This document shows, in pieces, positions 1 to 34,525 of a stretch of 34,525 nucleotides of DNA. A program made the translations under genes and the position numbers. Numbering within the stretch: the stretch's first letter is position 1; every line of letters begins with the position of its first letter. The stretch is from contig NZ_CAKMHQ010000011.1 of the NCBI RefSeq assembly GCF_927312905.1, positions 1 to 34,525 of the forward strand. The letters are read 5' to 3'. The notes beneath the pieces are model-generated. The model saw nothing but the letters and a program-made list of their open reading frames with translations, did no database searches and was not told the origin of the DNA. The DNA is from Candidatus Nitrotoga sp. 1052 (GTDB lineage: Bacteria; Pseudomonadota; Gammaproteobacteria; Burkholderiales; Gallionellaceae).

Positions 1-129
1 ATTTTTTACTCGTGCCTTGTCTTGCCTAGAAACTTGAATTTTTAGAGGCGCCCTTAAGAGTCTTCTTATGGGATTTCGTACTTAGCGTCATTGTCCTATT
101 TTTCTGAAAATATTTATTTCGGAGGCAAC

Positions 130-1167
130 ATGCCACTCAAGGCTTACGGCGTTTTGAAAGGTAGGGCCATTTCCCGTCGTTTGGGTTCAGGGTCTTCACC
201 GCACTACCAAGTCCACATTGTGGATGAGATTGGTACTAATTACCGTATTGCAATCAATGTGAAATCGCAATTGGCTCCTTCGGAGCTGATGTACTATGTC
301 AAGTCGCATTTTGTGCATCCGCTCACATCCGTTGTCGCCGTTTTGCCAAGTGGCTTCAGCCCGCTTGCGCCAAGTCCCGCCTCAGGCGCGCTTGACCTGA
401 TCCGAGGCAACCTGATGCAGCCGGGAATGATGACGCCGCTTCCACACTCTCTGCCCGGCCCTGATAACGATCTGAACGAGAAGCTTGATCAGATTGTGCA
501 GCGTGCAATGGCTGATGAGGAGGCGCTGGTTTATGCTTTCGGCGAACGCTGGGGACCGGAAAACAACAAGGCGGATAAGTACTTCGGCTTCGTGCCCGGC
601 AATGGCATTCACGACATTCACATGAACCAGGGCAATGTGGGCAGCTTCATACAGGACGACGGTGTATGGCAGGATGGTGGCCTGTTGTTTCAATTTCCCA
701 ACCAACAACAGTGGACGGCCGTCTTTCTGAAGTTCCAGTCTCAAAGCTGGCACACCAGCGATGTCACGGGACACACATTAAGTGGCCCGGACGATGGCGA
801 ACCAGTGAATCCCGATCCGATTGTGCCGCAACCGACAGATACAGCACCCGATGGCTTGGTCCGCATTGTCGCGGCGATGGTTAATTCGAAGGCTTCGCCA
901 GAAATGGAGTGGGTTTACATACTGAATGCAAGTGACCGCGCTGTCTCGCTGGCTGGCTGGCATATGGCCGATAAGCAGAAAGCGAAAATGCCCTTGAGCG
1001 GCACTCTCGACGCTGGCGCCATGCTGCGCGTCGATGTGCAATCACCCATGGTCTTGTCTAACAAGGGGGGCATCATCACCCTGCTGAACCAAAACGACTT
1101 GAAGGTGCATGGTGTTTCCTACACCAGGGAACAAGCCAACCAACCCGACTGGACAATTGTCTTTTAG
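130..1167 (+). CDS. DUF2278 family protein with C-terminal lamin-tail-like domain
   Basis: 345 residues. Residues about 1-225 read as the DUF2278 (YukJ-like) domain: it opens MPLKAYGVLKG and later has FGERWGPENNKADKYFGF, IHDIHMNQGN and a D-G-x-W-Q-D-G stretch. Residues about 240-340 look like a lamin-tail (LTD) beta-sandwich, with EWVYILNAS and LAGWHMADK. An Asp/Pro-rich linker joins the two parts. The molecular role of DUF2278 is not known to me. The ATG at 130 was chosen because GGAGG lies just upstream (121-125) and the family start follows; in-frame codons from 91 lack a ribosome site. No signal peptide is visible. The next gene starts 9 bases after the stop, with its ribosome site overlapping this stop, so the two are probably co-translated. 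Confidence 0.8.
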   Translation: MPLKAYGVLKGRAISRRLGSGSSPHYQVHIVDEIGTNYRIAINVKSQLAPSELMYYVKSHFVHPLTSVVAVLPSGFSPLAPSPASGALDLIRGNLMQPGMMTPLPHSLPGPDNDLNEKLDQIVQRAMADEEALVYAFGERWGPENNKADKYFGFVPGNGIHDIHMNQGNVGSFIQDDGVWQDGGLLFQFPNQQQWTAVFLKFQSQSWHTSDVTGHTLSGPDDGEPVNPDPIVPQPTDTAPDGLVRIVAAMVNSKASPEMEWVYILNASDRAVSLAGWHMADKQKAKMPLSGTLDAGAMLRVDVQSPMVLSNKGGIITLLNQNDLKVHGVSYTREQANQPDWTIVF

Positions 1168-1176
1168 GAGTGTGTC

Positions 1177-2817
1177 ATGCGCATTACCAAGCAGCTTGGC
1201 AAATTGACGGTACAGGCGGTCGCGGGTACGCATGTGGTGCTGCTTGGCTGGAGCATGACGAAAGCCGATTCGCGCCACGTGCTGGGGTTTGCCGTTCATC
1301 GCACGGACCATACCGAGGACGAGGCCTATTGGCTGGAGGGAGTAAAGGTATTTGCCGAAACCGATCCAGGTACGGACAAAGCTTCGTTACGTTCCCACCC
1401 GGTGCAGGGTTTCACTTGGTCCGACTTCACGGCCAAGCCGGGGCACGATTATACCTACCGCGTAGTGGCGCTGAAGGGTTCGCCCAGGAGCCTGATCGAA
1501 GATGATGAGATCGAGGTGCGCGTGCAAACCGAAAAGGAAGACAACGGCCTGCACGAAGTGTGGTTCAATCGCGGCGCCGCCGCCAGCCAGGAGTACGCAC
1601 GCCGCTTCAAAAACAAGAGTCCCGAGGCGGTGGGTAAACCAGCTTTCGATTGGCTTTCGCGCGGTTTAATGGAAGCGCTGCTCGAGTTTCTGCTGCGTGC
1701 GAAGAACAGTCAATGGAAGTTGCGCGTGGCCGCTTATCAGTTCACCAACGAAACTGTTTTAAAAGCTTTGAAATCGGCCAAGGATCGCGGCGCTGATGTA
1801 AGCATCATATACGACGGCCGTGACGAAAAAGTTTCAGCGCTCAATGATGCAGCCGTGCTTAACGCGGGTATCGACAGTCTATGCAGGAAGCGGACCGCAA
1901 ATCCGAGCGCCATCGCACACAATAAATTTATCGTGCTGTTAAAGGGTAGCCAGCCGCAGGCGGTTTGGACGGGCTCGACGAATATCACTGATGGCGGCAT
2001 CTTCGGACATTCGAATGTCGGGCACGTAGTGAACGATATGGACATTGCAAGCAGCTATCATGATTACTGGAACTTGCTTGCGGCCGACCCTGGTTTTTCC
2101 TTGTTGCGCCCCGATGTGGAAGCGCTGACGCGGACGCCCGCCCCTGGCAGCTCGCCAGGGCATGCAACGAGCGCGTTATTCAGCCCCCGCTCTGGTGTGA
2201 AACTGCTCTCATGGTATGCCGAACAGGCGGCCGCCGCGCAATCGATGCTTTGCATGGCCTTTGCTTTCGGCATCAACAAGGCCTTTGTCCCCGTATTTGA
2301 TACGCCCTTTGGCGGGTTGCGTTATGCCTTGCTCGATAATGACGGCAATCGGCCCGAACCAGAAGCGGAGGTGTTACGGCTGCGGAAGCTGCCCTTTAAT
2401 CGCTTCGCTATCGGCAGCATGATTCGCGTAAATAGTTTTGATAAGTGGCTGAAGGAGGGATTGAGTGGATTGAATTCGCATGTGCCGTATATTCATACGA
2501 AGTTCATGCTGGTCGATCCGTTGGGATCGAATCCAATTGTGATCTCAGGATCGGCGAATTTCTCGGATGCGTCGACCAATGCCAACGACGAGAACATGCT
2601 GGTAATTCAAGGCAACACGACTGTGGCAGACATCTATCTGACGGAGTTTTTCCGTCTCTGGAACCACTATGCATTTCGTGAATGGGCGGCAAAGAATCAA
2701 GGCAATCCCGACGTGAAACCGCAGTTTTTGAAGGCGGACGATACCTGGCGGAATATTTATTTCGGTAACACTGAACAATCACGGCAAAGAGTATTGTTTT
2801 CCGGCGCAACCAGCTAG
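1177..2817 (+). CDS. Phospholipase D-like protein with FN3-like N-terminus
   Basis: 546 residues. Residues about 5-115 resemble a fibronectin type III-like beta domain, ending near YTYRVVALKG. The rest is a two-motif phospholipase D fold. The first HKD motif is H248-N-K250 with the downstream G-S-T-N; the usual Asp of HxK(x4)D is Leu255. The second is complete, H440-T-K442 with D447, followed by SGSANFSDAS. Such proteins hydrolyse or transfer phosphodiester bonds in lipids or nucleic acids; the substrate here cannot be read. No signal peptide or membrane segment is seen. The TAGGAG ribosome site overlaps the stop of the DUF2278 gene. Downstream it converges on the peptide operon, with a palindrome between them. 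Confidence 0.8.
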   Translation: MRITKQLGKLTVQAVAGTHVVLLGWSMTKADSRHVLGFAVHRTDHTEDEAYWLEGVKVFAETDPGTDKASLRSHPVQGFTWSDFTAKPGHDYTYRVVALKGSPRSLIEDDEIEVRVQTEKEDNGLHEVWFNRGAAASQEYARRFKNKSPEAVGKPAFDWLSRGLMEALLEFLLRAKNSQWKLRVAAYQFTNETVLKALKSAKDRGADVSIIYDGRDEKVSALNDAAVLNAGIDSLCRKRTANPSAIAHNKFIVLLKGSQPQAVWTGSTNITDGGIFGHSNVGHVVNDMDIASSYHDYWNLLAADPGFSLLRPDVEALTRTPAPGSSPGHATSALFSPRSGVKLLSWYAEQAAAAQSMLCMAFAFGINKAFVPVFDTPFGGLRYALLDNDGNRPEPEAEVLRLRKLPFNRFAIGSMIRVNSFDKWLKEGLSGLNSHVPYIHTKFMLVDPLGSNPIVISGSANFSDASTNANDENMLVIQGNTTVADIYLTEFFRLWNHYAFREWAAKNQGNPDVKPQFLKADDTWRNIYFGNTEQSRQRVLFSGATS

Positions 2818-2899
2818 TACGTGGCCGCGAAACCATTAGGGAATTTCTTTAAAAGCAAATGATCAGCATGACAGCTCACGCGCCAGTTCGGCTGGACGC

Positions 2900-2919
2900 G
2901 GGTGGGCATGTGCCCACCC
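2900..2919. repeat. REP-like palindrome, copy 1
   Basis: A perfect 9-base inverted repeat, GGGTGGGCA / TGCCCACCC, with a 2-base centre. It lies between the convergent phospholipase D gene and the last peptide gene. It has no T-run, so it is not a classical intrinsic terminator, though it could act as a transcription or RNA-decay boundary. A shorter copy of the same arms is at 3334-3358. Confidence 0.75.
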
Positions 2920-2934
2920 TACCGGTACATCCCA

Positions 2935-3180
2935 TCAGATGGAAAAGGTCTCACAAGATCCACCAGCAATACAACAGCTTGCAACACCCAAACCCCAGCA
3001 GCAGCATGTCCTGCCTTTCATGCTGTTGAAGCAACCACAACCGATGGCTCTCATGGCGGGGTGTATCATTCCTTTTCCCCCTTGTTCGAGACCAGCCAAT
3101 ATAGCACCTGCTTGGTAGTGCACGCTACTCTCATAAAACGAAGCTTCCGCTGAAAAGCCCGGCATTCTCGTCGTATTCAT
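2935..3180 (-). CDS. Precursor-like peptide F (cysteine-rich)
   Basis: 81 residues. It starts at the ATG ending at 3180, behind a good AGGAG site 7 bases away; an in-frame ATG further upstream lacks this. The N-terminus is MNTTRMPGFSAEASFYESS, i.e. the family motif MPGFxAExSxY preceded by five extra residues. The C-terminal half is rich in Cys and Gly: GCGC, a CCC triplet and a CC pair give eight cysteines, ending in ETFSI. It is the last gene of the peptide series. I infer a RiPP-type leader plus a variable core; the modification, cleavage site and activity are unknown. REP-like palindromes flank it on both sides (2900-2919 and 3334-3358), and a 272-base gap separates it from peptide E. Confidence 0.7.
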   Translation of the reverse strand: MNTTRMPGFSAEASFYESSVHYQAGAILAGLEQGGKGMIHPAMRAIGCGCFNSMKGRTCCCWGLGVASCCIAGGSCETFSI

Positions 3181-3333
3181 TTTAGTCTCCTCTTTCATTC
3201 GGTTGGTTAGACCGTAGGTTAGCAACTTTATAATATTCATGTATTAGCCTGGGCGGGCAACGCTTTTTTGTCCGTCATTTTCGGCATTTGCGGTGTTCCG
3301 CGCGTCCATCGTAGATAGCGACACTCATTTTGC

Positions 3334-3358
3334 GTGGGCATGAAAAGTATGTGCCCAC
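3334..3358. repeat. REP-like palindrome, copy 2
   Basis: GTGGGCA (3334-3340) and TGCCCAC (3352-3358) form a 7-base stem with an 11-base loop. The right arm and its continuation CCTA match copy 1 at 2900-2920. It lies in the 272-base gap between peptides E and F, which otherwise holds no recognisable gene. Confidence 0.65.
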
Positions 3359-3452
3359 CCTAACTAAAGCAAATCCACCCAATTTACCGGCCGTACAGCC
3401 GCTATGAGAACCGCATCAATCGCGATGGATGCGCTTTGTACTTCAGCGCATC

Positions 3453-3701
3453 CTATGCTCGTTCTGCTATCAGGAGGCCACCGATTGTGAAGGGACGAAG
3501 CCCGCAAAAGAAACGGCATGTGAGATCGTCTACCCCATTTCCCCTGCATCTCCAGTAGCAGGCGGCTCCCTCCGGCTGGAAACGAAGTTGCGGTACAACT
3601 CCGCTGCCTTCTGAAGGAAATCTGCCGAAATCGGCCTTCCCTCGGTATATGCCCATGGTTGGGCCAAGCGATGATTCTGCATTAAATCCGGGCACGTTCA
3701 T
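3453..3701 (-). CDS. Precursor-like peptide E
   Basis: 82 residues, with an AGGAGG site upstream. The N-terminus MNVPGFNAESSLGPTMGIYRG carries the family motif but has Gly-Pro in place of the usual Tyr, a variant shared only with peptide D. After about residue 22 it diverges into a basic, aromatic region with four cysteines (CYWRC and a later C-RFF-C) and ends LLIAERA. The nucleotides encoding the start are nearly identical to those of peptide D (for example 3661-3687 against 4118-4144), showing a fairly recent duplication. The motif suggests a conserved leader recognised by a shared enzyme, with the remainder as variable core; that is inference from architecture. Confidence 0.7.
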   Translation of the reverse strand: MNVPGFNAESSLGPTMGIYRGKADFGRFPSEGSGVVPQLRFQPEGAACYWRCRGNGVDDLTCRFFCGLRPFTIGGLLIAERA

Positions 3702-3804
3702 TTCGAACCTCCTAATCGTTTTCAGGTTTAACAGTTATGGCATGTGGCCCGAATGCAGCTCAACGTTATCCGGGCACACACATTGCCCTGACTCCACTCC
3801 CTGG

Positions 3805-4158
3805 CTACACTGGATACCAACACACTTCTATCTGATTCACTTCACATATCCAGCCTGGGTCAGCAGGATAAGGAGTTCCATCACTTGGGGGGCGATGGCA
3901 CTCTATTATGGGAACGTAGTTGCACTTTTTTGAACCTGAGCCTGAGCCAGAACCAGAACCACCGCGCGCGAACATTGCTCCACCCGTAAGCTCTTGCCAT
4001 CGTACTGAGGAGTCCATTTCGCGCCCCGAGATTCTTGACCGGAAGCCCAGCATGGGCAAAACTTCAACCATATTTGAATTGCTGAAACAAGCATTCCCTC
4101 GATATCTCCCTATGGATGGGCCAAGCGATGATTCCGCATTAAATTGAGGTAAGTTCAT
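3805..4158 (-). CDS. Precursor-like peptide D with Gly-Ser tract
   Basis: 117 residues, preceded by AAGGAG. The N-terminus MNLPQFNAESSLGPSIGRY is the closest relative of peptide E; Gln replaces the conserved Gly at position 5. The middle holds a low-complexity run, RGGSGSGSGSGSKK, encoded by a short imperfect tandem repeat near 3933-3962. The C-terminal third has five cysteines in total with peptide E-unlike sequence (CNYVPIIECH, WICEVNQIEVCW). The Gly-Ser tract looks like a flexible linker separating leader from C-terminal core. The function is unknown. Length and content differ from every other member of the series apart from the shared start. Confidence 0.7.
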   Translation of the reverse strand: MNLPQFNAESSLGPSIGRYRGNACFSNSNMVEVLPMLGFRSRISGREMDSSVRWQELTGGAMFARGGSGSGSGSGSKKCNYVPIIECHRPPSDGTPYPADPGWICEVNQIEVCWYPV

Positions 4159-4273
4159 GATCTAAATCTCCTTTTTATGTCAAATAATAACGGAAACCCC
4201 TCAACCAAATCCACTAGCACAAAAACACTAGTTGAACGAGGAGTCACGATGCACCTTCCGGATCGAGTCAGCC

Positions 4274-4579
4274 TTAACAGCTCTGTTCCCACTCCCTAAA
4301 GATTTCAGGTTCGCAACGTACGTGACCCTGACCTGGCGGAATCCCTAGCTCTGAACTCCCCGGTGCTCCCTCTACGACCGTACATTCATATCCCCACAAG
4401 AAACACTCGCGCGTCCCGTTCACACAAGGTCCGCACTGGCGTCGCACCCGACTACGAAACTGAGGTTGGACAACTGCGACACTATCGGCAGAGCTACCAA
4501 TAAAGCCGGTTAAGTAAGTCGCGGTCGATTGGTAGATACTTACCTCTGCAGTAAATCCAGGCATATTCATAATGTTCAT
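4274..4579 (-). CDS. Precursor-like peptide C
   Basis: 101 residues from the ATG ending at 4579, which is best placed for the AGGAG site; a second ATG nine bases in would give MNMPGF directly. It starts MNIMNMPGFTAEVSIYQSTATY. The remainder contains six cysteines, CGPC near the middle, then ECFLWGYEC, and ends with a terminal Cys. The C-terminal sequence is not alignable by eye with its neighbours. It belongs to the series by motif, spacing and orientation. A 243-base gap to peptide B carries no recognisable gene or remnant of the motif. Confidence 0.7.
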   Translation of the reverse strand: MNIMNMPGFTAEVSIYQSTATYLTGFIGSSADSVAVVQPQFRSRVRRQCGPCVNGTRECFLWGYECTVVEGAPGSSELGIPPGQGHVRCEPEIFREWEQSC

Positions 4580-4822
4580 TTCATATCTCCTTTTGGTTGG
4601 TTAGGTTCAACGGTCATAACCCGCAGTTGGGATGTCCTCAGAATCCAAACAATACGGTGGTATCAAGTGTTGGGGTTCGTTGCCTCGCCCCAACCTGCGC
4701 GCTGTGTTATGGTGGATTGCTAGCGCGAAATTACCCTGCAGCTCACCCGCCGAACAGCCGTAAGCACCGAAGGTATTGGCGCTGGTGGCCGTTCTTCATC
4801 CTACAGCCAGAACGGTTGGCAA

Positions 4823-5170
4823 TTACACTAGAGAAAAAAGGCCGCTCTGGAAATTGCCAACAGTATCTAAAATTCTAGATTTCACGGCCCTGTCATAGCA
4901 TTTGTTGGGGTAATCACAATCTATGCAAACTGGAAAGCTGTTTGGCGAAGGAGCGGTGCAGCAACGCCCCATTGAGTCGTAAGTACCACTAATAACGGTG
5001 CCGGAGATCCGTCCATAACATTTGCCGCCGGGTGTGTTCTCGCTATTCGGCTTCTGCATGTACACTTGGTTGTCATTTTTTCCACTGCCGAAACTTCGAG
5101 CTGCTTCAGACTGGAAATGACTAACAGTGTTGTAAATCGAATTCTCTGCAGTAAATCCTGGAATATTCAT
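4823..5170 (-). CDS. Precursor-like peptide B
   Basis: 115 residues. The start MNIPGFTAENSIYNTVSHF matches the family motif. The ribosome site (AGAGG) is weaker than in its neighbours. The C-terminal part has six cysteines, in CYGRISG, GRCC, VCIDCDYPNKC, and a hydrophobic end GLFSLV. The Asn/Ser/Gly-rich middle may be a linker. No secretion signal or double-glycine cleavage site is visible. The role is inferred only from the shared leader-like start and the operon with a protease and a PatG-like protein. Confidence 0.7.
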   Translation of the reverse strand: MNIPGFTAENSIYNTVSHFQSEAARSFGSGKNDNQVYMQKPNSENTPGGKCYGRISGTVISGTYDSMGRCCTAPSPNSFPVCIDCDYPNKCYDRAVKSRILDTVGNFQSGLFSLV

Positions 5171-5312
5171 TTAACTTGCCTCTTTGGTTGAGTTAATGTT
5201 CATAGTTTATTATTCCTCAAGACATTGATTTTAAACAGACAGCAACTTCCGTTTGGATTACCGCTTTGCCTAGTCCAACCTACGCGGGCTTGGGAATGGA
5301 CGATCGTCTTGG

Positions 5313-5675
5313 CTAACTCTGTCGCCGCATTTCATCTGCTACCTGGCGACAAAGCCACGGATTAACTAAAGCACTGCACCCTCCTTCCCAAAAGTCTATA
5401 CCTGTGCTCGACAGAAAGTCGTTGAACGAATTGCGTGGTGTACTCAGATCAACACCTGCGAAGGGGTCGCGACAACGTTGTGCGCACTGGTTACGTGTCA
5501 ATTCAGGGTGTGCTTCCAGGCAGTCATTCTGGCAACCCGCGAAGCCCTTGAAATCCCGGCCTCCGAGTTGAGAGATAACGGCAGTGCTTTGCAGTTCACC
5601 CTGTTGTCCGAGAGAACAGTAGCGGTTATTCGTCCTGTAGAGAGAAGCTTGTGCTGTAAATCCTGGCATATTCAT
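5313..5675 (-). CDS. Precursor-like peptide A
   Basis: 120 residues, first of the six peptide genes, 27 bases after the PatG-like gene and with a strong AGGAGG site. The N-terminus MNMPGFTAQASLYRTNNRY is the family motif with Gln for Glu at position 9. The rest holds seven cysteines, including GCQNDC and QCAQRC, and a short Arg-rich end (DEMRRQS). It is more charged and protein-like than peptide F, so the family may be diverse small secreted or modified proteins rather than classical short-core RiPPs. Modification and activity are unknown. Confidence 0.7.
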   Translation of the reverse strand: MNMPGFTAQASLYRTNNRYCSLGQQGELQSTAVISQLGGRDFKGFAGCQNDCLEAHPELTRNQCAQRCRDPFAGVDLSTPRNSFNDFLSSTGIDFWEGGCSALVNPWLCRQVADEMRRQS

Positions 5676-5702
5676 TTTAGTTGCCTCCTAGTATTTTCAT
5701 GT

Positions 5703-6653
5703 TTAACGGTCAAAGTACGGTGACATCTTGGCGACGAGGAATGGAAATTCCTCGGTCACATCGCAGCGCACAAAGAACTTCTCGGTGAAATCGGTGTTGC
5801 GATTGGTGTAAGCGAAGATGACATCGACGATGTTACGCGTGCTGCTCAAGGGCGAGGGCCGCACTTCCACTCCTGTCAACGAAAAGTCCCGCCCAAACTC
5901 CTCGGCTGCCTTGGCATAAATAGCCGGATAGCGCATGGCCAAGTAGTTCAGGACGCGGTGCTCGTCGGTCGCGCCGGCGTTGTCCGTCAGCTGCATGATC
6001 CTGTTGAACAGCTCCTCGGCTGCCGGGCCGAATTGCGCGGCCGTGGTCTTTTCCGGCTTTGGGATGGCCTTGATGAGTGCATCGCGGTTGAAGGAATAAA
6101 TTTGGTCGAATGCAACGATGGGAATCATTAGCCCATTGCACATTTCCGGCGGGGAGATAGGTCCGCGCAGGCCGATGACGACATCGATATCATTGGGGCT
6201 GGGGGCAGGACGGATGGCCTCCACCAGCAGATCAATATCGGCCGGATCGCGTGGTTGCAGCAGATAGGTTTCCAGCCCCTGGATGCTCAGAACCCAGCAC
6301 AGTTGGCGCACCAGGTAGCGGTTCTCGCGCTTGGACAGAACGGTGTGGAAGGTCTGTTGATCGGTTTTTCCGACAGTTTCTGTCCGCCCGGTCGCTTGGG
6401 CGAACTCCTTTTCCACGGCGAGATTCGGGAAGCGCGCTTCGACCCGGCCGATGGCATATACATAAGGCACCATCCCGGTACCATTGGGACTCAAACTGGC
6501 AGCCCCTGCGCAGCCGCAGGTTCCGCCCTGCGGAGCGATCGTCGAAGTTGTACGGGCCTCGGGATAAGTCGAGACAGAGGCAATTCCCCCATCATTTTTC
6601 TTGACCTGCCTGCTGTCCATCGACTGTTCTATCGATTCAGTTTGTTCATTCAT
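5703..6653 (-). CDS. PatG-like peptide maturation protein (C-terminal PatG-type domain, no protease)
   Basis: 316 residues. From about residue 60 it matches the conserved region I associate with PatA/PatG-type cyanobactin maturation proteins: YVYAIGRVEARFPNLAVEKE, then RENRYLVRQLCWVLSIQGLE, LLQPRDPADID, DVVIGLRGPISPPEMCNG, and a C-terminus with FFVRCDVTEEFPFLVAKM. In cyanobactin systems PatG has a subtilisin domain that cleaves and macrocyclises; here that activity is a separate gene (6957-7832), so this protein probably has an accessory or binding role. The first 60 residues are polar and contain a GGTCGCAG segment (Cys46, Cys48) that could bind metal or be modified. It has a good AAGGAG ribosome site. 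Confidence 0.72.
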   Translation of the reverse strand: MNEQTESIEQSMDSRQVKKNDGGIASVSTYPEARTTSTIAPQGGTCGCAGAASLSPNGTGMVPYVYAIGRVEARFPNLAVEKEFAQATGRTETVGKTDQQTFHTVLSKRENRYLVRQLCWVLSIQGLETYLLQPRDPADIDLLVEAIRPAPSPNDIDVVIGLRGPISPPEMCNGLMIPIVAFDQIYSFNRDALIKAIPKPEKTTAAQFGPAAEELFNRIMQLTDNAGATDEHRVLNYLAMRYPAIYAKAAEEFGRDFSLTGVEVRPSPLSSTRNIVDVIFAYTNRNTDFTEKFFVRCDVTEEFPFLVAKMSPYFDR

Positions 6654-6731
6654 AATCGTTTTCTCCTTGGGCTAGTAGTAAATTTAAACCGTGCTTAACA
6701 AATATTGTCGATCGCTAAAAAGGCGATTCCC

Positions 6732-6950
6732 CTACTTCGATTGTCGATTCGAAAAAACCATCCTGCGATTGAGCGCGGCGGCTCGCTGTTCACAGCCTCC
6801 GCAGGGTTGTATCCCAAAATAGGAGGTCGCTCGTTTAATTACATCACCAAGCCCGATTTCCTCAACAGTGATAAATCCAGGCAGGCGCATTCGGCGAGGC
6901 GGGTGTTCGCTCTGGTCTGGGGAATCATTGTCTTCGCTTACATTTGACAT
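6732..6950 (-). CDS. Small CGGC-motif protein
   Basis: 72 residues, with a GGGAG site, starting 6 bases after the S8 protease stop. The charged N-terminus (SEDNDSPDQSEH) is followed by RMRLPGFITVEEIGLGD, then KPCGGC-like IQPCGGCEQRAAALNRRM. From memory the segment GLGD-x-IKRAT ... CGGC-x-x-RAAALN recurs in small bacterial hypothetical proteins; I do not know its function. The CxxC could bind metal or be redox-active. The internal M-R-L-P-G-F resembles the leader motif M-N-x-P-G-F of the six peptides downstream, so it may be a seventh substrate or a leader-mimicking partner. Function unassigned. Confidence 0.65.
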   Translation of the reverse strand: MSNVSEDNDSPDQSEHPPRRMRLPGFITVEEIGLGDVIKRATSYFGIQPCGGCEQRAAALNRRMVFSNRQSK

Positions 6951-6956
6951 GGCTAT

Positions 6957-7832
6957 TCATCTCCCCGCATTCGTTATTAACAGGATTTGGTAGGCCGCTG
7001 CAGCGTCCAGCAAAGGCGGAACTACCGAGGCTCGCCGCGGTGTGGAAGCTTGGGTGACGGCAAGTTTGATTTGTGCCGCGGTCGCAGAAGGAAATTCCGA
7101 CCACAATAGCGCAATCGCTCCAGTCACAAATGGCACAGCCACGCTCGTGCCTCCAAAGGTTAGCGATTGGCCTTCACCGCCGAGACTGGTGATGGCATCA
7201 CCGGGCGCGCTTAAGCCCCGCCTGCCAATCGAACTTCCCAGATTCGACTCGTTCATCGGTCTGCCTCGAAGGTCACAGGACACCACAGGAATGACCCACG
7301 GATGGCGAGTGATGGCGGAACTGCCTAGGGTGCCTTGATTGCCCGCCGCCGCAGCAACGATCACCCCACGCCTGACGGCCTGATTGAGCGCTTCTTCCAA
7401 GGACTGCTCTCCTTTGGTGGAAGGTTGCGCAAGGGCGAGGCTCAAGTTGATGACGCGCGCGCCGGCGTCGATGCATTCGATGATCGCCGCTGCAAGCTCC
7501 TTCGGCGTCGCACTCGGCATGTGTTCGCGTCCCAAAGTCATCTCGGCAAAAATGGGGCGAACCAAGAGAGTGCAGTTGGGACAAATGGCGGGGGCGGGGG
7601 AATTGCGCTTTGCGGACAAAATGCCGGCTACAAAGGTCCCATGCAGGCACGCTGTGCTGTTGGCATGCGTGCACGTAGCGCCATTATTTCCGGGAATCTC
7701 GCGGAGGAATTCGCTCGCCAGATCAGGATGTTGGGTAGCGACAGGCCCGTCGATAAGCCCGATCTTCACTTCAGGGCTACCGCTGGTGCGCTCCATCAAC
7801 GCTGTGAGCTTGACTAAGTTCAAAGGATCCAT
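6957..7832 (-). CDS. Subtilisin-like (S8) serine protease, PatA/PatG-type
   Basis: 291 residues, a minimal subtilase without signal peptide, propeptide or C-terminal extension, so probably cytoplasmic. The triad is readable: Asp28 in IGLIDGPVATQHPD, His64 in CLHGTFVAGI, Ser230 in FGGTSVAVPF, plus the oxyanion Asn165 in AAAGNQG. Cys54, Cys62, Cys84 and Cys87 lie around the His region (CPNC), which recalls PatA/PatG-type subtilases. The expected job, from cyanobactin knowledge, is removing leader or follower from the precursors, possibly with transpeptidation. It is first gene of the unit and its upstream flank holds insertion-sequence debris. The start at 7832 has only a weak ribosome site; Met13 is an alternative. 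Confidence 0.82.
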   Translation of the reverse strand: MDPLNLVKLTALMERTSGSPEVKIGLIDGPVATQHPDLASEFLREIPGNNGATCTHANSTACLHGTFVAGILSAKRNSPAPAICPNCTLLVRPIFAEMTLGREHMPSATPKELAAAIIECIDAGARVINLSLALAQPSTKGEQSLEEALNQAVRRGVIVAAAAGNQGTLGSSAITRHPWVIPVVSCDLRGRPMNESNLGSSIGRRGLSAPGDAITSLGGEGQSLTFGGTSVAVPFVTGAIALLWSEFPSATAAQIKLAVTQASTPRRASVVPPLLDAAAAYQILLITNAGR

Positions 7833-7986
7833 AAAATTTTACACTCGTTGTTCTGCCTAACAAATTATTATTTGGTTTTAGATGGCATATGCTCTTTTCA
7901 AGTACAGGCGATTGCAGCACGGCTTCTGCGCATACATCGCAACCTTGCTTCATGGTCGAACATTAAATATTTTATCCGACCGATGT

Positions 7987-8004
7987 CTGTGCGTTATCGC
8001 ACAG
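7987..8004. repeat. Inverted repeat upstream of the protease operon
   Basis: CTGTGCG and CGCACAG form a perfect 7-base stem around TTAT. It lies about 155 bases upstream of the protease start and next to the IS630 remnant. It could be an operator or the trace of a mobile-element boundary; no T-run follows. The rest of 7833-8053 shows no gene, and I see no convincing sigma-70 promoter there. Confidence 0.45.
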
Positions 8005-8053
8005 AGAGGCGGGCGTTCTTCATGGAATTTAAGCGGTAGTTGGCGCGGATGAC

Positions 8054-8125
8054 TTATTGAAGAATGTCATTAGCCTTGTCGGTCCAGACGAGTGGATTCG
8101 GATTCTTGTGATGCATGGTTATCAT
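8054..8125 (-). pseudogene. IS630-family transposase C-terminal remnant
   Basis: The minus strand reads HHKNPNPLVWTDKANDILQ followed by a stop, which fits the extreme C-terminus of IS630-family transposases (pattern H-N-x-x-P-K-P-F-x-W-T-x-x-A-x-x-I). Reading further upstream meets a stop within a few codons, so only about 20 codons survive. It abuts the IS1380-like remnant on the right. Confidence 0.6.
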
Positions 8126-8140
8126 CTATCAGGCCGACGG

Positions 8141-8700
8141 ATGGGACACAGGACTTATCGCGTAGTGCGGCAGACGGTCAAATGCAAGAACACGCCGGGT
8201 AACGCCGGCTCAGTTTGCTGACGATCCAGACATTCAAGGCTGGCGTTATGGTGCGATGGTGACTAGTCTAAGCCTGCCGGCGGCGGAAGTATGGCACAAC
8301 TATCGGGGTCGTGCGGACTGCGAGAATCGCATCAAGGAATTGAAAGAAGACTTTGGGTTGGACAGTTTCAATCTGTATAGTTTCTACGCTACAGAAGCTG
8401 CACAGGGTTTTGCCATGCTGGCCTACAATCTGATGAGTACGTTCCGGCAGGCGGTGGTGGTGCGCGCCAAGATACAGCTTATGCTAACGACGCTGCACCA
8501 ACAGGTATTGGCAGTAAGTGCATTCTGGCATCATGATCCGAATCAAAACAAATTGTTGCTTGCCGTCTCATGACGGTGAAGAGCTTGGCTCGAGGGATTA
8601 TGGGCTAACGCACGGGCATCCGCCTGTGCTGCCCGTTCAGGTGAAAATCGGCTAATGGATTCGGGTAATACGTTATACCCCAGTGTGGTTTGACACAATA
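8141..8700 (+). pseudogene. IS1380-like transposase, frameshifted and nonsense-mutated
   Basis: The C-terminal part of a DDE transposase is spread over two frames. The first frame (about 8141-8213) gives GHRTYRVVRQTVK. A shift near 8210 leads into FADDPDIQGWRYGAMVTSL and then the intact stretch with EVWHNYRGRADCENRIKELK, typical of IS1380-family transposases. A TGA at 8571-8573 follows LLLAVS, after which the same frame continues RAWLEGLWANA, again family-like. The N-terminal half and clear terminal repeats are absent. It is therefore dead and old, and marks past mobile-element activity at the left edge of the polysaccharide region. Confidence 0.75.
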
Positions 8701-8816
8701 CTTTTTGTTTTGCAATGGCGAACAGCTGCATCAATCGCTGGAACAAAAAACACTGGTGTGATGTACCATACAGCACCCGGTGGTGCGAAGATTGCGGATA
8801 AGTATCAGCACGTGAG

Positions 8817-8861
8817 AGACATCATCCCCAGTGAAGCTATGTTCCATGGGAGATGATGTCT
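8817..8861. repeat. Long hairpin in gene-free stretch
   Basis: AGACATCATC-CCC pairs with GGG-A-GATGATGTCT, leaving an 18-base loop. TTTCTTG follows on the plus strand, so it may be a weak terminator. The whole interval 8701-9007 has no supportable gene; short open frames there lack ribosome sites and family likeness. Confidence 0.5.
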
Positions 8862-9007
8862 TTCTTGAAAAATTTTAGCACCGCCATTTAGCTGTAGCGA
8901 AAAGTACCGTTCAGACTTAAGGGACTAAATACCATCGCACCATTTGTTGATCGGCCACCCCCACTGAATTCAACTTAATTATTGTCTGGACTGAGGAAAG
9001 AGGCACT

Positions 9008-10261
9008 TTACACTTTCATATTCCATTTATAACCGAATTCGTCATTGCCAGTTTCAACCGGCACTATCTTGTTAGGTGTATGCGGTGAAGCAGGTGCGGG
9101 CTCATCGAGAGAAGGCCCCTCCTTGGTCAAGGTGAATACTACTGGCTCAGGTTTATCATCCTGAAGTGGTGAGTAAAGTAAAGGTGCGTTCGCTCGAGTA
9201 TCAGGGTTTAAGAACCGAGCTTCATCCGCATCTTTCAATATTCCAAGATATTTTTGCTTGGCTTCCCAGCTAGGCAGCAAGTCATCATTGTGCTTGATCT
9301 CTTTGCTACTTGCTACAACGAAACCATCACCTTCCACTTGGCCCAGTGCGTTAAGTGCATTCTCGGAATACTCATACTTGCCCCCCTGATTTTTTCGCGC
9401 CATAGCATCAATAGAACAGTGATGTGGTGCAAGCAAGATATTCCAACTGAGCTTGTCGGTATTGTTTTGATAATTCTGCCAAATACGATCCCAAACCTCG
9501 ACCGTCGCATCGCCTCCTAACATAATGCGATTCGTCCCACCAAAAACTTTAACTGTCCAACGTATGACTAAGCTACTGTCATTAACGTCACGTTGATCTT
9601 CACCCGATATGGCTTTGGACATTTCGCCTTCTTTTTGGACAGGAGAAAGAACATACGCTTCAATATTTCGAGAAAAGGTTTTTACTAAACCGGATGATGA
9701 CGACGTTGCTTCCAGTATGCTAATTCTATTGCCATTCAATTCTGAACCCTTACTGCCTTGAAGATTCAGCCTACGTTTAATCTCCTGAAATACTGGTTTA
9801 GATTCATCAGTCTCATATTTGGAGTCTGTAAAACAAGGGTTGATCCACATCTCCTCAATAAGAATCAATTTATCATCTTCTCTTGGCCGATCCTCGAATT
9901 CAGCAGGGTCACCGCGATAAAAAAGTTTGTCAAAACCGGTCAGGTTGTTTTTATCTGGGTGAGTCAAAACCAAGAGCGACAATCGATACTCTCGATTACT
10001 CCGATAACTGGATTGATAACAAGCATATTGAAGATCAAGAGCAAAGTCGTAGTAGATCCACTGAAACGGTTTTGACGCCTCCTCATGCCCAAGAGTGGCG
10101 GCGTTTCCTATATTACCGTTAACATCAATGGAAGTTCTAAAGCGATCTGTATATCGTTCGCAACGATAATTGATATCAGTAAGTATCGTTTTATCATTCG
10201 CTTCGATTAAGGTGGTATCTCCATTGCCGACTGGGAAGAAAGTAACACGATTTATAGACAT
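9008..10261 (-). CDS. ComEC/Rec2-like MBL-fold protein with degenerate metal motif
   Basis: 417 residues with a good AAGGAAGG ribosome site. The start VTFFPVGNGDTTLIEANDKT and the later VLTHPDKNN, IMLGGDATVEVWDR and LLAPHHCSIDA follow the order of the metallo-beta-lactamase fold seen in ComEC/Rec2-type hydrolases. The central motif, usually H-x-D-x-D-H, reads H101-P-D103-K-N105-N106, so two usual metal ligands are Asn. The protein may have lost hydrolase activity or use a different site. No signal peptide is seen. It stands alone between insertion-sequence debris and the rfb operon, on the same strand as rfb but 225 bases downstream of it. The substrate is unknown. Confidence 0.65.
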   Translation of the reverse strand: MSINRVTFFPVGNGDTTLIEANDKTILTDINYRCERYTDRFRTSIDVNGNIGNAATLGHEEASKPFQWIYYDFALDLQYACYQSSYRSNREYRLSLLVLTHPDKNNLTGFDKLFYRGDPAEFEDRPREDDKLILIEEMWINPCFTDSKYETDESKPVFQEIKRRLNLQGSKGSELNGNRISILEATSSSSGLVKTFSRNIEAYVLSPVQKEGEMSKAISGEDQRDVNDSSLVIRWTVKVFGGTNRIMLGGDATVEVWDRIWQNYQNNTDKLSWNILLAPHHCSIDAMARKNQGGKYEYSENALNALGQVEGDGFVVASSKEIKHNDDLLPSWEAKQKYLGILKDADEARFLNPDTRANAPLLYSPLQDDKPEPVVFTLTKEGPSLDEPAPASPHTPNKIVPVETGNDEFGYKWNMKV

Positions 10262-10486
10262 TATTTGCCTTCCTTTTTGTGGATTTTTTACTATAACAAC
10301 TCGTTATTATACTTGATTAACTTAAAAAACATGAAAATATTAAGCAAATCAAAAAACCTGGCTACCCAGCTCAATTCATTGTATTTTTGGACATTATTAT
10401 GCAGATTTAAATAAAGGGATCGCGCTTGTCTGGATAGCGGTCAACTCGTTGTCACTGTGGCTATTCTTGCCCACCACAAAAAATTT

Positions 10487-11035
10487 TTATGGGAACAATT
10501 CAGCCCTGGCAAAAAGCGAGCCCTCTTGGTCTTTTTTGGACAAAATAGGAGCGTTCTGGTCAAGATGCCAATCAATAGCCAAGTCGGGATCGTTCCATAG
10601 GATAGAACGCTCATATTCAGGTGCCCAATAATTGGTTGTTTTATAGAGAAATTCTGCATATTCGCTAAGCACGACGAAGCCGTGGGCAAACCCTTCCGGC
10701 ACCCATAGCATCCGTTTGTTTTCGGCAGAAAGAACGACACCCGCCCATAAACCGAAAGTGGGTGATGATTTACGAATATCCACTGCCACATCAAATACTT
10801 CTCCTGCCACCACACGAACCAACTTGCCCTGTGGTTGTTTGATTTGATAATGCAGTCCACGCAGCACATGCTGAGCCGATCGGGAGTGGTTATCCTGGAC
10901 GAAGCTGACGGATAGTCCTGTGATACTCTCAAAGACTTTTTGATTGAAACTCTCGAAAAAAAACCCACGGGCATCACCGAACACTTTGGGTTCTATAATT
11001 AAAAGGTCGGCTATTGCAGTTTGAATAACGTGCAT
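10487..11035 (-). CDS. rfbC: dTDP-4-dehydrorhamnose 3,5-epimerase
   Basis: 182 residues, the usual length for RmlC. It shows EPKVFGDARGFFFESFN, the catalytic-His segment VLRGLHYQ, VRVVAGEVFDVAVDIR and WVPEGFAHGFVVLS. It inverts C3 and C5 of dTDP-4-keto-6-deoxyglucose on the way to dTDP-L-rhamnose. The gene starts 2 bases after the rfbA stop, so it is the third gene of the rfbB-rfbA-rfbC operon. The 225 bases after it, to the MBL-fold gene, hold nothing I can assign. Confidence 0.95.
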   Translation of the reverse strand: MHVIQTAIADLLIIEPKVFGDARGFFFESFNQKVFESITGLSVSFVQDNHSRSAQHVLRGLHYQIKQPQGKLVRVVAGEVFDVAVDIRKSSPTFGLWAGVVLSAENKRMLWVPEGFAHGFVVLSEYAEFLYKTTNYWAPEYERSILWNDPDLAIDWHLDQNAPILSKKDQEGSLFARAELFP

Positions 11036-11037
11036 AT

Positions 11038-11913
11038 TTAATAAACTTTCTCTTTTAGAATGTCAAGCAGATACCGGCCATAACCATTCTTTGCCAGTGG
11101 CTCTGCCAACCGTTCCATTTGCTCTATCGTAATGTAACCTCGGCGATATGCAACCTCTTCCGGGCAGGCAATCTTCAAGCCTTGACGCTTCTCTAGTGTC
11201 TGAATAAACAGTGATGCTTCCAGCAACGAATCATGCGTACCAGTATCCAACCACGCATAGCCACGCCCCATAACCTGCACATCCAGTTTTCCGCTATCGA
11301 GGTAAATCTGATTGACAGTGGTAATTTCTAATTCACCACGTGCAGAAGGCTTAACGGATTTGGCAATCTCAATAACGTTGTTGTCGTAAAAATAGAGTCC
11401 CGTCACGGCATAATTGGACTTGGGTCTTTTGGGCTTTTCTTCCAGACTGATTGCACGCCCCGCAGTATCGAACTCCACTACTCCGTACCGTTCTGGGTCA
11501 TTGACATGGTAGGCAAACACCGTGCCGCCCTCTAGTTTGGTTCTGGCGGCTGAAAGATTTTTTTCAAAGTCGTGGCCGTAAAAAATGTTATCCCCCAGCA
11601 CCAACGAACAGGAGTCATTTCCGATAAAAGATTCGCCAATAATAAAGGCTTGCGCGAGCCCATCCGGTGAAGGCTGTATAGCAAAGGAGAAATTCATTCC
11701 CCACTGTGAGCCATCGCCTAACAACTGTTCGAAACGCGGTATATCCTGCGGAGTGGAGATGATCAGGATATCCTGAATGCCGGCCAGCATAAGCGTGGTC
11801 AGCGGATAATAAATCATTGGTTTGTCATAAACGGGCAATAATTGTTTGGAGATGGATCGGGTAGCCGGGTAAAGTCGGGTGCCGGAGCCACCTGCGAGTA
11901 TGATGCCTTTCAT
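11038..11913 (-). CDS. rfbA: Glucose-1-phosphate thymidylyltransferase
   Basis: 291 residues, standard for RmlA. It opens with the nucleotide-binding signature [20 protein letters not shown], then [26 protein letters not shown] and [20 protein letters not shown]. It makes dTDP-glucose from dTTP and glucose 1-phosphate, the entry step for dTDP-sugars. Its ATG overlaps the rfbB stop by four bases, indicating translational coupling. Confidence 0.96.
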
Positions 11914-12977
11914 GATGTTTCCCTGTCACCGTAATTTTGTTGAATCCAATTCTGGTATTCTCCACTAATTACGGCATCAACCCAATCTGTGTTTGTCAGA
12001 TACCATTGCACTGTCTTGCGTAATCCGGTTTCAAAAGTTTCCAGCGGCTTCCAGCCCAGTTCATGGGCGATTTTACTGGCATCGATCGCGTAGCGATGGT
12101 CATGCCCGGGCCTGTCCTGTACGTAGGTGATAAGGGATGCATGCGGCGCACCTTGAGGGCGGAGCTCATCAAGAATAGCGCAAATCGCATGAACCACTTC
12201 CAAATTGGTTTTTTCATTCCAGCCGCCGATATTGTAGGTTTCCCCCACCCGGCCCCGCTCTAGTACCAAGCGCAAGGCACGCGCATGATCGTCCACATAC
12301 AACCAGTCGCGGATGTTGTCGCCCTTGCCATAAATAGGTAGCGGCTTACCATTGCACGCATTCAGGATGATCAACGGAATGAGCTTCTCCGGGAAATGAT
12401 AAGGGCCGTAATTATTGGAGCAGTTGGTAGTGACCACGGGTAAGCCATAGGTATGATACCAAGCACGCACCAGATGATCTGAAGACGCTTTGCTTGCCGA
12501 GTAAGGTGAGTTTGGCTGGTAAGCTGTATTCTCGGTAAAAAAACCGGTTTCACCGAGGCTGCCATATACCTCATCTGTGGAAATATGGTGGAAGCGAAAA
12601 GTATTTTTTCGTTCTGCAGAAAGCTCACTCCAGTATTCCCGTGCTGCGTTCAGGAGAGTGTAAGTGCCGATAATATTGGTTTCAATAAAGGCGGCCGGGC
12701 CGGTGATAGATCGATCGACATGCGATTCCGCAGCCAAATGCATCACCGCATCCGGCTGATGTTCATGAAATAGGCTCGCGACTGTAGCAGCATCACAAAT
12801 ATCCACATGTTCGAAGCGGTAGCGGGGGTTGTCTGCAACCGATATCAAGGACTGTAAATTGCCGGCATAGGTCAGCTTATCGACGTTTATGACTGTAGCG
12901 TCGGTTTCCGTGATCAGTTGGCGAATAACCGCGGAGCCAATAAACCCGGCACCGCCGGTAATAAGGATTTTACTCAT
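11910..12977 (-). CDS. rfbB: dTDP-glucose 4,6-dehydratase
   Basis: 355 residues, the usual RmlB length. An N-terminal Rossmann motif TGGAGFIGS is followed by the catalytic STDEVYG segment, the YSASK motif (Y-x-x-x-K) and [17 protein letters not shown]. It converts dTDP-glucose to dTDP-4-keto-6-deoxyglucose with bound NAD. It is first in the rfbB-A-C operon; rfbD, needed to finish dTDP-L-rhamnose, is not in the operon or elsewhere in the window. Confidence 0.96.
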
Positions 12978-13016
12978 GGTTTGGAGGATTGATATGTCGT
13001 TTTATTTTGCGTTATT

Positions 13017-14288
13017 TTACTGAACGTGGTTATCAAGAAAATGGGTTATATGCCGCAGTGCTTGCTCTGTTGCGCCACGATGGGTGCGTACAAAATGCAG
13101 TCCGGCTTGGCCAATTTTTGTCAGCTGACCGGGGTTGGCAAGCAAGTTTTGTAAACTTTGCGCTAGGTCGGCTGAATTCTGAATGCGCACGGCTGCTCCG
13201 CATTCGACAGCAAGCTGGCTGGCTTGCTCGAAATTGTACGTGTGTGGACCGATAAACACAGGCTTGCCTACGGCGCAAGCCTCAATGAGGTTTTGTCCTC
13301 CAAAGGGCAGTAAACTGCCGCCAATGAAGGCAAGGTCGCAGGCGGCATAATAGGCAAACATCTCTCCCATACTATCACCCAATACCACTTGGGTGTCTGG
13401 TGCAATCGGACAGTTTTCACTTCTGCGCTGAAAGCGAATTCCTTGCTGGGTGAGCATGTCGGCTACGTCGTCGAAGCGTTGTGGGTGGCGTGGCACAATG
13501 ACGGTTAGCAGATGGGGAATGTCTAATTGCTTAAGCATGGATAGCAATAGTATTTCTTCTCCGGCGCGTGTACTGGCTGCCAGAAAAATCTTCCTGTCTT
13601 TGCCAAACTGGGTGCGCAATTGTGCACCCAGTTTCAGCATCGCCGATGGTGGTTGAATGTCAAATTTCAGATTGCCCATGATAGATACATTGTTTGCACC
13701 TAATCCAGTCATGCGTGCAGCATCGACTTCGCTTTGCGCAGAAATAGCGCTCAGCTCGTTCAAGCCCAGTCGCGTCAAATTCGGGTAGCGTGCATAACGT
13801 GCAGCAGATTTCTCGGATAACCGTGCATTAAGCAGCAGCAAGGGAATTTGCATAGTGTGGCAGCTGTGGATCAGATTAAACCAGATTTCAGTTTCCATCA
13901 AGATTCCGATGCGCGGACGAAAGTGTTGTAAGAAGCGCTTGACAGCAAATGGGTAGTCGTAAGGCAAATAAACCCGCAGAACATCACCGCCGTAAAGCTG
14001 TTCACTAGCTGCGCGGCCGGTCGGAGTGGTGTGTGTAAGCAGAAGTTGATGATGCGGGAAATTTTCCCGCAAACGTTGCACCAAGCTGACCGCTGCATGT
14101 GTTTCTCCAACTGATACGGTATGCAGCCAGATCAACGGCTTATCACTGCGAGCAGAATAACGCCCAAAACGTTCGCCAATATGCTGCAGGTACTCACGTT
14201 GTTTGTGTGCACGCCAGAGCAGATGGAAAAATATATATGGCAAAAAAAGCCACAGCAAGAGAGTATAAATCCGACGAGGGTTCAACAT
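13017..14288 (-). CDS. waaA: 3-deoxy-D-manno-octulosonic acid (Kdo) transferase
   Basis: 423 residues from the ATG ending at 14288, giving MLNPRRIYTLLLWLFLPYIF, a single N-terminal membrane anchor as in WaaA/KdtA. An in-frame extension of 36 residues upstream is not family-like. Further signatures are WLHTVSVGETHAA with the catalytic Glu, TTPTGR, METEIWFNL, and a C-terminal nucleotide-binding region, GGSLLPFGGQNLIEACAVGKP. It transfers Kdo from CMP-Kdo to lipid A at the inner membrane face (family GT30). It implies an LPS-bearing Gram-negative host. No clear ribosome site precedes the start. Confidence 0.93.
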   Translation of the reverse strand: MLNPRRIYTLLLWLFLPYIFFHLLWRAHKQREYLQHIGERFGRYSARSDKPLIWLHTVSVGETHAAVSLVQRLRENFPHHQLLLTHTTPTGRAASEQLYGGDVLRVYLPYDYPFAVKRFLQHFRPRIGILMETEIWFNLIHSCHTMQIPLLLLNARLSEKSAARYARYPNLTRLGLNELSAISAQSEVDAARMTGLGANNVSIMGNLKFDIQPPSAMLKLGAQLRTQFGKDRKIFLAASTRAGEEILLLSMLKQLDIPHLLTVIVPRHPQRFDDVADMLTQQGIRFQRRSENCPIAPDTQVVLGDSMGEMFAYYAACDLAFIGGSLLPFGGQNLIEACAVGKPVFIGPHTYNFEQASQLAVECGAAVRIQNSADLAQSLQNLLANPGQLTKIGQAGLHFVRTHRGATEQALRHITHFLDNHVQ

Positions 14289-14560
14289 AGATAAGCGAAT
14301 ATCATACAACCGAAGTTGATTTGGCAGGCCAGCAAGAAGTGCGGGTGAGTCATCAAGAATGAGGGAGTTAGTGCAAACGGCATTCATAATCTTCACACGC
14401 CGAATTTAGTCCGAATCTTTTGTGTCGTGCGATGACCGCGCGCAATATTTTTTGCTCTGCAACATTATTCAAAGACAAGCGAGAACGTATATCAAATATG
14501 AAATATTCTGGTTATAAATTTTTTGCTACTTTTGAATTAGCCAATAAAACTGGAAGGGGA

Positions 14561-15976
14561 TTAACTACGTTTATAATCGTCGTCATACCGCACAATATCA
14601 TCTTCGCCGAGATAAGAGCCAGACTGGACTTCAATCAGATAAAGCGATCCTGTGCCGATATTTTCCAGACGGTGTTTCATGCCAATAGGAATATAAGTGG
14701 ATTGATCCTCTTGTAGCAGCAGGATATCCTCTCCGCGAGTTACTTTGGCATAACCGGAAACCACAACCCAATGCTCGGCGCGACGATGGTGCTTTTGCAA
14801 AGACAATTTTGCACCGGGTTTCACCATAATGCGCTTGGCCTGGAATCGTTCGCCTATATCAATGCCTTCATAATAGCCCCAAGGGCGATAGACACGACGG
14901 TGAATCAGATGCTCGGTGCGTTCGGCCTGCTTAAGATATTCCACGGTATGTTTTACATCCTGGGCAAAGTCCTTATGCATCACCAATACTGCATCAGCAG
15001 TTTCCACAATGATCAAGTCACGCACTCCGATAGTTGCCACCATACGACTTTCGGCGCGAACATAAGTTTGTGTGGTTTCCGCGGTATAAACATCGCCACG
15101 CAAAGCATTGCCTTGCTCATCTTGTGCGCTGACGTCGTAGAGTGATGACCATGAACCGATGTCGCTCCAGCCGATGTCCACTGTCACCATGGCCGCCGCC
15201 TGAGTATGTTCCATCACTGCATAATCGATAGAATCCGATGGGCAGGAGGCAAAAGCCTTTTCATCCAGACGACAAAAATCCAGATCGTGAGTGCTATGTT
15301 GCCATGCTTGCTGTGCAGCTTGGTAAATGTCCGGGCGGTAGCGTTGCAACTCATTCAGGTAAACGGATGCCTTGAACACGAACATGCCACTGTTCCAAAA
15401 AAATCTTCCTGAAGCCACGAACTGTTTAGCCGTATCCAAATCTGGTTTTTCCACAAAACGCGCCACCTCAAAGCTGTGTTCACCGGGTCCTAATATTGCA
15501 CCGCGTTCAATGTAGCCGAATCCTGTAGCAGCTTCATTGGGTGTAATACCGAAGGTCACCAACTTATCTTGTTGCGCCAACGCGAATGCTGCTTGAATCG
15601 CCATATGAAAGCCTGCAATATCCTGAATTAGATGATCTGCAGGCAACACCAACAAAATTGCCTGAGCATCTCTAGCTTGTGCGGCGAGTGCAGCAATCGC
15701 CACTGCAGGTGCAGTATTGCGACCTAATGGCTCAAGTACCTGCATTAATGGATTAATGTTAACGGCACGCAACTGTTCGGCAACGAGAAAGCGATGCTCG
15801 TTGTTACAGATCACTAATGGCGCAGCTATGCTGGGAAAGTCTTTAAGGCGCAGCAATGTTTCCTGAAATAATGTGTGTTCGGAAATCAGTGGCAAAAACT
15901 GCTTGGGTAATGCCACGCGAGACAAGGGCCACAAACGGGTGCCAGAACCCCCGGACAAAATAACGGGATAGAGCAT
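14561..15976 (-). CDS. manC: Mannose-1-phosphate guanylyltransferase / mannose-6-phosphate isomerase
   Basis: 471 residues from the ATG ending at 15976 (MLYPVILSGGSGTRLWPLSR); a 34-residue in-frame upstream extension is not family-like. The N-terminal two thirds is the GDP-mannose pyrophosphorylase domain with FVEKPDLDTAKQF and SIDYAVMEHT. The last third is a type II phosphomannose isomerase cupin, with KPGAKLSLQKHHRRAEHWVV. It produces GDP-mannose, the substrate for the gmd-like dehydratase at 21492-22469. It is transcribed away from ugd; the 475-base gap between them contains a gmd remnant. Confidence 0.95.
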   Translation of the reverse strand: MLYPVILSGGSGTRLWPLSRVALPKQFLPLISEHTLFQETLLRLKDFPSIAAPLVICNNEHRFLVAEQLRAVNINPLMQVLEPLGRNTAPAVAIAALAAQARDAQAILLVLPADHLIQDIAGFHMAIQAAFALAQQDKLVTFGITPNEAATGFGYIERGAILGPGEHSFEVARFVEKPDLDTAKQFVASGRFFWNSGMFVFKASVYLNELQRYRPDIYQAAQQAWQHSTHDLDFCRLDEKAFASCPSDSIDYAVMEHTQAAAMVTVDIGWSDIGSWSSLYDVSAQDEQGNALRGDVYTAETTQTYVRAESRMVATIGVRDLIIVETADAVLVMHKDFAQDVKHTVEYLKQAERTEHLIHRRVYRPWGYYEGIDIGERFQAKRIMVKPGAKLSLQKHHRRAEHWVVVSGYAKVTRGEDILLLQEDQSTYIPIGMKHRLENIGTGSLYLIEVQSGSYLGEDDIVRYDDDYKRS

Positions 15977-16100
15977 AGTGACTTTCAAAAGGTTGATGAC
16001 AAACATTTCTTGAGATGCACGGCTTGAATTATAATCCGCAATCCAGTATCCAAGGAGTGGAAATCTTGCGCACTGCAATCATTATGAAAGTTGATTATTG

Positions 16101-16239
16101 AACGAAGTAGCGCTGATTGCTGGCATCACTGGACAAAACGATGCCCATTTCCGATTTCCTGCTGAATAAGGGTTATGTTGTACATGGCATCAAGCGCCGC
16201 GCCTTCTTGTTTAATTCTGACCATACGATCACCTTGTGA
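16101..16239 (+). pseudogene. gmd (GDP-mannose 4,6-dehydratase) N-terminal remnant
   Basis: The frame at 16101 reads NEVALIAGITGQ; one frameshift near 16137 leads into ISDFLLNKGYVVHGIKRRAF and FNSDHTITL before a stop at 16237-16239. Joined, this is the typical opening of GDP-mannose 4,6-dehydratase ([20 protein letters not shown], KGYxVHGIKRRAS). Only about the first 45 residues are left and the key Gly-rich loop is disrupted. The rest of the manC-ugd gap (15977-16450) has no gene. Confidence 0.75.
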
Positions 16240-16386
16240 ATGCCGCGGTCTGAAGAGATGAGTATTGATATGCACTGAAAGTATTGGGGTTAACGCAAGG
16301 TTATAAACCGCATTGCCAGCGAAATCATTTGTTCCATATGGATCATTCAGCCGAAATGTCATGCATGGATTTTGGCAATGGGATAA

Positions 16387-16409
16387 ACCTTCTGCTGTTT
16401 ACAGAAGGT
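16387..16409. repeat. Small inverted repeat upstream of ugd
   Basis: ACCTTCTG and CAGAAGGT form an 8-base stem with a 7-base loop, 41 bases before the ugd start. It may be an operator or the leftover terminator of the gmd remnant; the tract after it is A-rich, not T-rich, on the plus strand. Confidence 0.4.
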
Positions 16410-16450
16410 CATAAAAAAATCTACACACGCTTTAATATTGGAGATAACGC

Positions 16451-17773
16451 TTGAAAGTCACAATAGTAGGGACCGGCTATGTAGGTCTAGTCAGTGGCGC
16501 ATGCCTCGCAGAGGTTGGTAACCATGTCCTCTGCCTTGATCTCGACCCAGCAAAAATACGCATTCTGGAAAACGGTGATATCCCCATCCACGAGCCTGGC
16601 TTGATCGACATTGTGCGCCGCAACGTCGCTGCCGGCCGCCTCGGCTTCACCACAGACATAGACCGCGCCGTTGCTCATGCCCGCATCCAGTTCATCGCCG
16701 TCGGCACCCCCCCTGATGAAGATGGCTCCGCCGACCTGCAATATGTTCTGGCAGCAGCCAGAAACATCGGCAGCCGTATGACCGAAGACAAAATACTCGT
16801 TGATAAAAGCACGGTTCCGGTTGGCACCGCCAACAAGGTCAACGCAGTCATCGCAGAAGAGTTGCAAAAGCGCGATGTTAAGCTCAAACATAGCGTCGTC
16901 TCCAACCCCGAATTCCTTAAAGAAGGCGCGGCGGTCGAAGATTTCATGCGCCCGGATCGTATCGTCATCGGTGGCGATGATGCGTATGCTATCCAACAGA
17001 TGCGGGAGTTATATGCCCCGTTCAATCGCAACCACGACCGTATTATTGTCATGGATGTTAAAAGTGCCGAACTCACTAAATATGCTGCCAATGCCATGCT
17101 CGCCACCCGCATCAGCTTCATGAACGAACTGGCCAATGTCGCAGAAAAACTCGGTGCCAATATTGAAATGGTAAGACTAGGCATTGGTTCCGACACCCGC
17201 ATCGGTTACCATTTTCTCTATTCAGGTTGCGGCTATGGAGGATCCTGTTTCCCCAAAGATGTAAAAGCACTCATCAAAACTGCCAATGACGACGCCGGCA
17301 TCACCCTTAAAGTACTCAATGCCGTAGAAGCAGCCAACGATGCACAAAAAGAAGTCCTCACGAACAAAATAAAAGCCAGATTCGGTACTGATCTCATTGG
17401 AAAAAACTTTGCCATTTGGGGCCTTGCTTTCAAGCCCAACACTGATGACATGCGCGACGCCCCGAGTCGCAAGCTGATTTCAGATTTATTAGAGGCGGGT
17501 GCCACCGTCACTGCCTATGACCCGGTAGCCATGCCGGAAGCACAACGGATCTTTGGTAATGACCCCAGGATTTCTTATGCAGACAATCCGCTCACAGCCT
17601 GTAAGGATGCGGATGCATTGGTGATCGTCACTGAGTGGAAAGAATTCCGCAATCCGGACTTCGCAATAATTAAAGCCAAGCTCAAAAACCCACTAATATT
17701 CGATGGCCGTAGCTTGTATGAGTCGGCTGCAGTAAGTGCACACGGACTGGAGTATTTTCCCATTGGCCGTTAA
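16451..17773 (+). CDS. ugd: UDP-glucose 6-dehydrogenase
   Basis: 440 residues starting with TTG; GGAG lies 7 bases upstream and the protein opens directly with the Rossmann motif (M)[19 protein letters not shown], which fixes the start. The catalytic Cys is in [13 protein letters not shown], and [17 protein letters not shown] is the family's C-terminal NAD/UDP-binding signature. It oxidises UDP-glucose to UDP-glucuronate in the cytoplasm. The product may feed the polysaccharide or further epimerases. It opens the plus-strand half of the locus, 212 bases before the flippase. Confidence 0.96.
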
Positions 17774-17985
17774 CGGGGATTGGTTGTAAATATGAAATCC
17801 ATAAAGAAGCAATAAATATAAAAAACCTGCGCTCGTAAACATCGCCACGTGCCTCTAGTCTTGAACCCTGCATCTTTTGCCCCTTGCCCCTTGAATCCAA
17901 GACTTGCATTGTGGGTCATCGTGGATTGGCCGGTAGCACGGGTCAATGGACACCCCAACGACACGACTCTCGCGAATTTCCCAGC

Positions 17986-19485
17986 ATGAGGCTGAGCGGA
18001 AACCTGCTTGCAGGATTAGCAAACTCGATCTGGTCGGCACTGATCGGCTTGGCAGTAGTTCCCTTTTATCTTAAATACCTCGGAATAGAAGCCTATGGTT
18101 TGATTGGTTTCTTTGTAACGACGCAGGCATTGCTCTCCCTTCTTGATATGGGATTAGCCCCAACGATTAACCGCGAGGTCGCACGATATTCGGCATCGGG
18201 AAATTTGCAGGAAGCAGGGAAGTTGCTGCATACCCTTGCCATTGTCTATTGGAGTATGGCTGGCGCGATTGCTTTATTGATCCTGGTGCTCGCGCCATTG
18301 ATTGCAGAATACTGGCTGCAGTCCAAACAATTTTCTCCGCAAGCTATTTCACATGCCGTGGTGTTAATGGGGCTGGTAGTGGCGTGCCGCTGGCCGATCG
18401 GCTTGTATCAGGGGGCATTGATAGGTGCGCAACGCTTGACGGTATCGAGCGGTATTAATATGGCCATGGTGACGATCGGGAGTTTGGGTGCGGTGGTGGT
18501 GCTCGCGTTTATATCGCCGACGATTGAGGCCTTCTTCATTTGGCAGGCATGCGTAGGTCTTGTTTATGCGATCACCATGCGTTCGGCTGCATGGCGAGTA
18601 ATTGGTAATGCGCAGGTTAACCATTTTGATATTGACAATATTAAACGGGTTTTAAAGTTTTCTCTAGGTGTTAGCGCTATTTCATTTGCAGGGCTTGTAT
18701 TAACGCAAATAGACAAGCTAATACTTAGCAAGACGTTAGGGCTAGAAGGGTTTGGGCAATATATGCTGGCCACAATAGTGGCAAGCAGCCTCTACATTAT
18801 AATTACCCCAATATTTAACGCTATTTATCCCAGGTTTTCATCTTTGGTGGCGCAAGAAAATTTTGAAGAGCTATTAAAACAGTATCGCACTGCCAGTCAT
18901 TTGCTTGCCACTATGTTGTTCCCAGCTGCCATGATAATGGTTTTACTTTCTCAGGTATTAATTCGATTGTGGACGGGCAATACTGATCTTGCGGCAGATG
19001 TGGCCCCGTTAGCATCCTACCTATTAATTGGCTATGCATTGCACGGTGTAATGCATATACCGTATGCGTTAATGCTGGCGCAAGGCGAAATTAAATCGAT
19101 GTCCATAATATATGTTTTGCTAATAAGCATAGTTGTACCGCTTACGATCGTTTTTTCTTTGACCTATGGCGCAGTCGGTGGGGCGATAGCACAGCTTCTG
19201 CATTTCATTTTTTATGTATTGTTGGGAACATGGATTATGCATAAAAAATTTTTGAAGGGCTATGCTCGGAATTGGCTGTCTAAAGATGTTGGTATACCAC
19301 TAGGAATTTCGTTGCTCATTGGCGTATCGGGATATTTTGGCATGCCGATCGTAGGAGAGGTTGTATATGTGAAGCTCTTATTTGGGGTTATTCTTTGGGT
19401 TGTCGCGACTATGTTGAGTATCTTGTCATCACAATCATTACGCTCAATTTTTGTTAGGTATTGGAACCAATTTTGTTGTAGGTAA
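17986..19485 (+). CDS. Wzx-like oligosaccharide flippase
   Basis: 499 residues from the ATG at 17986 (MRLSGNLLAGLANSIWSAL); an in-frame upstream extension is non-hydrophobic and unlikely. The protein is hydrophobic throughout, with about a dozen membrane segments and the MATE/MVF-superfamily pattern (FVTTQALLSLLDMGLAPTINREVARYS). It would move undecaprenyl-diphosphate-linked repeat units across the inner membrane. No Wzy polymerase is recognisable nearby, though any Wzy would be hard to identify from sequence alone. Confidence 0.85.
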   Translation: MRLSGNLLAGLANSIWSALIGLAVVPFYLKYLGIEAYGLIGFFVTTQALLSLLDMGLAPTINREVARYSASGNLQEAGKLLHTLAIVYWSMAGAIALLILVLAPLIAEYWLQSKQFSPQAISHAVVLMGLVVACRWPIGLYQGALIGAQRLTVSSGINMAMVTIGSLGAVVVLAFISPTIEAFFIWQACVGLVYAITMRSAAWRVIGNAQVNHFDIDNIKRVLKFSLGVSAISFAGLVLTQIDKLILSKTLGLEGFGQYMLATIVASSLYIIITPIFNAIYPRFSSLVAQENFEELLKQYRTASHLLATMLFPAAMIMVLLSQVLIRLWTGNTDLAADVAPLASYLLIGYALHGVMHIPYALMLAQGEIKSMSIIYVLLISIVVPLTIVFSLTYGAVGGAIAQLLHFIFYVLLGTWIMHKKFLKGYARNWLSKDVGIPLGISLLIGVSGYFGMPIVGEVVYVKLLFGVILWVVATMLSILSSQSLRSIFVRYWNQFCCR

Positions 19486-19497
19486 CAAGGGGGAGAT

Positions 19498-20346
19498 ATG
19501 TTTGGAAGGTTGTTTAATTACTTATTAAATACTCGGGATCGTCAGCGTATCAATATTGCATTGAGCAAAGGTGCGGCGATGATGCAAGCTCGTAATATCG
19601 ATTTGAAACAACCTGCATCGTGGGAGTTTTCAGGTTTTAGCCAGAATGGCGAAGATGGCATACTGGATGTATTACGGAAGAATCTATTGAACAATAATCG
19701 TTACTTCATTGAAATTGGTGCCGCAGATGGAATTGAGAACAACACGGGCTGGCTACTTGTCGCCGAAAAATATAATGGCCTGCTGATCGAAGGTAGCGCT
19801 CAGCTTGTTGAAAGAGCGAGAAGGACTGTCGTCGGGTATAGCATCGGCGCTGAATGCCACAATATGTTTGTGACAAAGGAAAGTGTGCATGACATGAAGG
19901 CGATGGCAATGCACCATGACCCTGATGTGTTCTCGCTTGATATCGATGGCAACGATTATTATATTGCACAAGCCATTCTGGAAGGCGGGTTCAGGCCAAA
20001 GATATTTGTGGTTGAATACAATTCTGTCTATGGGCCCGAGCGTAGTATGACCATTGAATATCAGCCTGATTTCGTGTTTACAAAGGCACACCCAACTCAT
20101 CTTTATTATGGGGTCTCTATTTCAGGCTGGCGGAATTTCTTTGAACGATACGGTTATCGTTTTGTGACCGTGGACAGAAATGGTGTGAATGGTTTTTTTG
20201 TAGCCCCTGAGTTCTTTGAGGAATCATTCATAGACGAGGTGCAAGGCTTGATATTTGCTGAGAATCAATATCAATACAAAAAATTCAGGGTGTCTAGTGA
20301 AGATCAATTTGCTCTGATTGCAGATCAAAAATTTGTTTTTATCTGA
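19498..20346 (+). CDS. FkbM-like SAM-dependent methyltransferase-fold protein
   Basis: 282 residues, starting 12 bases after the flippase behind GGGGGAG. It shows FSQNGEDGILDVL, then the glycine motif FIEIGAADGIENNT, GLLIEGS and LDIDGNDYYIA, a layout found in FkbM-like proteins of polysaccharide loci. The fold suggests methyl transfer from S-adenosylmethionine, perhaps O-methylation of a sugar, but the substrate is not readable. It is in the flippase-glycosyltransferase run. The 117 bases after it contain a 12-codon open frame (20435-20473) overlapping the next gene. Confidence 0.65.
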   Translation: MFGRLFNYLLNTRDRQRINIALSKGAAMMQARNIDLKQPASWEFSGFSQNGEDGILDVLRKNLLNNNRYFIEIGAADGIENNTGWLLVAEKYNGLLIEGSAQLVERARRTVVGYSIGAECHNMFVTKESVHDMKAMAMHHDPDVFSLDIDGNDYYIAQAILEGGFRPKIFVVEYNSVYGPERSMTIEYQPDFVFTKAHPTHLYYGVSISGWRNFFERYGYRFVTVDRNGVNGFFVAPEFFEESFIDEVQGLIFAENQYQYKKFRVSSEDQFALIADQKFVFI

Positions 20347-20463
20347 CAATACCTATCAACCGCAATTTAATCAGGGCAAAAGAAATGTCAATTTTGCCGC
20401 GTTGAGATGGGGGACGTATTGAAGAGGTAATGAAATGGCTAATAACAGTGAATCTATAATATT

Positions 20464-21483
20464 ATGTCTATAAAATTATCCATCTGCATTACAACTTACA
20501 ACAGAGGGCGATTTATCGGTGAGACTCTGGATTCCATCCTTGGTCAGATGGTGTCTGGTGTTGAGCTTGTCATAGTGGATGGTGCTTCACCGGATAATAC
20601 TCCTGAAGTGATGGCGCAGTATTTGTTGCGCTATCCTGAAATTCGCTATTTCCGTGAGCAAACAAATTCGGGTGTAGATGGTGACTATGATAAGGCTGTT
20701 GGCTATGCAAGGGGAGAATACTGTTGGCTGATGACCGATGACGATCTATTGTGTCCCAAGGCTATATCTCGTGTTCTTGAGTCTATCAATGGAGAATTTG
20801 ACCTCGTCGTTGTGAATTCCGAAGTAAGAAATGTCGATTTTTCAAGGGTGCTTGAAACTCGTTTACTCAAGTTTACTAGTGACAGGGAGTACGCAACAAA
20901 AGATGGAGAAGAATTTTTTTCCGAAGTAGCGAATTATCTTTCGTTCATCGGTGGCGTCGTCATGAAGCGCAGTGTATGGTTGGAGCGGGATCGTTCATCC
21001 TATTACGGAACACTGTTCATTCATGTCGGCGTCATCTTCCAGCATCCGCCGATAAACAGGGTCAAGGTTATTGCAGATCCGCTGATAATAATACGTTATG
21101 GCAATGCAATGTGGACATCGCGGGGCTTTGAAATTTGGATGTTCAAATGGCCCCGGTTGATTTGGTCGTTTCCCGACTTCTCAGATCAGTCGAAGTTTGC
21201 TGTATGTGCCAAAGAGCCATGGAGGCCAATTAAAAAACTCATTTTATATAGAGCTACTGGAGGGTATACCGTTTCCGAATACCGCCATTTTATAGCGGTT
21301 AGGACAAAAGGCCTGTCTCGGGTGGTGTATATGGCAATTGCAATGTTCCCTGCCGCCATTGCAAATGTATTTGTCAGTCTTTACTGTGTTTTCGTGAATA
21401 GAAATGCTCGTTCAGTATTGTATGATCTTTCACGAAGTCGGAATGCTACCTGGATCAGTCGCTTCTTGGCCCGGTTTCTCTGA
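20464..21483 (+). CDS. Family 2 glycosyltransferase (abequosyltransferase-like)
   Basis: 339 residues. The GT-A fold opens LSICITTYNRGRFIGETLDS, with ELVIVDGASPDNT for nucleotide binding and the metal motif MTDDDLL. The middle resembles RfbV/abequosyltransferase-like enzymes; a hydrophobic stretch near the C-terminus (VVYMAIAMFPAAIANVFVS) may anchor it to the membrane. It would add one sugar to the lipid-linked repeat unit; donor unknown. There is no obvious ribosome site. A tiny out-of-frame reading frame (20435-20473) with a GAGG site overlaps the start by 10 bases and could provide translational coupling. Its stop is 8 bases before the gmd-like gene. Confidence 0.82.
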   Translation: MSIKLSICITTYNRGRFIGETLDSILGQMVSGVELVIVDGASPDNTPEVMAQYLLRYPEIRYFREQTNSGVDGDYDKAVGYARGEYCWLMTDDDLLCPKAISRVLESINGEFDLVVVNSEVRNVDFSRVLETRLLKFTSDREYATKDGEEFFSEVANYLSFIGGVVMKRSVWLERDRSSYYGTLFIHVGVIFQHPPINRVKVIADPLIIIRYGNAMWTSRGFEIWMFKWPRLIWSFPDFSDQSKFAVCAKEPWRPIKKLILYRATGGYTVSEYRHFIAVRTKGLSRVVYMAIAMFPAAIANVFVSLYCVFVNRNARSVLYDLSRSRNATWISRFLARFL

Positions 21484-21491
21484 TAGATACT

Positions 21492-22469
21492 ATGAAAACA
21501 GCCTTAATCACCGGTATGACTGGCCAAGATGGCTCATATTTGGCCGAGTTGTTGCTTACCAAAGGCTATCATGTCGTTGGTGCAGTCAGAAACATACAAA
21601 ATGCCAAAGAGTTGCTTACCACAGCACTAATGCAGAGTGTTGAGTTGGTCGAGTGGAATATGATGGATCAATGTCGAATGACAGAAGTACTAGCTGAATA
21701 TCGCTCAACGGAGATTTATAACTTGGCCGCCTACTCATCAGGAGCCGGAATGTTCAACGATGCTGTTGATATCGGAGAGGTGAATGGGCTAGCGGTTGCT
21801 CGTATCTTGGATGCCATTCGCGCAGTGAATACCAATATTCGCTTCTGCCAGGCATCAAGCAGTGAAATGTTTGGTAATGCACTCGAAAGCCCTCAATCAG
21901 AAGCAACGCAATTTCGACCTCGTACCCCATATGGTGCCGCAAAGCTTTACGCGCATTCGATGATTCAGATTTACCGCCAGCACTATGGATTATATGGGTG
22001 CTCGGCAATTCTGTTCAATCACGAGAGTCCACGCCGTGGATTAGGTTTTGTTACAAGAAAAATAACACATGCAGTGGCGATGATTAAACTGGGACTGGTG
22101 AATGAGCTTTGCCTGGGAAATCTTGATGCGTGTCGTGATTGGGGCTTTGCGGGAGATTCTGTGCACGCAATGTGGCTGATGTTACAACACTCGCACGCGG
22201 ATGATTATGTGGTGGCCACTGGTGAAACGCACTCGGTGCGAGAGCTGTGTGAAATCGCCTTTGGACATTTCAATTTGGATTATCGCGACTATGTCCGCGA
22301 GGACTCTGCTTCATATCGTCCCATTGAATCAGTGCAATTAGTGGGAAACTCCAAGAAGGTGAAAAATCAACTTGGCTGGATACCTGAGGTAGGGTTTCAC
22401 GAGATGATAAGCATGATGGTGGATGCCGATTTGCGCAAGCTCATTGAGCAGAATCGCGCAAAAGGATAG
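21492..22469 (+). CDS. gmd: GDP-mannose 4,6-dehydratase-like enzyme
   Basis: 325 residues, slightly shorter than typical GMD. It opens [19 protein letters not shown] (Rossmann motif), has ASSSEMFGN around the catalytic Ser, [10 protein letters not shown] (Y-x-x-x-K) and the strongly GMD-like [19 protein letters not shown] and [16 protein letters not shown]. It should make GDP-4-keto-6-deoxymannose from manC-derived GDP-mannose. The middle ([20 protein letters not shown]) departs from standard GMD, so a related GDP-sugar specificity is possible. The C-methyltransferase gene starts 10 bases later, and the two probably act in sequence. Confidence 0.85.
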   Translation: [325 protein letters not shown]

Positions 22470-22479
22470 GGATAAGATA

Positions 22480-23718
22480 GTGTTCAAAAAAATTGAAAAA
22501 TGCAGAATTTGTGGCAATAAGCAGCTGGAGCGTGTGCTCGACTTGGGAGAGCAGATGCTGACCGGGATATTCCCGCGCGAGAAGAGTTCAAAAATCACGG
22601 CTGGCCCACTGCGTTTGGTGAAATGCATGGGGGGGGATGATATCTGCGGGCTATTGCAGCTTGAGCATTCCTATAATTCTGATGAGATGTATGGCGAGAA
22701 CTATGGTTATCGCTCCGGCCTCAATGCCAGCATGGTAGCCCACCTCAACGACAAGGTTAAAAAAATCCTTGAACAGGTTGAGTTGCACAAAGGCGATCTT
22801 GTTATTGATATTGGTAGTAACGACAGCACTACATTGCAGGCGTATCCGTCCTCTGGGCCGGATCTGGTAGGCATTGACCCGACTGGAATAAAATTTCACA
22901 GCTATTACCCACCGCACATTCAACTAATCCCCAATTTCTTTTCTTCAGCTTTAGTGAAAGAACATTTTCCAAAGAGAAAAGCCAAAGTAGTCACTTCGTT
23001 CTCGATGTTCTACGACCTAGAAGACCCAACGGACTTTATGCAACAAGTGTATGACATACTTGCAGAAGATGGGATCTGGGTATTTGAACAAAGCTATATG
23101 CCAACTATGCTCGAGATGAATTCATATGACACAGTTTGTCATGAGCATGTTGAGTTTTATGCTCTGCGCCAGATTAAATGGATGGCTGACAGAGTGGGCT
23201 TCAAGATTATTGATGTGGAGTTCAATGAAGCTAATGGTGGTAGCTTCTCAATCACGGTATCGAAATCGCATGGCGATTTAACACCAGCTCCTTTGGTGAA
23301 GAAGATTCTCGATCACGAACTCGCAGATGGGCTAGATACGCTCGTGCCTTATCAAAAATTTGCGGAACGTGTAGCTAAAACGAAGCACGATTTACTGGCT
23401 TTCATCAAAACAGCTCATGCAGAAAAGAAAACTGTCGCCGCACTCGGCGCATCTACAAAGGGAAATGTACTGTTGCAATACTGCGGAGTGTCAGAAAAAG
23501 ATATTTCGTTTGTTGGCGAGGTTAACCCAGAAAAATATGACTGCTACACCCCAGGCACATGGATCCCCATCATTCCAGAAGCAGAGTTACTATCGCAAAA
23601 ACCGGATTACCTAATCGTGTTGCCATGGCATTTTAGAAAATTCTTCCTGGAGAATGGTAAATATAGAGGAGTAAACTTGGTGTTTCCGCTCCCAAACATC
23701 GAGATTGTTAAACGATAA
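22480..23718 (+). CDS. NDP-sugar C-methyltransferase
   Basis: 412 residues from a GTG start 10 bases after the gmd stop. This start matches the family's opening zinc-binding module FKKIEKCRICGNKQLERVLDL; an in-frame ATG at 22423 lies inside gmd. The central SAM-binding region has LVIDIGSNDSTTLQAY, then FEQSYMPTMLEMNSYDTVCHEHVEFYAL, and a C-terminal domain with VAALGASTKGNVLLQY and the final YLIVLPWHFRKFF. This is the three-part architecture (methyltransferase 13, 12/23, 14) of TylC3/NovU-type deoxysugar C-methyltransferases, which put a methyl branch on a 4-keto-6-deoxy sugar. Adjacency to gmd suggests a GDP-linked substrate. Confidence 0.87.
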   Translation: MFKKIEKCRICGNKQLERVLDLGEQMLTGIFPREKSSKITAGPLRLVKCMGGDDICGLLQLEHSYNSDEMYGENYGYRSGLNASMVAHLNDKVKKILEQVELHKGDLVIDIGSNDSTTLQAYPSSGPDLVGIDPTGIKFHSYYPPHIQLIPNFFSSALVKEHFPKRKAKVVTSFSMFYDLEDPTDFMQQVYDILAEDGIWVFEQSYMPTMLEMNSYDTVCHEHVEFYALRQIKWMADRVGFKIIDVEFNEANGGSFSITVSKSHGDLTPAPLVKKILDHELADGLDTLVPYQKFAERVAKTKHDLLAFIKTAHAEKKTVAALGASTKGNVLLQYCGVSEKDISFVGEVNPEKYDCYTPGTWIPIIPEAELLSQKPDYLIVLPWHFRKFFLENGKYRGVNLVFPLPNIEIVKR

Positions 23719-23813
23719 GTGTATTTGAGACTTAAAAGTGGCGATGTAATAATTAAATTAAGAGGCATAAAAATCCCTTATTCAGGTAGATTTGTCAAGG
23801 GTGGAGCTAAACG

Positions 23814-24743
23814 ATGACGCCAGAGGTATCCAAGCCAAATAAGGTCACAGTACTACTTTCTACATACAATGGAAGCAAGTATCTTCAGCAGCAGCTGAAT
23901 TCATTGTATGAGCAAACCTATCCAAATATTAGGATTTTGGTAAGGGATGATGGATCGTCAGATTCAACAAGAAACATTTTAGAAAATGAGCAATTAAGTG
24001 GGCGTATAGATATATTAAGAGGGCATAAAAACCTGGGCCCAGCTCTGAGTTTCTTTGAATTACTGCATAACGCTGCGCTAACTGAAACAGAATACGTTGC
24101 TTTTTGTGATCAAGATGATGTTTGGCATCCTCATAAAATTGCGCACGCAGTTTCAGCTCTTGTGGTAGTCACCGATAACCGCCCGGCATTATTTTGCTCC
24201 AGGTTAGAAATTGTTGATGAACAGTTAAACCATATTGGATTTACCAATACACCAAGAAAAGTCGGTTTTGGCAATGCTCTAGTTGAAAATGTTGCTACCG
24301 GCTGTACGATGGTACTTAATCGAAAAGCAGTGGAACTTATTTGTAAGCATCTTCCAAGTAAAGTGTTGATGCATGATTGGTGGTGTTATTTAGTTCTATC
24401 TTGTTTTGGCGAAATAATTTTTGATAGTAACGCCAATATAAAATATCGACAGCACGGCAATAACACGATTGGTGCAACCGTGAATATGTTTGATGAATTA
24501 AAAAGAAAACTGCATAGATTTATTTACAGCGGAAAAGGATTGCTTTGGTTGCAGGCTTCTGTTTTTTCAAATATGTTTGAAAATGGCATTCCGATATCTC
24601 AAAGGCTAGTTCTCAATAAATTCATCGCAGCAAAATCATCATTGTGGTGTCGTGTTCAGTTAGTGTTATCCAAGGAAATATGGCGGCAAAAATGGTTTGA
24701 TAACTTGATCTTGCGATTCATTATATTTATTAATCGAATTTGA
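23814..24743 (+). CDS. Family 2 glycosyltransferase (rhamnosyltransferase-like)
   Basis: 309 residues. It opens VTVLLSTYNGSKYLQQQL, with ILVRDDGSSDSTRNIL and the acidic motif FCDQDDVWHPHKI, then ATGCTMVLNRKAVE and MHDWWCY. This pattern is common in RgpB/RfbN-type rhamnosyltransferases, which fits the rfbBAC genes, though the donor is inferred. The A+T content is higher than in the housekeeping genes, as is usual for O-antigen glycosyltransferases. No strong ribosome site is visible. Confidence 0.82.
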   Translation: MTPEVSKPNKVTVLLSTYNGSKYLQQQLNSLYEQTYPNIRILVRDDGSSDSTRNILENEQLSGRIDILRGHKNLGPALSFFELLHNAALTETEYVAFCDQDDVWHPHKIAHAVSALVVVTDNRPALFCSRLEIVDEQLNHIGFTNTPRKVGFGNALVENVATGCTMVLNRKAVELICKHLPSKVLMHDWWCYLVLSCFGEIIFDSNANIKYRQHGNNTIGATVNMFDELKRKLHRFIYSGKGLLWLQASVFSNMFENGIPISQRLVLNKFIAAKSSLWCRVQLVLSKEIWRQKWFDNLILRFIIFINRI

Positions 24744-24853
24744 GCTCGGCGATAACCGGCATTGTAATCCGCTGAGAATTGATGATCTTGCTTAATTTTT
24801 TTTCTTCCTGAGGATGCTTGTGATTGGCGCTCCTAACCTGCGGAATAAAATTT

Positions 24854-24913
24854 ATGAGTAAGAGTCTAATTGCGAGGCAAGTTACTCGAGAGTCTCAGGT
24901 TCATTATTTGTGA
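24854..24913 (+). CDS. Possible 19-residue coupling ORF
   Basis: ATG at 24854 encodes MSKSLIARQVTRESQVHYL and its TGA overlaps the ATG of the next glycosyltransferase (TGATG). A GGAA stretch precedes it, whereas the glycosyltransferase itself has no ribosome site. It may exist only to couple translation. Coding status is uncertain. The rest of 24744-24909 holds nothing recognisable. Confidence 0.3.
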   Translation: MSKSLIARQVTRESQVHYL

Positions 24914-25704
24914 TGGACAAAATAGCTGCGCAGCAATTGCCTGAAATTTCCATTTCTGTTGTCAGCCATGCACAAATTCAGTTGATTGAATGTCTGCTGC
25001 ATGATATCAATCAGCATTGCCGGGCCTCATTGATCGAATTGATTCTCACACTTAACCTGGATGAGATATTGCCGTTCGCAGCAGATAGATTTGAATTTCC
25101 AATAAAGGTTATTCGCAACCCCATTCCTATGGGATTCGCGACCAATCACAATCAAGCATTTACATACGCAGAGGGACGGTTTTTTTGTGTAATGAATCCG
25201 GATATCCGGTTGAATGGCGACCCATTTAAGGCTTTGCTTGCGTGTCTACAGGATTCTGCAGTTGGCGTGGCAGCGCCGCTCATATTGAGTACGAGCGGCG
25301 AGATAGAAGATAGTGCCCGTCGTTTTCCGACACCTCTCAAGATATTTTGCAAAGCATTTGGCAGATGTAGAGGCAGCGACTATCTTGTAAAAGATACTCC
25401 GATCTTTCCTGATTGGGTTGGCGGGATGTTTATGTTATTCCCGCGCGACGTATTCAAAAAGTTAGGTGGATTTGATCAGCGATACTTTCTTTATTATGAA
25501 GACGTAGATTTATGCGCCAGGCTGAGATTAAAGGGTTATGAAGTGGCCGTATGTCCTGATGCCAAGGTAATTCATCTTGCACGCAGGAGTAGTCATCACA
25601 GTTTCAAGTACTTGAAGTGGCATCTTATGAGCATGATGCGATTTTTTTGCTCCTCCTTGTTTTTAAAAATATTCTGGTTGCGTTTGACAAAAAAAACCCC
25701 ATGA
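24913..25704 (+). CDS. Family 2 glycosyltransferase (WbbL-like)
   Basis: 263 residues from the ATG at 24913; an in-frame GTG directly precedes it. The N-terminal part (ISISVVSHAQIQLIECLLHD) is a weak version of the usual GT2 opening, but NPIPMGFATNHNQAF, MNPDIRLNGD, WVGGMFMLFPRDVFKKLGGFD and YYEDVDLCARLRLKGYEVAV are typical of WbbL-like rhamnosyltransferases. A basic, hydrophobic C-terminus suggests membrane association. The acceptor is probably the lipid-linked repeat unit. The usual DDGSxD element is absent. Confidence 0.8.
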   Translation: MDKIAAQQLPEISISVVSHAQIQLIECLLHDINQHCRASLIELILTLNLDEILPFAADRFEFPIKVIRNPIPMGFATNHNQAFTYAEGRFFCVMNPDIRLNGDPFKALLACLQDSAVGVAAPLILSTSGEIEDSARRFPTPLKIFCKAFGRCRGSDYLVKDTPIFPDWVGGMFMLFPRDVFKKLGGFDQRYFLYYEDVDLCARLRLKGYEVAVCPDAKVIHLARRSSHHSFKYLKWHLMSMMRFFCSSLFLKIFWLRLTKKTP

Positions 25705-25761
25705 ACAAATGCACGATGAAAGCTTACCCAACTTAATCATGCTTAATCGTTGGTTATTATC

Positions 25762-26721
25762 ATGAAATTTATGATTTCCGGGGCTGGCGGCTTTGTTGGT
25801 AAAGCACTCTGTGCTGAATTGTTCCGGCTAGGACAATCTGTAAGCGCGGCGGTGCGTTCAGGGAATTCATTGATTGAAAATACTGAAGTCATAGTCGTCG
25901 GCGCAATTGATAGTGAAACGAATTGGGCTGATGCATTACGCGATGTGGATGTAGTGATTCATCTTGCCGCACGAGTGCATGTAATGCGCGAGAGCGCTAC
26001 GGATCCATTGGCGGAGTATCTCAAGGTCAACCTGCACGGCACTTCAAATCTCGCTCGGCAGGCTGCTTGTTCTGGGGCGAAGCGGCTCGTCTACGTTAGT
26101 TCGATCAAGGTGAATGGTGAGCAGACTAGCGCAACTCAGTCATTTACAGAGTTGGATGAACCCAGTCCACAAGATTTTTACAGTGTCTCGAAATGGCAAG
26201 CCGAACAAGCGTTGTGGCGCATTGCCCAAGAAACCGGCTTGGAAATTGTTGTTGTGCGCCCTCCATTGGTTTATGGTCCGGGTGTGAAAGGCAACTTTGC
26301 ACAAATGCTGGCGGTGGCCGCCAAACATATCCCTTTGCCATTTGCTTCTGTGCATAACCGTCGCAGCCTGATTTATCTGGATAATTTGGTGGATGCCTTG
26401 ATAGCCTGCTCGACCCATCCTGTCGCCGCAGGCCAGACTTATTTGGTATGTGATGGTGAGGATGTTTCCACTCCGGATTTGTTGCGCCAGTTGCGCAATG
26501 CGATGGGATGTCCGGCGCACTTATTGCCGTTCCCGCCAAGCTGGTTAAAAATATTGGGAAAATTATCCGGCAAATCTGATCAAGTCGAACGTTTACTCGG
26601 CTCGTTGCAGGTCGATAGTGGTAAAATTCGCCGTGATTTAAACTGGGTCCCTCCTTATACCTTGCAACAGGGGCTGCAAGCGACTGCAGAATCGCACCGA
26701 CGCTTAGATAAAAAGAGTTAA
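25762..26721 (+). CDS. WbpV-like NDP-sugar 4-ketoreductase/epimerase (SDR)
   Basis: 319 residues from the ATG at 25762. The start MKFMISGAGGFVGKALCAEL has the extended-SDR Rossmann motif. VIHLAARVHVM, YVSSIKVNGE and FYSVSKWQAEQAL (Y-x-x-x-K) follow, then RPPLVYGPGVKGNF. This sequence type, placed directly before a WbpL-like transferase and a WbpM-like dehydratase, matches WbpV of Pseudomonas O-antigen loci, which reduces UDP-4-keto-6-deoxy-GlcNAc to UDP-QuiNAc or a related sugar. A UDP-GlcNAc/glucose 4-epimerase role is less likely. It is not RfbD. Confidence 0.8.
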   Translation: MKFMISGAGGFVGKALCAELFRLGQSVSAAVRSGNSLIENTEVIVVGAIDSETNWADALRDVDVVIHLAARVHVMRESATDPLAEYLKVNLHGTSNLARQAACSGAKRLVYVSSIKVNGEQTSATQSFTELDEPSPQDFYSVSKWQAEQALWRIAQETGLEIVVVRPPLVYGPGVKGNFAQMLAVAAKHIPLPFASVHNRRSLIYLDNLVDALIACSTHPVAAGQTYLVCDGEDVSTPDLLRQLRNAMGCPAHLLPFPPSWLKILGKLSGKSDQVERLLGSLQVDSGKIRRDLNWVPPYTLQQGLQATAESHRRLDKKS

Positions 26722-26872
26722 TAAATTTGCTATTTATGCTGTAATTCATTGCTTTTAATAAAGCATACCAATTTAGCCGAGGATTTGTTAAGCAATTTTC
26801 CATACGGTAACTACCTCGCATGAAAGTGGATTGCGCGGAAATTATTAATGTTGTTTTAGAGTAAAAGTCTCC

Positions 26873-27853
26873 ATGTCGCATTACGCCCCCCTGATTGCAG
26901 CTCTAATCACCATGTTGGTGATCACTATTATCGTATTCAGCAAAGCAGGTAAAAAAATTCAAGATATCCCCAATGAGCGCTCATTGCATGAGGAGCCGAT
27001 TCCGCGCATTGGCGGGGTTGGGTTGATGGCAGGTCTACTGTCCGCCTGGGCATTGATGGTGATGTCATTAGCTTGGTGGGTGGTATTGCCCATGATTTTA
27101 CTGTTCGCTGTATCTTTGCTAGATGACGTGCGCGGCCTGCCAGTACGACAACGCTTGTTGGCGCACATCGCTGCTGCTGCAATTCTGGTGTTCGGCTCCG
27201 GCTTGCTGGCGCAGGGTGTTGCGCTGGCTTTACTCGTGTTGCTGTGCGTAGTTTGGATGACCAATCTATTCAATTTTATGGATGGATCGGATGGTTTGGC
27301 TGGAGGTATGACATTTTTCGGTTTCACGATGTATGGCGTAGCAGCACTGATGCATGGCGCTGATACTCAGGCCATGCTAAATTTCTCAATAGGTGCCGCT
27401 GGCTTGGGATTGCTTTATTACAATTTTTATCCGGCTCAAGTATTTATGGGTGATGCAGGATCCATTCCTCTTGGTTTTTTATCTGCCGCGATGGGGTTGT
27501 GGGGCTGGCAACTGGGGCTATGGCCTGGATGGTTTCCGTTGCTGGTATTCTCTCCTTTCATCATAGATGCCAGTGTCACTTTGCTGAAACGTATGTTGCG
27601 TCGTGAAAAAATCTCTCAAGCACATCGCGAACATTATTACCAACGCTTGGTGCAGATTGGTTGGGGACATCGTAATGTCGCATTAGTTGAATATATTTTG
27701 ATGTTCGCGGTGGGCGCATCTGCCATTTGGTGTTTGCGTCAATCCACTGAATGGCCATGGCTTCTGTTCCTGATATGGGGGGGGGTGTATGCGGGGTTAA
27801 TGCTGATTTTGGATAATCGCTGGAAAGCATTTCAGCGAAGCCAGCGTGGCTAA
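26873..27853 (+). CDS. WbpL/WecA-type undecaprenyl-phosphate HexNAc-1-phosphate transferase
   Basis: 326 residues, about ten membrane segments. Family signatures are IQDIPNERSLHEEPIPRIGG, the acidic LLDDVRGLPVRQR, NLFNFMDGSDGLAGG, YPAQVFMGDAGSIPLGF and the late cytoplasmic HREHYYQRLVQIGWGH. It loads the first N-acetylated sugar 1-phosphate of the repeat unit onto undecaprenyl phosphate. The sugar is probably the WbpM/WbpV product. It follows the WbpV-like gene after 151 bases and overlaps the WbpM-like gene by 8 bases. Confidence 0.92.
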   Translation: MSHYAPLIAALITMLVITIIVFSKAGKKIQDIPNERSLHEEPIPRIGGVGLMAGLLSAWALMVMSLAWWVVLPMILLFAVSLLDDVRGLPVRQRLLAHIAAAAILVFGSGLLAQGVALALLVLLCVVWMTNLFNFMDGSDGLAGGMTFFGFTMYGVAALMHGADTQAMLNFSIGAAGLGLLYYNFYPAQVFMGDAGSIPLGFLSAAMGLWGWQLGLWPGWFPLLVFSPFIIDASVTLLKRMLRREKISQAHREHYYQRLVQIGWGHRNVALVEYILMFAVGASAIWCLRQSTEWPWLLFLIWGGVYAGLMLILDNRWKAFQRSQRG

Positions 27854-29693
27854 ATTAGATTTGCGTACTCTGCTGGCCATGCTGCATGATTTTGTGGCGG
27901 CCGCATTTGCCTGGAGCTTGGCTTATCTGTTGCGCTTCAATTTCGAGCCACCACCGCATTTTATTGATGAGATGCTGCATACCTTGGTCTGGGTAGTACC
28001 CTTGCAAAGTATTATTTGCTGGCGCTTTGGTTTGTATCGTGGCCTATGGCGCTATGCCAGTGTAACTGACTTGCGCCGAATTTTTTTGGCGGTGTTGACG
28101 GCTGCTGCGCTGATTCCCTTCGTGTTGTGGATGTTTCGTATCAGTGCTGTAATACCTCGCTCGGTACTGGTGATTAATCCTGCGTTATTGCTACTTTTAA
28201 TGGGCGGGAGCCGATTCATTTATCGTCTCTGGAAAGAGCATGGTTTTTATCGCAATCTAAAATTAAATTTAGAGCCAGTGCTGGTGCTAGGAGCAAGCGA
28301 TGCAGCTGTAGGCTTGTCCAAGGAACTGGCACGCAGCCGCGATTGGCGGCTGGTGGGTTTTCTGGACGATAATGTGGATAAACATGGGCGTATCCTCAAT
28401 GGGATCAAGGTGCTGGGCGCGCTGGATAGCCTGCCGCAATGGACGGAACGCATGAATGTAAAACAAGCCATTATTGCCATGCCATCGGCCTCGCACCAAG
28501 TGCGCAAGCGTGCGATTGAGATTTGTAATCAGGCCAGAGTCAAGGTGCTGACGGTACCGTCATTCGATGACCTTTTAAGTGGACGTGTTGCCATTTCGCA
28601 ATTGCGTGCCGTGGAGCTGGACGATCTGTTGGGACGTGATCCGGTTCAATTAGATGCGGCCGGGTTGCATGAATTATTCACCAGCAAAACCGTGCTGGTA
28701 ACCGGTGCCGGTGGGTCCATCGGCTCTGAATTATGTCGCCAGATCATAAACTTCAAGCCACGTACTTTAGTGATGTTCGAGTTGAGTGAATTTGCACTGT
28801 ATAACATGGAACAGGAGCTGGCCGCGAAATTCGATGGCGTCGACATTGTCTGCCTGATTGGTGATGTGCGTGATGCTGCCCGTCTTGATCAAGTTTTTTC
28901 TGAGTATAAGCCTGCGGTGGTTTTTCACGCAGCCGCATACAAGCATGTCCCCCTCATGGAGCAGCATAACGCTTGGCAGGCGATACGCAATAACGTGCTG
29001 GGTACATGGTCGGTCGCCACTGCTGCACAGCGTCATGGGGTAGCGAAATTTGTATTGATTTCTACCGACAAAGCGGTCAACCCAACCAATGTGATGGGAG
29101 CGAGTAAACGTCTGGCAGAAATGGTATGTCAGGGATTGCAGCAGTCTAGTGGAACGCGCTTCATTATGGTGCGTTTCGGCAATGTCTTGGGCAGCACCGG
29201 TAGCGTCATTCCAAAATTCCGCGAACAGATTGCGAAGGGTGGGCCGATTACTGTCACACATCCAGACATTACACGCTATTTCATGTCGATTCCGGAGGCT
29301 GCACAATTAGTATTGCAGGCCAGTTTAATGGGCAAAGGTGGAGAAATATTTGTATTGGACATGGGCGACCCAGTAAAAATTGTTGATCTGGCGAATGACC
29401 TTATTCGTCTTTCCGGCCTAAGCAAGGATGATATTCGGATTGAATTCACTGGCCTGCGCTTGGGTGAAAAACTGTACGAGGAGCTGCTGGCCGACAACGA
29501 GCATACTTTGCCCACCCCTCATATAAAACTGCGCATCGCACAAGCGTGTGAAGTGGACGCCGCATGGCTGGGAAATTTATTAATTTGGTTTAGCGCGCAC
29601 GCTACGCAGGACGACGCAGAAGTTAAACGTGCCTTGACACAATGGATACCGGAATACTGTCCAGATTCTAATGGCGTTAAGAAGCCAAGATGA
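27846..29693 (+). CDS. wbpM: WbpM/CapD-type UDP-GlcNAc 4,6-dehydratase
   Basis: 615 residues from a GTG start overlapping the previous gene by 8 bases. Four N-terminal membrane segments (about residues 10-125) lead into a CoA-binding-like Rossmann region (VLVLGASDAAVGLSKELA), then the catalytic SDR domain with TGAGGSIGSELCRQI, STDKAVNPTNVMGASKR and FGNVLGSTGSVIPKF. The usual catalytic Tyr is Met (NVMGASK), the S-M-K arrangement characteristic of WbpM-type enzymes. It makes UDP-4-keto-6-deoxy-GlcNAc at the inner membrane. It is the last gene of the polysaccharide locus. Confidence 0.93.
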   Translation: MAKLDLRTLLAMLHDFVAAAFAWSLAYLLRFNFEPPPHFIDEMLHTLVWVVPLQSIICWRFGLYRGLWRYASVTDLRRIFLAVLTAAALIPFVLWMFRISAVIPRSVLVINPALLLLLMGGSRFIYRLWKEHGFYRNLKLNLEPVLVLGASDAAVGLSKELARSRDWRLVGFLDDNVDKHGRILNGIKVLGALDSLPQWTERMNVKQAIIAMPSASHQVRKRAIEICNQARVKVLTVPSFDDLLSGRVAISQLRAVELDDLLGRDPVQLDAAGLHELFTSKTVLVTGAGGSIGSELCRQIINFKPRTLVMFELSEFALYNMEQELAAKFDGVDIVCLIGDVRDAARLDQVFSEYKPAVVFHAAAYKHVPLMEQHNAWQAIRNNVLGTWSVATAAQRHGVAKFVLISTDKAVNPTNVMGASKRLAEMVCQGLQQSSGTRFIMVRFGNVLGSTGSVIPKFREQIAKGGPITVTHPDITRYFMSIPEAAQLVLQASLMGKGGEIFVLDMGDPVKIVDLANDLIRLSGLSKDDIRIEFTGLRLGEKLYEELLADNEHTLPTPHIKLRIAQACEVDAAWLGNLLIWFSAHATQDDAEVKRALTQWIPEYCPDSNGVKKPR

Positions 29694-29800
29694 TACTAAA
29701 TGCATCGCGCCGCAAATTTACTGCATATATATTCGGCATATAATTCCCAGAGCTTATATTCATAATGCACAGGAAATCCAAAACTGACTGATTGCAAATA

Positions 29801-30622
29801 ATGGCAACCTACGCGGTAGGCGACATACAGGGATGCTACACCGAGCTTTTGCGGTTGCTGGAGCAAATATGCTTTGACCCTGCAATAGATAGGCTATGGC
29901 TGGTGGGTGATTTGGTTAACCGCGGGCCCGATTCGGTGAACGTACTGCGTTTGATAAAATCGTTAGGAAATGCCGCCATCACCGTGCTGGGCAACCATGA
30001 TCTACACTTGCTTGCAGTGGCTGAGGGCGCTGCTAAATTACACCGCTGCGACACGCTGCATGACATTCTTGGCGCGCCCGACCGAGACGAACTTCTGACG
30101 TGGCTACGTGCGCAGCGTCTGCTGTATGTGGAGGGTAATTTTGTGTTGGTACATGCCGGCTTGCTACCGAGCTGGACAGTGAGCCAGGCACAGCAGTTGG
30201 CGCATGAAGCAGAAGCCGCATTAACGGGTCAGCACTACCACGATTTTCTTGTGCACATGTATGGCAACCATCCTGACCATTGGGAAGAAGACCTCAGCGG
30301 TTACGAGCGTCTGCGGGTCATCACCAATGCCTGCACGCGCATGCGCGTTTGCACCCTGAGCGGTGAAATGGAGTTCAAATTTAAGGGTAAGGTTCACAAT
30401 GCGCCTGAGGGATACATGCCGTGGTTTGATGTGCCAGGTCGCGCCAGCGCCAATGCCACAGTGGTGTGCGGACATTGGTCGGCACTGGGGTTGAAAGTTA
30501 CCCCTCGAGTCATTGCGCTTGATACTGGTTGTTTGTGGGGTGGCGCGCTTTCCGCCATCCGTCTCGAAGACCGCGAACTGTTTCAGGTACCATGTGTACC
30601 CAAACCGATGGCAAAGCTGTGA
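29801..30622 (+). CDS. apaH: Symmetrical bis(5'-nucleosyl)-tetraphosphatase
   Basis: 273 residues from the ATG at 29801 ([20 protein letters not shown]). The calcineurin-type metallophosphoesterase motifs are clear: [31 protein letters not shown] and VHAGLLPSW, then a C-terminal CGHWSALG. It hydrolyses Ap4A to two ADP in the cytoplasm, and in Enterobacteria also removes NpnN RNA caps. The length is typical. It is a separate housekeeping unit, unrelated to the polysaccharide genes. Confidence 0.95.
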
Positions 30623-30768
30623 CCGTAATTTTAATTGTTATTGCTTAAAGTTGGGTCCTTGAGAAAGCTTCAGAGATAGTTTTAAAATTGTCGAACTATC
30701 TATAGCGGCCTAATTTGCAGTGGTTGATCTTCAACCGTGGCTCGCTGATTATCTGAAGAGTTGAAAGC

Positions 30769-30790
30769 GACATTTTCAATGTCTTTTTTT
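30769..30790 (+). terminator. Weak intrinsic terminator candidate after apaH
   Basis: GACATT-TTC-AATGTC forms a short AT-rich stem immediately followed by seven T. It lies 147 bases after the apaH stop. Another inverted repeat, GATAGTT/AACTATC (30675-30700), lies before it. The stem is short, so efficiency is uncertain. Confidence 0.45.
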
Positions 30791-30892
30791 GAAACAAAAA
30801 GAGCCATTAATGCAATTAATTAACATAAAAATCAAATTGATAACAAATTTTCATGGTGTCTGTTATGATGGCTACCATTAAAATAACAGACA

Positions 30893-31252
30893 GGGGGAGC
30901 GGGGTTTTACTCCGCCCTATGAATAGCAGTAGTGATCGTTTGCTTGCATATATATCTTCCACTGAAATTAGTAAAGGCATAATAAACGGGGAGAAGTCCT
31001 TATCAGAGAACTTATTTTGTTATCTGCTCTCCCGTCTTTTCTCCTTACGAATCACCATCGCCCTTTGGCTGTGCGGAAAAGAACGTAGAGGGGGTATTTG
31101 TTTACTGTCATCGGTAATTCCCGAGACAATAGCAAACCCAATAACTCGGGCGTTGTGTTTCCGCCCACCTCTCATTTGGCAATACCTCAGCCAAGGCAGC
31201 AGTTCCGTTATTTGCATGTTATTTTCTCACCACCATTCTTTCGAATAATCTC
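30893..31252 (+). promoter_or_regulatory. Long, possibly structured leader of the CorC/HlyC-type gene
   Basis: The stretch has three separate hairpins. The first is GCGGGG/CTCCGC (30899-30915). The second is a long one: an outer stem ACGGGGAGA/TCTCCCGT and an inner stem CAGAGAAC/GTTATCTG with one mismatch (30986-31035), directly followed by CTTTT and so terminator-like. The third is CCCGAG/CTCGGG (31120-31150). A 131-codon open frame across it (30853-31248) does not look like protein. This could be a metal- or signal-sensing leader, but I do not recognise a known riboswitch class. Confidence 0.4.
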
Positions 31253-32590
31253 ATGGATATACTGGTCCTGATAACCCTGATTTTGCTAAATGGGATCTTC
31301 GCCATGTCGGAGATCGCCCTCGTGACCGCCCGGCATGCTCGTCTAGCGCGTCTTGCGGCAGACGGCGACACCTCGGCAGAAGTGGCGATGCGTCTGGGCG
31401 AGGATCCAACTCGTTTCCTTTCCGCCATCCAGATCGGAATCACCTCAATCGGCATCCTGAACGGTATCGTCGGCGAGGCGGTATTTGCTGCCCCCTTCGC
31501 AACATGGCTGCAAACGCTCGGCGTTGATCAGCGCCCAAGCGAGCTCGGCGCAACCGCCTTGGTAGTCGTGGTGATTACCTATCTATCCATTGTTGTCGGC
31601 GAACTAGTACCCAAACGCATCGCTCAATTTAACCCGGAAGGGATTGCGCGCCTAGTGGCAAGACCCATTCACATCTTGGCATTAATTACGCATCCGTTCG
31701 TGCGATTGCTGTCGGTATCTACTGATGCTCTCCTGAGAATGATGGGAAAGAGCCAGCAAGTGGAGCCTAGCGTAACGGAAGAGGAAATTCACGCAATGCT
31801 GGAAGAAGGTTCCGAAGCCGGGATCATTGAGCAGCACGAACATGATATGGTTCGCAACGTTTTCCGCCTGGATGAACGACAAGTTGGTTCCCTCATGATC
31901 CCCCGAGCGGATATAGAATATCTGGATATCAACCAGCCATTGGAGGCCAATCTCTTACGCATAGCGCAATCCGATCATTCGCGCTTTCCGGTTTGCCGGG
32001 GTAGCTTGAGCGACCTGCTGGGAGTGACTTCCTTTAAGCAACTGTTCAATCAGACCATTAATGGCGGACGCCCCGATCTGACCGCACAGCTGCATCCATG
32101 CGTTTTTGTGACCGAATCGTTGACCGGATTGGAACTCCTGGCACAATTCCAAGGGTCGGACACCCACATGGTTTTCGTCATAGATGAGTATGGTGAAGTC
32201 CAGGGCTTGGTCACCCTGCAGGATGTATTGGAAGCGGTTACCGGCGAGTTCATACCGCCTGATAATGAGGATCGTTGGGCGGTACAGCGCGAAGACGGTT
32301 CGTGGTTACTGGACGGAATGATTCCAGTGCCCGAATTGAAGGATCAATTAGAGTTGAAGTCTGTCCCTGAAGAAGACAAGGGCCGATACCACACACTTAG
32401 CGGCATGGTGATGTGGCTGCTTGGGCGGCTACCTAAGGTGGCTGACGTCGTGGTGTGGGAACAATGGCGGCTGGAGGTTGTAGATCTGGACGGTAAACGG
32501 ATTGACAAGGTACTCGCAAGCCGTTTGTCAGAACCAGCTCAGGTTTCGGACGCTAGCGAAGTGCCCCCGCAGACAGAGCAAACGGATTAA
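31253..32590 (+). CDS. CNNM/CBS/CorC_HlyC membrane protein (hemolysin family)
   Basis: 445 residues. An N-terminal CNNM (DUF21) membrane domain (about 1-180) starts ILVLITLILLNGIFAMSEIAL and contains VVGELVPKRIAQFNPE. A cytoplasmic CBS pair follows (about 205-330; RVGSLMIPRADI-like entry and FVIDEYGEVQGLVTLQDVLE). A C-terminal CorC_HlyC transporter-associated domain ends near DGKRIDKV. Such proteins are linked to Mg2+/Co2+ homeostasis or Na+/Mg2+ exchange; 'hemolysin' is a historical name. No clear ribosome site precedes the ATG, and a long leader lies upstream. Confidence 0.9.
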   Translation: MDILVLITLILLNGIFAMSEIALVTARHARLARLAADGDTSAEVAMRLGEDPTRFLSAIQIGITSIGILNGIVGEAVFAAPFATWLQTLGVDQRPSELGATALVVVVITYLSIVVGELVPKRIAQFNPEGIARLVARPIHILALITHPFVRLLSVSTDALLRMMGKSQQVEPSVTEEEIHAMLEEGSEAGIIEQHEHDMVRNVFRLDERQVGSLMIPRADIEYLDINQPLEANLLRIAQSDHSRFPVCRGSLSDLLGVTSFKQLFNQTINGGRPDLTAQLHPCVFVTESLTGLELLAQFQGSDTHMVFVIDEYGEVQGLVTLQDVLEAVTGEFIPPDNEDRWAVQREDGSWLLDGMIPVPELKDQLELKSVPEEDKGRYHTLSGMVMWLLGRLPKVADVVVWEQWRLEVVDLDGKRIDKVLASRLSEPAQVSDASEVPPQTEQTD

Positions 32591-32652
32591 AGAGCTTGTT
32601 TTAATTATTAGGCGTTATAGCCTTGACGCTTGCTGGTTAATAAATTTTTGTT

Positions 32653-32678
32653 TATATGATAAAACGTAAAATCATATA
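32653..32678. promoter_or_regulatory. Palindromic operator-like site before trpG
   Basis: TATATGAT and ATCATATA form a perfect inverted repeat with a 10-base spacer, 14 bases before the trpG ATG. It overlaps a plausible -10 (TTATAT) paired with TTGCTG about 16 bases upstream (32630-32635). The spacing of half-sites about 18 bases centre to centre suits a dimeric repressor. The regulator is unknown. Confidence 0.45.
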
Positions 32679-32691
32679 GTTAGGTATAATT

Positions 32692-33261
32692 ATGTTGCTA
32701 ATGATAGACAACTACGACTCCTTCACCTACAACTTGGTGCAGTATTTCGCCGAGCTAGGCGCAGATGTGGTTGTGCATCGCAATGACGAGATTACACTGG
32801 AGCAAATTGAGGCACTACAACCGCAATATATCGTGGTTTCACCGGGGCCATGCACGCCCAACGAAGCTGGAATTTCGGTCGCCACCATTCAGCGCTTCGC
32901 CGGACGCATCCCCCTTCTTGGTGTGTGCCTCGGCCATCAGAGCATTGGTCAGTCATTCGGTGGAAAAATTGTTCACGCCAAACAGCTAATGCACGGCAAA
33001 ACCTCGGCCATCTTTCACAACAACAGTAGCGTTTTCCGCGGTCTGCCTAACCCATTCACCGCTACACGCTACCATTCGCTGGTGATTGAGCGCGCCACGC
33101 TGCCCGACTGTCTGGAAATTACCGCATGGACTGAGGACGGCGAAATCATGGGAGTGCGTCACAAAACGATGGCGGTAGAAGGGGTGCAATTTCATCCGGA
33201 ATCCATACTCACTGAATATGGTCACGAGTTACTTGCTAACTTTTTGCACGGTGAACGCTAA
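32692..33261 (+). CDS. trpG: Anthranilate synthase glutamine amidotransferase subunit
   Basis: 189 residues. A class I glutamine amidotransferase: [31 protein letters not shown], the nucleophile Cys in [12 protein letters not shown], and the His-Glu pair in [14 protein letters not shown]. It supplies ammonia to TrpE (or PabB, since such subunits are often shared) for anthranilate synthesis. Its stop overlaps the trpD start by one base, indicating a trpGD operon. trpE is not upstream here, where the CorC/HlyC-type gene lies instead. Confidence 0.93.
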
Positions 33262-34274
33262 TGAACTATGCCAGCCTGCTTAATCGCCTGCTTAATCGTG
33301 AAGACTTGCCGCATGACGATATGCACGAGTTGATGCGGAACATTATGGGAGGACAGCTTACTCCCGCTCAAATCGCAGCAGTTTTGGTCGCGTTACACAT
33401 GAAGGGAGAGACTGTCAGTGAGATTGCGGCGGCAGCGCAGGTAATGCGCGATTTGTCGATCAAAGTGACGGTGCAGGATGATAGACATTTGGTTGATACC
33501 TGCGGCACTGGCGGTGATGGTGCGCAGACCTTTAACATTTCCACTGCCAGCGCGCTAGTAGCGGCGGCAGCGGGAGCGCGCGTAGCCAAACATGGTGGAC
33601 GTTCAGTTTCCAGCACCTGTGGCAGCGCCGATATCCTGGAAAAGCTTGGCGTCAATGTCAACCTTACGCCGCAACAAGTGGCGCACAGTGTGCAGGAACT
33701 TGGTGTGGGCTTCATGTTTGCGCCCAATCATCACAGCGCGATGAAATACGCTGCACCAGTGCGGCGCGAACTCGGCGTGCGCACGCTCTTCAACCTGCTG
33801 GGCCCGCTTACCAACCCGGCCGGCGCACAGAATCAAGTAATGGGCGTATTTCAGCAGGATCTGACGGTGAAATTGGCGCGCGTACTGCAGCAGCTCGGTA
33901 GTCGGCACGTGTTGGTAGTGCATGGAGTAGATGGTATGGATGAAATTTCCATCAGCGGACCAACTTATATTGCGGAACTGAAGGATGGTACGGTACTCGA
34001 ATACTTGGTGCAACCGCAAGATTTCGATTTACACGCAGCGCCGCTGGATAGCATACGCGTTGCCAATGCCGATGAGGCGCGCACGATATTGTTGTCGGTG
34101 CTGGATAACCAGCCCGGTCCCGCACGTGACATCGTGCAGCTTAACGCTGGTGCGGCCATTTATGTGGCGGGGCTGACTGCAACGCTACAAGAGGGTGTAA
34201 AAAAGGCCAAGGAAGTTATCGCCAGCGGCGCGGCGAAAAATAAGCTGGAAGCGCTTGCCCATATTCATATTTGA
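33261..34274 (+). CDS. trpD: Anthranilate phosphoribosyltransferase
   Basis: 337 residues, standard length. Signatures are DTCGTGGDGAQTFNIST for PRPP binding, AAGARVAKHGGRSVSSTCGS, the NHHSAMKYAAPVRRELG helix and FNLLGPLTNPAGA. It converts anthranilate and PRPP to phosphoribosylanthranilate, the second step of tryptophan synthesis. The ATG overlaps the trpG stop (TAATG), so translation is coupled. trpC, which often follows in betaproteobacteria, is not seen in the 251 bases that remain. Confidence 0.96.
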   Translation: MNYASLLNRLLNREDLPHDDMHELMRNIMGGQLTPAQIAAVLVALHMKGETVSEIAAAAQVMRDLSIKVTVQDDRHLVDTCGTGGDGAQTFNISTASALVAAAAGARVAKHGGRSVSSTCGSADILEKLGVNVNLTPQQVAHSVQELGVGFMFAPNHHSAMKYAAPVRRELGVRTLFNLLGPLTNPAGAQNQVMGVFQQDLTVKLARVLQQLGSRHVLVVHGVDGMDEISISGPTYIAELKDGTVLEYLVQPQDFDLHAAPLDSIRVANADEARTILLSVLDNQPGPARDIVQLNAGAAIYVAGLTATLQEGVKKAKEVIASGAAKNKLEALAHIHI

Positions 34275-34281
34275 GACTGTG

Positions 34282-34317
34282 GAAAACCATTTTTTCGGGT
34301 GGGTGTAAATGGTTTTC
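34282..34317. repeat. Strong inverted repeat after trpD
   Basis: GAAAACCATTT and AAATGGTTTTC form a perfect 11-base stem with a 14-base loop, 8 bases after the trpD stop. No T-run follows on either strand, so it may stabilise the trpGD transcript end or terminate weakly. The rest of 34318-34525 shows no supportable gene. Confidence 0.6.
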
Positions 34318-34525
34318 GCCGAACGTGCCTGTTCCCATCCCGATTAATTCCATAGCTTCTACTTTATCAATAAAAATTGGCTTTGCGTCGCCTGTGGTAA
34401 ATCTGTAGTGGTTGAAAGTAATGTTCCAACAGCATCGATCAACGCTCTGTTTTCGGGATGCTTCTTAATATGGCGGATTCAACTCTGAAGTGCAACTTTT
34501 GTAAGTGAATTTAGGTGGCGAGCTG

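Follow-up and report, generated by a model that had tools for sequence, protein, structure and literature searches.

What would a separate subtilase gene, a PatG-like gene without a protease and a run of small peptide genes with one N-terminal motif be doing together? The initial annotation of this locus answered with a peptide maturation system in which a separate protease and a PatG-type domain work on many leader-sharing substrates, a reading to which the co-occurrence data below lend support. From sequence comparison we think it likely, as our main explanation, that the locus matures disulfide-rich miniproteins in a leader-guided way, through PatA-like proteolysis. A full-text literature search, with few subscription papers in its scope, found no description of such a system.

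The locus and its peptide genes

The window is the whole 34,525-nucleotide stretch of DNA that was analysed. Its minus strand carries all nine of the same-strand genes originally listed, the CGGC and PatG-like proteins among them:

6957..7832 (-), S8 subtilase, 291 aa (Pfam, active-site alignment, PDB comparison)
6732..6950 (-), CGGC protein, 72 aa (alignment, locus survey)
5703..6653 (-), stand-alone PatG_D + PatG_C protein ('PatG-DUF', without protease), 316 aa (Pfam, model)
6477..6653 (-), codons 1-59 of the PatG-like gene, predicted disordered tail with IAPQGGTCGC
5313..5675 (-), precursor peptide 1, 120 aa, leader MNMPGFTAQASLY, core with 6 Cys
4823..5170 (-), precursor peptide 2, 115 aa, core with 6 Cys
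4274..4579 (-), precursor peptide 3, 101 aa, VVQPQ boundary, core with 6 Cys
3805..4158 (-), precursor peptide 4, 117 aa, Gly/Ser linker, core with 4 Cys
3453..3701 (-), precursor peptide 5, 82 aa, VVPQ boundary, core with 4 Cys
2935..3180 (-), precursor peptide 6, 81 aa, core with 8 Cys

The peptide genes are real genes and not chance ORFs, because leader matches in the window and related loci (E<0.05) lie on the PatG strand in 124 of 125 cases (a few ORFs being counted twice), because orthologous cores are under purifying selection in the compared loci, with non-synonymous differences per site below the synonymous value in 52 of 53 pairs among those listed, and because a purine-rich Shine-Dalgarno sequence precedes all six peptide starts. 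The PatG-like and CGGC genes have such a site too; none is clear upstream of the S8 start. For peptide 6 the start was set at 3180, after AGAGGAG, the mechanical ORF start being 3240.

The leader common to these peptides is about 35 residues long and nearly free of Cys, reads PGFTAExSLY...Y...VxPQ and ends near VxPQ. That the six window ORFs share an N-terminal motif is borne out by leader-profile E values of 8e-10 or better, which are circular, the peptides being rows of the profile's own alignment. We count against our main explanation that an exact PQ at positions 20-55 is missing in 53 of 112 peptides, including window peptides 1, 2, 4 and 6. Leader and core differ in composition and conservation, as in the ribosomal precursor of a RiPP, and the peptides are candidate RiPP precursors. 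The six window peptides have no NCBIfam match at all, and neither they nor further precursors match a Pfam or NCBIfam family above cut-off, including the lanthipeptide and Nif11/NHLP leader families. Known core families were likewise rejected: ten selected precursors matched no Pfam family up to E 1, and in NCBIfam eight split-type precursors and the two fused-type peptides of loci L181 and L137, ten sequences in all, gave only sub-threshold matches. The leader profile combined with Cys parity offers a genome-mining handle for peptides that these scans left unnamed.

The C-termini had been described as unrelated, which holds for their sequences, yet they are not random: cut 32 residues after the motif P, the cores of peptides 1-6 contain 6, 6, 6, 4, 4 and 8 Cys, all even. 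The core of peptide 3 has an 87% identical counterpart in a deltaproteobacterial MAG (L030), that of peptide 5 has family members in L010, L014, L017, L018 and L024, and that of peptide 6 in L041. A boundary was recognised in 86 of 112 peptides, and in these Cys makes up 19 of 2928 residues (0.6%) before it and 552 of 4872 (11%) after it; the 112-peptide set leaves out peptides in which no P-x-F motif is recognisable or in which the stretch from the motif onwards is under 45 residues.

Parity was scanned at 25 cuts by position and 14 relative to the boundary, from which we give the cut at residue 30 and the boundary cut. At residue 30, 75 of 79 core clusters are even and 4 odd, and in three of these exceptions (L016, L019, L022) the Cys-rich frame is shifted out of frame. 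Control ORFs are even in 519 of 1197 cases with leader peptides still among them and in 447 of 1096 (41%) once these are removed, the Cys-rich ones in 209 of 493. At a PQ-like boundary, 64 representatives divide into 61 even, 2 odd and 1 zero. Peptides added later, for which we used a boundary pattern wider than for the 64 representatives and residue 32 as fallback, came to 29 rows, or 27 after two second-domain artefacts were dropped, with 26 even and 1 odd; the six clusters without an earlier member are all even. Among these later peptides, L103 has a core of 11 Cys for which no frameshift was shown. Cutting the redundant set at 40 gives 88 of 112 even. L103, together with Cys inside 12 of 64 representative leaders and a lower parity for whole peptides (63 even, 16 odd), is counted against our main explanation.

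Even Cys parity usually points to disulfides, and the cores are probably disulfide-rich miniproteins, so that the new chemistry for which the initial annotation allowed may be oxidative folding. Lanthipeptide-like cores were rejected: Ser+Thr decreases, rather than increases, from leader (18.6%) to core (10.7%).

Cassette enzymes and their distribution

The HMM searches originally proposed place the S8 protein in Peptidase_S8 (99 bits) and the PatG-like protein in PatG_D (121.5 bits) and PatG_C (117 bits), with every score well beyond its cut-off. As the initial annotation held, the protease has a complete D/H/S triad, intact along with the oxyanion Asn: Asp28, His64, Asn165 and Ser230 are invariant in all 31 rows of an alignment of 31 of 48 homologues, some of the 48 being partial. 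No pro-domain, signal peptide or membrane segment is apparent in it by eye. Its best PDB matches by sequence are of PatA type (4h6w, 4h6v, 3zxx and 3zxy, 5.6e-29 to 3.6e-25), the PatG macrocyclase 4aks being weaker (1.5e-13); by fold, PatA 3zxy comes first (1.1e-21), with ordinary subtilisins close behind (nattokinase 4dww, 2.3e-20). The protease looks PatA-like rather than PatG-like on these comparisons. In NCBIfam it scores higher with the T7SS mycosin (131 bits) than with the PatA/PatG family TIGR03895 (97 bits), both far below cut-off, and this, with the nearness of subtilisins by fold, counts against our main explanation; the TIGR03895 cut-off is 421 bits, and the PatG-like protein, also a partial match, reaches 26 bits.

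The model of the PatG-like protein has one PDB match below 1e-3, the PatG DUF 4uvq (1.3e-14), and its N-terminal tail carries IAPQGGTCGC, with the same PQ-then-Cys layout as the substrates. According to the accessible part of the structural report, the published DUF has a novel fold whose role was left open when the structure was solved, and no binding to the precursor PatE' or its heterocyclised form was seen by NMR (PMC4259220); since that DUF did not bind PatE', leader binding by the PatG-like protein here is a guess, which counts against our main explanation. A PatA-like protease accompanies the PatG-like gene in 43 of 45 loci, and such a stand-alone DUF, with this protease and a defined substrate family, makes the role of the DUF directly testable. 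The CGGC protein, with conserved LPGF (also found in the peptide leaders), GLGD and CxxC, is accessory: its gene is present in 33 of 45 loci and was not found in 12. Those 12 loci, and the 5 of 45 in which no leader was found, are counted against our main explanation.

No further gene family recurs widely. Clustering of ORFs of at least 60 aa from the first 16 kb of the window and from L005-L048 gave 112 clusters spanning three or more loci, of which 45 were judged by eye. The 15 clusters in at least 7 loci are cassette genes, shadow frames thereof and precursor families; within the fetched flanks no other family reaches 7 of 45 loci, and a conserved transporter or modification enzyme was rejected on this ground; the clustering would overlook an enzyme that varies between loci or sits beyond those flanks. 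The next most common genes, tyrosinase-like and others, are part of one syntenic Nitrosospira/Nitrosovibrio block. No YcaO heterocyclase or prenyltransferase was noticed among the 45 clusters judged. Nor was a transporter or oxidase noticed by eye in flanks of up to 8 kb, which counts against our main explanation. PADLOC matches the S8 protein as a subtilase (62 bits) and more weakly as IetS, and gives no match up to E 0.1 for the CGGC and PatG-like proteins; a flanking PLD-domain gene and the gene at 9008-10261 match weakly, with no recurrence alongside the cassette noticed for either; a defence system was rejected.

Leader and cassette occur together. Among 917 genome look-ups, the leader is present in all 26 genomes that have a split PatG-type gene (25 by PatG_D match, the 26th being G770, where a contig end interrupts the gene in L041), in 0 of 21 with a long fused-type PatA/PatG and in 1 of 870 with neither type (G698). 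Leaders occurring regularly without a PatG-like gene, named beforehand as the finding that would speak against the system, were thus not seen. Leaders also occur in all six PatG-positive genomes outside the PatG-query loci (G008, G699, G700, G703, G707, G774). In PatG-positive genomes of the G102 family, 28 of 63 leader matches show no linkage to the cassette: 9 share its contig but lie 79 kb to 1.9 Mb away, and 19 are on other contigs. These unlinked matches still track the cassette, and because of them substrates are probably used in trans. The cassette looks mobile. It is spread over several phyla, occurs also on plasmids of Streptomyces and rhizobia, and is not specifically proteobacterial, contrary to what had been supposed. 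A phage origin was rejected: the PatG-like protein matches none of 50,697 phage records, and four viral-contig stretches that matched a pattern do not code for a relative, in a scan that reaches close relatives only.

Proposed maturation model and alternatives

Under our main explanation, each precursor would consist of the leader and a variable core with paired Cys. The stand-alone PatG-DUF, with the CGGC protein where present, would bind the leader or present it to the PatA-like subtilase, which would act in the cytosol and cut at or directly after VxPQ to set the core free. The freed core would then fold with its Cys paired, most likely as disulfides, and one cassette would process near and distant substrate genes in trans. 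We infer a physical complex, the cleavage position and the disulfide state; export may follow an unlinked route, and the products may be defensin- or bacteriocin-like in function, or metal-binding. The reducing cytosol disfavours disulfide formation, which counts against this scheme.

It seems unlikely that the cassette is instead a thiol or metal machine whose cores bind Cu or Zn via Cys pairs. Conserved Cys pairs do occur in all three cassette proteins (C54, C62, C84 and C87 of the S8 protease, the CxC tail of the PatG-like protein, and CGGC), and nitrifiers and methanotrophs, both reliant on copper enzymes, make up many of the hosts. However, no metal-site spacing common to the cores is apparent by eye, their even parity favours disulfides, and the hosts also include Acidobacteriota, Streptomyces and cyanobacteria.

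We give somewhat less credence to a reading in which the peptides are not products but partner the protease, as its inhibitors or regulators or as prey in a toxin or defence system based on it. Disulfide-rich miniproteins are often protease inhibitors, and the apparent mobility and the PADLOC matches of the protease would suit this, but many diverse cores per genome, unlinked leaders and purifying selection fit products better than a single inhibitor, and the other two cassette proteins are unmatched in PADLOC. Least probable is macrocyclisation, raised initially as a known PatG activity, in which the pair would cut and join cores head to tail into cyclotide-like cyclic disulfide peptides: both proteins are pieces of the PatA/PatG family and cyclic knottins are known in plants, but the nearest solved protease is of PatA type, not the PatG macrocyclase, and the C-termini of the 112 peptides are diverse, with no common follower and a most frequent last dipeptide seen 5 times.

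Relation to known systems

Returning to leader-guided maturation of miniproteins, leader-directed libraries of this kind are well known in venoms and plants; we are aware of no counterpart in bacteria that combines a single protease cassette with many unrelated even-Cys cores and chromosome-scattered substrates. We tentatively raise the possibility of a separate bacterial natural-product class, of leader-guided, genome-dispersed, even-Cys miniproteins with split PatA/PatG-DUF enzymes spreading between phyla; taken with the fused loci below, the PatA-DUF family might primarily mature disulfide-rich miniproteins, with cyanobactins as one specialised branch.

The cyanobactin PatA/PatG system (TIGR03895; 3zxy, 4h6w, 4uvq) shares the PatA-like subtilase fold and active site, the PatG_D/PatG_C module and small leader-bearing precursors adjoining the genes. 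Here, by contrast, the protease and the DUF are encoded separately, in many cases with the CGGC gene between them, the leader is PGFTAE and not of the LPxQ..PVxR type, no YcaO-type gene was noticed by eye in the loci read, and the cores are long, even in Cys and without a C-terminal follower. The six window peptides carry neither the LPxQ-type leader of PatE-like precursors nor the recognition sites G(L/V)E(A/P)S and AYDG, which the accessible part of the source gives for cyanobactin precursors (PMC10885120).

In the fused PatA-type loci L181, L182 and L137, long PatG_D proteins likewise adjoin Cys-rich small ORFs, and the core in L181 is similar to the split-type core of L017/L184; these loci differ in a single-chain enzyme (S8+PatG_D+PatG_C verified in L182 only) and a cyanobactin-like LPxQxxPVxR leader that matches TIGR03678 weakly, short of the cut-off. 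Prochlorosins and other Nif11/NHLP-leader families also combine one leader with many unrelated cores, and local and dispersed substrate genes with one enzyme set (PMC10783134, accessible part). They differ from the present system in their leader family; here, no ring-forming enzyme was noticed in the loci and Ser+Thr declines in the core. Disulfide-rich peptide precursors of animals and plants, such as conotoxins, share a conserved leader and a hypervariable even-Cys core, whereas the precursors described here are bacterial, have no apparent secretory signal peptide and are associated with a PatA-type protease and a PatG-DUF.

The window cassette and its proteins

In the window, an S8 subtilase gene, a gene for a 72-aa CGGC protein, a gene for a 316-aa PatG_D+PatG_C protein (PatG-like) and six small genes follow one another in transcription order on the minus strand, and all six small genes open with an (N)xPGFxAExS-type motif; the gene content claimed in the initial annotation is thus present in full.

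6957-7832, minus strand, S8 subtilase
6732-6950, minus strand, CGGC protein
5703-6653, minus strand, PatG-like protein
2935-3240, minus strand, last small gene (peptide 6) as a mechanical ORF; better start at 3180, with AGAGGAG ahead of it
8256-8573, upstream of the S8 gene, DDE transposase fragment (DDE_Tnp_1_4, profile positions 310-413 of 435)

The subtilase residues D28, H64, N165 and S230 are present in all 31 rows of its alignment. Because its catalytic domain lies at the very start of the protein, with no signal peptide or membrane segment apparent by eye, the enzyme is probably cytosolic. Its best solved relatives by sequence are PatA-type cyanobactin proteases (4h6w at 5.6e-29, then 4h6v, 3zxx and 3zxy), with the PatG macrocyclase 4aks at 1.5e-13, and the top fold match of an AlphaFold2 model (mean pLDDT 86) is PatA 3zxy, ordinary subtilisins being close behind. 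It counts against a PatA identity that, among NCBIfam models, T7SS mycosin (131 bits) scores above PatA/PatG (97 bits), both far under cut-off.

The PatG-like protein matches 4uvq, a PatG domain of unknown function, weakly by sequence (7e-4) and clearly by the fold of its model (1.3e-14, the sole PDB match below 1e-3). Its residues 1-59 (window 6477-6653) are predicted to be disordered and contain IAPQGGTCGC; this tail approximates xISPQxGxGxCxCG in many relatives, while others keep just a cysteine pair (CxC or CxxC), and Cys46 is invariant in 33 of 33 aligned rows. The layout of PQ, glycine and then paired cysteines mirrors the substrate peptides, and the tail could serve as a substrate too, or as a thiol carrier. 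Nearly all CGGC homologues carry LPGF, with P, G and F kept in all 22 aligned rows; a homologue outside the alignment, from L015 (L-numbers denote loci fetched from other genomes or plasmids), has LPRF. The same tripeptide, PGF, opens the peptide leaders, which suggests that both share one docking surface.

In the subtilase, C54, C62 and C87 are invariant and C84 is kept in more than 90% of rows, possibly forming a metal site or redox switch; one of the four sits two positions away from the catalytic His. As a rival reading, these cysteines, together with those conserved in the PatG-like tail and the CGGC protein, may give the cassette proteins a thiol or metal function.

Leader, core and cysteine parity

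In 112 distinct peptides, VxPQ or a variant comes after the leader profile, ~33 residues past the P of PGF; exact PQ falls in the expected stretch in 59, and the boundary is not recognised in 26. Across the 86 peptides with a recognised boundary, cysteine accounts for 19 of 2928 residues before it and 552 of 4872 after it. When cores were grouped by similarity into 79 clusters and cut at residue 30, cysteine counts were even in 75 and odd in 4 (binomial p ~5e-18); whole peptides gave 63 even to 16 odd. Control ORFs of 60-160 aa with at least three cysteines were even in 519 of 1197 cases (447 of 1096 with leader peptides excluded, 209 of 493 in the Cys-rich subset). Parity rises as the cut moves along the leader, peaks when it falls on residues 27-32 or on the boundary, and drops once it is inside the core; cutting 64 representatives at the boundary yields 61 even, 2 odd and one with zero cysteines. 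Peptides fetched later were even in 26 of 27 cases and odd in one, and six clusters without an earlier member were all even.

Of the four odd cores, three show a visible frameshift in their precursor genes (L016:4225-4640, L019:7440-7640, L022:9620-9910), with the Cys-rich frame running on out of frame, which suggests decay of some members of the arrays; no such explanation was found for the fourth, in L006. Fragments resembling the C-terminal part of the PatG-like protein occur downstream among precursor genes (L002:368-427, L009:3961-4071, L031:3478-3552, L032:9359-9652, L043:6463-6822), suggesting that arrays grow by duplications starting within the PatG-like gene.

Non-synonymous differences per site were fewer than synonymous ones in 52 of 53 printed core pairs, many of which share sequences and several of which are saturated in synonymous change; judged from this dN/dS-type comparison, the cores are under purifying selection. 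Core families span phyla: that of window peptide 3 is also present in a deltaproteobacterial MAG, and that of peptide 5 in Nitrosomonas, Nitrosospira and Nitrospira. In some precursors, Gly-rich linkers connect one Cys-rich stretch to a second.

Distribution and co-occurrence

One genome scan with the PatG-like query returned 40 loci, in Nitrosomonas, Nitrosospira, Nitrosovibrio, Methylobacter, Nitrospira, Acidobacteriota, cyanobacteria, one Anaerolineae MAG and others, and tblastn on plasmids gave five records (Mesorhizobium at 83% identity, Sinorhizobium 73%, two Streptomyces 63% and 48%, Photobacterium 24%); the locus, which the initial annotation took for proteobacterial, is not specifically so. 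Among 45 loci (the window and L005-L048), S8 is found in 43, the CGGC gene in 33 and at least one leader match (E<0.05, within the fetched stretch) in 40. No such match was found in L008, L038, L042, L044 or L048, some of which are short or cut contigs; L008 also lacks S8. The genes typically run S8, CGGC, PatG-like, peptides, with L012 and L046 as exceptions. Six Nitrosospira/Nitrosovibrio loci (L013, L015, L018, L019, L020, L026) have a tyrosinase-like gene, identified by eye, close to the cassette, along with other syntenic genes. A PatG tree of 48 rows requires 9 label changes for six phyla (minimum possible 5), with the Sinorhizobium plasmid copy inside the deltaproteobacterial (Myxococcota) branch; horizontal transfer of the cassette is likely, though the tree does not prove it.

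Five genome sets, between which slight overlap is possible, were searched with the leader alignment and PatG_D (relatives of G000, 100; Acidobacteriota, 247; Cyanobacteria, 244; G102 family, 125; G103 family, 201). Split-type PatG_D genes, separate from S8, occur in 25 genomes (frames of 297-444 aa, 106-131 bits) and in a 26th, G770, where the contig, that of L041 at the same coordinates, ends within the gene. The fused type, a long PatA/PatG-like protein, was assigned from frame length and PatG_D of at most 76 bits, with the S8 domain confirmed in G168 alone (643 aa); G035 has 483 aa, cut by the contig end, and each of 19 cyanobacteria at least one frame of at least 558 aa.

Leaders were matched in 26 of 26 split-type genomes, a sample not free of bias, since most of them originally came to light via the PatG query; the 26 include six that did not (G008, G699, G700, G703, G707, G774), and every one of these has leaders. 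They were matched in 0 of 21 fused-type genomes and in 1 of 870 look-ups with neither type (G698, a lone leader gene). The initial annotation had proposed a genome-neighbourhood survey of this co-occurrence and had counted homologues regularly occurring without any PatG-like/S8 gene, and with no protease dependence, against a maturation locus; in these sets, leaders were not regularly present in genomes without the PatG-like gene.

In PatG-positive genomes of the G102 family, 28 of 63 leader matches are unlinked to the cassette, 9 on its contig but 79 kb to 1.9 Mb away and 19 on other contigs. Because these unlinked genes still track the cassette, they argue for action on substrates in trans. 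Of 17 unlinked-leader regions inspected, two belong to a different genome. In L091-L106, mostly from Nitrosospira and Nitrosovibrio genomes, precursor genes with the leader stand singly in chromosomal contexts that are unrelated, and some encode a pair of Cys-rich stretches with Gly-rich linkers between them.

Proposed mechanism and known systems

Among the readings considered, leader-guided, PatA-like proteolysis with release of miniproteins has the best support: the leader would direct the precursor to the S8 protease, and cleavage would free the core in disulfide-bonded form. The gene content, the intact active site, the co-occurrence of leader and cassette, the leader genes away from the cassette, cysteine parity and selection on the cores were observed; a protein complex, the precise bond that is cut, oxidation and export are parts of the reading that we infer. 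Macrocyclisation by the cassette is disfavoured by precursors without a follower sequence and by a subtilase closer to PatA than to the PatG macrocyclase.

Full-text literature searches found no description of the cassette. In six genomes (G035, G168, G392, G407, G519, G574), fused-type loci include small ORFs that carry an LPxQxxPVxR-like leader, with at least six cysteines in three (L181, L182, L137) and at most two in the others.

Long PatG_D proteins and neighbouring Cys-rich LPxQxxPVxR ORFs
L182, 4769-9153
L181, 1165-1407 with 1879-3327
L137, 2770-2967

Two of the Cys-rich ORFs match TIGR03678 weakly, under cut-off. The core at L181 is similar to split-type cores from L017 and L184 (BLAST E 8e-9 and 2e-8, with a small database and no composition correction; phmmer 0.06 and 0.002), and LPxQxxPVxR may be a second leader type feeding the same kind of core. 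Together, the Cys-rich fused-type ORFs and this likeness hint, as a lead, that PatA-DUF enzymes with Cys-rich cargo extend beyond cyanobactins. The cassette itself is not a cyanobactin system, because a PatE-type precursor is absent; in its likeness to cyanobactin maturation, it appears to work like the PatA half.
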